A stretch of 45,577 nt of DNA from Thermodesulfovibrionales bacterium (GTDB lineage Bacteria > Nitrospirota > Thermodesulfovibrionia > Thermodesulfovibrionales > UBA9159), in assembly GCA_035686305.1 (NCBI GenBank), contig DASRZP010000040.1:1-45577 (forward strand). The letters are read 5' to 3'. Numbering within the stretch: the stretch's first letter is position 1; each line of letters opens with the position of its first letter. The translations under genes and the position numbers were made by a program. The notes below the pieces were generated by a model. That model was given only the letters and a program-made list of their open reading frames with translations. It searched no databases and was not told the origin of the DNA. Of this stretch, positions 1 to 45,577 are shown in pieces.

Positions 1-406
1 TGCTGCAGTTGCCTTTGACGCGATTGAAGCTGCCAAGGCGAGAAACATTGAAGTCGTTATCGTAGACACGGCAGGGAGGCTTCATACCAAGAGCCCCCTC
101 ATGGAAGAGTTGAAGAAGGTTCGGCGCGTTATCGACAAGTCTTTGCCGGGCGCCCCGCACGAGACACTCCTTGTTGTTGATGCCACTACAGGGCAGAATG
201 CCTTGAAGCAGGCAGAGATGTTCAACAAAGCCATCGGTGTGACAGGGATCGCCCTCACCAAGCTTGACGGTACCGCAAAGGGAGGGATCGTCTTTGCCAT
301 CAAAAGGGAACTGGGCATTCCGATACGTCTTATTGGTATTGGCGAGGGAGTCGAGGATCTTCGGGATTTTGATTCAAAGGAATTTGTTGAGGCGCTTTTT
401 TCATAA
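1..406 (+). CDS. ftsY: Signal recognition particle receptor FtsY, C-terminal fragment
   Basis: This is the 3' part of the SRP-receptor GTPase, which docks SRP-ribosome complexes at the inner membrane. It is cut by the window start; reading begins at base 2. The visible 134 residues hold the G3 motif DTAGRL, the conserved [10 protein letters not shown] stretch, the G4/G5 region [10 protein letters not shown] and the closing [12 protein letters not shown] signature of SRP GTPases. The ending EFVEALFS suits FtsY, since Ffh would continue into a methionine-rich M domain. The stop TAA is at 404-406. The last 77 bases lie opposite the 3' end of the convergent penicillin-binding protein gene, which is an unusual overlap. 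No terminator hairpin is visible. Confidence 0.95.
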
Positions 407-2252
407 AGTCTATCCAGATGGGGAGTGCGGCCTTTGCCCCCGTTTCCTTTGGGCCCAGGGGCTTATGGTCGTCCCTGCCGACCCAGACGCCGACAACTAG
501 GCTGTCGTCAAATCCGATGAACCACGCATCCGCATAGTCGTTCGTAGTGCCGGTCTTTCCATAGAGCGGTCTTTTGAGTTCCTTCGCCTTCTGGGCGGTT
601 CCTTCCTCAACAACGGCATGGAGGAGCACTTTCATTTCACCGATGATTTCTTCTGAGATGAGTTCTGTTGTCTCAGGTCTCCGTTCCTCGATGGGGATCC
701 CCTCACGGTTGATAATTCTCTCATAGAGCATCGGATTGACATGATACCCTGTGGCAAAGGTTCCGTAGGCAGAGACCATCTCCATGAGGGTCACGTCTGC
801 CGCGCCGAGGGCTATCGGCAGATAGGGCAGGAGGATGCTCTTGATGCCGAGGGTTTGGGCCGTCTCGATGACGCTGTCAATTCCCAGCCTCTCTGCCAGT
901 CTCACCGTGGCAGCATTCAAAGACTTTGCAAGGGCTGTCTTCAAGGTTACCGTGCCATGGTACTCCCCGTCATAGTTCTTGGGAGACCAGAGTTGTCCGG
1001 GCCTTGCGCCCTTGAAAGATATGGGAGCGTCGAGGATGGTATCACTTGCTCTCAGGCCGCTCTCGATAGCAGCGAGATACACAAAGGGTTTAAAGGCCGA
1101 ACCTGGCTGTCGAAGGGCCTGGGTTGCACGGTTGAACTGGTTCTTCCAGAAGTCGGATCCTCCGACCATGGCGCGTATTGCGCCGGTCCTGATATCCATC
1201 GCAATCAATGCCGCCTGGATTTCACCTTTTGCCCTCCTTTCAAGGGAGGCAATGCCCTTTTCCACCGCCTCCTCAGCAGCCTTCTGCATTACCGAATCTA
1301 TGGTCGAATGGATCCGGTAACCGGCTGTATAAAGTTCGCCGTTATACCGTGACTCGAGTTCATGACGGAGCATCTCGATGAAATATGGCGCCTCGTACTT
1401 GCGGAAGTGGGGGGTCATCGGAAGGGGTTCTTCATCAGCCTCTTCATACTGAGCCCTGCTGATAAATCCGTGGTCTAGCATCTGCCGCAGGACGACCGAC
1501 CTCCTCTCCCGCGACTTCTCGGGATTCTTGAAGGGGGAGTATTGGGAAGGGGCCTTGGGCAGGGATGCGAGAAGGGCTGCCTCTCCAAGAGTCAGTCCAT
1601 GGACGGATTTGCCGAAATAGGTTTCGCAAGCTGCCTCTATGCCGTAAGCCCTTGTACCGAAGTATGCCTGGTTCAGATAGAGGCCGATGATCTCATCTTT
1701 TGTGTAATGTTTCTCGATCTGAACAGAGAGGGCGACCTCCTTGATCTTCCTCTTGAGACTCCGCTCGGGCTTGAGGAAAAGCATCTTTGCGAGCTGCTGG
1801 GTGATGGTGCTTCCTCCCTGGGCAACGCTCCTCGTCTTTATATCGTGATAAAGGGCCCTGAGAATGCCGATGACGTCGACCCCCGGATGGTGGTAAAACC
1901 TCACGTCCTCTATCGCTATGAACGCCCTTTTCACGTGTTCCGGGATGGTGTAGTATGGGATAAAGGTCCTTCTTTCGATGTAAAACTCGGCAAGGACCTT
2001 CCCGTCCGCGGAATAGACAAGGGAAGAGACAGCCGGCGGGTATTCCTCAAGGGCCTTGATGACAGGGAGGTCCGAGAGGTTCCAGTAGAGGAGTCCTCCG
2101 GCTATTCCGACGAGAATTGCCAGGAAAAGGGACAGTATGAATGGTTTCCGCAGGCAGGAGGAACGACCGGATCCCGGTGATCTCTTCGATCTCTTCGACG
2201 CTCTCGAAGAAGGGATCCGGCCTTGATGGTGCTTTTCACCGTACGTTGCCAT
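330..2252 (-). CDS. Penicillin-binding protein 1A (bifunctional transglycosylase/transpeptidase)
   Basis: This 640-aa class A PBP polymerises and cross-links peptidoglycan at the periplasmic face. A basic cytoplasmic tail (about 1-36) precedes one membrane helix (about 37-58). The GT51 domain shows the catalytic [10 protein letters not shown] (Glu115), [16 protein letters not shown] and [10 protein letters not shown] motifs. The transpeptidase domain has PGSAFKP (SxxK, Ser385) and a KTGTT box. I chose the ATG at 2252 because frame extension to 2651 would run antisense through leuD, and a TTAACC-N17-TATAAT promoter ends six bases before this ATG. There is no clear Shine-Dalgarno site, so the mRNA may be leaderless. 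The C-terminus is short for the family: after [11 protein letters not shown] only about 20 residues follow, encoded antisense to ftsY. Confidence 0.93.
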
Positions 2253-2258
2253 TACCCT

Positions 2259-2287
2259 ATTATAACTTACCAACGTAAATGGGTTAA
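2259..2287 (-). promoter_or_regulatory. Sigma-70-type promoter of the PBP gene, abutting its start codon
   Basis: On the minus strand the -35 is TTAACC (2282-2287), the spacer 17 nt and the -10 a perfect TATAAT (2259-2264). The ATG at 2252 begins seven bases after the last base of the -10, so the predicted +1 falls at or next to the A of the ATG. That geometry predicts a leaderless transcript. Confidence 0.55.
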
Positions 2288-2386
2288 AATAGAGCACGCA
2301 CTGTATTTTCCGTTTGAGCGGGCAGCAGGCAGGAAGCATCCTATGAAAGCTCGGCCCATCGGTGGATTTTGGCCGTGGGAAAGGTA

Positions 2387-2392
2387 TATAAT
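2387..2392 (+). promoter_or_regulatory. Probable -10 element of the leuD promoter
   Basis: A perfect TATAAT sits 36 nt upstream of the leuD ATG. No good -35 is seen at 16-18 nt upstream. The predicted 5' leader is about 29 nt and includes the leuD ribosome binding site. It lies back to back with the PBP promoter. Confidence 0.4.
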
Positions 2393-2427
2393 AGCACCTT
2401 GTATTTTTCGGAGACCGGAGGTAATTG

Positions 2428-2931
2428 ATGGTAGTGAAGGGCAGGGTATGGAGATTTGGTGATGACGTAGACACCGATGCAATTATTCCTGCGAGGTATC
2501 TGAACACATCAGACCCAGCAGAGCTTGCGAAACATGTGATGGAAGATGCTGACAAGGACTTTCCTTCAAAGGTCCGGAAAGGCGATATCCTCATAGCGGG
2601 CAAGAACTTCGGCTGCGGTTCGTCGCGGGAACACGCCCCGATCGCCATCAAGGCTTCCGGTGTCCAGGCAGTTATTGCGAAGAGCTTTGCCCGGATATTC
2701 TACCGGAATGCCTTTAACATCGGACTCCCGATCTTTGAATCCGCAGAGGCCAGCGAGAAGGTACATGAAGGTGATAGTATTGAAATCGACGCCGGTACCG
2801 GTATTATCAGGAACCATACTCGTGGGGAACAGTACAAGGCCAAACCGATCCCGCTATTCATGCAGGAGTTGATAGGCGCTGGCGGGCTCATCGAGTGGAC
2901 AAAGAAGAAGATCAAAGGAGCGGTGGCATGA
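2428..2931 (+). CDS. leuD: 3-isopropylmalate dehydratase small subunit
   Basis: The 167-aa swivel-domain subunit pairs with LeuC to isomerise 2- and 3-isopropylmalate in leucine synthesis. Family signatures include [20 protein letters not shown] at the N-terminus, the substrate-recognition stretch [12 protein letters not shown] and [17 protein letters not shown]. The length fits the short LeuD/HacB type rather than the roughly 200-aa enterobacterial type. ATG 2428 is preceded by GGAGGT at 2417-2422. The large subunit leuC is not in the window; what lies upstream is the divergent PBP gene. The stop overlaps the leuB start as ATGA, so the two are probably translationally coupled. A homoaconitase small subunit is a less likely alternative. 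Confidence 0.9.
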
Positions 2932-3998
2932 GCAGGACATACAACATTGCAGTAATACCCGGCGACGGTACGGGGCCTGAGGTGGTAGCAGAAGGGATGA
3001 GAGTTCTCACCGCGGCTTCCAGGAGGTTCGGGTTTCAGTTGAAGCTGGACAATTTCGATTTCGGGGGCGAAAGATACCTGCAGACCGGTGCAACGATCAG
3101 TGCGGAAGAGATCGATACGCTGAGGGGCTATCATGCGATATACCTCGGCGCCATCGGCCATCCCGATGTGAAGGCGGGGATTCTTGAAAAAGGCATCCTC
3201 CTGAGGCTCCGTTTTGAACTCGACCAGTATGTGAATCTGAGACCCGTGAAGCTTTATCCCGGAGTCGACTGCCCGCTGAAGGACAAGGGGCCTGATGATA
3301 TCGATTTCGTCGTCGTGAGGGAGAATACGGAAGGTCTCTATGCCGGTGCAGGCGGCGTCTTGAAAAAGGGCACGGCCGACGAGGTTGCCGTCCAGGAATC
3401 CATAAACACGAGGAAAGGCGTTGAACGGTGCATCCGCTTTGCCTTCGAATATTGCCGGAAGAGGAACAAAGGGAGGAAACTCACCCTCTGCGGCAAGACC
3501 AATGTTCTCACTTTCGCCTTTGACCTCTGGGAAAGGACGTTCCATGAGGTCGCGAAGGAATACCCTGATATCAAGGTCGATTACGCTCATGTCGACGCGA
3601 TAACCATGTGGTTTGTGAAGAACCCTGAATGGTTTGATGTCATTGTGACTGATAACATGTTCGGCGATATCATCACCGACCTCGGCGCTATGATACAGGG
3701 GGGGATGGGAATCGCTGCCGGCGGAAACATCAACCCGAAGGGCGTATCCATGTTCGAACCGATCGGCGGATCGGCGCCCAAGTATAAGGGCCAGAATATC
3801 ATCAATCCCCTTGCAGCCATATGTGCCGGGGGGATGATGCTTGAGCATCTCGGAGAGGATGCCGCGGGCAGAGCTATCGAACGAGCAGCGATGGAGGTTA
3901 CCGGGAAACACCTCAAGAGTCTTGCAGCAGGCAAGATGGGATATTCTACGACGGACGTTGGGGATCTGGTGGTGAAGTATGTATCTGAGATGGCATGA
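2928..3998 (+). CDS. leuB: 3-isopropylmalate dehydrogenase (isocitrate/isopropylmalate dehydrogenase family)
   Basis: This 356-aa cytosolic NAD-dependent beta-decarboxylating dehydrogenase makes 2-oxoisocaproate from 3-isopropylmalate. The family fold shows in [11 protein letters not shown], the substrate-binding region around [15 protein letters not shown], the VRENTEGLY loop, the metal-binding stretch [16 protein letters not shown] and the cofactor loop [14 protein letters not shown]. The ATG at 2928 overlaps the leuD TGA and has AAAGGAG at 2914-2920. Pairing with leuD is the main reason to prefer isopropylmalate over tartrate or isocitrate as substrate. The close relatives share most of these motifs, so substrate specificity is inferred from context. 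Confidence 0.88.
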
Positions 3999-4087
3999 GG
4001 AACTGTCTCCACGAGGGCAAACCTAGACTTCTTTCCCATACGTGTTCTGGAGATATAGGTACATTGTTAGGATAAAGGAGAGGAGAG

Positions 4088-5110
4088 ATGTTGAAGAAGA
4101 AGGAGAACTATGTTGTTGCCGTTGTCGGCGCCACCGGCGCTGTCGGCAATGAAATGATAGCGGTCGTTGAGGAGAGGAGGTTCCCTGTTGAACGGTTAAG
4201 GCTCTTTGCCTCAGAAAGATCAGAGGGAAAGACCCTTGAATACCGAGGGAAGGAGGTACCGGTAGAGACGCTGAAGGAAGATTCCTTCGAGGGGATCGAT
4301 ATCGCGCTCTTTTCCGCGGGCGCAGAGCGCTCGAAGATGTGGGCCCCCGTTGCTGCTCAATCCGGGTGTGTTGTCGTGGATAATTCGAGCCAGTGGAGGA
4401 TGGACCCCGAAATTCCCCTTGTGGTCCCTGAAGTCAACTCCCACGACCTGAAATGGCATAAGGGGATCATAGCAAATCCGAACTGCTCAACGATCCAGAT
4501 GGTGGTGGTCCTGAAGCCGATCCATGACGCTGCAAAGATCAGGCGGGTGGTAGTGACGACGTTCCAGTCTGTTTCTGGGACAGGTAAGAAGGCGATGGAC
4601 GAATTGCTCCAGCAGACCACAGACCTTCTGAACTTCAGGGAGATACAGTGCAATGTCTATCCCCATCAGATAGCCTTTAATTGTCTTCCCCATATCGACA
4701 AGTTCCTTGAGAACGGTTATACCAAGGAAGAGATGAAGATGGTGAAAGAGACGAAAAAAATCATGGGTGACGACTCAATCGGCGTTACTGCAACAACAGT
4801 GCGTGTGCCTGTTTTCCGATGCCATTCGGAAAGTATCAACATCGAGACTGAAAAAAAGCTTACTGCCGATGAGGCAAGGGCCGTCCTCGCATTGGCTCCC
4901 GGAGTGGTCGTGTTTGACGCCCCTGAAAAGAACGTGTATCCCCTTGCAATAAATGTGGCGGGCAAGGACGAAACCTACGTGGGCCGGGTCAGAGAAGACG
5001 AGTCGATAGAGAAGGGTCTCAATTTGTGGATCGTGTCGGACAACCTCAGGAAAGGCGCTGCACTCAATGCCGTGCAGATAGCGGAGAGACTCATCGCGAT
5101 GGCATCATAA
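4088..5110 (+). CDS. asd: Aspartate-semialdehyde dehydrogenase
   Basis: This 340-aa enzyme reduces aspartyl-phosphate to aspartate semialdehyde, the branch point to lysine/diaminopimelate, threonine and methionine. The N-terminal Rossmann motif is VGATGAVG (13-20). The catalytic cysteine is Cys133 in NPNCSTIQ, and the SVSGTGKKAMDEL and VRVPVFRCHSESINIE stretches are typical. ATG 4088 follows a purine-rich ribosome binding site at about 4076-4086. It stands 89 bp after leuB in the same direction. The diaminopimelate product links it in a general way to the cell-wall gene nearby. Confidence 0.95.
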   Translation: MLKKKENYVVAVVGATGAVGNEMIAVVEERRFPVERLRLFASERSEGKTLEYRGKEVPVETLKEDSFEGIDIALFSAGAERSKMWAPVAAQSGCVVVDNSSQWRMDPEIPLVVPEVNSHDLKWHKGIIANPNCSTIQMVVVLKPIHDAAKIRRVVVTTFQSVSGTGKKAMDELLQQTTDLLNFREIQCNVYPHQIAFNCLPHIDKFLENGYTKEEMKMVKETKKIMGDDSIGVTATTVRVPVFRCHSESINIETEKKLTADEARAVLALAPGVVVFDAPEKNVYPLAINVAGKDETYVGRVREDESIEKGLNLWIVSDNLRKGAALNAVQIAERLIAMAS

Positions 5111-5188
5111 CCCGGCTCCCGGTGAGGCGCGCCGCGAAAGAAAACTCGGACTTATTGCGAGCTGTCTCACGCGCCCGTTGAACCCGGT

Positions 5189-6514
5189 ATGGAGAAGAGA
5201 AAAACCGTTGATCTTATCGTCCGTGCCGACTATCTCCTTCCCGTTGGGAGCGTAGCTACCGTTATTTCTGACGGGGCGGTGGCGGTCGAGAACGGAACGA
5301 TCATTGCTGTCGGGCGTTTCGAGGAAGTCATCGCTGGATATGCCCCGGAAAAGATCATCGGCGGGAAGAACAGGGCTCTTATCCCTGGTCTCATTAATAC
5401 CCACACCCACGCTGCCATGGTCTATTTCAGGGGCCTTGCCGACGACTTGCCTCTCAAGGAATGGCTTGAAACCTATATCTGGCCTGCCGAATCCCGATGG
5501 CTTAGTCCCGAATTCGTCTCGGACGCCATTGAACTCGCCTGCCTTGAAATGCTGAAGGCCGGGATCACAACCTATAACGACATGTATTTTTTTGGCGACG
5601 CAGCAGGCCTGGCAACAAAGAAGATGGGCATGCGAGCGGTACTCGGCGTTGGTGTCGTCGATTTCCCGACTGCCGTGGCGAAGACGACGGACGAGTATTT
5701 CGACAGGGCCGGGGAGTTTGTCGGGAAATGGAAGGCAGACACTCTCATCAGGCCCTGCATCGCCCCTCATGCATTGTACACGTGCGGTCCCGAGACGCTC
5801 AAAAGGGCAAGGAGTTTTGCCGATCAATCCGACATTCCCATCCATATCCATCTTTCCGAGTGTGAATGGGAGGTTCAGGAAATCCTATCGAGGTATGGAA
5901 GAACTCCGGTCAGGCATCTTGCGTCCCTCGGTTTCCTTGATGGAAGAGTCCTGGCGGCCCATTGCGTCTGGCTCGACGATGAAGAGGTCGGGATGCTGGC
6001 GGAGAGGGGGGTCGGGGTGTCGCATTGTATCGAGAGCAATCTCAAGCTTGCATCGGGTATGGCTCCTGTCACAACAATGCTCAAGGCAGGCATAAAGGTG
6101 ACCTTTGGGACGGACGGCGCTGCGAGTAACAACGATCTGAACGTTTTGAGTGAGATGTCGACGGCTGCGAAGGTTCATAAGGCACTCTCGAAGGATCCAA
6201 CCGCCCTTGATTCCAGGACGGCCCTCCTCATGGCGACCAGATGGGGCGCCGAGGTCCTCGGTCTCGGGAAGATCACCGGAAGCATCGAGAAGGGGAAGGC
6301 GGCAGACCTTGTGATCATCAATCTCGAGAAACCTCATTTAACGCCGATCTATGACATCTACTCTCATATCGCCTATTCGGTGAGGGCGTCGGATATCGAG
6401 ACCGTTATCGTCAATGGCGTAGTTGTTGTCAATGAAGGTACTCTCTGCAGGGGCGACGAAGGAGAGATTCTTGCGAAGGCGAGAGCCTGGGCCGAAAGAA
6501 TTGCGGGTCGATAG
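5189..6514 (+). CDS. mtaD: Amidohydrolase, probable 5-methylthioadenosine/S-adenosylhomocysteine deaminase
   Basis: This 441-aa metal-dependent deaminase belongs to the ATZ/TRZ-MtaD branch of the amidohydrolase superfamily. Metal and catalytic residues appear in order: NTHTHAAM after a short beta-sandwich segment, HIHLSECEWEVQEI, LAAHCVWLDDEE and FGTDGAASNNDLNVLSEM. The C-terminus closes with KGKAADLVIINLEKPHLTP, typical of the family. The likely reaction is deamination of methylthioadenosine or S-adenosylhomocysteine in methyl-cycle salvage; other amino-purine or guanine-like substrates cannot be excluded. ATG 5189 has no strong ribosome binding site and no better in-frame start is visible. 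It lies 78 bp after asd. Confidence 0.85.
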   Translation: MEKRKTVDLIVRADYLLPVGSVATVISDGAVAVENGTIIAVGRFEEVIAGYAPEKIIGGKNRALIPGLINTHTHAAMVYFRGLADDLPLKEWLETYIWPAESRWLSPEFVSDAIELACLEMLKAGITTYNDMYFFGDAAGLATKKMGMRAVLGVGVVDFPTAVAKTTDEYFDRAGEFVGKWKADTLIRPCIAPHALYTCGPETLKRARSFADQSDIPIHIHLSECEWEVQEILSRYGRTPVRHLASLGFLDGRVLAAHCVWLDDEEVGMLAERGVGVSHCIESNLKLASGMAPVTTMLKAGIKVTFGTDGAASNNDLNVLSEMSTAAKVHKALSKDPTALDSRTALLMATRWGAEVLGLGKITGSIEKGKAADLVIINLEKPHLTPIYDIYSHIAYSVRASDIETVIVNGVVVVNEGTLCRGDEGEILAKARAWAERIAGR

Positions 6515-6555
6515 TGACTATGACACTATCCCAAGCTGATTCATGGGAGGAGACG

Positions 6556-7170
6556 ATGAAAAATATGGTGCGGGGCTTGTTCCTCTTCAGTATGCTCGTT
6601 GTCTGTTGCTCAACAATAGCAGAGGGGGCCGATGGGGGCAGCTATCTGGAGAGAGGGGATTTCTATTACAACGAAGGCGAGTATGATCGGGCCATAAAGG
6701 ATTACAGCAACGCCGTCTCTTTGAAGCCTGACCTTGCCGAGGCCTATTATCATCGGGGACTCGCATATTACAAGATGGACAAGTATGATGAGGCAATTGA
6801 GGATTACAGTAAGGCCATCTCCCTTTATCCTCCGCCCGGCGAAGCCCAACTTTACCACAATCGGGGACTCGTCTATCTCAAGAAAGGTTCCTATGACAAG
6901 GCCATTGAAGATTACACAAAGGCGATAACGATAAACCCCAAATTCACTGAAGGGTATCATAATCGTGGTATCGCGTATTCGCGGAAGGGCATGTATGACG
7001 AGGCGATTGAGGATTATAACAGGGCCCTGTCCATCAGGCCTAATTATGGCGGAGCGTATTTCTCGCGTGGTATCGCTTATGTGAGGAAGGCGGCGGAGGA
7101 CTTCAGAAAGGTCTGTGATATGGGTGACAAGAATGCCTGTGAGAATCTTAAGCAGCTTTCGGAGGAATAG
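6556..7170 (+). CDS. Exported TPR protein
   Basis: The 204-aa product begins with a signal peptide (MKNMVRGLFLFSMLVVCC, cleavage probably near the AEGA at about 28-31). About four TPR units follow, with the pattern A-x-Y-H-R-G-x-A-Y and a D/E-A-I-E-D-Y helix. The last unit is shortened and merges into a KACDLGD-like end (KVCDMGDKNACENL), a common close for this class. ATG 6556 is backed by GGGAGGAGA at 6545-6553; the GTG at 6514 touching the mtaD stop lacks one. TPR arrays mediate protein contacts, but no partner is evident. The gene ends head-on against motB with 14 bp between. Confidence 0.8.
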   Translation: MKNMVRGLFLFSMLVVCCSTIAEGADGGSYLERGDFYYNEGEYDRAIKDYSNAVSLKPDLAEAYYHRGLAYYKMDKYDEAIEDYSKAISLYPPPGEAQLYHNRGLVYLKKGSYDKAIEDYTKAITINPKFTEGYHNRGIAYSRKGMYDEAIEDYNRALSIRPNYGGAYFSRGIAYVRKAAEDFRKVCDMGDKNACENLKQLSEE

Positions 7171-7184
7171 TCAAAGGGCTATTG

Positions 7185-8042
7185 TCATAATCTTGGCGGG
7201 GCAGAAGATCTTTCGAAAACCGGTGATCCGATTTCCGCGCGAGGGATACCGAAAGAGACGGGAGACGTCGTTTCCGCATCCTTCTTGGGCGTCATGAGGA
7301 TGATACTGATTCTGCGGTTCCGTGGGTCCTTTGGGTCTTCTTTTATAAAAGGCAGCGTGTCAGCGAAACCTGCAACCCTTGTCAGACGCGCAGGGTCGAG
7401 TCCGTATTGTTCGAGGAGTTTTCGTGCGGCGAGCGCCCGTTCCGTTGAGAGCTCCCAGTTGCCGTACGTGGAAGATTTGTACAGCAGCGAATCAGTGTGG
7501 CCTTCGATGGCGACGGGGTTCGGTAAATTGCCGATGCTGTCACCGATCACCTGGAGTATTTTGGAAGCGAGGGGGGTCGGCGTTGACGCACCGAGGTTAA
7601 ACATCGGCTTCCCCTCCTTGTCGACGAGCTGGATGCGCACCCCTCCTTCGAAAACATCTATAATCACCTGATCCTTGATGTCCCCGAGTCTTTCTTCGAC
7701 TGCCTTCCTTATTGTCTCCTTGATCTCCTGGGGTTTTATCACATATCCTGTTCCCAGAAGTTCCCTGGTAGCCTTCTTCTCGTCTTCGCCGGGTTGGTCG
7801 AACATTTCACTCGATTTCTCCATAAAGGACGAACCGCTCTGCTGAAAGATGCTGAACCGCTTAAAGTATGCAGAGACCCTTGCCCTCTTTTCAGGAGCGA
7901 TCATGGTAATGAGCCACAGAAGTAGGAAGAATGCCATCAGGGCGGTAACAAAGTCTGCATAGGCAACCTTCCAGGACCCGCCGTGGTGGCCCCCGTGGCC
8001 TGTCTTCTTAATCTTTTTGATAATGATTCTCTGCTCTTTCAC
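7185..8042 (-). CDS. motB: Flagellar motor stator protein MotB (first pair)
   Basis: This 285-aa stator subunit anchors to peptidoglycan and forms the ion path with MotA. A basic N-terminus with a His/Gly-rich run leads into one membrane helix containing the ion-binding aspartate (SWKVAYADFVTALMAFF, Asp30). A plug/linker region follows, then a C-terminal OmpA-like domain (EGHTDSLLYKS, NWELSTERALAARKLL, NRRISIILM). The GTG start overlaps the motA TGA as GTGA, so translation is coupled. It is the last gene of the minus-strand motility operon. Confidence 0.93.
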   Translation of the reverse strand: MKEQRIIIKKIKKTGHGGHHGGSWKVAYADFVTALMAFFLLLWLITMIAPEKRARVSAYFKRFSIFQQSGSSFMEKSSEMFDQPGEDEKKATRELLGTGYVIKPQEIKETIRKAVEERLGDIKDQVIIDVFEGGVRIQLVDKEGKPMFNLGASTPTPLASKILQVIGDSIGNLPNPVAIEGHTDSLLYKSSTYGNWELSTERALAARKLLEQYGLDPARLTRVAGFADTLPFIKEDPKDPRNRRISIILMTPKKDAETTSPVSFGIPRAEIGSPVFERSSAPPRL

Positions 8043-8896
8043 TTCGGACGGGACCGTACTTCCTTCTCAAGTTCATCAAAGCTCGGTTTGGCCGTGCCGG
8101 GAATTGCCCTCCTCCCGAATTCCACGGCTATCTGGGGGGCCGCACCCCCTACAAAGGCCACGAGGGCAACTTTGATGACCTGGAAAAAGACGCTGTTTTG
8201 CTCTGCCGAGTGCTCGAGATTCGTTGCCATGGGACCGACGAACCCGTAGCACATCAAGACTCCGAGGAAGGTCCCCACAAGAGCTGCACCGATGCTGTGG
8301 CCGAGTACGGCAGGAGGCTGGTCAATCTTGCCCATGGTAAGGACAACGCCGAGAACCGCTGCAACGATACCGAGGCCGGGCAGGGCGTCTGCTATCTTTG
8401 CCACGCTGTTTGAAGGGATCATGGCCTCCTTCTGATGGGTCTCTATCTCGATATCCATGAGACTGTCGAGTTCGTGGGACGGGACATTTGTCGTTATGAT
8501 CACCTTCAGATTGTCGCAGATAAAATCGATCGCATGGTGGTTAGACATGACACCTCTATATTTACTGAATATGGCGCTGTTCTGTGGATTTTCTATATCC
8601 GCTTCGACGGATATGAGGCCCTCCTTCCGTATCTTGGTAAAGAGCTGGAAGAGCAGGGAGAGGAGTTCAAGATAGATTGTCTTGCCGAGGTTCTTGGACT
8701 TTACGACCGTAAAGATATTTTTGAAAACGGCTGATACGACCTTTGGAGGAGATGCGATGAGAAAGCCGCCTATGGCTGCTCCGAAGATGATGACAACCTC
8801 AGCCGGCTGAAAGAGGACGCTGAGGTTCCCGTGCTCCATAAGGAAGCCACCTATGACCGAGCCTAAGACAACGATGATGCCGATGATCGCAAACAT
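8039..8896 (-). CDS. motA: Flagellar motor stator protein MotA (first pair)
   Basis: This 285-aa inner-membrane protein has four predicted helices, two at the N-terminus (about 1-20 and 30-50) and two in the second half around AKIADALPGLGIVAAVLGVVLTM and GAALVGTFLGVLMCYGFVGPM. The large cytoplasmic loop contacts FliG. Its length and sequence style resemble the enterobacterial MotA class rather than PomA. GAGGT lies 10 nt before ATG 8896. It directly precedes motB with a 4-nt overlap. Confidence 0.93.
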   Translation of the reverse strand: MFAIIGIIVVLGSVIGGFLMEHGNLSVLFQPAEVVIIFGAAIGGFLIASPPKVVSAVFKNIFTVVKSKNLGKTIYLELLSLLFQLFTKIRKEGLISVEADIENPQNSAIFSKYRGVMSNHHAIDFICDNLKVIITTNVPSHELDSLMDIEIETHQKEAMIPSNSVAKIADALPGLGIVAAVLGVVLTMGKIDQPPAVLGHSIGAALVGTFLGVLMCYGFVGPMATNLEHSAEQNSVFFQVIKVALVAFVGGAAPQIAVEFGRRAIPGTAKPSFDELEKEVRSRPK

Positions 8897-8930
8897 TACG
8901 GGTTTACCTCATGACAATGAAGAGGTGTCT

Positions 8931-10520
8931 TCATGGTTCTTTCGTGCCCCTCGCTCCTCCTGTCTGTTTCTCCGAACCTACCGCCTTTTCTCCATCGAAA
9001 AAGTCTGCATAATCGTTAGCGACATGGTTTCCTTCAGTCCTTGAGGGAAGGGGAAGTTCTATCGTGAACGTTGTACCTTCCCCCTCTGCACTTTCGACGG
9101 TTATGCTTCCTCCGTGTTCTGTGATAATGCCGTGGGAGATCGAGAGGCCGAGCCCTGTTCCTGATCCGACAGGCTTTGTGGTGAAAAAGGGGTCGAAGAT
9201 CCGCGGGATGATATCCTTCGGAATGCCGGGACCATTGTCGGAGATCCCTACGATCACCTTTTGCCCGGCATTGTCAAGGCGTGTCGAGAAAACGATTGTC
9301 CCGTCATTCCTGTTAAGCTCGGAAATTGCCTGTTCTGCATTGAGGAGGATATTCAGGATCACCTGCTGGATCTGTTGCGAGTCAACAAAGACGCTCTTGA
9401 CGACGTCATAGTCCCTCACAATCTCAATGTCGCTCGATCTCAGCCAATAAATCCGGAGTTCAATCGCCCTTTCAATGATATCATTGATCGACTCAAGGGT
9501 CCTGGAAGGGGTCTTTTGTCGTGAGAAGGTGAGGAGGTTTGCCACAATCTTCTTGCACCGGTCTGCGCTCTCAAGGATCTTCCGAAGTTCCTTTTCCATA
9601 TCCCTGTCAGGAAACTTCATGCGGAGGATCTCCGTGTACGCTGTAATTCCGGTAAGGGGGTTGTTAATTTCATGAGCCACGCCCGACACCAGAAGACCGA
9701 GGGAGGCAAGCTTGTCGGAATGGTAAAGCTGGTCCTTGAGTCGCTTCATTTCGCTGATATTCTTCATGATGTAGATCGTCAAAGGCTTATCGCCATAATC
9801 CAGAGGAAAGGAACTGATGAGATAGATCTCGTCGTTGATACTTCTCTCTTCCGTATGGGGCTGGCCACTTTTATTCGGTATGCATGATTCCTCGGGATCG
9901 ATTCCGAAGAGTTCATGACACTTCATTCCTATAATGTCTTGCGGTAGTTTCCCGAAAGCTGCCGAGAGAGCCCGGTTCGCTTTGACGATCGTTCCCTCAG
10001 CATCAGTCATAAAGATAAAATCGGTAATGGCGTCGAACATCGCTATCCAGTGCCTTTGGCTTTCGATGATAAGGTTGTCCCGCTCAGCGCGTTCAAGTTC
10101 CAACTCGTGCCTGGCGAGGGCTCGGTCAAGAATAAGGGGAAGGGAATCGAAATACCTGACGCCTTTCGTCAGACAATCATGGGCGCCTTCCCTCAGGGCC
10201 CTGAGCGCCGTCTCTTCATTGCCGGTCAACATCATCATGATCGCCGGTATCCGTATTCCCCGTTTCCTCATCTCTCTAAGGAATCCGAAGCCATCCAAGC
10301 CAGGAAGAACCTGGTTGACGAAGACGGCCTTTACGTTTTGCCTTTTTATGATATCGAGACCGGTCTCTGCCGATGAGACAAATTCAAGATTATTGTCCAT
10401 TTCATACCGTCTGAAGACCATACGGATGAGTTCGTGGTCGAGGAGACTGCCATCGATGAAGAGCAGCGAAGCGTCTCCGAAATAGTCCTTGATCTTGCTT
10501 TGACTCCTATGGTGTTCCAT
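8931..10520 (-). CDS. Hybrid-type histidine kinase: pseudo-receiver, PAS, HisKA, HATPase
   Basis: This 529-aa soluble kinase has an N-terminal receiver-like domain (about 15-140), a PAS domain (about 155-255), and a HisKA domain with the H-box VAHEINNPLTG (His283). An HATPase_c domain follows, with DNGPGIPKDI, FDPFFTTKPVGSGTGLGL and a C-terminal tail. The receiver is degenerate. The phospho-acceptor position is Asn69 (VFVNQVLPGLDG, normally Asp) and the acidic pair is reduced to Asp23-Gly24, while Thr99 and Lys119 remain. So this domain probably cannot be phosphorylated and may sense or dock instead. It has no membrane segment. I chose ATG 10520; an upstream TTG at 10535 would add five residues. 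It lies between two stator pairs in one operon and overlaps the motB-like gene by 14 bp. Confidence 0.88.
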   Translation of the reverse strand: MEHHRSQSKIKDYFGDASLLFIDGSLLDHELIRMVFRRYEMDNNLEFVSSAETGLDIIKRQNVKAVFVNQVLPGLDGFGFLREMRKRGIRIPAIMMMLTGNEETALRALREGAHDCLTKGVRYFDSLPLILDRALARHELELERAERDNLIIESQRHWIAMFDAITDFIFMTDAEGTIVKANRALSAAFGKLPQDIIGMKCHELFGIDPEESCIPNKSGQPHTEERSINDEIYLISSFPLDYGDKPLTIYIMKNISEMKRLKDQLYHSDKLASLGLLVSGVAHEINNPLTGITAYTEILRMKFPDRDMEKELRKILESADRCKKIVANLLTFSRQKTPSRTLESINDIIERAIELRIYWLRSSDIEIVRDYDVVKSVFVDSQQIQQVILNILLNAEQAISELNRNDGTIVFSTRLDNAGQKVIVGISDNGPGIPKDIIPRIFDPFFTTKPVGSGTGLGLSISHGIITEHGGSITVESAEGEGTTFTIELPLPSRTEGNHVANDYADFFDGEKAVGSEKQTGGARGTKEP

Positions 10521-11196
10521 GCTTGGCACTGACAAAAATAATGTCGACCCTTCTGTTCTTTGCGCGTCCTTCGGGTGTCACATTTGAGACTACCGGCCGG
10601 TATTCTCCGTATCCGGCAGCTGAAAACCTTGCCGGGTTGATGGTATGGTCGGCGAGAAGGGCCATGAGCACACTTGTTGCCCTGGCCGTGGAGAGTTCCC
10701 AATTCGATGCATTCTTCCCTCCCCGCACCGGCACATTGTCAGAATGTCCCTCGATCACGACGGCATTTTCAGTCCTCTTGAGCACAGAGGCGACAGATTG
10801 AAGGAGGGGTTTTGCCTCTTCCCTGATCTCTGCAGTGCCGCTGTCAAAAAGAACCGAATCGCCGAGGGATATGCGAACACCCCTCTTGTCCCGTGAAACA
10901 GTCACTCCCGGTATTGTAACAAAATTTTCGAGCGTTGACCTGATATCCTTTTCGAGTTGCATATCCTCATAGGGGATCGGCCGTATTCCCTCGATAATGT
11001 TGGTATTGAGTTCTCCCGATCCCGTTGCCCTGAAGGCCGATCTCATTGAGCCTGCAAAGCGCTCGAGTTTCCCCGTATCCACATGGCTGATCGCATACAT
11101 GACTGTGAAGAACGCAAAAAGGAGCGTTATGAAGTCTGCATACGAAACTACCCATCTGTCCGTGTGATCGTCGTCCCTCTGTCGTCTCTTTCTCAT
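10507..11196 (-). CDS. Second MotB-type stator protein (OmpA domain)
   Basis: The 229-aa protein has a charged N-terminus, then a membrane helix with the ion-binding aspartate (RWVVSYADFITLLFAFFTVMY, Asp21). A short linker leads to an OmpA/MotB peptidoglycan-binding domain (VLFDSGTAEI, EGHSDNVPVRGG, NWELSTARATSVL, NRRVDIIFV). It is 56 residues shorter than the other MotB in the window and only distantly alike, so this is a distinct stator class (MotD/PomB-like). It directly follows its MotA partner with a 3-nt gap. Whether it uses H+ or Na+ cannot be read from this sequence alone. Confidence 0.92.
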   Translation of the reverse strand: MRKRRQRDDDHTDRWVVSYADFITLLFAFFTVMYAISHVDTGKLERFAGSMRSAFRATGSGELNTNIIEGIRPIPYEDMQLEKDIRSTLENFVTIPGVTVSRDKRGVRISLGDSVLFDSGTAEIREEAKPLLQSVASVLKRTENAVVIEGHSDNVPVRGGKNASNWELSTARATSVLMALLADHTINPARFSAAGYGEYRPVVSNVTPEGRAKNRRVDIIFVSAKHGTP

Positions 11197-11199
11197 CTT

Positions 11200-11955
11200 T
11201 CAACCCCGCTGACCCTCGTCGAGAAAGGCCCTGAGCTTCTCCTCAAGGTAATGGGTATTCATTCCCGACTGTATCCCGACAACACCTTCAAGCACCATCT
11301 CCCTCATCAAGAGGGAGCAGTGAAGTCTGTTTACGAGTTTTTTTGACATCGGAAGGAGGATGAGATTTGCCGAGCCCACTCCGTATATGGTTGCGACAAA
11401 AGCGACGGCAATGCCCGACCCGAGTTTCGCGGGGTCCGAGAGATTCTCCATGACATGAATGAGACCGAGGACAGCTCCGATGATCCCGATCGTCGGCGCA
11501 AATCCCCCTGCCGTTTCAAAGACCTTTGCGATCCGTCGTTTCTCGTCTTCGTATGTTATGTTTTCCTGTTCCATGGTCTCTTTCAGCATCTTCGGTCCCA
11601 TGCCGTCAACGGCGAGACGCATGGCCTTCTGGAAGAAGGTATCCGTGATCTTTGAGATCTCCGGTTCCAGCGCAATCAGGCCATTCCGTCTCGCGATCGC
11701 TGAATAGCGGAGGATGTCTTTCAGGAAGACATCGGAATCGATCTTCTCACCAAAGAAGACATCCCTGAGAGAGGATGTTGCCTTCAGAATGTCTTGTAAG
11801 GGAAAGCTTAACATCGTTGCGCCAAAGGTTCCGCCAAAGACGATGGCCGCTGCTGTCGCCTGGAGCACGGACGTTATCTTGCCGCCCTCGAGGAGATTCC
11901 CGCCGATGACCGCAACAATTCCCAAGAGGATGCCTATGAGGCTCGAGCGATCCAT
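11200..11955 (-). CDS. Second MotA-type stator protein (PomA/MotC-like)
   Basis: This 251-aa inner-membrane protein has the four-helix MotA plan: helices near 5-25 and 32-50, a cytoplasmic segment with GLIALEPEI and VDGMGPKMLKETMEQE, then APTIGIIGAVLGLIHVM and GIAVAFVATIYGVGSANLILLP. The size and the IGAVLGLIHVMENLSDPAKLG block are typical of PomA/MotC stators, unlike the longer MotA at 8039-8896. It forms a cassette with the MotB-like gene just downstream and the PilZ gene 6 bp upstream, which suggests a stator under c-di-GMP influence. Confidence 0.92.
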   Translation of the reverse strand: MDRSSLIGILLGIVAVIGGNLLEGGKITSVLQATAAAIVFGGTFGATMLSFPLQDILKATSSLRDVFFGEKIDSDVFLKDILRYSAIARRNGLIALEPEISKITDTFFQKAMRLAVDGMGPKMLKETMEQENITYEDEKRRIAKVFETAGGFAPTIGIIGAVLGLIHVMENLSDPAKLGSGIAVAFVATIYGVGSANLILLPMSKKLVNRLHCSLLMREMVLEGVVGIQSGMNTHYLEEKLRAFLDEGQRG

Positions 11956-11961
11956 GAAACA

Positions 11962-12717
11962 TTACCCTCTCTGCTGCTTCTGCTTCCGTAACATTTCCCT
12001 CTGTCGTTTCAGGGTGTATCGGATGATTTCATCTCTCACGGTGTCGTCCATATCGATAAAGTGTAACCCTACTTCATAGGCCCCGCCGTCGGTCTCCTTT
12101 ACCCATACTACCCTGCCCACGGTATTCACGCAGATGGGAGGGGTCGTGGGGAGAAGCATCCTGATCTCTCTCATATCGCCGATCTCGACCTTCTCATGGA
12201 GGGTCAGCCGGATTCCCGAAGCGCTCACATTAACAGCCTTATTTTCAGCCTCCGTAAGCCCGGTCTTTTCCATGGTGAGGGTTTCGAGGATCATATTCAA
12301 CTTTGCGTCGATATCGACGAGTATGTTCCAGAGTTTGGGACTGATGGTTTCATCGGGAATACTCACATCATGCTGTTCCTTGCCGTAGCAGGAGAAGATA
12401 CCTGATTTAACCGGTGTCAGATGTTCATCGATGATTCGGGATGTTACGGGGAAGACGTCGTCGACGCGGAAGTAGTCGCGTTTTTCCACCCACATCTTCT
12501 TGAGCTCTATCCTGCCCGCTTCTGCTGAAACGACCTCGGTATAATGATCCAGATGTTCCCATGAGACTACGATATATTGCCCCTTTGTGCATGCGAGGTG
12601 CGTCTCGTCGGGCTTCACAATGAGCGATTCCTCATCTGCCGAAATGATCGTACCACGGTACCGTCCTGTCTCGGCCATGAACCTGAAAAAGACCGTGTCC
12701 CCGGGGCTAACCTTCAT
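11962..12717 (-). CDS. PilZ-domain c-di-GMP receptor, flagellar brake (YcgR-like)
   Basis: The 251-aa cytosolic protein has two beta-rich parts. The N-terminal half (about 1-100) resembles a YcgR-N/FlaR-type domain. The C-terminal PilZ part carries the c-di-GMP motifs: KRDYFRVD (RxxxR, about 90-97) and NVSASGIRL ([D/N]xSxxG). A long charged stretch separates these two motifs more widely than in a minimal PilZ. The chain ends in a basic helix rich in Lys, Arg and Gln. In other bacteria such proteins bind c-di-GMP and slow the motor via stator or rotor contacts. Sitting between a MotA gene and an HD-GYP phosphodiesterase fits that role. It overlaps the HD-GYP gene by 11 bp. Confidence 0.82.
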   Translation of the reverse strand: MKVSPGDTVFFRFMAETGRYRGTIISADEESLIVKPDETHLACTKGQYIVVSWEHLDHYTEVVSAEAGRIELKKMWVEKRDYFRVDDVFPVTSRIIDEHLTPVKSGIFSCYGKEQHDVSIPDETISPKLWNILVDIDAKLNMILETLTMEKTGLTEAENKAVNVSASGIRLTLHEKVEIGDMREIRMLLPTTPPICVNTVGRVVWVKETDGGAYEVGLHFIDMDDTVRDEIIRYTLKRQREMLRKQKQQRG

Positions 12718-14191
12718 GCGTCATGCCCCTTCCGGCCTTTGTCTGCATGAACGCATGAACGATCTCGGCATCAAATTGTGTTCCCGAGCATCTCTTCAGC
12801 TCTTCAATCGCGAAATCGTGGGTCCTTGCTATCCTGTACGGTCTCGATGACGTCATGGCATCATAGGTATCGGCCACGCTTAAGATCCTGACCGTCGTGG
12901 GGATACTGTCGCCCGAGATCCCGTGAGGATAACCTGTACCGTCAATCCTCTCATGGTGATAGAGAATGAGCTCCCTTTCCTTGGGAAAGAAGCGCAGCGG
13001 CTTTATGATATTATCACCTATGACGGGATGCATTTTGATCTCTTCCATCTCCTCGTCCGTAAGTTTCCCTGGTTTCAGAAGCACCGTGTCCCGGACGCCG
13101 ATCTTTCCAACGTCGTGGAGATATCCGCCGAATTGGATGGCGTCTTTCTCTTCCCCGCAGATGTTCATGACCTCTACGATCTGGAGAGCATAGTCGGTGA
13201 CCCGTTCAGAGTGCTGCTTCGTATAGGAGTCCCTCGCTTCTATGCTTATGACGAGCGACTTTAAGTTGTTGACGAGATTATTATAGAGAACCTCGTAGAG
13301 GGCGTTGTTCTCTATCCTCAGCGCCGCTTTCTTGGCAAAGGTCAACCCAACGTATATCTCATCGTCCATGAACGCTGAACCGTCAGCCTTGTCAGAAAGG
13401 TTCAGGACGCCGAAGACATCATCATTAATGACGAAGGGGATTGAAAAAAAAGGGGAGGTTAGGGGGATGCCACTATGTGGGTTAACCTCCCCGAATGGGG
13501 CGATGGAATAGGTTTTGCTCCTTACGACCTTCTCAAAGAGCGTTCCGGCATAGGCGATGTCCCGCAGCGTTGTTCCTATGGCACTCTTGAGCTTCAGATG
13601 ACCGTTATCAATGATACCGAAGGACACCTCACGGGCCATGAGGAGTCTCGACGCCATTTCCACGACCCGTTCGTACATTTCATTATTGTCGTGAATCTCA
13701 TCGAGTTCCGTGCTGATCGTCTGGAGAAGGGCGATTTCCTGGAGTTTCCTGAAGAGTTCTGCATTCAGTCGTCCGATCGATGCCTCAAAATCTCCTTTTT
13801 GGGCAATCTTCCCGAGCAATTTTCTTTCTCCCAGTATCCTCGCTGCCGTTGATGTCACCCTTTCGACGTTGAACGGTTTCGTTATGAAGTCCCGGGCGCC
13901 CTCCTTCATGGCATTGATCGCATTGTCAATGGTCGTGAAACCGGTGATGACGATGATCGGCAGGGTGGGGTCGAGGCGCTTCGTCTCTTTGAGGAGGTCC
14001 ATGCCGTTCAGTCGCGGCATCGTAAGGTCGGTGAAGACAACGTCGTAATAGTTGTTTTTGACTTTTTCTATGCCTTCAAGGCCGTCTACGGCAACGTCTG
14101 TTCCGAAACCCCCAATACTTGAAAGGATATCCGAGAGGACGCCTCTGACGACGGGGTCATCATCGACTATTAATATCTTTCCTTTTTCCAT
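12707..14191 (-). CDS. Response regulator with GAF and HD-GYP c-di-GMP phosphodiesterase domains
   Basis: This 494-aa protein has a receiver domain (1-125; acidic pair at 10-12, phospho-acceptor Asp55 in FTDLTMP, Lys in ITKPF). A GAF-like domain spans about 150-310. A full HD-GYP output domain (about 320-490) has LHDVGKIG (His359-Asp360) and HHERIDGTGYP (412-422) intact. The known activity of the family is hydrolysis of c-di-GMP. Phosphorylation, perhaps by the kinase at 8931-10520 or by one outside the window, would control output. ATG 14191 lies inside the 3' end of the preceding receiver gene (32-bp overlap), so the two are coupled. Together with the PilZ gene it gives a local c-di-GMP circuit for the motor. 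Confidence 0.92.
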   Translation of the reverse strand: MEKGKILIVDDDPVVRGVLSDILSSIGGFGTDVAVDGLEGIEKVKNNYYDVVFTDLTMPRLNGMDLLKETKRLDPTLPIIVITGFTTIDNAINAMKEGARDFITKPFNVERVTSTAARILGERKLLGKIAQKGDFEASIGRLNAELFRKLQEIALLQTISTELDEIHDNNEMYERVVEMASRLLMAREVSFGIIDNGHLKLKSAIGTTLRDIAYAGTLFEKVVRSKTYSIAPFGEVNPHSGIPLTSPFFSIPFVINDDVFGVLNLSDKADGSAFMDDEIYVGLTFAKKAALRIENNALYEVLYNNLVNNLKSLVISIEARDSYTKQHSERVTDYALQIVEVMNICGEEKDAIQFGGYLHDVGKIGVRDTVLLKPGKLTDEEMEEIKMHPVIGDNIIKPLRFFPKERELILYHHERIDGTGYPHGISGDSIPTTVRILSVADTYDAMTSSRPYRIARTHDFAIEELKRCSGTQFDAEIVHAFMQTKAGRGMTHEG

Positions 14192-14762
14192 CCCCCCTGA
14201 CCAGCCTTTCCTTGAGTATTTCTGTTTCCTGAGTGGTAAGGATATCCATTGTCTTTAATCGTTCTATCCGCTCTATCCATCCCGTGATGATTTCAGGATT
14301 GTTGCTGTCCACAACGGTCTTGATGACAGCCATGTTCCGGTACGTCTCCCTCAGGAGTCTCGAGAGTTCCCTGTTCTCGTTCATGAGAACTGCCCTCTTG
14401 TACGCCTTTTCAGCGAGAAAGAGTATCTCTTCCACCTTGAAGGGCTTTGTCAGGTAATCGTAGACCCCTTCCTTTATCGCCTCAAGGGTGGTATCGAGGG
14501 TCCCGTAGGCTGTGAGGATGACGACGGCGACATCGGGGTCGATTCTAACAGCATGTTTTAGGACCTCGATGCCGTCGGCACCGGGCATCCTGAGGTCGGT
14601 TATGACGAGCTTCATATCTTCGAGCCTGAGCTGCCGTATGGCGTCTATGCCGTCTCTTGCTGAAACTACCGGATATCCCTCGCGGAGTAGGAGGGAACTG
14701 ATCACGTCCCGGGCTATGTCGTCGTCGTCTGCAACAAGGATCTTGAAATCTTTCTTATCCAC
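14160..14762 (-). CDS. Response regulator with helical C-terminal extension
   Basis: The 200-aa protein has an intact receiver (about 5-125): acidic cluster ADDDD, Asp56 in VITDLRMPG, and Lys in YLTKPF. About 75 residues of predicted helix follow (AYKRAVLMNENRELSRLLRE onward) with no DNA-binding or enzymatic motif I recognise. The extension could mediate dimerisation or contact with a kinase. The start is a GTG at 14762, after a weak purine-rich stretch. It sits 5 bp after the 63-aa ORF and overlaps the HD-GYP regulator by 32 bp. Confidence 0.85.
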   Translation of the reverse strand: MDKKDFKILVADDDDIARDVISSLLLREGYPVVSARDGIDAIRQLRLEDMKLVITDLRMPGADGIEVLKHAVRIDPDVAVVILTAYGTLDTTLEAIKEGVYDYLTKPFKVEEILFLAEKAYKRAVLMNENRELSRLLRETYRNMAVIKTVVDSNNPEIITGWIERIERLKTMDILTTQETEILKERLVRGDGKRKDINSR

Positions 14763-14767
14763 CTATC

Positions 14768-14959
14768 TTATTTCCGTATCCTTTCCAGCACCTCACTCTT
14801 CGCCTGTTCGAGGATCTGTTTCTTCTTGGCTTCCGGGGAGATGAGCACAATGTCCTGGGGCTCTCCCTGTTCTTTTTCTAAGATCGCTGATGGTTTCAGT
14901 TTCGACACCCTGTTGTAGAGGTGCATCACCTCATTGATCTGAAAGGGAAAGAGCGTCAT
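14768..14959 (-). CDS. Small conserved-looking flagellar-operon protein, 63 aa
   Basis: I do not recognise a named family with certainty. The ATG at 14959 overlaps the fliS TGA as ATGA and is preceded by GGAGG eight bases away, so translation is well supported. An ATG at 14974 is actually part of that ribosome binding site. The protein is hydrophilic: an N-terminal FPFQINEVMHLYNRVSKLKP segment, then a stretch with LISPEAKKKQILEQAKSEVL that looks like a helix. The S-x-E-A-K-K pattern faintly recalls FlgM-type small proteins. Its place behind fliS suggests a flagellin chaperone partner or small regulator; that is inference. Confidence 0.78.
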   Translation of the reverse strand: MTLFPFQINEVMHLYNRVSKLKPSAILEKEQGEPQDIVLISPEAKKKQILEQAKSEVLERIRK

Positions 14960-15366
14960 GATAGCTGCCTCCATGCAACCCTGAGTTTTTTCAGAAGCCC
15001 TTCGACATTTCTGACCTTTACCGAATCGTTCGTAGTGTTTGCGATAGTCAGTTCTCTCAACATATAGAGATAGATGTCCTGGAGGCTGAGAGCGGTCTGT
15101 CCCCCGGCGTCAAGGTTGAGGGACGCAAGGAGGTTTTCTATAACAGCCATTGACTTTGACAGATAGCGGTCCTTTTGTAAGCCCCTGCCCTGATTCATAT
15201 AAGAGACGGTCTTATTGAGATACACTATCGCGCCATCATAGAGCATAATAATGAGATCAAGGGGTGTAGTGGAGGTATCGACGATGATGTGGTTATAGGT
15301 ACTCTGAACGTTCGTTGCGTTCACTAACATCTCGCTTCCTCTCATCATTGTCAGCTGTTCGTTCAT
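14956..15366 (-). CDS. fliS: Flagellin export chaperone FliS
   Basis: The 136-aa cytosolic four-helix protein binds the flagellin C-terminus and keeps it export-competent. Recognisable parts are the YNHIIVDTSTTPLDLIIMLYDGAI segment (the classical V-x-T-A-x-P-x-x-L-I-x-M-L-Y-D pattern), YLNKTVSYMNQG and a middle ENLLASLNLDAGG helix. The C-terminal half is also typical (YLYMLRELTIANTTND). FliD, its usual neighbour, is not in the window. A near-consensus sigma-28 promoter lies immediately upstream, with only about 7 nt of leader. It heads the minus-strand motility-signalling operon. Confidence 0.92.
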   Translation of the reverse strand: MNEQLTMMRGSEMLVNATNVQSTYNHIIVDTSTTPLDLIIMLYDGAIVYLNKTVSYMNQGRGLQKDRYLSKSMAVIENLLASLNLDAGGQTALSLQDIYLYMLRELTIANTTNDSVKVRNVEGLLKKLRVAWRQLS

Positions 15367-15379
15367 TTCCTTATCTTAC

Positions 15380-15406
15380 TTATCGGAAGATCTCTGAAAA
15401 ACTTTA
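15380..15406 (-). promoter_or_regulatory. Sigma-28 (FliA) promoter of the fliS operon
   Basis: The minus strand reads TAAAGTTT (15399-15406), 11 nt, TCCGATAA (15380-15387), which matches 15 of 16 positions of the enterobacterial consensus TAAAGTTT-N11-GCCGATAA. The predicted start of transcription, about 7 nt downstream, leaves only a handful of bases before the fliS ATG at 15366. It would drive fliS through motB if the operon is continuous. Confidence 0.85.
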
Positions 15407-15743
15407 GAGGAGAAGGCCCTCCGGTCTTTTCAGAGAAATTCGATTGCAAAATGAGGATGTTAGGGAATGTAATCTAAGGTGAAAGGACAAGGCGATCCTG
15501 TCTGTTTCCCTCTATTCATTAATATGGTGATTCTCTCGAGACCAGGGGCTTCCCCTTCCTGGTGCAATGCATCTTCAATCTCTCGCTTTTTATATTGTCG
15601 TTTCATCTTTTCCGGAATCCCTATGTTCCGCCTTGCAATTCCCAAGACGCGCGGCAAACTAACGTTTTCCTGGGGAGGGCCGAAGAGAATACCATGAAAG
15701 CAGCGGCAAAAACCGGAAAAACAAAAAGGGGAAGAAGAGTGAT
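15407..15743 (+). other. Intergenic region between divergent fliS and flagellin promoters
   Basis: These 337 bases lie between two divergent sigma-28 promoters and hold no confident gene. The minus strand has a 48-codon open stretch at 15460-15606 starting with ATG (MKRQYKKREIEDALHQ...), hydrophilic and protein-like, with only a weak GGAAAAG before it. I see no sigma-54 site, terminator or repeat here. The region could bind a regulator of both divergent units. Confidence 0.4.
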
Positions 15744-15770
15744 TAAAGTTTTTTGGAAAAGTTCCGATGA
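15744..15770 (+). promoter_or_regulatory. Sigma-28 (FliA) promoter of the flagellin gene
   Basis: TAAAGTTT (15744-15751), 11 nt, then TCCGATGA (15763-15770): a perfect -35 and 6/8 at the -10. The start of transcription near 15777 gives a leader of about 138 nt before the flagellin ATG at 15915, far longer than the other sigma-28 leaders here. The leader contains several GGA triplets and a duplicated CGGCAAGA. That suits post-transcriptional control by FlbT or CsrA, both encoded nearby. Confidence 0.82.
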
Positions 15771-15914
15771 GAATGGGAGAAGCAAAAGGCAAGGTCGCGA
15801 AGGAGGTGAAGAAAGAAGTTAAGACCGACGGGCAGTAAATGGCGATATGATCGGCAAGAGTAGAAACACCCGGCAAGAAGTGTCGGAAAAAACCTTAGAA
15901 AAAGGAGAATCACC

Positions 15915-16709
15915 ATGGCTATCAATGATATCAGCTTAACCGCTGGAATGCGGGCGAACCTCGTAAGTCTTCAGGGAACAGTCGATCTCCTCAACAGGAC
16001 ACAGCAGCGCTTGAGCACAGGCAAGGCAGTCAACAGCGCTCTCGACAACCCGACTGCCTTTTTCGCAGCACAGGCGTTGACAGGCCGCGCGTCTGACCTT
16101 GCTGCTCTCAAGGACGGCATGGGTCAGGCAGTTCAAAGCATCAACGCAGCAAATTCGGGAATTACTGGCATTACCAACCTGGTCGAGGCCGCAAAAGGTT
16201 TAGCTCAGTCAGCATATACATCCTCTGATACGAGCACCCTTGATACCCAGTATTCCGATCTTATGACCCAGCTCGATGCGCTTGCGGGCGATTCCGGCTA
16301 TCAGGGTACAAATCTTCTCAATGGCGATACCTTGCATGTCAAATTCGAGGGTACGACCTTGGATGTCTCAGGGACATCGTCAAAATCGTCGGATCTCGGC
16401 ATCGATACTGAGTCCTTTGCATCAGCAGGAACAATCGATAAGGCAATAAGCGACCTTAATGCTGCGCTCGGCACTCTGAGAACCACTTCAGCAGGGCTGT
16501 CGGCAAACCTCAGCGTCATCCAGACCCGTCAGGACTTCACGACGAGCATGATAAATGTGCTCACGACAGGTTCCGACAGTCTGACGAACGCTGACATGAA
16601 CCAAGAAGGTGCTAACATGCTGATGCTGCAGACACGACAGGCACTCGGCACAACAGCCTTAAGCCTTTCCTCGCAGGCTGCACAGTCAGTCCTGAGGTTG
16701 TTTGGTTAA
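15915..16709 (+). CDS. fliC: Flagellin
   Basis: This 264-aa filament subunit is short and lacks the variable D2/D3 insert. The N-terminal D0/D1 part has the form seen in alphaproteobacterial flagellins (ISLTAGMRANLVSLQGTVDL, LLNRTQQRLSTGKAVNSALD, NPTAFFAAQALTGRASDL). The C-terminal D1/D0 part has RQDFTTSMINVLTTGSDSL and ends LSSQAAQSVLRLFG. The middle (about 95-180) is Ser/Thr-rich and could carry O-glycans. AAAGGAG precedes ATG 15915. A sigma-28 promoter lies upstream and a strong terminator immediately downstream, so flagellin is probably made mostly as a single-gene transcript. FlbT and FlaF genes follow. Confidence 0.95.
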   Translation: MAINDISLTAGMRANLVSLQGTVDLLNRTQQRLSTGKAVNSALDNPTAFFAAQALTGRASDLAALKDGMGQAVQSINAANSGITGITNLVEAAKGLAQSAYTSSDTSTLDTQYSDLMTQLDALAGDSGYQGTNLLNGDTLHVKFEGTTLDVSGTSSKSSDLGIDTESFASAGTIDKAISDLNAALGTLRTTSAGLSANLSVIQTRQDFTTSMINVLTTGSDSLTNADMNQEGANMLMLQTRQALGTTALSLSSQAAQSVLRLFG

Positions 16710-16727
16710 GGAGAAGACTCTGGATCG

Positions 16728-16755
16728 AGGTGGGGGAAGAAATCCCCCACCTTTT
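16728..16755 (+). terminator. Rho-independent terminator after flagellin
   Basis: A 10-bp perfect stem, AGGTGGGGGA (728-737) with TCCCCCACCT (743-752), closes a 5-nt loop and is followed by a short T-run. It stands 18 bases after the flagellin stop and would separate abundant flagellin mRNA from the downstream flbT-flaF genes. Confidence 0.85.
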
Positions 16756-16774
16756 CCAATAGAAAGGAACGGCT

Positions 16775-17230
16775 ATGATGATCAGAAGTATACAGATGAA
16801 TCAGATGTCGCCTGCCGTCTATCGACAGAGTGACGGGGGTGCGGAGGCAAAGAGCGTTTCGCCTGACACGAGCGTTTCTGCGAGACCTTCAGATCTTCCA
16901 GCACAGAACGTGTTGGCCCATATTGATTATTTTAAAGAACAACTGGACGCAATCCTCACGCAATATCCGCCCTTTTTCCCGCCGGGGAGTTACCAGCGGA
17001 TAGATCTGATTAAAAAGATAAGGGGACTTCAGGACGAGGTAGGAAAGTCATCGCTGCCGGCTGATATCAAAAAGGCTGTCGGGGGGCAGAAACTCGCCGA
17101 CGATGCAACTGATGGTGAAATAGGTGCTGCGATACAAGGCCTTCTGAACGTGAGCAATAAGGCCTCCCAGAAGATATCTGCTGTCAAGGATGCGGCTCGG
17201 CAGGGGTCGATCCTTAATACACGAGTCTGA
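16775..17230 (+). CDS. Uncharacterised protein between flagellin and flbT, 151 aa
   Basis: I do not recognise a family. The first 45 residues are Ser/Pro-rich and probably disordered. Then come VLAHIDYFKEQLDAILTQYP and PPFFPPGSYQRIDLIKKIRG, both helix-like, and an amphipathic C-terminal half with KISAVKDAARQGSILNTRV. There is no signal peptide or membrane segment. AAAGGA lies 8 nt before ATG 16775; a second ATG follows at once. It stands between the flagellin terminator and flbT in the same direction, so a role in flagellin export, assembly or mRNA control is likely from position only. A FlaG-like function is possible. Confidence 0.75.
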   Translation: MMIRSIQMNQMSPAVYRQSDGGAEAKSVSPDTSVSARPSDLPAQNVLAHIDYFKEQLDAILTQYPPFFPPGSYQRIDLIKKIRGLQDEVGKSSLPADIKKAVGGQKLADDATDGEIGAAIQGLLNVSNKASQKISAVKDAARQGSILNTRV

Positions 17231-17248
17231 GAACGGTGCTGAAAGAAG

Positions 17249-17647
17249 ATGGCTCTGAAGATAACGCTTAAACCGAACGAGAGGTTGATTCTCGGCGGGG
17301 CAGTGATCGCAAATGGAAAGGCCAGGAGCGAATTTGTCGTCGAAAACAATGTCCCCATCCTTCGCGAAAAGGACATTATGAGTTTGAAAGACGCCGATTC
17401 CCCGTGCAAGAGGATTTATTTCGTGGTGCAGCTTATGTATGTTGATGAAAAGAACATGCCCGATCATCATAAGGCCTACTGGGAACTGGTGAAGGATGTT
17501 GCAGAGGCCGCGCCGAGCAGGAGACCGTTACTTCATGAGATCAGCGATCTTATTTTGCATGGCAGGTATTACCGGGCGCTTAAACTCATTCATAAACTCA
17601 TAGACTATGAGCAGGAGGTCATCAATCGTGTACGCAAGTCAACTTGA
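17249..17647 (+). CDS. flbT: Flagellin post-transcriptional repressor FlbT
   Basis: The 132-aa protein has the FlbT signatures: LKPNERLILGGAVIANG at the N-terminus, LREKDIMSLKDADSPCKRIY and FVVQLMYVDEKN. In Caulobacter, FlbT binds the 5' untranslated region of flagellin mRNA and promotes its decay when export is blocked; in some alphaproteobacteria it can activate instead. The long flagellin leader here would be the natural target. FlbT is best known from Alphaproteobacteria, so its presence beside FliS and CsrA is noteworthy. It overlaps flaF by 20 bp. Confidence 0.9.
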   Translation: MALKITLKPNERLILGGAVIANGKARSEFVVENNVPILREKDIMSLKDADSPCKRIYFVVQLMYVDEKNMPDHHKAYWELVKDVAEAAPSRRPLLHEISDLILHGRYYRALKLIHKLIDYEQEVINRVRKST

Positions 17648-18002
17648 AGCATACAGGACTGTCGAGAAAACAACCATGTCAGGAAGAGAGCTAGAGGCGT
17701 CAGTGCTCGCCAAGGCCGCACTGATGCTTAAGGAGTGCCAGGACAATTGGGAAGGCCCTGACCATGCTGCCCGGTTGCAAAAGGCCCTGAGGAATAATCA
17801 GATGGTCTGGACCATCTTCGAGTCGGAGCTTGCAAGGGAGGACAATCCTCTTCCAAAGCAGTTGAGGTTGGATATCCTGAGGCTCGGCGGATTCGTTGAC
17901 AAGCGCATTTTTGAGGTCATGGCAAACCCATCACCTGAAAAATTGACGATGATTATCAACATCAACTTAAATCTTGCAGCCGGCCTCAGGGGGGCACCGT
18001 AG
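17628..18002 (+). CDS. flaF: Flagellin regulator/chaperone FlaF
   Basis: The 124-aa helical protein matches FlaF: SQLEAYRTVEKTTMSGRELEA at the N-terminus, ALRNNQMVWTIFESEL and a C-terminal LRLDILRLGGFVDKR. In alphaproteobacteria FlaF acts with FlbT in flagellin synthesis and secretion. I chose GTG 17628 since AGGAGGT (17613-17619) lies eight bases upstream, inside the 3' end of flbT; the ATG at 17607 would place that site inside the coding region. The last gene of the flagellin-side plus-strand group, it faces the giant glycosyltransferase gene with 39 bp between. Confidence 0.86.
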   Translation: MYASQLEAYRTVEKTTMSGRELEASVLAKAALMLKECQDNWEGPDHAARLQKALRNNQMVWTIFESELAREDNPLPKQLRLDILRLGGFVDKRIFEVMANPSPEKLTMIININLNLAAGLRGAP

Positions 18003-18041
18003 CCACGGATCTTCCGATCGGACGCTCCAGTCCAGTCTACC

Positions 18042-21000
18042 TCATTGTTTAGGAACTACATAAAAATTTACAGCGTTTATGTTGACGAACTTGTGCTTAA
18101 CAGTATAGTTGATGTCACTAAGCATATTTTCAAAAGCGGGAACATTGTTATTCATGATTTCTATGAGGATATCAGGTTTGAAGGCAGTTATTGTATTTCG
18201 TGCTCCCTCAAGCACTTCCATTTCCATTTCTTCGACATCGATCTTCATGAAGTCGATCTTTTCCTGAATCAGTTCGTCTATCGGGAAGACCTCTACACCC
18301 CCGGCTTCGTCTGACTCCAGATGTGCCGCGCCAAGGTTGTTTGGGTCCTTATCGTTTAACGAGAAGAGGCCACGTTCTTTGCCCACTCCAACACCGAGCT
18401 TCGAGATATCAAGGCTTGAACAGCCGTTGATTTCTAGGTTACTCTTGAGCAGTCGAATTGCGCGAGGATTTGGTTCGATAAGGATCACCTTTGAGGGGTT
18501 CATGAATTTTTCATAGTATACGGCGTGGTTCCCTATGTTGGCCCCGACTTCCAAAATTACAGAGTCGGGTCGAACCGAACCTGCGATGAATTCTAGCTCC
18601 TTTGTTTCGAAGAACTGCCCGCGCAAATAATTCTGTTGAATCAAATCGGACGCATTGCTGATCTGGAACCTTATAGTCTGCCCTTTATAGCTAAAGGCTG
18701 CTATAGACCCCCGACGATATCGATGCAATATTGCCTCAACGGCTTTCCGCCAGTCCAAACCGGTAGCTGATCTCGGCCCTTGGGAATGCTGTCCACGACG
18801 GTTATAGAAAAAGGGTATGGGTATCTTGATACATTTATAACTTTCCCAGATGCGCATGTAGTAATCAAAGTCTTCTCCTATATCAATTGATTCATCAAAG
18901 ACCTCTGAAAGGGCTATCGTTGTTTTTACAAAATGACCGATCTGCAGGGTGAGGAATGGATCACAGGAAAGCACGTCTTCAATTGAATAGAGAAAAGGCA
19001 GCTGGCCAGGACGCTCATGTGCAACAGTCTCGCCATGTTCAATAGGCCATATTGCTCCCCATATGGCATCGTATCGGTCCAGGTAAGGCGAAACGCTTTC
19101 GAATGCCCGTGGTGCCATCTCATCATCAGCATCGATAAAAAAGATCCAGTCAACGCCCATTTCTGCAGCTTTTCGTACCCCCAGGTTGCGAGCCCTGGAT
19201 CTGCCGAGGGTTCCTTCAGAATCGACTATTGAAAGGGGTATCATTTCCGAAAAGCGGCCTGGATGCAGATCATATGCTCTTTGCGCAGTCTGAAGACACT
19301 TCTTATAAAGATCGAGATGCCCAGGCCCGACAGGAGTAACGACGGCACATCGGTAGGTCCTGTCCAGCGAGACAACAGGGAAGATTTCAGTCAGGGGCAG
19401 TTCAGACTCTTGGTAGTTCGAGCTGTTTCTGTATGAATGGCCGATGGTGAAGTCGGGCATGGTCTGCTTTACAGCATACTCTCTTAGGAATGAAGAGACA
19501 CTGTCAAAGATCTTTTTCCAGTCCTGGTGTTGTTTCTGCCGGAACAGCCGAACGGATGGGTACCATGGCGTATCTTCATGATCCTTCATCCACCTCCAGT
19601 CACAACCACGCGGCAGTAATGCCCATACGGGAACCCCTAAAGCGCCGGCCATGTGAACTGTAGAATTGTCCACGGAGATAACGAGATCGAGCTCGGCGAT
19701 CTGCGCTGCAAAGTCGTCAAGGTCTTTGAGCGGATCAGCGTCGTCCCAATCATGAATCGTGATGCCGAGGTTGTATCTTACCGATTGGAATTCCTCAGTA
19801 CAGTCGCCATACTGGAGATTGATAAAGTGGACATGTGGCACGGAGAGAACGCTTATCCACTCGTCAAGTTTTGTTGACCGCATTGTGCGCACACTAGACT
19901 CTTTGCCCCCTCGCCAAGAAACGCCGACCTTCAGCCCCTCTCCGAGAGCACTGAAACGATTTTGCCATTTCTCTCTTCTTTTAGGATCGGCGATAAGATA
20001 GAATTTCTGTTGCGGAAAGCTTCTGACGTTGGGACGCAGATGCAATGGCAGACTACCCATGGGGATTACCGCGTCCACAGACTGAAGTTCGACGGGCAAC
20101 GATTCTCGGATTAATGGGATTACGGTTAATCGTGGAAATGAACGTGAGAAGAGAGGTACGAGGCGGTCGTCACATTCAACAATGCAGCGCTCTGGTAGAT
20201 GCATGATATCAGGAAAAAGCGAAGCAAACATAATCTGGTCGCCGATGCCCTGTTCCGCATAAATAAACAAAGTCTTATGAGTCAGGGACCACCCATCCCA
20301 TCGCGGATAAGGAAAGGACTTCGGCGCTGATTCCCTTACCAGGGACCGCCACTCGTATTTTCTCCAGCCGGTAGTAAACCGACCCAAGTGCAGTTGTGCG
20401 AGTGCCAGGTTCCAGTGCGCTTCGGGAAGGTCGAGCTGAATGGCAATCGCTCGTTCGCAGCTTTCGATGGCCTTTTCTATCTGCCCGTCGTCGCGGTAAG
20501 TTATACCGAGGTTGTTATGGGCCTCTGCGAAATCGGGTTTGAGCTTCAGCGAGATCTGTCCGCATTCAATGGCTTCTTGTATGCGTCCTTTTTTTCTGTA
20601 GACAATACCGAGATTGTTATATGCCTCTTCAAAATCTGGACGGATCTTTATCGCTTTCTTGTAAAAGCATTCAGCTTCTTCATACCGCTCCAGGTCCTTG
20701 AGGACATTCGCCAGATTGAAATGTGCCTCTGCGTAATCCGGCCTGATCTTGACGGCAAGCGCGTAGTGGGCGATGGCCTCTCGGTCCTTTTTCATGTTAC
20801 GAAAGAGCAACCCTAGATTATAATGAGCCTCATAATAGGCCGGTTTTAATTCCAGGGCATGGAAGTAGCTCTTTGCTGCTTCTTCAAGCCTGTCCAGGAG
20901 CTGTAACGCTTTGCCGAGGTTGTAGTGTGCCTCAGCAAGGACTGGATTCAGCCGAATCGCTGTTACATAGTGCGTGACGGCATTCTCAGTCTCCCCATGG

Positions 21001-21404
21001 TCACAGAGCATGTTTGCCAGGTTGTAATGTGCCTCTGCCATCCGCGGCTCAAGGAAAATGGTTTTCCGAAAGGCTGCTATGGCGTCGTAATTCTTCCCCT
21101 GTTCCTTGAGCACATTTCCAAGATTAAGGTGGAAGAACGCAGCTTTGCCGTCTAAACCAATAGCTTTCCTAATAAGTTCTTCTGCTTCAATGTGATTCCC
21201 CATCTGATAGAAGGCCATGCCGAGGAGATGAAGTGCATCGGGATGATTTGGCTCAACGGCGAGAATGGCCCGATAGCATGATTGTGCTTCCTCTATCTGA
21301 CCGCTTCGGTGGTATTCTAAAGCTCGGTGAAGCCTTCTCTCCACGTCCTTCTTTTTCTTCAATCCGAATTTAGCCAAGCCTATCGAGACCTCCTGAAAAG
21401 ACAT
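18042..21404 (-). CDS. TPR / GT9-like / GT2-like / FkbM methyltransferase fusion, probable flagellin glycan enzyme
   Basis: This 1120-aa cytosolic protein has four modules. Residues about 24-345 form nine or so TPR units of exact 34-residue period (A-x-A-H-Y-N-L-A-x-x-L). Residues about 360-650 resemble heptosyltransferase-like GT9 domains of TPR glycosyltransferases (YAEQGIGDQIMFASLFPDI, VGVSWRGGKES, VDNSTVHMAGALGVPVWALL, RGCDWRWM). Residues about 690-890 are a GT-A/GT2-like domain (LGRSRARNLGVRKAAEMGVD, FFIDADDEM). Residues about 950-1110 are an FkbM-type SAM methyltransferase (ILEVGANIGNHAVYYEKF, IEPNPRAIRLLKSNL, IDFMKIDVEEMEMEVLEGA). Its place beside flagellin, flbT and flaF suggests stepwise glycosylation and methylation of flagellin; that role is inferred. 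No clear promoter was found upstream. Confidence 0.88.
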   Translation of the reverse strand: MSFQEVSIGLAKFGLKKKKDVERRLHRALEYHRSGQIEEAQSCYRAILAVEPNHPDALHLLGMAFYQMGNHIEAEELIRKAIGLDGKAAFFHLNLGNVLKEQGKNYDAIAAFRKTIFLEPRMAEAHYNLANMLCDHGETENAVTHYVTAIRLNPVLAEAHYNLGKALQLLDRLEEAAKSYFHALELKPAYYEAHYNLGLLFRNMKKDREAIAHYALAVKIRPDYAEAHFNLANVLKDLERYEEAECFYKKAIKIRPDFEEAYNNLGIVYRKKGRIQEAIECGQISLKLKPDFAEAHNNLGITYRDDGQIEKAIESCERAIAIQLDLPEAHWNLALAQLHLGRFTTGWRKYEWRSLVRESAPKSFPYPRWDGWSLTHKTLFIYAEQGIGDQIMFASLFPDIMHLPERCIVECDDRLVPLFSRSFPRLTVIPLIRESLPVELQSVDAVIPMGSLPLHLRPNVRSFPQQKFYLIADPKRREKWQNRFSALGEGLKVGVSWRGGKESSVRTMRSTKLDEWISVLSVPHVHFINLQYGDCTEEFQSVRYNLGITIHDWDDADPLKDLDDFAAQIAELDLVISVDNSTVHMAGALGVPVWALLPRGCDWRWMKDHEDTPWYPSVRLFRQKQHQDWKKIFDSVSSFLREYAVKQTMPDFTIGHSYRNSSNYQESELPLTEIFPVVSLDRTYRCAVVTPVGPGHLDLYKKCLQTAQRAYDLHPGRFSEMIPLSIVDSEGTLGRSRARNLGVRKAAEMGVDWIFFIDADDEMAPRAFESVSPYLDRYDAIWGAIWPIEHGETVAHERPGQLPFLYSIEDVLSCDPFLTLQIGHFVKTTIALSEVFDESIDIGEDFDYYMRIWESYKCIKIPIPFFYNRRGQHSQGPRSATGLDWRKAVEAILHRYRRGSIAAFSYKGQTIRFQISNASDLIQQNYLRGQFFETKELEFIAGSVRPDSVILEVGANIGNHAVYYEKFMNPSKVILIEPNPRAIRLLKSNLEINGCSSLDISKLGVGVGKERGLFSLNDKDPNNLGAAHLESDEAGGVEVFPIDELIQEKIDFMKIDVEEMEMEVLEGARNTITAFKPDILIEIMNNNVPAFENMLSDINYTVKHKFVNINAVNFYVVPKQ

Positions 21405-21584
21405 TTTTTATCTGATCAAAGATTCTTTGCAGGTGTCACTCTTAATTAAATTCAGCAATAACTATGCCTAATCCTATTTTAGCTACAACATATTGATAAT
21501 AAATAAAGTTTGATACGAGAGGTCTCATCTCGTGATGTGTCATTTTTATGGCATGAGGTTGTGCCCTGTCGACAAATGGTATTT

Positions 21585-21612
21585 TAAAGTATTAAGGCAA
21601 ATCAGCCGATAT
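21585..21612 (+). promoter_or_regulatory. Sigma-28-like promoter of the TPR/Ig-like gene
   Basis: TAAAGTAT (21585-21592), 12 nt, GCCGATAT (21605-21612): 7/8 at each element but with a spacer one base longer than optimal. Transcription from about 21619 leaves a 34-nt leader with CGGGAGA before the TTG start at 21653. The rest of the 248-bp intergenic region shows no other clear site. Confidence 0.68.
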
Positions 21613-21652
21613 GTATAGTAGAATGCATATTCAGAAGTAACGGGAGAATACC

Positions 21653-22840
21653 TTGATTTCTATCGGAAGCACTACAATAGACGCACTGTTTACAGCTATC
21701 CCAGAACAGCAGGACCAGTTCGATGTCCTGGCGAATAATGCGCTATCGAGGGGCATAGATCTTTACCAGAAGGGGAATTATGACGGCGCGGTCAAAGAGT
21801 TCCGGAGGTCCGTCGGGCTATCGCCGAATTCGTCCTACACGCAAAATGCATACGATTATATGGTTCAGTCCCTCCTGAAGCTGGGTCGGACCGATGAAGC
21901 GATCAAAGCCTACCAGCAGGCCATCAAACTTGACCCAATGAATGACAGCTATCACCTCAATCTCGGCAATGTATATTTTAGTTTGAACAGATATGATGAC
22001 GCAGTTGCGGAATATAAGGAGTCCGTGCGAATCAATCCGACATCGACGCTCAACCGTTATTCCCTCGGACAGGCCTATCTGCAGACCGGCAACTACGCGG
22101 AGGCCGAGCGGGCGTTCAAGACCGTGGCCACCCAAACCTCTCACGACGCGAACGTTATGTTTGCCCTTGGGCAGACGTACCGCCGTATGGGCAGATATAA
22201 TGATGCGGTTGATGAGCTTAAGTCAGCCATAGCTACTAAGAAGGATTTCGGATATGCTTACCTCGAGCTCGGTTTTGTGTATGCCGATGAAAAGAATTTT
22301 GACAGTGCGCAGGAACAGGTCTCAGCCCTATCATCGATTGACAAATCACTGGCGACCCAGCTTGGTTCATATATTTATCAGCTGAAGAACCCGAGGATCT
22401 TGGCCGCTTACAGCACTGATCTCCCTGTCACCGATGGGCCGGGCACGAAGGTCTCTGACATTGATCCTTCACTTGCAACTCCCAATTCCACGAAAAGATT
22501 TGTTATGCATTTTATCTTCAGTAAGCCAATGGATGTGTCGACCGTGCAGAACCCCGCATTCTGGAGCATCACCAAGGCCGATGGTCGGAACTGGGGTGGT
22601 GTTTACAACTGGGGAATGCCGACACCAGCTACCGAGGTTTCGTTACCTGTTCCGGATGTCGTTTTCTATCATGAGAATACCCAGACTGCGGATGTCACCT
22701 TTCAGATCAGCCAAAACGCTTCGGGGGACGGTACACTGGATCCGGCCCATCTCGTATTCAGGTTCCGTGGCAAGGATGCCTATGGAATGACAATGGATCA
22801 GTCAGCCGACGAATATAGCGGTTTTTCCAAAATTGTGTAG
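21653..22840 (+). CDS. TPR protein with Ig-like C-terminal domain, sigma-28 controlled
   Basis: The 395-aa product has no signal peptide. Residues about 25-230 are six TPR-like repeats (YQKGNYDGAVKEFRRSVGL, DEAIKAYQQAIKLDP, and so on). Residues about 275-395 look like a beta-sandwich of the SbsA Ig-like (Big_5-like) type: FVMHFIFSKPMDVSTVQNPA, FWSITKADGRNWGGVYNWG and a closing HLVFRFRGKDAYGMTMD. The start is TTG 21653, with CGGGAGA eight bases upstream. A sigma-28 promoter and neighbouring flagellar genes point to late flagellar expression. It might be a filament-associated or exported accessory, or a scaffold for the modification enzymes. I know no exact function. Confidence 0.82.
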   Translation: MISIGSTTIDALFTAIPEQQDQFDVLANNALSRGIDLYQKGNYDGAVKEFRRSVGLSPNSSYTQNAYDYMVQSLLKLGRTDEAIKAYQQAIKLDPMNDSYHLNLGNVYFSLNRYDDAVAEYKESVRINPTSTLNRYSLGQAYLQTGNYAEAERAFKTVATQTSHDANVMFALGQTYRRMGRYNDAVDELKSAIATKKDFGYAYLELGFVYADEKNFDSAQEQVSALSSIDKSLATQLGSYIYQLKNPRILAAYSTDLPVTDGPGTKVSDIDPSLATPNSTKRFVMHFIFSKPMDVSTVQNPAFWSITKADGRNWGGVYNWGMPTPATEVSLPVPDVVFYHENTQTADVTFQISQNASGDGTLDPAHLVFRFRGKDAYGMTMDQSADEYSGFSKIV

Positions 22841-22899
22841 TCGTTATATTGCGCTTGCGTCTCCGAACCCCTTGCCACAAAAGGTGTCGGCAGAAAATC

Positions 22900-22908
22900 T
22901 GTTATAAT
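22900..22908 (+). promoter_or_regulatory. Extended -10 promoter adjoining the cysC start codon
   Basis: TGTTATAAT combines the TGN extension (22900-22902) with a perfect TATAAT (22903-22908). The cysC ATG at 22915 begins seven bases after the -10, the same spacing as at the PBP gene, which predicts transcription starting at the A of the ATG. Confidence 0.5.
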
Positions 22909-22914
22909 CATGCC

Positions 22915-23522
22915 ATGGCTCAGAATGTAATCTGGCAGGAACGGCTCGTATCACGCCGCGAGCGGAACTTGATGAATAAGCATAGGAGCGGGATTGTCTG
23001 GTTCACGGGGCTCTCGACCTCGGGGAAATCGACGATTGCTCATCACCTCGAGAAGGACCTTTTTGATAGGGGCATAAGGACGTATGTCCTCGACGGCGAC
23101 AATGTCCGCCATGGCATCAACTCGAATCTCGGCTTCAGTCGTGAGGACCGCAGAGAGAACCTGAGGAGGATAGCCGAAGTATCAAAATAAAATTGTATGT
23201 TGATGCCGGGATCGTCGTGCTCGCCGCCTTTATCTCACCCTATCGGGAAGACCGCGCCTATGTCAAAGAGGTTGTGGGCGCCGAAGATTTTTTCGAGGTA
23301 TATGTCCAGTGCTCGCTGGAAGTCTGTGAGAATAGAGATCCCAAGGGGCTCTACAAAAAGGCAAGAGCGGGGATTATCAAGAACTACACAGGCATTGATG
23401 CTCCCTATGAGGAACCCTTACAACCCGACCTTGTCATTGATACCGTAAGACTCGATGTAGCGTCGTCCGTGGAGAGTGTGTTAAGATTTCTTGACGAAAG
23501 AAAATTCATTCTTCTGCTGTAA
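22915..23522 (+). pseudogene. cysC: Adenylylsulfate kinase, interrupted by a frameshift
   Basis: APS kinase phosphorylates adenylylsulfate to PAPS. The first part (22915-23190) holds the P-loop GLSTSGKST (32-40), DGDNVRHGINSNLGFSREDR and RRENLRRIAEVSK, then hits TAA at 23188. The second part resumes in another frame at 23193 with LYVDAGIVVLAAFISPYRED, FFEVYVQCSLEVCENRDPKG and a complete C-terminus to 23522. Together they form a full-length APS kinase of about 200 residues. The break looks like a 5-base insertion in an A-rich run (AAAATAAAA); a one-base sequencing error would leave two extra residues. It may be a real pseudogene, an assembly error or, less likely, a -1 frameshift site. It lacks the sulfurylase domain of CysN/C fusions. 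Confidence 0.85.
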
Positions 23523-23523
23523 T

Positions 23524-24303
23524 GTGAAAGAACTGCTGTCCCCGATAATCGTTGTTGTAAGGGATGCCGGACGGGCAATACTTGATATTTACCATTCAGA
23601 GTTTTCCGTTTCGTATAAAGACGATTCCTCGCCGCTTACAGAAGCAGACAGACTCTCCCACGACATACTCCTGCGAGCCTTGAGAGACATTTCGCCAGGT
23701 ATACCGGTATGCTCTGAAGAAGGCAGTGCTCGTCCTTATCGTGAAAGGAAAGGCTGGAGTGAGTTCTACCTGGTCGACCCCCTCGACGGAACAAAGGAAT
23801 TCATAAAAAGAAACGGGGAGTTTACGGTCAACGTCGGTCTTATTCGGCAAGGCGTTCCCATACTGGGCGTTATCTACGCGCCGGTGACGGATACTCTCTA
23901 CTTTTCATCAGAAGGCGAAGGAAGCTGGAAACAGATCGGGAGGGAAGCTCCGGAAAAAATCAGTGTCATGAATGCTCCCCGGACTGAAGGAATTATCGTC
24001 GTTTCAAGCCGCTCACACGGGTCAGAGGATCTCGAAGCATTTCTTGCCAAACTGAAGGTCAGAGAAAAGATATCCGCCGGAAGTTCCCTGAAATTCTGTC
24101 TCGTTGCAGAAGGTAAAGCAGATATCTACCCGCGTTTCGGACCCACATGGGAGTGGGACACCGCAGCCGGCCACGCCATACTTCTGGAGGCCGGAGGGAG
24201 GGTTACCACACCGGACGGATTGGCTGAATTGTCCTATAACAAGGAGACACTTAAGCATGAGGGGTTTATCGCAAGGTCTTCGGGCAAAGCATACGCACCC
24301 TAA
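23524..24303 (+). CDS. cysQ: 3'(2'),5'-bisphosphate nucleotidase (inositol monophosphatase family)
   Basis: The 259-aa enzyme hydrolyses 3'-phosphoadenosine 5'-phosphate, the by-product of PAPS use, to AMP. The metal-binding motifs of the family are present: PVCSEEG (61-67), DPLDGTKEF (85-93) and WEWDTAAGHAILLEAGG near the C-terminus. KEF after DPLDGT is the CysQ form rather than that of inositol monophosphatase. I chose GTG 23524, next to the cysC stop (TAATGTG); a TTG at 23491 would add eleven residues. Pairing with cysC implies PAPS metabolism, either sulfate assimilation or sulfation of a product. Confidence 0.87.
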   Translation: MKELLSPIIVVVRDAGRAILDIYHSEFSVSYKDDSSPLTEADRLSHDILLRALRDISPGIPVCSEEGSARPYRERKGWSEFYLVDPLDGTKEFIKRNGEFTVNVGLIRQGVPILGVIYAPVTDTLYFSSEGEGSWKQIGREAPEKISVMNAPRTEGIIVVSSRSHGSEDLEAFLAKLKVREKISAGSSLKFCLVAEGKADIYPRFGPTWEWDTAAGHAILLEAGGRVTTPDGLAELSYNKETLKHEGFIARSSGKAYAP

Positions 24304-24361
24304 AAGAGTGGGAAAGCATCCTGCATGTGTGGGCGCTCTGTCAAAAACCCCTGTTATCGAC

Positions 24362-24553
24362 TTATAGCGTTGATTCTTGCGGCTCGTTGTTGTCTGTTCC
24401 CATCTTCTCGGAGAGTTCCTTCCTGCATATCCTGACGTTCGGGGGGGCCTCGATTCCGAGCCGGATCTGATTCCCCTTGATATCGAGCACCGTAATAGTG
24501 ATGTCATCTCCCACCTTCACGGCCTCATTCGGCTTCCTTGTCAAGACGAGCAT
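24362..24553 (-). CDS. csrA: Carbon storage regulator, RNA-binding protein CsrA
   Basis: The 63-aa protein is a canonical CsrA: MLVLTRKPNEAVKVGDDITI at the N-terminus, ITVLDIKGNQIRLGIEAPPN with the GxxIRLGI core, then NVRICRKELSEKM, which keeps the Arg at the RNA-binding position. ATG 24553 has GGAGA eight bases upstream. CsrA binds GGA motifs in mRNA leaders; in Bacillus it represses flagellin translation and is titrated by FliW. No FliW is encoded here. It is the last gene of the flgM-flgN-flgK-flgL-csrA unit and 16 bp after flgL. Confidence 0.94.
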   Translation of the reverse strand: MLVLTRKPNEAVKVGDDITITVLDIKGNQIRLGIEAPPNVRICRKELSEKMGTDNNEPQESTL

Positions 24554-24569
24554 TTTATCTCTCCATGAG

Positions 24570-25649
24570 CTACTGCAAGAAGTCGAGCAACGACGTGGAG
24601 AGGACTTTTGCCGCAGATGATTGTAATGCCTGGAGAGCAACACTGGCCTGCTGCATGTCCACGTAGGTCTGGTTGATATCGGCATCCTCGATCTTTGCAC
24701 GGGCGCTTTCGAGACTGAGATTCATCTGGTCGAATCTTGTCTTCTGATCATTCATAACATCGCCCCGCGCACCAACCTCAGCCTGCTGCGCAAGCACCTG
24801 ACTCCTGGCAGCATCAATGACCGAATCGAGTGCATCCATCCTGTGCTGTGCCTTCTCTTGGCTGATATCTGCCGAGGGGTCAAGGGCGGTCCCATCCACA
24901 TTCTGGTTTTTCCATGCGAAGCTTACGACATTGGCTATGTCCATGACATTGGTCACTCTGAAGGTATCGTAGTCAGGATCACCCACATTGCCGATTTCGA
25001 CGGTGATTGTGTTCACGCCTGTTACAGGGTCTTTTGCCTGGGTATAGCTCACGGGCGTGCCGTCAGAGAGAGCCGCGGGCATCGTCCCGCCAAGACCAGC
25101 TCTGAAGGCAGTGCTTCCCTGAACATTCGTGGCCATTGATGAATTCGCGTCTATCGGGACCTGGATACTCCCGAGGTCTCCGTTATAATCGAACGTGTTA
25201 GTAACAGCATTGAAGGTGAAAGCCTGCTGATCGGTCTTGAAGCCCGAGAAGAGATACCTGTTCCCAACCTTTGTGTTTGCCAAGCCGAGGAGAAAATCCC
25301 GATATCCGGCAGCCTGCTGGGAGTTGGCATCTTTCGTCTCCTGTGTTTGATTGTTGATTCCCGCTGAGGCAAGGTCCTTCAGGTTGCTTAAGGTATCGGC
25401 AGCCGAGGTGAAGACCTTGTCAGTTGCATCCAGGAATATGTTCGCCTGCTGCATATTGTTTTCGTATTGAGTATTCGTCTGAATGCTCACCTTATAATCG
25501 ATAGCCTGAGCCTCTCCGGCGGGATCGTCTGACGGTTTATTGATCTTCTTCCCTGTGGCCAATTGCGTATTCGCGTCGGCGAGTTGGGATGCGGCGTCCT
25601 GCATCGCCTTCGCCATCTGAGCATATACCATCATGGTCGAGACTCTCAT
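24570..25649 (-). CDS. flgL: Flagellar hook-filament junction protein FlgL (HAP3)
   Basis: The 359-aa protein has the flagellin-like N-terminus of FlgL (MRVSTMMVYAQMAKAMQDAA, TQLATGKKINKPSDDP) and a matching C-terminal helix (IEDADINQTYVDMQQASVAL, ALQSSAAKVLSTSLLDFL). It joins the hook-side FlgK ring to the filament. A middle part of about 200 residues includes the typical YLFSGFKTDQQAF segment. Three residues further up is another ATG (25658), but the AAAGGA ribosome binding site touches it directly; ATG 25649 has a 9-nt spacer. It follows flgK with an 18-bp gap. Confidence 0.94.
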   Translation of the reverse strand: MRVSTMMVYAQMAKAMQDAASQLADANTQLATGKKINKPSDDPAGEAQAIDYKVSIQTNTQYENNMQQANIFLDATDKVFTSAADTLSNLKDLASAGINNQTQETKDANSQQAAGYRDFLLGLANTKVGNRYLFSGFKTDQQAFTFNAVTNTFDYNGDLGSIQVPIDANSSMATNVQGSTAFRAGLGGTMPAALSDGTPVSYTQAKDPVTGVNTITVEIGNVGDPDYDTFRVTNVMDIANVVSFAWKNQNVDGTALDPSADISQEKAQHRMDALDSVIDAARSQVLAQQAEVGARGDVMNDQKTRFDQMNLSLESARAKIEDADINQTYVDMQQASVALQALQSSAAKVLSTSLLDFLQ

Positions 25650-25667
25650 GACATTCATTCCTTTCCG

Positions 25668-27317
25668 CTATCCGGTTGATGTGGTAACCATACCCAGTAC
25701 TGTCTGGATCAATTGATCCGTCACCGCGATCATTTTCGCAGCCGCCTCATAGGACCTCTGAAACCGTATAAGGTTCACGGCCTCTTCATCAAGGGAGACT
25801 CCTGATTCGGAGTCGCGTTGGTTGTTCAGTTGCGAAAGCATATTCTGATCGAACGTCAGGGTGTCAGAGGCAGCGCCGCTGAGGGTTCCGACATTTGAGA
25901 CAATTCCCCCGTAAAAATCCGCAAAAGTTGAGCCCCCCAGGTTTGCCACTGCAGTGTTCGATAATTGCGCCAGTTTCAGCGCGTTACTGTTGTTCCCCGG
26001 CAATTCAGTGTCTGATGACGAGGCGGCTATCTTGTCCGGATCTGTGATCGCAACTCCCAGGTTCTTGATCGCGTCAGTGAGGGGACTTACAGAGAAGCTG
26101 TCGCCGCCCGCTACGCTGCCGGTCCCGTCTGCTATGGTGACCTGGATCCCGTCAAAACTTATAGGATTCCCTGAGGTATAGGCGCCTGTCGCGACAACCT
26201 TTCCTGTCTGACTGTCGGTTACGGAATAGTTTTGGGACGCGTCAAAGGTTATCGTATATTCATCAAGAGTCAGCTGCGAGGAATCTGTTATCGAAGCAGA
26301 GGTGATCTGTGCCCCGGCGGATTGGCTCTTTGTCGACAGTTGAAGCGGGTTGAAAAAATCATTTCCCGTGGTTCCGTCAAGTCCATAACCCGAGCTGTGT
26401 AACAGATTGACCTCTTTTGTTACGGACGCCACCATTTTCCGGAGTCCCATGAGGGGACCGGATTCCACTTCACTCTGTGCAGCCAGCAATCCTCCCAGTT
26501 GTCCTCTGGTGACATTCGATGTGATATCTGTGTTATCAAGAATAAGATCCTGGTTTCCGTCCGAATTTGTTTGCGTCGAAAGGGCGTTTGTTTTGTCCCC
26601 TTCAACGAGATTCCTCATGCCCACGGTGATGGTTAGTGAACCATTCTGGTCACCGTAATAAGAAAATTCGGTGAGGGACGCGAGTTGATTCAAAAGATTA
26701 TCGCGCTGGTCTCTCAAATCATTTGCCTGACCGGAAGTACCTCCTGCCTCGATCTGAGTTATTTTTCCATTTAACGCCGCAATGTCTGTTGCAAGGATGT
26801 TTATCTGATCGACAGCGCCTTTGATATCGTTATTCGTCTGGTTATATGCGGCGGTTATCGAGCTTTCCATCTGTTTTGCCACATCTACGAAGGAAGCTGC
26901 CTTTTGGAGCAAGACGGTTCTCTGTGGCTGGCTCTCAGGATTTGTGGCCACGTCATTCCAAGCATTGAAAAAGTCTGTAAAAGATTTCGAAAGACCTGTG
27001 TCAGTCGAATCGCCGAAGACCTGTTCGACCTGGCTTAACAACTGGCTCAATGCAGACGACCTGCCCTGGTTTTGATTTTGCCCGATCAGTTGAGACTGGA
27101 TAAAAGCGTCATAACTCCTCTTTATTCCTGAGACCGTGACACCCCCTCCCACCAAGGTGTTCCCGAAGGAAGTTGAGTTGGCAACATCGAGAATCACGTC
27201 CTGTTTGCTGAAACCGGGAGTGTTTACGTTGGCGATGTTATTGCTCGTTGTGGTGAGCGCAGCCTGGCTCGCGAAGAGTGCGGACTTGCCGATATCGAAT
27301 AAGCCGAGGAGAGACAA
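25668..27317 (-). CDS. flgK: Flagellar hook-associated protein FlgK (HAP1)
   Basis: The 549-aa protein starts with the FlgK signature (LFDIGKSALFASQAALTTTS, NNIANVNTPGFSKQ) and ends with the C-terminal helix SGVSLDEEAVNLIRFQRSYE plus AAKMIAVTDQLIQTVLGMV. The DLRDQRDNLLNQLASL region is typical of the D1 part. It forms the first hook-filament junction ring. The start is TTG 27317, preceded by GGGAGG; the flgN stop is immediately adjacent, with no gap. Length and order are ordinary. Confidence 0.95.
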   Translation of the reverse strand: MSLLGLFDIGKSALFASQAALTTTSNNIANVNTPGFSKQDVILDVANSTSFGNTLVGGGVTVSGIKRSYDAFIQSQLIGQNQNQGRSSALSQLLSQVEQVFGDSTDTGLSKSFTDFFNAWNDVATNPESQPQRTVLLQKAASFVDVAKQMESSITAAYNQTNNDIKGAVDQINILATDIAALNGKITQIEAGGTSGQANDLRDQRDNLLNQLASLTEFSYYGDQNGSLTITVGMRNLVEGDKTNALSTQTNSDGNQDLILDNTDITSNVTRGQLGGLLAAQSEVESGPLMGLRKMVASVTKEVNLLHSSGYGLDGTTGNDFFNPLQLSTKSQSAGAQITSASITDSSQLTLDEYTITFDASQNYSVTDSQTGKVVATGAYTSGNPISFDGIQVTIADGTGSVAGGDSFSVSPLTDAIKNLGVAITDPDKIAASSSDTELPGNNSNALKLAQLSNTAVANLGGSTFADFYGGIVSNVGTLSGAASDTLTFDQNMLSQLNNQRDSESGVSLDEEAVNLIRFQRSYEAAAKMIAVTDQLIQTVLGMVTTSTG

Positions 27318-27773
27318 TTAGGCCTCCCTCGAGAAGGCTGCCCTTGAACTCCTTGTGCGGATGTCGAAGCCGCAGGCACTGAGGGTGTTTAGGGAGTTCT
27401 TCACAAAGTTCAGTGAACGGTCAATAAGAATTCTGTTAAACTGATTCAGCTCGTCTATTCCCTGGAGCAATGATTTCAACTGCAGTCTGAGCTGGTGAAA
27501 GGAGTCGTCTCCTGTTACCTTGTGCAGTCTCTCGAGGGTGACGCCGCCGTTCATCAGGTTCTCATCTGAAAACCTCCTGATGAGCCTCATCCGTTCCTCT
27601 TCAAGAAGTCTCAGCCTGAGGACGATGATGTCCTTTTCTTTGGAAAGGTTCTCCACCTCGCTGGCGTTCAGGTTGATGAGGCATCCCTTTTCTCTCTGGA
27701 GGAGGTCGAGAAACAGACGATAACCGCTTACCTGCTCCATAAGTATGCCTTTGATTGCGTCGGCAGTCTTCAT
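27318..27773 (-). CDS. flgN: FlgK/FlgL export chaperone FlgN
   Basis: The 151-aa helical protein has the FlgN pattern: LDLLQREKGCLINLNASEVE followed by NLSKEKDIIVLRLRLLEEERM and a C-terminal SLNFVKNSLNTL helix. In enterobacteria FlgN binds FlgK and FlgL before export, and it precedes exactly those genes here. The basic tail (RTRSSRAAFSREA) is longer than usual. The ATG overlaps the flgM stop by four bases (27770-27773). Confidence 0.85.
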   Translation of the reverse strand: MKTADAIKGILMEQVSGYRLFLDLLQREKGCLINLNASEVENLSKEKDIIVLRLRLLEEERMRLIRRFSDENLMNGGVTLERLHKVTGDDSFHQLRLQLKSLLQGIDELNQFNRILIDRSLNFVKNSLNTLSACGFDIRTRSSRAAFSREA

Positions 27774-28060
27774 ATCTCCTTCAGAAGCTTCTGCGCTATC
27801 TTTAATGGATCGACAGTATACGTTCCGGACTCTATGGACGCTTTTATCGTATTGACCTTATCAGTCCTGACATCAGGCATCTGGTTGATCACTGCCATCA
27901 ACTCTGCGGTCTTTTTGCCTTCGCCCGAGATCTCCACCTTGTCGGGAGGCCGGGTCTTTTCGACGGCAGGGGCCTGGTCCTTTTGAGCGGCCTTCGAGAC
28001 ATTCTTCACATCGAAATTGCCGCTACCACCCTCAGGTGGCTTATTGCCATAAATCTTCAT
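27770..28060 (-). CDS. flgM: Anti-sigma-28 factor FlgM
   Basis: The 96-aa protein has a disordered, charged N-terminal half and the FlgM C-terminus (DKVNTIKASIESGTYTVDPL, KIAQKLLKEI) that grips FliA. In the family, FlgM is exported through the completed hook, releasing sigma-28. GGAGG lies 5 bases before ATG 28060. Its own promoter is a sigma-28 site 31 bp upstream, so it would form negative feedback on its own operon, as at Salmonella flgM. FliA itself is not in the window. Confidence 0.92.
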   Translation of the reverse strand: MKIYGNKPPEGGSGNFDVKNVSKAAQKDQAPAVEKTRPPDKVEISGEGKKTAELMAVINQMPDVRTDKVNTIKASIESGTYTVDPLKIAQKLLKEI

Positions 28061-28090
28061 TGCAACCTCCTTTAAGAGTTATTTCTTCTC

Positions 28091-28117
28091 TTATCGGAAC
28101 TTCTCTGGAATTCTTTA
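28091..28117 (-). promoter_or_regulatory. Sigma-28 promoter of the flgM-flgN-flgK-flgL-csrA operon
   Basis: The minus strand reads TAAAGAAT (28110-28117), 11 nt, TCCGATAA (28091-28098): 6/8 at the -35 and 7/8 at the -10, with optimal spacing. The predicted leader is about 24 nt and contains the GGAGG of flgM. The site lies just upstream of the FlgJ-like gene stop, so read-through from the sigma-54 operon may also reach flgM. Confidence 0.82.
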
Positions 28118-28120
28118 ATC

Positions 28121-28936
28121 TCATTGCTTAGCTAAAAACATAACGGGATCAATAAGTTCACCGTTATATCCCAGTTCGAAATGGAGATGGGGGCCCGTAG
28201 ACCTCCCCGAGCTCCCGACCTGTGCTATGACCGTATTGGTGTCCACCGTGTCTCCCTCTTCCACGAGGTTGATCTTGTTGTGGGCATACTTGCTCACCAG
28301 GCCGTCTCCGTGGTCAATAATGACAATATTGCCGTATCCCTGCTGCTGGCCGCTGAAAAGGACGGTTCCGTCCTTTACGGGGTAGATATCGGTCCCGACG
28401 GGGGCTGCGATGTCAACACCATGGTGAAAACGCTTATCTCCGTATATGGGATGCTTGCGGAGGCCGAAGCGCGAACTAATGGTACCTTCAACGGGCAAAT
28501 GAAGGGTTTCTGATTGATGGGGAAGAGGTTTTTTCGCTTCCTGCGTGCTTGTCCTGATAGGAAGCAGATTGATTTCGCGTTTGAGGCTTGTTCCTGGTCT
28601 CACCATTCGGAGTTCCCTGCTCCCATTCTTGTCTTCATGCTCTTCGGACTTCTGGATGCCCCTGGTCAGCCCCTTGACTAGCATCTCTTGCGTGCCGAGG
28701 CCCTTCTCTGCAAGAAGCCTCGCAAGCTCCATATCGAACATGCTCATATAGGTGTCTTTTTCGAGACTGTTGCTGCCACCCATTCCGGTTGTGGCCCGCA
28801 TAGCCTTGATCATTTCATAGGCAAAGAGGGCCTCCATCTCCTTAGCAACAGCCCTGGCCGCGTCGGGATCGTTCCTTCCCTTTAAAACTTCAAGATTGCG
28901 GGAGTAATAGCCGGGCAACGCCTGGGGAAGATTCAT
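28121..28936 (-). CDS. flgJ: FlgJ-type rod-binding protein fused to an M23 peptidase
   Basis: This 271-aa protein joins two modules. Residues about 22-95 are the FlgJ rod-binding domain (DPDAARAVAKEMEALFAYEM, GMGGSNSLEKDTYMSMFD). Residues about 143-270 are an M23/LytM zinc endopeptidase with all ligands: HHGVD (171-175) and HLHFE (250-254). Enterobacterial FlgJ carries a GH73 glucosaminidase instead, so here the gap in the wall for the rod would be opened by cutting cross-links rather than glycan strands. No classic signal peptide is seen, so export through the flagellar apparatus is likely. It overlaps the flgI stop by one base (TAATG). Confidence 0.9.
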   Translation of the reverse strand: MNLPQALPGYYSRNLEVLKGRNDPDAARAVAKEMEALFAYEMIKAMRATTGMGGSNSLEKDTYMSMFDMELARLLAEKGLGTQEMLVKGLTRGIQKSEEHEDKNGSRELRMVRPGTSLKREINLLPIRTSTQEAKKPLPHQSETLHLPVEGTISSRFGLRKHPIYGDKRFHHGVDIAAPVGTDIYPVKDGTVLFSGQQQGYGNIVIIDHGDGLVSKYAHNKINLVEEGDTVDTNTVIAQVGSSGRSTGPHLHFELGYNGELIDPVMFLAKQ

Positions 28937-30063
28937 TACATGATCTCCAGGTCAGCCTTGAGCGAGCCTGATGCCTTGAGGGACTGGAGGATCGACATAA
29001 GGTCACGAGGTGTAACACCCAGGGCATTGAGTGCCTTCACGATCTCTCCGAGCGTGACCCCTGAGACCTCCATGAGGGAGGCCTTCTCTTCCTTGACTTT
29101 AACGTCCTTGTCAGGAGTGACAACGGTCTTTGAAGATTCGGGCCCAAAGGCAGATGGCTGGGATACCTTGAAGTCCGTCTTCACCTCGATGGTGAGACTG
29201 CCATGGGCAATGGCGACGGGTGATATCCTGACTTTATCTCCGATCACAATGGTACCGGTCCTCTCGTTGATCACGACCCTCGCAGGGGCGTCAACCTGCA
29301 CGTCGAGGGCTTCCACCGACGTTATGAGTTCAACAGTCCTGCCTTTGTATTCCGGAGGTATCTTCAAGCGCACTGCCGAGGGATCAATGGTTGAGGCGTA
29401 TTCAAACCGGAATGACTCGTTAATCTTCTTCGCGATGGCCATTGATGTGGCGAAGTCTGGTTTGTGCAGGAAAATCTTTATTTCGCCTCCGTTACCGAGG
29501 ACAAAGGGCAGGTCCTTCTCGACGATTGCACCCTCGGGGACTCTTCCGGCAGTCGGATGGTTTTTCTGCACCGTTGTGCCTCCACTTCCGCCTGTAAATC
29601 CCCCGATTGAGACAGCACCCTGTGCAAGGGCATAGATCTTGCCGTCGGTTCCCTTCAAGGGGGTAAGAAGAAGGGTTCCACCTTGGACGTTCTTTGCGTC
29701 ACCGATGGTCGATACTAAGGCATCGATTTTGAGGCCCGGTTTTGGGAAGGCCGGCAGATTGGCGGTAACCATAACCGCGGCGGCATTCTTTGACTTTATG
29801 TCCTTGAAGTTTACAGTAATCCCCATTCTCTTGAGCATATTCGCTATGACCTGCATCGTGGCGTCGCCTTTGTCTCCGGCACCGTCGAGGCCGACAACGA
29901 GTCCGTATCCGATAAGTTGGTTTTCTCTCACCCCCTCAAAGTTTGCTATATCTTTGATCCTCTCAGCATAGCCGGGAAATGGAGGGTAAATAATGAGTAT
30001 GAAGAGAACGAGGGGCGTAAAGAGGAGATATCTTCTTTTTTTCAGGCCCGCAACTCTTACCAT
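28936..30063 (-). CDS. flgI: Flagellar P-ring protein FlgI
   Basis: The 375-aa protein has a Sec signal peptide (KKRRYLLFTPLVLFILIIYP) then the mature FlgI start ERIKDIANFEGVRENQLIGY and GLVVGLDGAGDKGDA. VTANLPAFPKPG and the closing LGEIVKALNALGVTPRDLMS IL helix are also typical. It forms the periplasmic ring around the rod in peptidoglycan. I chose ATG 30063, with AGGAG five bases before; ATG 30081 overlaps the flgH stop as TGATG and is the alternative, adding six residues. It lies between flgH and flgJ as usual. Confidence 0.92.
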   Translation of the reverse strand: MVRVAGLKKRRYLLFTPLVLFILIIYPPFPGYAERIKDIANFEGVRENQLIGYGLVVGLDGAGDKGDATMQVIANMLKRMGITVNFKDIKSKNAAAVMVTANLPAFPKPGLKIDALVSTIGDAKNVQGGTLLLTPLKGTDGKIYALAQGAVSIGGFTGGSGGTTVQKNHPTAGRVPEGAIVEKDLPFVLGNGGEIKIFLHKPDFATSMAIAKKINESFRFEYASTIDPSAVRLKIPPEYKGRTVELITSVEALDVQVDAPARVVINERTGTIVIGDKVRISPVAIAHGSLTIEVKTDFKVSQPSAFGPESSKTVVTPDKDVKVKEEKASLMEVSGVTLGEIVKALNALGVTPRDLMSILQSLKASGSLKADLEIM

Positions 30064-30080
30064 TGAACTCCTCGCTTTCA

Positions 30081-30812
30081 TCAGAGTGGAAACATCTTGT
30101 CGATGAGCCTGACCAGCCACCCGGGACTCTGTTTGTCCTGGATGATGCCATTTCCTACAAAATAGACTTCGGCATCAGCCACCTTGCTGCTCAATATGGT
30201 ATTGTCCGACTCGATGTCGTCAACCCTTATCATCCCTCTCAGGACGAGTATCTGTTTTTCACTATTGATGGTGATCTCCTTTCTTGCTTCGAGCACAAGA
30301 TTGTCGTTCGGCATCACTTCGACCACTTTTGCCGTTATCGTGCCGATAAGTTTGCCCTCGCGTGTCGTAGCTCCACTGCCCTTGAAGGCGTCTGCCATTT
30401 GGCCCTTAAAAGTCGGCGACAGTGTCTTGCCGGAGCCAAAGAAGTCAAAGCCCTTGATAGCCGGGGTCATCCCAAAGAACGTATCAACGCTTGCGTCGAG
30501 GCTAGATCCCTTGCTCGTTGAACTGTCTGCAGTCCCCGACCCGCTTATGTTTTCGACGACGTTAATTGTGACGAGGTCATTGAGCCGTCTCGCTTTGATA
30601 TCCTCATAAAGACTCGCCGATTCACGCCAGAGTGAGTTGGTCGTGGGCTGTGTTTCCCTCTGTTCCTGGTACAGATATTTTGGCGGAGGCGGTGGGAGTT
30701 GAGGCGTCGCGCATGCAGAAAAAAGGAGACAAAAAATTGCTGTGCACAAAAGATAGACTTTGTCCGACCATGGTCCGCAGTCTGCATTCTGTTTTCTCGA
30801 GAATGTCTTCAT
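30081..30812 (-). CDS. flgH: Flagellar L-ring lipoprotein FlgH
   Basis: The 243-aa protein has a long signal peptide with a lipobox (CLLFSAC) and a Pro-rich stretch just after the acylated cysteine. The FlgH core follows: SASLYEDIKARRLNDLVTIN, VVENISGSGTADSSTSKGSS and LVLEARKEITINSEKQIL, then LRGMIRVDDIESDNTILSSK. It forms the outer-membrane bushing of the hook-basal body. ATG 30812 stands one base after the flgA stop (TGATATG). Its presence shows the organism has an outer membrane. Confidence 0.93.
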   Translation of the reverse strand: MKTFSRKQNADCGPWSDKVYLLCTAIFCLLFSACATPQLPPPPPKYLYQEQRETQPTTNSLWRESASLYEDIKARRLNDLVTINVVENISGSGTADSSTSKGSSLDASVDTFFGMTPAIKGFDFFGSGKTLSPTFKGQMADAFKGSGATTREGKLIGTITAKVVEVMPNDNLVLEARKEITINSEKQILVLRGMIRVDDIESDNTILSSKVADAEVYFVGNGIIQDKQSPGWLVRLIDKMFPL

Positions 30813-30813
30813 A

Positions 30814-31539
30814 TCAGAATCCCACCCTGACAGTATTCTCATCAACAAGCACGCCTGTTACGGTCTTTTTTGATGAGAGGTTTATAGCCTTGACATAATC
30901 TCCTACGCGGGTATTCTCTTTGAGCTCCCCTGCTGCAGTGATGTTTAAGCCGGGGGCCTCGGCCACGAGTATCACCTTGTGGCCCCTTTTCACTGTGCTC
31001 TTCTCGCTTATCATCGAATCATCCAAAGGCACGTTCGCTACGATTGAGCGGGTGAGGGACTTTCCGACGACAGCATCGGCATTGTTTAGGGCGCCTTTCG
31101 GTATGCGTGCAACGTCCATGAGGGTGACGTAGGTGTCATCCTTCTGGAGAACACTCTCTTTTCTGAAGGCCCTCCTGCTCAGGACGATCCAATCAAAGGC
31201 CCTGACATTGGCTGTCGCGGTTATTTCCCTGCCATTTCCGAATTCAAGTTTGAATACGGTCTTTCCGGGAGGTCCTTTCAGGACGACAATCGTTTGGGGT
31301 ATCGATTCGGGCGTCTCGCTGTTGAGCGTAAGGTCGTTTATCTCAACTTCCGCCCAGGGATAATTGTGCTTGAGATATCCTTTGAGGAGACCGCTGATAT
31401 CCTGTGCCCCGGCACAGACGCTTGTGACGATGGACAGGGAGGTGGCGACAACAAGGATGAAAGATACGACAGGAAAATGACATGCTCTGCTAAGACTCAT
31501 ACCCGGCTGGAGAGGGACCGACATGCTTTTTCTTTTCAT
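30814..31539 (-). CDS. flgA: P-ring assembly chaperone FlgA
   Basis: The 241-aa secreted protein has a signal peptide (about 1-45, RACHFPVVSFILVVATSLSI) and a C-terminal SAF-type domain (VLQKDDTYVTLMDVARIPKG, VGKSLTRSIVANVPLDDSMI, KRGHKVILVAEAPGLNITAA), ending in TRVGDYVKAINLSSKKTVTG. FlgA helps FlgI polymerise in the periplasm. It sits between flgG and flgH, a common order outside enterobacteria. The first in-frame ATG was chosen; a later one near residue 6 or 14 is possible. Confidence 0.9.
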   Translation of the reverse strand: MKRKSMSVPLQPGMSLSRACHFPVVSFILVVATSLSIVTSVCAGAQDISGLLKGYLKHNYPWAEVEINDLTLNSETPESIPQTIVVLKGPPGKTVFKLEFGNGREITATANVRAFDWIVLSRRAFRKESVLQKDDTYVTLMDVARIPKGALNNADAVVGKSLTRSIVANVPLDDSMISEKSTVKRGHKVILVAEAPGLNITAAGELKENTRVGDYVKAINLSSKKTVTGVLVDENTVRVGF

Positions 31540-31548
31540 CCTTCATCC

Positions 31549-32334
31549 TCACCGTTTGATGTTATTTGCCGTCTGGAGCATCTCATCGGCTGCCTGCACC
31601 GTCTTGGAGGCGATCTCATAACTCCTCTGGCTCATGATCATGTTCACCATCTCCTCGATGACATTCACATTGCTCATCTCGATGAACCCCTGAGAGATCG
31701 TGCCAAAGGCTTCAGTGCCCGGATTCCCCGTTGTTGCGTCGCCGGACGAAGCGGTGACGGTGTAAAGGTTCTTGCCGAGTGACTGAAGCCCGACGGGATT
31801 TATGAACCTGGCGATCTCAATCTGTCCGACCTCTGTGGGAGTAGTGCTGCCTGCCTGGACAACGCTGACCTTCCCATTTGATCCGACTGTTATACTTGTT
31901 GTGTTCGTTGGGATGGTGACTGAAGGCTCGATCGGATATCCATCCGATGTAACTACCTTGCCCTGGTTATCAAGCTTGAATGATCCGGCCCGTGTGTATC
32001 CCGTTGTGCCGTCGGGCATCAAGACCTGGAAGAACCCGTCTCCCTCGATGACGAGGTCAAGGTTGTTTCCGGTCTGGACGAAGTCACCTTGCTGGAAATT
32101 CCTCTGTACGGCAATGGGCTTGACTCCAAGACCGATCTGAATTCCCGAGGGAGTCTGGGTCCCTTCTGCTGATGTTGTGCCGGGCGTACTCAGGTTCTGG
32201 TACAACAACTCCTGAAAATCTGCTCTGCTCTTCTTGTAGCCCACCGTATTGGCATTCGCGAGGTTATTCGATATGACGTCAAGATTCAGCTTCTGTGCTT
32301 CCATTCCTGTTGTTGCAATGTAAAGTGATCTCAT
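31549..32334 (-). CDS. flgG: Flagellar distal rod protein FlgG
   Basis: The 261-aa axial protein has the classical ends: MRSLYIATTGMEAQKLNLDV with ISNNLANANTVGYKKSRADF at the N-terminus, and EEMVNMIMSQRSYEIASKTV QAADEM at the C-terminus. Length is normal for FlgG (about 260). GGAGGT lies eight bases before ATG 32334. It follows flgF by 3 bp. Confidence 0.95.
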   Translation of the reverse strand: MRSLYIATTGMEAQKLNLDVISNNLANANTVGYKKSRADFQELLYQNLSTPGTTSAEGTQTPSGIQIGLGVKPIAVQRNFQQGDFVQTGNNLDLVIEGDGFFQVLMPDGTTGYTRAGSFKLDNQGKVVTSDGYPIEPSVTIPTNTTSITVGSNGKVSVVQAGSTTPTEVGQIEIARFINPVGLQSLGKNLYTVTASSGDATTGNPGTEAFGTISQGFIEMSNVNVIEEMVNMIMSQRSYEIASKTVQAADEMLQTANNIKR

Positions 32335-32337
32335 CGG

Positions 32338-33042
32338 TTATAACCTCCCCATGTCATTCGCCCTGGAAGCGGCGTCATCAAAGGTCTGGATCGCCTTCTG
32401 ATATGTTTGGTAATCTCTGAGGGTGTCAATCATCTTCACCATCTCCTTTATGGGTTCTATATTCGATGTTTCCAAGTAGCCTTGCCTGACGGTGGCCTTC
32501 GATTTGCTCCCTGGTTCCGCTGTTGCGAACATACCGTCACCTCGCTTCGTAAGAAGCTCTCTCTTGGCGAAATCAACGATCTTTATGGTATCGACGGGGA
32601 GACTATCTACAGAAATCTCGCCGGTATCGGTTATTTCGATCTTTCCGTCCGGCAGGCGTATCGGTCCGTTATTCCCGAGGACTCTGACATCTGAGGACGT
32701 TGTGAGAAAACCCTCGCCGTTCCTCTTCAGATCGCCGCGCTTGGTATATCCGTTGCCTTCAAGGGCAATGAAGCCGCTGCCGTCAACGGCAAGATCGAGA
32801 GGAGCACCTGTCTTGATGAAGTTGCCTGTGGAAAGGTCTGTCTGGAAGGAGGAGAGTGTGCTCATGACCCTTCCGTCAGGCTTGGGGCTAAGGAAGTCCT
32901 GGGGGATGAGGTAATCCCGGAATGAGATACTGTCTTTCTTGTAGCCTGTCGTGTCTGCGTTGGAGATGTTTTGAGATATCAGTTCCATATGTGTCTGGTT
33001 GAGCATTGCACCGGAGAGGGCTATGTAGATTCCTTTGTACAT
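32338..33042 (-). CDS. flgF: Flagellar proximal rod protein FlgF
   Basis: The 234-aa axial protein begins GIYIALSGAMLNQTHMELIS, QNISNADTTGYKKDSISFRD and ends with KEMVKMIDTLRDYQTYQKAI, typical of FlgF. It is the first gene of the rod/ring operon. No Shine-Dalgarno site precedes ATG 33042. A sigma-54 site lies so close that transcription would start about two bases before the ATG. Either the mRNA is leaderless or the start lies elsewhere, but the conserved N-terminal helix argues for this ATG. Confidence 0.92.
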   Translation of the reverse strand: MYKGIYIALSGAMLNQTHMELISQNISNADTTGYKKDSISFRDYLIPQDFLSPKPDGRVMSTLSSFQTDLSTGNFIKTGAPLDLAVDGSGFIALEGNGYTKRGDLKRNGEGFLTTSSDVRVLGNNGPIRLPDGKIEITDTGEISVDSLPVDTIKIVDFAKRELLTKRGDGMFATAEPGSKSKATVRQGYLETSNIEPIKEMVKMIDTLRDYQTYQKAIQTFDDAASRANDMGRL

Positions 33043-33054
33043 GCTCGAGGTATA

Positions 33055-33070
33055 TGCAAGCCGGATGCCA
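33055..33070 (-). promoter_or_regulatory. Sigma-54 promoter of the flgF-flgG-flgA-flgH-flgI-flgJ operon
   Basis: The minus strand reads TGGCATCCGGCTTGCA, with the invariant GG and GC separated by exactly 10 nt and a perfect TTGCA at -12. The predicted +1 is near 33044, two bases before the flgF ATG. A FleQ/FlrC-type activator would be needed; none is encoded in the window. Confidence 0.75.
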
Positions 33071-33139
33071 GTGAAAGGAATTGGCTAGCGGAGCAGGGTA
33101 AAGAAGCCGAAATCCTGTGGTTTACTGCGCATGCTTGTT

Positions 33140-33170
33140 GAGAGCGGCTCCTGAAGGCGCTCTCTTCAGG
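33140..33170. other. Two overlapping, mutually exclusive hairpins
   Basis: CCTGAAG (33150-33156) pairs with CTTCAGG (33164-33170), and GAGAGCG (33140-33146) pairs with CGCTCTC (33158-33164). The stems share bases, so only one can form at a time. They lie after the HDOD operon and before the flgF promoter on the minus strand. They may act as a terminator-like or processing element; no long T-run follows. Confidence 0.5.
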
Positions 33171-33212
33171 TTTATTGGAAGGAAAAAATTTCCCTTTGCG
33201 GTAAGTTTTACC

Positions 33213-33566
33213 TCAGGCCTTATGACCGTCGAGGTTCACGACGAGTTGCACTTCTCCTACGGGCATGTCAAGGATTGAGGCTATTTCGTCAATTTTCAGA
33301 CCCCTTCGCTTCAGGGCGATGATCTCATGTTTGCGGTTCATGCTGTCAGAGGGAGTCTTGACTGACTCTGCCTGTTGTAAGAGTTTTTCGAGGATGGCTA
33401 TCTTCTCATCCACTGAAGACTCGATCGCTTCGAGCACTTCAATCTTCTTCTCAAGTCTCCTGAAGATCAGGTCTGCAACGTCCTTCACCTCGGCAAGTTC
33501 GAGAGACAGGAGATTCTCCTCCTTATGCCTTTCTTTCTCCTTTGCCTTCAGAACCTTCTTGAGCAT
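33213..33566 (-). CDS. Coiled-coil protein with C-terminal helix-turn-helix-like segment (DUF2802-like)
   Basis: The 117-aa cytosolic protein is mostly charged coiled coil (about 1-75, LEKKIEVLEAIESSVDEKIA). It then has a short segment HEIIALKRRGLKIDEIASIL and DMPVGEVQLVVNL that looks like a helix-turn-helix of the kind found in flagellar-operon DUF2802 proteins. DNA binding is not proven. ATG 33566 follows the 47-aa gene's TAA with a 1-nt gap. It is the last gene of the HDOD operon. Confidence 0.8.
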   Translation of the reverse strand: MLKKVLKAKEKERHKEENLLSLELAEVKDVADLIFRRLEKKIEVLEAIESSVDEKIAILEKLLQQAESVKTPSDSMNRKHEIIALKRRGLKIDEIASILDMPVGEVQLVVNLDGHKA

Positions 33567-33567
33567 G

Positions 33568-33711
33568 TTAGACCTTGATGTCTATCTTGCCTGACTCTCT
33601 TTTTTCTTCCTTTTTTTGCTGCTTTGTCTTCTTCTTCTGGGAGAGGCTCGCGCTGTCATCCCTCCTCACAATCGGGACGAGGGGTATTCTCTTAGCAGGC
33701 TCTATCGGCAC
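33568..33711 (-). CDS. Small basic protein, 47 aa, in the HDOD operon
   Basis: The start is GTG 33711, three bases after the HDOD stop, with AGGAG seven bases upstream; the TAA is at 33568-33570, one base before the next gene's ATG. Such tight packing on both sides strongly supports translation. The product begins MPIEPAKRIPLVPIVRRDDS, has a very basic middle (QKKKTKQQKKEEKR) and ends GKIDIKV. I recognise no domain; the short conserved-looking ends with a disordered Lys-rich centre suggest a linker or nucleic-acid-contacting peptide. No function is assigned. Confidence 0.8.
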   Translation of the reverse strand: MPIEPAKRIPLVPIVRRDDSASLSQKKKTKQQKKEEKRESGKIDIKV

Positions 33712-33714
33712 CCT

Positions 33715-34560
33715 TCACTCCTGAAAAGAGATCTTCTCGAGAATATAGGCATTCTTGAAAATGGTTGTGATCTCCCCGAACCTCTCTTCACTGATCCCAA
33801 GTGCTCTCCTCCAGACCTCTTCACCGAGATCAAGGTCGGCCATGGGGCCCCTGTAGCCGACGCCCAGTCTCACGCAGAGGGCGTCAGCGAGTGCGACTGT
33901 CGCACAGAGCGAGCTCTGATACTTGTCTTCAAAGGGCTTATCCTTTGCATCGCAGCTGTGGTGACTGAGAATCGCATCACAGAGTCTCTGCGGAAATCCC
34001 CATTTCTCCGCAACGAGATATCCTGCTTCGGCATGAGTGAAGCCGAAGATGTCCTTCTCAAGTGCTGAAAAAGGTACCCTTTCTTCGTGGACCCTCTGAA
34101 CAAGTATTGAAAACCTCTCCGGCTGGCTGTTATTCATGATCACCTTACCGATATCATGCAAAAGGCCTGCCACAACCGCCTCCTCCTTTTTGAGAAAGGG
34201 GGACTCCGATGCCAGTATCCCCGCCGCAATCGAGACGCCGAGGCTGTGTTCCCACATTTTTTGCTCAAGGAGGCCGAATCTCTTGTAGACTTCGCGGGAC
34301 GAAACAGCAAGCGTCATGGTCCGTATGCTGTTAAATCCCATGATGGCGATGGCCTGGGAGATAGTGTCAATATTCTGGCGACCGCCATAAAAAGAGGAAT
34401 TGGCGACCTTTAGTATCCTTGCTGCCAGAGCCTGGTCGGCCATGATGGCCTTCTGGAGTTCATCGAGTGATGTATCCGGTGAATCAATGAGTTTCAAGAT
34501 CTTTACGGCAACCATCGGCACCGCAGGGATCTCGGTAGCTCTCAGGACGGTGTCTCTCAT
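33715..34560 (-). CDS. HDOD-domain signalling protein
   Basis: The 281-aa protein is an HDOD domain over nearly its whole length (VPMVAVKILKLIDSPDTSLD, IMADQALAARILKVANSSFY, ISQAIAIMGFNSIRTMTLAV), with GLLHDIGKVIMNN and HAEAGYLVAEKWGFP. HDOD proteins are HD-related but usually lack full phosphodiesterase motifs, so they often act as signalling scaffolds. The start at 34560 lies one base after the preceding receiver's TGA; ATG 34569 is an alternative. With its receiver neighbour it looks like a two-part response unit. Confidence 0.87.
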   Translation of the reverse strand: MRDTVLRATEIPAVPMVAVKILKLIDSPDTSLDELQKAIMADQALAARILKVANSSFYGGRQNIDTISQAIAIMGFNSIRTMTLAVSSREVYKRFGLLEQKMWEHSLGVSIAAGILASESPFLKKEEAVVAGLLHDIGKVIMNNSQPERFSILVQRVHEERVPFSALEKDIFGFTHAEAGYLVAEKWGFPQRLCDAILSHHSCDAKDKPFEDKYQSSLCATVALADALCVRLGVGYRGPMADLDLGEEVWRRALGISEERFGEITTIFKNAYILEKISFQE

Positions 34561-34561
34561 G

Positions 34562-34930
34562 TCAAGCATTCCCCTCAAAGGACAAGAGAATTTTCTGGAA
34601 GGCGTCAAAGTTAAAGGGTTTTGTGAATATGGTGATCCTCTTTTTCCTGACGATGGCCTCGGTATCGCTGTCGATCAATGCCCCCGTGATGAGAACAAAC
34701 CTCCTCTTTACCTCTGGGTCCAACTGGCTGAACATTGCAAAGATCTCAAGTCCGCTCAACCCCGGCATCCTAAGGTCACAAAAGACAACCCAGTACTTCC
34801 TGGAAGCGAACTTTTCCCGTGCATCGTCACCGGAGTATGAGACATCGGCCGCGAATCCCAATTGTTCAGCAAAGAGGCTGACGATCTCTGTTATGTCAGG
34901 TTCGTCGTCTATGATAAGAATCTTCTTCAT
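34562..34930 (-). CDS. Single-domain response regulator
   Basis: The 122-aa protein is a bare receiver: acidic pair IIDDEPD, phospho-acceptor Asp52 in FCDLRMPGLSG, Thr in LITGALID and Lys in IFTKPFNFD. There is no output domain. The ATG at 34930 has no good ribosome binding site; a GTG at 34945 would add five residues. It lies 87 bp after the second HDOD gene and just before the first. It may pass phosphoryl groups to HDOD partners, the motor or a kinase; this is inferred. Confidence 0.88.
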   Translation of the reverse strand: MKKILIIDDEPDITEIVSLFAEQLGFAADVSYSGDDAREKFASRKYWVVFCDLRMPGLSGLEIFAMFSQLDPEVKRRFVLITGALIDSDTEAIVRKKRITIFTKPFNFDAFQKILLSFEGNA

Positions 34931-35017
34931 GATCAGCGGGAGCACACAATGAATTGATTATACCACAGGGGCCTCAAGATCGAGGTCAGGTATGCGCTGC
35001 CGATGGGTAACGCCCCC

Positions 35018-35848
35018 TTAAGGTGCATCAAAGAAACGTTCAATTTCAGGCCGAGCACAACAGAACCGTCCAGCGATAGATGCTATTTGTTCGTCTATGA
35101 GCTCGAATTCGAGGAGGATCGCGTCATGCTCCTCTGTCCATATGCCGTCGTCCTCCAGTCGCGGGCTGAATCTTCGCGCGAGGACCTCTGCCAGTGACAC
35201 AATCGAAAGGCCACATTTGCAGTCTGACGCCAGGGACGGCCTATGGTGAAAGCGTATCGTTTCGACAATCTCCACGGGCATGTCCGTATTCTGAGCAAAC
35301 CATGCTCCCGCATCGGCATGGGTGCAGCCGAAGATCTCTTCTTCCCTGTCGAGCAAGTCGTCGGAGATTCCGATGTCGAGAAATTTTTTTGGGTTCATTC
35401 TGTAGAAGATGATCCTGCCGATGTCATGGAGGAGGCCTGAAAGGAAGCATTCACTCGGGTTCGTCATGCAAAGATTGTCCGAAATGGCCGCCGCAAGAAA
35501 GGCGACCTCATAGCTGTGGCTCCAGAGATTTCTGATATTGAAGGAATTACGGAAGGGGAATATGTCCATAACCGTCATGCCAAGGGCAACGGATTTAATT
35601 CGGTCATAGCCGAGGAACATTATTGCCTGTCTGATATCTCTCACATTGCCTGAGTGCCCGAAGAGCACCGAGTTTGCAGTACGGATAACACGCTCGGCAA
35701 ACGCTTGATCATGGGAGATGAGACTGTAGAGGTCATCGGGAGAAGAGTTCTCATCCCTCGTGACAGAGAGAATTCTGCTTAACAAGCCTGGAATCGTTGA
35801 AAGGTCGCTCAGGCCCTTAATGAAACGTCTTACGTCTCCCGACTCCAT
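35018..35848 (-). CDS. Second HDOD-domain signalling protein
   Basis: The 276-aa protein is a second, diverged HDOD domain: LSTIPGLLSRILSVTRDENS, ISHDQAFAERVIRTANSVLF, RDIRQAIMFLGYDRIKSVAL, FLSGLLHDIGRIIFYRMNP and HADAGAWFAQNTDMP, with an HH pair at FHHRP. ATG 35848 has GGAGACGGA upstream. It overlaps the 70-aa frame ahead of it by 19 bp. A perfect sigma-28 promoter lies about 200 bp upstream, so the whole HDOD operon is probably late flagellar. Confidence 0.87.
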   Translation of the reverse strand: MESGDVRRFIKGLSDLSTIPGLLSRILSVTRDENSSPDDLYSLISHDQAFAERVIRTANSVLFGHSGNVRDIRQAIMFLGYDRIKSVALGMTVMDIFPFRNSFNIRNLWSHSYEVAFLAAAISDNLCMTNPSECFLSGLLHDIGRIIFYRMNPKKFLDIGISDDLLDREEEIFGCTHADAGAWFAQNTDMPVEIVETIRFHHRPSLASDCKCGLSIVSLAEVLARRFSPRLEDDGIWTEEHDAILLEFELIDEQIASIAGRFCCARPEIERFFDAP

Positions 35849-36042
35849 TCCGTCTCCAGATGTTCTTTGTGACCCTTCCCCTTCTCCTCTGCATGGGGAC
35901 GAGGCTGAGCGGATGTGACGGATGAAAACGCTTCATATCCGATAAATGCTTCGTCATAAGAAGATATGCGCGACGCCTTCCGCCGTCCGCGGCCCGAGAA
36001 GCGGTTTTGTATGTTTCTTGCGAGCAGTACGATCGTTTTCAT
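35830..36042 (-). CDS. Possible small protein, 70 aa, directly at a sigma-28 promoter
   Basis: The frame opens at ATG 36042, about at the predicted transcription start of the perfect sigma-28 promoter, and ends at TAA 35830, overlapping the HDOD gene by 19 bp. The product is basic (MKTIVLLARNIQNRFSGRGR, RRKASRISSYDEAFIGYEAF) with a His/Glu/Lys-rich tail. There is no ribosome binding site, so it would be leaderless. Alternatively the region is simply a 190-nt leader for the HDOD gene. Frame extension upstream reads FFPHPSMESAVI, which recalls the FFPxPxVxSAV motif of KsgA/RsmA, so a decayed gene remnant is a third option. Confidence 0.4.
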   Translation of the reverse strand: MKTIVLLARNIQNRFSGRGRRKASRISSYDEAFIGYEAFSSVTSAQPRPHAEEKGKGHKEHLETEWSRET

Positions 36043-36049
36043 ATCTGTC

Positions 36050-36076
36050 TTATCGGCTGGAAGGTGAGAAACTTTA
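36050..36076 (-). promoter_or_regulatory. Perfect sigma-28 promoter of the HDOD operon
   Basis: The minus strand reads TAAAGTTT (36069-36076), 11 nt, GCCGATAA (36050-36057): all 16 consensus positions and the optimal spacer. It is the best sigma-28 match in the window and lies before HDOD-type genes not usually listed among filament genes. Confidence 0.9.
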
Positions 36077-36141
36077 ATGATTACCGCTGACTCCATCGAG
36101 GGATGCGGGAAGAAGCCGGTTTTCTTTAATGCATCCGATTC

Positions 36142-36150
36142 TGCTATAAT
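36142..36150 (+). promoter_or_regulatory. Extended -10 promoter of the TPR lipoprotein gene
   Basis: TGCTATAAT has the TGN extension and a perfect TATAAT (36145-36150). The -35 region is weak. The predicted leader is about 44 nt and includes the GAGGAG before GTG 36201. The site lies back to back with the sigma-28 promoter at 36050-36076. Confidence 0.5.
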
Positions 36151-36200
36151 GCAACTACAAAGAGAAAGCTCTTCCAAAAAACTCTGACGAGGAGACCCTT

Positions 36201-37910
36201 GTGAGATTTGTCCTGTCGGTTCATATCGCGGCAATAAGTACGGCCCTCTTCTTGGCTTCCTGTGTTCCTCAGGCCCTGAAGGTCCAAAGGGAGGAACCGG
36301 GGCCGCCCCCTGCAGCGTATTATGAATACGTGCTTGGCTACGACGCCGAACTGACGGGCGACTGGGAAGGCGCGTTGAACCATTACCAGGAAGCGTTAAA
36401 GGTCGATCCTGAATCCTCATACCTTAAGACACAGATGGGGTATATCTATTTACGGACAGGCAGGTCCCAGGAGGCGACAAGGCTGGCCGAGGAGGTCACG
36501 AAGGCAAACCCCGGATATGTACCCGCCCTTCTGCTCCTTGCGCAGCTCTACAACGGCCAGCAGAAAACCGACGAAGCGATCGCTCTTTATGAAAGAGTTG
36601 TTGCCCTCGATCCGGACCAGACCGACGCCCCTCTCTTCCTCGGAGTCCTCTATGCCTCTAAGCAGAGATACGATGATTCGATTAAGGTTCTTGAAGGACT
36701 GATCAGGAGATCCCCTGAAAACTCAATGGCGTTCTATTACCTCGGAGCGGTCTATTTTGATCAGAAAGACTATGACAAGGCAGAGGAGTCCTTCAAGAAG
36801 GTCATAGAATTGAGGCCGAATTTCTCCGGCGCCTATTACAATCTCGGCATTATCAGCGAAATGCGGGGCGACCTTGACCAGGCAGAGGCGCATTATAAGA
36901 AGGCCACGGAGCTCAACCCGCACGATATGCGTGCGAAGGAGAGGCTGAGTGCGATCTATATAAAGCAGCAGAATCTCGACAAGGCTGTAGAACAGCTCGA
37001 ACATCTGAGCGGTAGTGACCCTGCGAACATCGATGTCCATATGAGGCTGGCGCTGCTTTACCTTGACGACAAACAGTATGACCGGGCAGTCGAGGAGTTC
37101 AGGATCGTTATCGAGGCAAAGCCGAAAGACCCTTCCCCGAGGTATTACCTTGCCCTCACCTTCGAAGAGATGGAGAAGTACCGGGAAGCCGTCGAAGAAC
37201 TGAAGAAGGTCCTTTCGATAGACCCGAAGAATATCAACGCCTTTCTCCATCTCGGACTCGTCTATTCGAAGCTCAAGCAATACGATGATGCGATCCGTGT
37301 CTATGAAGAGGTGTTGTCTTTTGACAGGGGGAGGCCCGAAGTATTCCTCTATCTCGGCATAAGCTATATGCAGCAAAAGGATTACCGCAAGGCAGAGGAC
37401 GTTCTCGAGGAAGGGATAGGGCTTTTCAAGGATTACGACGACCTTGTCTTTAACCTTGCCGTCCTTTTTGACAAGACCGACAGGTACGATGAGATGGTCT
37501 CCACTCTCAGAAGGGTCATAGCAATGAACCCCAAGCATGCTGATGCCCTGAATTACCTCGGCTACAGCTTTGCCGACAGAGGGACCAATCTTGAGGAGGC
37601 CCTCTCCCTTATCACAAGGGCCCTCGAAGAGAAGCCTGACAGCGGCTATATCCTGGACAGTCTCGGATGGGTATATTTCAAGATGGGAAGATACGCCGAT
37701 GCGATCCTTCAGCTGAAGAAGGCTACGGAAAGCGTCAAGGACGATCCTGTTATTTATGAACATCTGGGAGACGTATATCTCGCTGAGGGAAACAAGGATG
37801 AGGCACTTAAGGCCTGGGAGAAGTCGGTAGAGTTTAGTGAGAAGGAAGAAGGATTGAAGGAACGGGTCGAAGAGAAGATCAGAAAACTGGGACCCCAAGA
37901 GGCCCGGTGA
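36201..37910 (+). CDS. TPR-repeat lipoprotein, 569 aa
   Basis: The protein has a lipoprotein signal peptide with lipobox LASC (about 18-21) followed by a Pro-rich linker. About fourteen TPR units then fill residues 40-550 (GYDAELTGDWEGALNHYQEA, YYLGAVYFDQKDYDKAEESF, YNLGIISEMRGDLDQAEAHY). The end is charged. The GTG start has GAGGAG eight bases upstream. It is anchored to the inner or outer membrane and probably scaffolds an envelope complex; the partner is unknown. ispE follows 25 bp downstream, so it shares its promoter with the isoprenoid, tRNA and nucleotide genes. Confidence 0.88.
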   Translation: MRFVLSVHIAAISTALFLASCVPQALKVQREEPGPPPAAYYEYVLGYDAELTGDWEGALNHYQEALKVDPESSYLKTQMGYIYLRTGRSQEATRLAEEVTKANPGYVPALLLLAQLYNGQQKTDEAIALYERVVALDPDQTDAPLFLGVLYASKQRYDDSIKVLEGLIRRSPENSMAFYYLGAVYFDQKDYDKAEESFKKVIELRPNFSGAYYNLGIISEMRGDLDQAEAHYKKATELNPHDMRAKERLSAIYIKQQNLDKAVEQLEHLSGSDPANIDVHMRLALLYLDDKQYDRAVEEFRIVIEAKPKDPSPRYYLALTFEEMEKYREAVEELKKVLSIDPKNINAFLHLGLVYSKLKQYDDAIRVYEEVLSFDRGRPEVFLYLGISYMQQKDYRKAEDVLEEGIGLFKDYDDLVFNLAVLFDKTDRYDEMVSTLRRVIAMNPKHADALNYLGYSFADRGTNLEEALSLITRALEEKPDSGYILDSLGWVYFKMGRYADAILQLKKATESVKDDPVIYEHLGDVYLAEGNKDEALKAWEKSVEFSEKEEGLKERVEEKIRKLGPQEAR

Positions 37911-37935
37911 AGCCAGCGGCAATCCCCTGTCAGAA

Positions 37936-38796
37936 ATGCTCACCATCCATGCCCCGGCAAAGATAAACTGGCTTTTGAACGTGGCAGGCAAACGGGATGA
38001 CGGCTATCATGATATCGTCAGCCTCATGCAGTGCGTCACCCTCAATGACACCCTTACTATCGAGGATTCCGATGACCTTGAGGTCGTCGCCGATTCGGAC
38101 ATCCCTCTCCGGGACAATCTTGTTTATAAAGCCGCTCTTCTCATGAAGGCGGGGAGGGGAGCAGGCTTCGGGGCGAAGATAACGCTGAAAAAGGAGATAC
38201 CCATGGCAGCGGGTCTCGGGGGAGGGAGCAGCGATGCTGCACGTACGCTTGTCGCGTTAAATCATTTTTGGAACGTAAATCTGACACTCCGGGAACTCGC
38301 CGGATTGGGGGAGATGCTTGGCTCGGACGTCCCTTTCTTCCTGTATGGTCCTGTCGCTGTCGTTGAGGGGAGGGGGGAGATCGTGACTCCCGTCACCCTG
38401 GGTGCTTCTTACGCCCTGGTACTCGCGAGGCCGCCGATAGAGGTTTCGACAGCCTGGGCTTACTCACAGGTGGAGAACAATACTGGGTCCGGCAAGGTGT
38501 TGACAAAGGGAGACAATAATATTAAACTGTTCTGTCAAGCTCTTGAAACGAGGGATTTCTCGCTGCTTTCTTCCTTGCGAAGGAACGACCTCGAGAGCCT
38601 TGTTGAGAAGAGACACCCGGTCATCGGAGAGATCAAAGGGCAACTGACGATAGAGGGTGCGGTTTTTTCAGCGATGAGCGGGAGCGGCCCGACAGTATTC
38701 GGCCTGTTCCCTTCACGTGAGGAGGCAGAGAGAGCCCTTCCGAAACTGTCACCGAACTGGTGCAGGGTTGTCGAAACCGTGGCGAGCGGCGGGTAA
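37936..38796 (+). CDS. ispE: 4-diphosphocytidyl-2-C-methyl-D-erythritol kinase
   Basis: This 286-aa GHMP kinase carries out the ATP-dependent step of the MEP isoprenoid pathway. Motifs are in order: APAKINWLLNVAGKRDDGYH at the N-terminus, the ATP-binding PMAAGLGGGSSDAARTL, GSDVPFFLYGPVAVVEGRGE and the C-terminal MSGSGPTVFGLF. Length and order are normal. The upstream TPR gene ends 25 bp before ATG 37936. tRNA-Gln and prs follow, an arrangement common in several phyla. Confidence 0.95.
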   Translation: MLTIHAPAKINWLLNVAGKRDDGYHDIVSLMQCVTLNDTLTIEDSDDLEVVADSDIPLRDNLVYKAALLMKAGRGAGFGAKITLKKEIPMAAGLGGGSSDAARTLVALNHFWNVNLTLRELAGLGEMLGSDVPFFLYGPVAVVEGRGEIVTPVTLGASYALVLARPPIEVSTAWAYSQVENNTGSGKVLTKGDNNIKLFCQALETRDFSLLSSLRRNDLESLVEKRHPVIGEIKGQLTIEGAVFSAMSGSGPTVFGLFPSREEAERALPKLSPNWCRVVETVASGG

Positions 38797-38872
38797 TCGT
38801 TCATGAGCGAGAAGCCCTGAAAGCCTGAGTAGCTCTGAGTCGTTCTCTCATTCGTATTGCGGTGCAAGATAT

Positions 38873-38947
38873 TGGGGCGTCGACAAATGGCAAGTCAGGA
38901 GATTTTGGATCTCCCAATTGGGGGTTCGAGTCCTCCCGCCCCAGCCA
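38873..38947 (+). tRNA. tRNA-Gln (anticodon TTG)
   Basis: The 75-nt cloverleaf is complete: acceptor TGGGGCG (38873-38879) with CGCCCCA (38937-38943), anticodon stem GGAGA/TCTCC around loop TTTTGGA, T-arm GGGGG-TTCGAGT-CCTCC, discriminator G and an encoded CCA (38945-38947). Loop positions 34-36 read TTG, which decodes CAA/CAG glutamine. It sits between ispE and prs on the same strand, probably cotranscribed. Confidence 0.95.
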
Positions 38948-38968
38948 TGAAAGACCGGTGTTTGGTAT

Positions 38969-39030
38969 TCATGATTCATCGGCGGGAAAAGGCAGGGGTC
39001 CCTAAGAAGCAGACGATGCCTGAATCATGA
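38969..39030 (+). repeat. 10-bp inverted repeat between tRNA-Gln and prs
   Basis: TCATGATTCA (38969-38978) and TGAATCATGA (39021-39030) are perfect inverses separated by 42 nt; the RNA would form a long-range hairpin with a large loop. It lies between the tRNA 3' end and the prs ribosome binding site. It may guide tRNA processing or modulate prs, or may be a weak terminator without a T-run. I recognise no riboswitch class. Confidence 0.55.
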
Positions 39031-39065
39031 GGTGCTGAGCGCTTTTCGAAATCTTTGGAGGTGTG

Positions 39066-40007
39066 ATGCCACAGGGCATAAAGATCATCAGCGGAAATAG
39101 TCATCCTGTGCTGTCAGGGGAGGTTGGTCACTGCCTCGGTATACCCTTATGTGAGGCAACCATCACGAGCTTCAGTGACGGTGAGTTCATGGTCCAGATC
39201 AACGAGAACGTAAGGGGATCGGACGCATTTGTCATCCAGCCGACCTGTCCGCCTGTCAATGATAACATCATGGAGTTGCTCCTTATCATCGACGCCTTGA
39301 AGAGGGCCTCAGCAGGCAGGATAACTGCTGTGGTCCCTTACTACGGCTACGGACGGCAGGACAGAAAGGTCCAGCCGAGGGTCCCCATATCGTCCAAGCT
39401 CGTTGCCGACCTTATAACTGCAGCGGGAGCGAACCGCGTGCTGGCAGTAGACCTTCACGCCGGACAGATCCAGGGGTTCTTCAATATCCCCGTTGATCAT
39501 CTCTACGCTTCTACGGTCCTCGTGGATTATATCAGGAAGAGAAACCTGAATAACCTCGTCATTGTCTCTCCCGATGCAGGAGGCGTTGAGAGGGCCCGGT
39601 CCTTTGCCCGCAAACTCCAGTGCTCGCTGGCAATTATCGATAAGAGGAGGGAGATGGCGAACGTATCGCAGGTGATGAACGTCATCGGTGACGTGAAAGG
39701 CCGTGATGCCCTCATACTCGACGATATGATCGACACCGCAGGCACGACGACTCAGGCTGCTCAGGCATTACGGGATCAGGGTGCGAGCAGGGTCTATGCC
39801 GCCTCAACGCATGCTGTCCTGTCCGGACCGGCGATCAAGAGGATCAACGATTCGGCGCTGGAAGAGGTCATCGTCACTAACACCATCCCCCTTGACAATA
39901 AGAAGGAGGAATGCAAGAAACTCACCGTGCTGAGCATCGCTTTTTTACTTGCCGACGCAATCAAGCGGATACATGAGGAGTCTTCAATAAGTTCACTGTT
40001 CGAATAG
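39066..40007 (+). CDS. prs: Ribose-phosphate pyrophosphokinase
   Basis: The 313-aa enzyme makes PRPP for purine, pyrimidine, His and Trp synthesis. Typical segments are [20 protein letters not shown], the [20 protein letters not shown] block, the flexible [20 protein letters not shown] and the PRPP-binding loop [17 protein letters not shown] 39066 follows GGAGG at 39057-39061; an in-phase GTG at 39063 is too close to it. Length is normal. Confidence 0.96.
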
Positions 40008-40031
40008 TCCGGGTTTTTGAGAGGAGGAAGT

Positions 40032-40688
40032 ATGGAAAAGATCACGCTGAATGCAGAAAAGAGGGATGCAACGGGAAAAGGCGTTGCACGATCATTGAGA
40101 AGGGAAGGCATTGTCCCCGGTGTCCTTTACCGGGGCGGCACTTCCACGCCGATAAAAATAGACGGGAAGGAGCTTACACGATTCATACGGACGACTGCAG
40201 GCGAGCAGGTCATGGTGAACCTGCAGTTCTCCGACGGTGAGAGCAGGCTCGCCCTCATGAAGGACTACCAGATTGACCCCCTGAGAGGCGAACTCCTCCA
40301 TTCGGACTTCTTTGAGGTCTCGCTCACGGAAGAAGTCCGGGTCACCGTTCATGTGACGGCGACGGGTGAACCGATCGCGGTGAAGCGGGACGGAGCAATC
40401 CTCCAGTATGGGGTGAGGGAGATAGAAATCCAGTGCCTCCCCGACAAGATCCCTGGCCGTATAGAAGTCGACGTTTCTGGCCTTGAAACGGGAAAATCTA
40501 TCCATGTGGGAGATCTGGCCCTTGGTGAGGGTATCAAGATCTTGACTGATCAGGGAGAACTGATAGCGAATGTGATCGCGCCTGCTGTCCAGGAAGAGGC
40601 TGCGCCTGCCGCAGCTGCCCCGGAAGTTGCAGAACCTGAAGTTATCAAGAAGGGGAAGAAGGAAGAGGCCGCTGGAGAGAAGGCTTAA
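40032..40688 (+). CDS. rplY: 50S ribosomal protein L25/general stress protein Ctc
   Basis: The 218-aa protein is the long, two-domain CTC/TL5 form of bL25. It has the N-terminal 5S-RNA-binding domain (NAEKRDATGKGVARSLRREG, IVPGVLYRG) and a C-terminal beta domain (QIDPLRGELLHSDFFEVS, DVSGLETGKSIHVGDL). An Ala/Glu/Lys-rich tail follows. ATG 40032 follows GAGGAGGAAG. It lies 24 bp after prs and touches pth, the usual order in many bacteria. Confidence 0.94.
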   Translation: MEKITLNAEKRDATGKGVARSLRREGIVPGVLYRGGTSTPIKIDGKELTRFIRTTAGEQVMVNLQFSDGESRLALMKDYQIDPLRGELLHSDFFEVSLTEEVRVTVHVTATGEPIAVKRDGAILQYGVREIEIQCLPDKIPGRIEVDVSGLETGKSIHVGDLALGEGIKILTDQGELIANVIAPAVQEEAAPAAAAPEVAEPEVIKKGKKEEAAGEKA

Positions 40689-41243
40689 TTGTGGATCATT
40701 GCAGGTCTCGGTAATCCCGGGCCGCGCTATGCAGGGACGAGACACAACGTCGGTTTTTTGGTAGTGGATGAGATCTCCTCGCGCTGCGGTATAGACGTTA
40801 AAACAAGAGGGGCATACAACGTGGGAAAGGGCTCCATGGGGGACAAGGACATTATCCTCCTGGAGCCTTTGACGTTTATGAACAGAAGCGGCCTTGCTGT
40901 CCGGGATATCATGAAGCGATATCATGTGCTTCCGGAGAATCTGATCGTGATACAGGATGATATTGACATGGAGATAGGAAAACTGAAGATCAGAAAACGC
41001 GGGTCATCAGGAGGTCATAGAGGCGTAGAATCGATCATAGAGACTATAGGCACGAGAGATTTTGCGAGGGTCAAGATTGGTGTGGGAAGGGAAGCAGGAG
41101 TGTCCGTCGAAGACTACGTCCTGAGAAAATTCAAGAAAGACGATATCCCTTTGATTCGAGGGGCTATTGTCAGAGCCGCCGACGCTGTTGAGGCAATCGT
41201 GAAAGAAGGTATCGAGAAGGCCATGAACTGGTTCAATAGGTAG
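40689..41243 (+). CDS. pth: Peptidyl-tRNA hydrolase
   Basis: The 184-aa esterase recycles peptidyl-tRNA. Motifs are IIAGLGNPGPRYAGTRHNVG (the catalytic His lies in RHNVG), LEPLTFMNRSG, VIQDDIDMEIGKLKIRKRGS and SSGGHRGVESIIE. The start is TTG 40689, immediately after the rplY TAA, so it is probably translated by coupling. It is the last gene of this block. Confidence 0.95.
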   Translation: MWIIAGLGNPGPRYAGTRHNVGFLVVDEISSRCGIDVKTRGAYNVGKGSMGDKDIILLEPLTFMNRSGLAVRDIMKRYHVLPENLIVIQDDIDMEIGKLKIRKRGSSGGHRGVESIIETIGTRDFARVKIGVGREAGVSVEDYVLRKFKKDDIPLIRGAIVRAADAVEAIVKEGIEKAMNWFNR

Positions 41244-41319
41244 GCTTTCCCCTCAATCTTCAGAAGATAGGAAACTGCTGAAAGAGAAACATCGCTCTCG
41301 TCCAAGGAGCGTCTGAATG

Positions 41320-41338
41320 AAAAGGGTTCCTTTTTTTT
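41320..41338 (+). terminator. Weak terminator-like structure after pth
   Basis: AAAAGG pairs with CCTTTT around a 3-nt loop (GTT), followed by a run of T. The stem is only six base pairs and mostly A-T, so it is weak. It overlaps the -35 of the next promoter. Confidence 0.4.
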
Positions 41339-41365
41339 GACAGGGGCAGCAGGTGATGATACACT
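41337..41365 (+). promoter_or_regulatory. Sigma-70 promoter of the subtilase gene
   Basis: TTGACA (41337-41342), 17 nt, TACACT (41360-41365): a perfect -35 with optimal spacing. The leader is about 17 nt and contains GAGGG seven bases before ATG 41389. Confidence 0.7.
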
Positions 41366-41388
41366 GAGGATATACCGAGGGCTGGAGG

Positions 41389-43158
41389 ATGGGCTCCAAG
41401 GAATTACATGGAATAGTTTTTGTGTTATCGCTGTTGTTCTTCTCGGCTCCATTTGTTTCGGCAGCTGAACATCGGGGCTCCACGACGTCTCGATACGCCG
41501 CTCCCCAACATGATAATCTTATCAGAAAGGCTCAAGCTGAGGGAAAGGTACGCATTATTGTCGGCTTTAAGATGTTGTTTATCCCTGAGGGCAAACATGC
41601 TACGACGGAAACAAGGGATGAGCAGCGCTTGCGGATTTCCCGGATGCAAGAGGCTTTACTCGCATCAATCAATATTCCGGACGCGAGCAGTATCAAGAGA
41701 TTCAGGCATATCCCTTTTATGGCAATAAGAACAGATGAGGCTTCGTTGCGCAGGGTAATCGGCAATCCGATAGTTAGTACCATAGAAGAAGACGTGCCTG
41801 GCAGATCTGTGATCTCTCAGTACAACATTACTCTCATCGGCGCGCAAAGTGGAGAGGCCAATGAATTTACCGGTGCCGGTCAGACAATCGCAATTTTGGA
41901 TTCCGGTATTGACCAGACACATCCCTTCATGAGCGGAAAGATTGTGAGCGAGGCATGTTTTTCCACGAATGACCCTACCGATGGGATAACGAGCTTCTGC
42001 CCTAACGGCCTGACGTCTCAGACAGGAAGCGGCGCGGGAGTTAATTGCCCGACATCGCTGTTTCCTCTTGACTGCTCACATGGAACGCATGTGGCAGGGA
42101 TTGCCGCGGGCAAGGAACTGACATTAATCGATGGAAGCATGGTAAGAGGGGTTGCGCCCGGTTCTAGTATCATGGACATTCAGGTATTTTCGAAAGTTGC
42201 AAACGCCGCTTTATGCTCACAGGTTGGGAGCGCTTCGCCTTGCGTCATGACTTTTCTCAGCGACATGTTAAGCGCTCTCGATTATGTGAACAATCTTACA
42301 GGCACGTATGCTATATCCTCGGTAAACATAAGTGCAGCGGGTAGCGAGTCCCCAACAAGTTGCGATGCGGCAAGCCCTTCATTCAAGGCAGCGGTTGATC
42401 AACTCCGTGCATTCGGAATAGCCACGGTAATTGCGTCCGGAAATGACGGGAGTCCCGGCGGGCTTTCATTTCCGTCATGTATTTCATCCGCGGTTAGTAT
42501 CGGGGCGACTGAATACTATGGAGATATAAATAACGGTCTGCCCGAGCAAGTGGCGCCGTATTCGAATAGCGCCTCATTCCTCTCACTTCTTGCACCGGGC
42601 GGCTGTCTCGATAACCTTACCTCATGCGGTATTCTGTCATCTGTGCCGGTCGAAGTGGGGGCCTGGGCCTACACAGCTGGCACTTCTGCGTCTGCCCCTC
42701 ATGTGGCCGGGGCATGGGCCCTTCTCAAACAGAAGAAGCCCTCGGCGTCTGTTGATGAGATATTAGCCACGCTCCAACGGACTGGTCAAGGCGTTTACGA
42801 TCAGAAGAATAGTTTGATAAAACCGAGGATACAGGTTGATGCTGCACTGGCTGCGCTGGCCGTTGACAATTGTGTCGCGATATTGTCGGATAGTCTCTTC
42901 TTGCATGCTCCAATCCTGCTCTATAACGGTCAGGCCTACTGGGCCGATTTCCAATATACTCAAGGTCTGGATTTCAGAATAGTCGGTGCCGGGGCCGTAG
43001 CAGATGCGAGCCCGCACATCAGCTGCACTCCTTCTACCTTATCAAGTGATTTAGAGCTTCATGTGCCGGAACTCATCTATAAGGGAGTTTCATACCATAC
43101 TGACTTTCACTACGAGGGGGGCTTGATATTCACATTGACAGGAGCAGGCACAAACTAA
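41389..43158 (+). CDS. Secreted S8 family serine peptidase (subtilase) with C-terminal repeats
   Basis: The 589-aa exoprotease has a signal peptide (about 1-26, IVFVLSLLFFSAPFVSAAEH) and an I9-like propeptide (about 50-140). The catalytic domain has Asp171 (ILDSGID), His231 (SHGTHVAG), Asn352 (ASGNDG) and Ser433 (GTSASAPHVAG). It holds extra cysteines, probably disulfides. The tail (about 495-589) has two similar units, LFLHAPILLYNGQAYWADFQ and LELHVPELIYKGVSYHTDFH, each ending in a G-A-G turn. They may bind a cell-surface or substrate partner. It has its own promoter and no operon partners. Substrate is unknown. Confidence 0.9.
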   Translation: MGSKELHGIVFVLSLLFFSAPFVSAAEHRGSTTSRYAAPQHDNLIRKAQAEGKVRIIVGFKMLFIPEGKHATTETRDEQRLRISRMQEALLASINIPDASSIKRFRHIPFMAIRTDEASLRRVIGNPIVSTIEEDVPGRSVISQYNITLIGAQSGEANEFTGAGQTIAILDSGIDQTHPFMSGKIVSEACFSTNDPTDGITSFCPNGLTSQTGSGAGVNCPTSLFPLDCSHGTHVAGIAAGKELTLIDGSMVRGVAPGSSIMDIQVFSKVANAALCSQVGSASPCVMTFLSDMLSALDYVNNLTGTYAISSVNISAAGSESPTSCDAASPSFKAAVDQLRAFGIATVIASGNDGSPGGLSFPSCISSAVSIGATEYYGDINNGLPEQVAPYSNSASFLSLLAPGGCLDNLTSCGILSSVPVEVGAWAYTAGTSASAPHVAGAWALLKQKKPSASVDEILATLQRTGQGVYDQKNSLIKPRIQVDAALAALAVDNCVAILSDSLFLHAPILLYNGQAYWADFQYTQGLDFRIVGAGAVADASPHISCTPSTLSSDLELHVPELIYKGVSYHTDFHYEGGLIFTLTGAGTN

Positions 43159-43222
43159 GAAAAAAGAAAGCGGCAATAAACCTCAACGACAAGGTGAAGC
43201 GGCATAAGTCATGCCAGGCTCC

Positions 43223-45127
43223 TTACGTTGCCTGTCTGGCGTTTTCGACCATGAGCTTTGTAATCGACTTTGCAAAGGCAACAGGATCTTTTGGTTTCGA
43301 GCCTTCCATCAATAACGCCTGATCGTAGAGGAGTCCGATGTATTCGCGGAGGAGGGGGCTCTCCCGATCTTTCTCAAAAAGTCCCTTCATCGATTCGAAG
43401 ACGGGATGGGACGGGTTGATTTCGAGGATCTTCTTCATCGCAGGCACATCCTGTCCCATGGCCCTCATAAGCCTTTCCATGTTGGCGTCCGGCGCCCCCT
43501 CGTCGGACACCAGACAGCAAGCGGAATCCTTCAGTCTTCCCGACAGTCTCACGTCTTTGACTTCCTCCTTGAGCGCATCCTTGATGAGTTCAATGAGTTT
43601 CTCATATTTCTTCCTCGCCTGGTCTTTATCTTTTGATGTATCAAGACTGATTTCACCTTTCACGACGGACTTGAACTTCTTCCCTTTGTATTCGAACCCA
43701 GAGAAGATGAAATCATCGATCTCATCAAGCATGATCAGAACATCGTAATCCTTTTCGGAGAAGGTTTCGAGATAGGGCGACTTCAGGACTTCATCACGCG
43801 ATGCGCCGGTGATGTAATAGATCTCTTCCTGCCCTTCTTTCATGGAGTCAATGTAGCTCTGGAGAGTAGTATACGAATCCGGTCCTGTCTTTGCAGACGA
43901 GAAGAGGAGGAGATCCGCCACCTGTTCCCTTCTCGAAAAATCATAGTGGATGCCCTCTTTCAGGACCCTTCCGAACTCCTTATGAAATGTGAGATAGCTC
44001 TCATATTCGCCTTTTTTCATCTCACCCAGGGTATCGAGGACCTTCTTCGTGATGTTCTTTTTGATGATCTCGACCTGACGGTTGTTCTGGAGGATTTCCC
44101 TCGAGACATTAAGCGGGAGGTCCGAGGAATCCACAACACCCCGTATGAACCTCAGATAAAGCGGTAGCAGCGCCTCGCAATGTTCCATGATCTGGACTCT
44201 CTTCACGTAGAGGGTCGGGCCGATCTTAAATTCCTTGTAAAAGATGTCAAAAGGCGCCCGCGAAGGAATAAAGAGGAGAGCAGTGAATTCCGAGGTCCCT
44301 TCTGCTTTATAATGGATAACCTTGGCAGGGCCGGAAAAATCATGGGAGATGTGGCGGTAGAATTCATGGTACTCTTCTGGCGAGACCTCGGCCTTATCTT
44401 TCAGCCAGATGGCCTTTCTCGAATTCAGGGTTTCTTCTTCTTTTACCGCAACCTTCTGACCCTTGGCGATCTCGGACTCTCTTTCCCGTTCTACCTCCAT
44501 GACGATGGGATGTTCAATGAAGTCGGAGTATTTCCTGACGATTCGCCGTATCTCCCATTCGTCAAGATACTTTTTTTCGTCCTCCTTGAGGTGGAGAATG
44601 ACATCCGTTCCCTTCCCGTCTTTTTCGACCTCTTCCACGGTAAAGGAACCGTCCGCCGTTGATTCCCATTTTACGGCCCTCTTCGTCTGGATTCCCGCCT
44701 TCCGCGAGATGACAGTGATCCTGTCTGCCACCATGAAGGATGAGTAGAAACCGACTCCGAACTGGCCGATCAATTCGGGGTTATTCTTGATCTCCTTGCT
44801 CTGGAGGGCCATGAGAAATTCCTTTGTTCCGGAATGGGCGATCGTTCCGAGTGCTTCAACCGCCTCTTCCCTGGTCATGCCGATTCCGTTGTCCCTTACC
44901 GTGAGAGTGCCGGCTTTTCTGTCGGGAATTAGGCAGATCTTCCACTCGCCATCCTTTTCGAGGATGTCGCTGTTCGTGAGGGATTCATATCGCGCCTTGT
45001 CTATCGCATCCGAGGCATTCGAGATAAGCTCTCGCAGGAAGACCTCTTTATGGGAATAGAGGGAATGGATCATGAGATCAAGGAGTTCTTTGACCTCTGT
45101 CCTGAATTCTAGAGTCTGTACCGTCAT
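43223..45127 (-). CDS. htpG: Molecular chaperone HtpG (Hsp90)
   Basis: The 634-aa chaperone has the N-terminal ATPase motifs (HKEVFLRELISNASDAIDKA, DNGIGMT, GTIAHSGTKEF, GQFGVGFYSSFMVAD), a middle domain with SSDLPLNVSREILQNN, and a C-terminal dimerisation part ending MVENARQAT. It helps mature client proteins under stress. A TTGACA-N18-TATATA promoter lies upstream. No CIRCE element is seen. Confidence 0.96.
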   Translation of the reverse strand: MTVQTLEFRTEVKELLDLMIHSLYSHKEVFLRELISNASDAIDKARYESLTNSDILEKDGEWKICLIPDRKAGTLTVRDNGIGMTREEAVEALGTIAHSGTKEFLMALQSKEIKNNPELIGQFGVGFYSSFMVADRITVISRKAGIQTKRAVKWESTADGSFTVEEVEKDGKGTDVILHLKEDEKKYLDEWEIRRIVRKYSDFIEHPIVMEVERERESEIAKGQKVAVKEEETLNSRKAIWLKDKAEVSPEEYHEFYRHISHDFSGPAKVIHYKAEGTSEFTALLFIPSRAPFDIFYKEFKIGPTLYVKRVQIMEHCEALLPLYLRFIRGVVDSSDLPLNVSREILQNNRQVEIIKKNITKKVLDTLGEMKKGEYESYLTFHKEFGRVLKEGIHYDFSRREQVADLLLFSSAKTGPDSYTTLQSYIDSMKEGQEEIYYITGASRDEVLKSPYLETFSEKDYDVLIMLDEIDDFIFSGFEYKGKKFKSVVKGEISLDTSKDKDQARKKYEKLIELIKDALKEEVKDVRLSGRLKDSACCLVSDEGAPDANMERLMRAMGQDVPAMKKILEINPSHPVFESMKGLFEKDRESPLLREYIGLLYDQALLMEGSKPKDPVAFAKSITKLMVENARQAT

Positions 45128-45177
45128 CGTCTCACCTCAAGCAGTGTAGTGTCGGCCGCTCCTGAGCGTCCAGAAAT

Positions 45178-45207
45178 TATATATACTACTCTATAGGCCA
45201 ATGTCAA
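45178..45207 (-). promoter_or_regulatory. Sigma-70 promoter of htpG
   Basis: On the minus strand, TTGACA (45202-45207) is followed by 18 nt and TATATA (45178-45183). An alternative -10, TATAAT (45176-45181), would need 20 nt. The leader is about 45 nt. Confidence 0.65.
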
Positions 45208-45250
45208 GGATTACGGAGATATTGATACACTCTGAAAAGCCGCAGAGAAA

Positions 45251-45577
<327 letters not shown>

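Follow-up and report, generated by a model that had tools for sequence, protein, structure and literature searches.

The window (the whole stretch of DNA analysed here, 45,577 nucleotides from a Thermodesulfovibrionales bacterium) encodes a protein in which a tetratricopeptide repeat (TPR) array, two putative glycosyltransferases and a putative methyltransferase are joined in a single chain, and its gene lies among flagellar genes. What does such a fusion act on, and do its modules work on one substrate? A first-pass annotation had read it as a possible assembly line that docks flagellin, adds and extends a glycan and caps it by O-methylation. We examined its modules, its genomic surroundings, its relatives in other genomes and the known systems that it resembles.

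Four modules on one chain

The fusion ORF begins with ATG and runs through 1120 codons (3.36 kb) with zero internal stops; under a composition-only null, an open frame as long as this has a probability of about 1e-25. With the whole chain as query, Pfam recognises approximately nine TPR stretches, FkbM (PF05050, 1.6e-19) and Glycos_transf_2 (3.3e-7). The GT2 module scores above its curated cut-off (33.6 bits vs 23.3 for PF00535), as does the FkbM module in both collections (74.7 vs 22.7 bits for PF05050 and 91.1 vs 37.7 bits for TIGR01444). In residues 340-680, the sole Pfam match is Glyco_transf_9 (PF01075, E = 0.0022), which at 17.8 bits falls short of the curated cut-off of 22 bits, and the label "GT9-like" therefore required a structural test. 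The AlphaFold2 model of residues 330-665, built with 44 aligned relatives, has a pLDDT of 91.9 and a pTM of 0.92. When this model was compared with the PDB by Foldseek, E. coli WaaF (1psw) came first, followed by a Veillonella GT9 protein (3tov), WaaC (2h1h) and TibC (4rb4), which places its GT-B fold nearest to GT9 enzymes; a PDB sequence search with the same module gave no useful match. Residues 676-1120, which hold the GT2 and FkbM modules, were also modelled (pLDDT 92.4, pTM 0.75), and Foldseek returned the FkbM structure 2py6 at the top as well as the GT2 enzymes TarP, RmlT, TarS and chondroitin polymerase. The four modules claimed for this chain are thus borne out by the open frame, Pfam, homologues and predicted folds. 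The two glycosyltransferases are indeed of unlike fold, one GT-B (GT9-like) and the other GT-A (GT2), and the methyltransferase is of the FkbM family with a Rossmann fold (Pfam, NCBIfam and Foldseek).

Two other identities of the GT-B module were considered and rejected. It is not an OGT/GT41 enzyme, given that PF01075 was its only match at E <= 0.1 and that Foldseek puts GT9 enzymes first and SPY 46th. A flagellin glycosyltransferase of the Maf type is likewise rejected, the module being GT9-like and a search of the fusion's own genome for MptE-like/Maf proteins (PF01973) giving no match.

The active-site motifs are well preserved. In the GT9-like module there is a QGxGD motif with D389, together with H584/G587/G590. 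D389 and H584 are each found in 43 of the 44 homologues; from the known WaaC motifs and from the homologue alignment, we take these two residues to be catalytic or donor-binding. The DADD and GED motifs of the GT2 module are intact and conserved in the alignment, as are EVGANIG (the SAM motif), E977 and KIDVE in the FkbM module. Loss of catalytic residues, which the first-pass annotation had named as evidence against its own reading, was looked for in these motifs, and all of them are intact. The FkbM part has a G+C content of 0.44, compared with 0.49-0.51 in the remaining modules.

The flagellar locus around the fusion

The window is a motility locus. FlgI, FlgJ/M23, FlgN, FlgK and FlgL are encoded to the right of the fusion, and FlaF, FlbT, a small gene and flagellin to its left, followed by MotA/MotB pairs and signalling genes (Table 1). 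The fusion had been described as lying beside flagellin, which holds at the level of the locus, but its immediate neighbour is flaF, in convergent orientation at a distance of 40 bp, and flbT and the small gene come before flagellin. The small gene has no match in Pfam or NCBIfam. A genome search found no flagellin other than this one besides FlgL. Twelve of the 30 residues at positions 144-173 of the flagellin are Ser or Thr and, judged from sequence, this stretch is a plausible candidate for the region that accepts a glycan.

Table 1. Positions of the fusion gene, its modules and neighbouring features in the window, and of type IV pilin loci in other genomes
Feature	Position	Strand	Evidence
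Fusion gene, TPR - GT9-like - GT2 - FkbM, 1120 aa	18042..21404	-	open frame, Pfam, homologues
TPR array, residues 21-345, about nine repeats, proposed flagellin-docking arm	20370..21344	-	PF13414 3.8e-61, PF00515 1e-58
GT9/heptosyltransferase-like GT-B module, residues 346-650	19455..20369	-	AlphaFold2, Foldseek, conserved D389/H584
Linker, residues 651-680, differs among homologues	19365..19454	-	alignment
GT2 (GT-A) module, residues 681-898, DADD 758-761, GED 843-845	18711..19364	-	PF00535 4.5e-8, Foldseek, motif conservation
FkbM methyltransferase module, residues 899-1120	18045..18710	-	PF05050 1.3e-20, TIGR01444 8.8e-26, Foldseek 2py6
flaF, convergent neighbour of fusion	17607..18002	+	PF07309 1.7e-31
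flbT	17249..17647	+	PF07378 1.6e-43
Small gene in the flagellin-flbT interval	16775..17230	+	weak homologue in same place in G054, BLASTP 8e-7 to L029 gene
Flagellin, 264 aa	15915..16709	+	PF00669 1.9e-11
flgL (hook-filament junction protein)	24570..25658	-	PF00669/PF00700; 45% identity to L031 FlgL-like gene; adjoins flgK
flgK	25668..27317	-	PF22638 1.6e-54
Sigma-28-like site upstream of flagellin, candidate promoter, 2 mismatches	15744..15770	+	pattern scan
Type IV pilin locus	L046:16528-16947		
Type IV pilin locus	L043:17694-18110		
Type IV pilin locus	L044:20286-20639		
Type IV pilin locus	L037:15914-16330		

A scan of the fusion's own strand for sigma-28 or sigma-70 promoters in front of the gene found none that is convincing. 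Sites similar to the sigma-28 pattern TAAA-N15-GCCGATAA, with 0-1 mismatches, are present at 36050-36076, 28091-28117 and 15380-15406 and precede an HDOD gene, the flgN-flgK-flgL group and the gene at 14956-15366, respectively. Divergent from the fusion is a gene (21585-22840) for another TPR protein, whose C-terminal region is distinct, and a near-perfect sigma-28-like site (TAAA-N16-GCCGATAT) lies 40 bp upstream of it. An APS-kinase (cysC)-like gene at 22915-23500 carries an apparent frameshift near 23187, inside a short direct repeat rich in A/T; it looks like a pseudogene or an assembly error, and it is followed by an inositol-phosphatase/cysQ-like gene.

Relatives with fused and separate modules

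Of 396 genomes surveyed in the phylum, six have the GT2 module, among them the fusion's own genome, G054 and G036. The TPR-GT9-GT2 core is present in three further genomes of the phylum (G054, G036 and L057), the copy in L057 being cut by a contig end. The proteins in G054 and G036 share 50-51% overall identity with the fusion in alignment. The gene in G054 also sits between FlgL and FlaF/FlbT, and that in G036 has no flagellar neighbours within the 17 kb examined. Of these TPR-GT9-GT2 proteins of related Nitrospirota (P0001, P0002 and L057), P0001 and P0002 are about 50% identical to the fusion over three modules but, unlike the fusion, have no FkbM module. In the GT9 tree, the Nitrospirota modules (window, G036, L031 and L057) form a supported group (96/88). 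The FkbM module has a history of its own: in a GT2-FkbM-FkbM protein from another genome of the order, the second FkbM shares 63% identity with it, whereas the GT2 modules of the two proteins share only 47% identity, which indicates that FkbM has moved independently of GT2. Because of this difference, and because of its lower G+C content, FkbM looks from sequence comparison as if it had joined an older TPR-GT9-GT2 core at a later time, as a part mobile in its own right. It appears to be lineage-specific here, the conserved core being TPR-GT9-GT2; alternatively, FkbM may have been lost in the relatives.

Between flgL and the TPR-GT9-GT2 gene of G054 there is a gene for a 2037-aa protein (L029:1508-7621), which has a sulfotransferase domain at its start, then TPRs and a GT2 domain, and the remainder of which resembles TPRs and glycosyltransferases.

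Beyond the phylum, a scan with the GT2 module as query, covering about 85,000 genomes of named species, yielded 28 close loci. Pseudomonas panipatensis (L035) and Pseudomonas sp. S31 (L052) each have a TPR-GT9 gene with a GT2-FkbM gene behind it, at a distance of about 27 bp and 21 bp, respectively, and both pairs are located between fliC and flgL. These pairs thus have the same modules in the same order as the fusion, but as separate adjacent genes. In each of these two genomes, the TPR-GT9 gene at the flagellar locus is the only one at E <= 1e-15. Since just two of 199 sampled Pseudomonas genomes have TPR-GT9, it is sporadic in this genus; the second case adjoins fliC, as do all three of the three Pseudomonas examples. 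A Beijerinckiaceae MAG (L038) has the order flagellin fliC, TPR-GT9, GT2 and fliD, and no FkbM domain was recognised in its protein.

Similar genes are also found away from the flagellum. Betaproteobacterial MAGs have arrays of multiple TPR-GT9 genes, accompanied by GT2 or GT2-FkbM genes, next to type IV pilin genes (Table 1; one of these MAGs is labelled Chitinophaga), and these arrays possibly represent a cytoplasmic pilin-glycosylation kit. The module kit is therefore not inherently flagellar. In the tree, the flagellum-linked GT9 modules stand opposite the betaproteobacterial pilin-linked set across a branch with support 98/97, a split that is confounded by taxonomy. In Azospirillum there are 21 TPR-GT9 matches, and two of its chains, L142:155-3574 (1139 aa) and L142:4048-8769 (1573 aa), contain two and three consecutive TPR-GT9 units, respectively. 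These chains belong to the same enzyme family and are assembly-line-like in their layout, and multi-unit chains are thus not unique to the window. The single-gene fusion had been called unusual. In one respect it is: all four modules are in one chain, and no second four-module protein was seen among the loci examined. It is less singular in that related Nitrospirota conserve the TPR-GT9-GT2 part, bifunctional GT2-FkbM proteins are common and the Azospirillum chains have several units.

A probable flagellin-modifying enzyme

Several known systems combine parts of this arrangement. The closest is FlmG of Caulobacter crescentus (CCNA_01524), which, judged by domain layout and fold, resembles the fusion: its TPR array is N-terminal and leads into a GT-B domain, it serves the flagellum, and FlaF belongs to the system. 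The TPR domain of FlmG binds flagellins, and both its TPR and GT domains are needed for modification (PMC7591256). FlmG is a two-domain protein of 596 aa that acts with pseudaminic acid (PMC7591256), whereas the fusion adds GT2 and FkbM. TibC and the autotransporter heptosyltransferases, as well as WaaC and WaaF, share the GT9-like GT-B fold, and TibC glycosylates a protein; however, these enzymes are 11-15% identical to the fusion, have no TPR array and act on an autotransporter or LPS. Enterobacterial flagellin glycosylation islands contain FkbM genes and glycosyltransferase-methyltransferase fusions, which like the window protein place both kinds of domain on one chain in a flagellin locus; these fusions are of the GT41 or GT2 type, and in the accessible part of their description a TPR-GT9-GT2 arrangement is not among them (PMC4875605). 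In Pseudomonas syringae, the flagellin glycan loses a methyl group on its terminal sugar when vioM is deleted (PMC3927599). A literature search on flagellin glycosylation in Azospirillum or Nitrospirae found nothing relevant. What is new here is a docking, two-transferase and methyltransferase set on one chain in a flagellin locus.

By analogy with FlmG, we propose, with a probability of roughly 0.6, that the fusion modifies flagellin in the cytoplasm and also contains, within one polypeptide, the modules for the two pathway steps that follow. That it takes part in flagellin modification in general can be stated with greater assurance and is likely. The gene lies beside flagellin-handling genes and joins modules that are kept as separate neighbours elsewhere, so decoration of flagellin is probable; the fusion looks like a fused flagellin-glycosylation operon, and the filament protein probably receives from it a short, methyl-capped sugar chain. 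The suggestion that the TPR array docks flagellin has a direct precedent in FlmG (PMC7591256), after which the array would hold flagellin prior to export. The GT9-like module would attach the first sugar to Ser/Thr of flagellin, as suggested by FlmG and by the fold shared with TibC. GT2 would then add one or more further sugars, in view of its fold and motifs and of the way it is paired with TPR-GT9 in flagellar operons, and FkbM may O-methylate the glycan as a cap, as its family and the methylated flagellin glycans of other bacteria suggest. The order GT9, GT2, FkbM is tentative, at slightly less than even odds. More doubtful still is the full picture of a self-contained assembly line, in which successive modules would attach, extend and methyl-cap the glycan on TPR-held flagellin before export, as one version of a modular TPR-GT kit aimed at the main subunit of the flagellum or the type IV pilus.

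Some of the same evidence would fit a different target. If the fusion glycosylated another surface or pilus protein, its flagellar placement would be incidental or reflect co-regulation only, and the pilin-associated arrays in L037, L043, L044 and L046, the three-module gene in G036, away from flagellar genes within the 17 kb examined, and the many Azospirillum matches could be read in this way. However, the fusion is the only TPR-GT9 gene in its own genome and lies between flgL and flaF/flbT/flagellin; the other TPR matches examined in this genome (L003 and L006) are TPR proteins whose N-terminal halves are hydrophobic. The Pseudomonas examples next to fliC and, allowing for taxonomy, the GT9 tree also speak for the flagellum, and we consider another target improbable. 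To a similar degree it is improbable that flagellin is modified but no single ordered chain is built, with GT9 and GT2 acting at separate sites, or FkbM methylating flagellin itself or a nucleotide-sugar precursor. The modules do recombine freely, as GT2 alone (L122), GT2-FkbM-FkbM (P0004) and GT2-FkbM without an adjacent TPR-GT9 (L048 and L051), and the separate descent of FkbM agrees with such independence. Against this, GT2 and FkbM have no docking domain of their own and directly follow TPR-GT9 in flagellar operons, and glycosylation islands repeatedly carry FkbM genes (PMC4875605). Decay of one or more modules, leaving merely a TPR chaperone or scaffold for flagellin, is very improbable: a scaffold role is common among TPR proteins and the frameshifted cysC-like gene indicates that decay or assembly error occurs in the window, but every catalytic motif is intact and conserved, the models are confident and the frame is open throughout.

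As a flagellin-modifying enzyme, the fusion would show that cytoplasmic flagellin glycosyltransferases of the FlmG type, which were defined in an alphaproteobacterium, also occur in a Nitrospirota lineage, and as a Rosetta-stone fusion it ties TPR-GT9, GT2 and FkbM to one pathway. It would provide a one-gene system for studying how several enzymes work in turn on a docked protein acceptor and, in glycoengineering, could allow one-gene installation of a glycan on a fused acceptor-binding arm.

With respect to the sugars themselves, the genes annotated next to the fusion include none for sugar-nucleotide synthesis; this, like the lack of a sigma-28 site upstream of the fusion, speaks against the proposed role. 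Sulfation of the glycan, hinted at by the cysC/cysQ-like genes and by the sulfotransferase domain of the G054 neighbour, was rejected; the fusion's own genome has no Sulfotransfer_3 and its cysC-like gene is frameshifted. With respect to pseudaminic acid as a possible donor, one NeuB-like protein was found on another contig, in an unrelated-looking cluster; its scores do not reach the NeuB and PseI cut-offs of NCBIfam. This cluster (L124:2557-7056) also encodes an aminomutase-like PLP enzyme, an SDR and a transketolase-like protein, and it possibly makes an unusual surface sugar.
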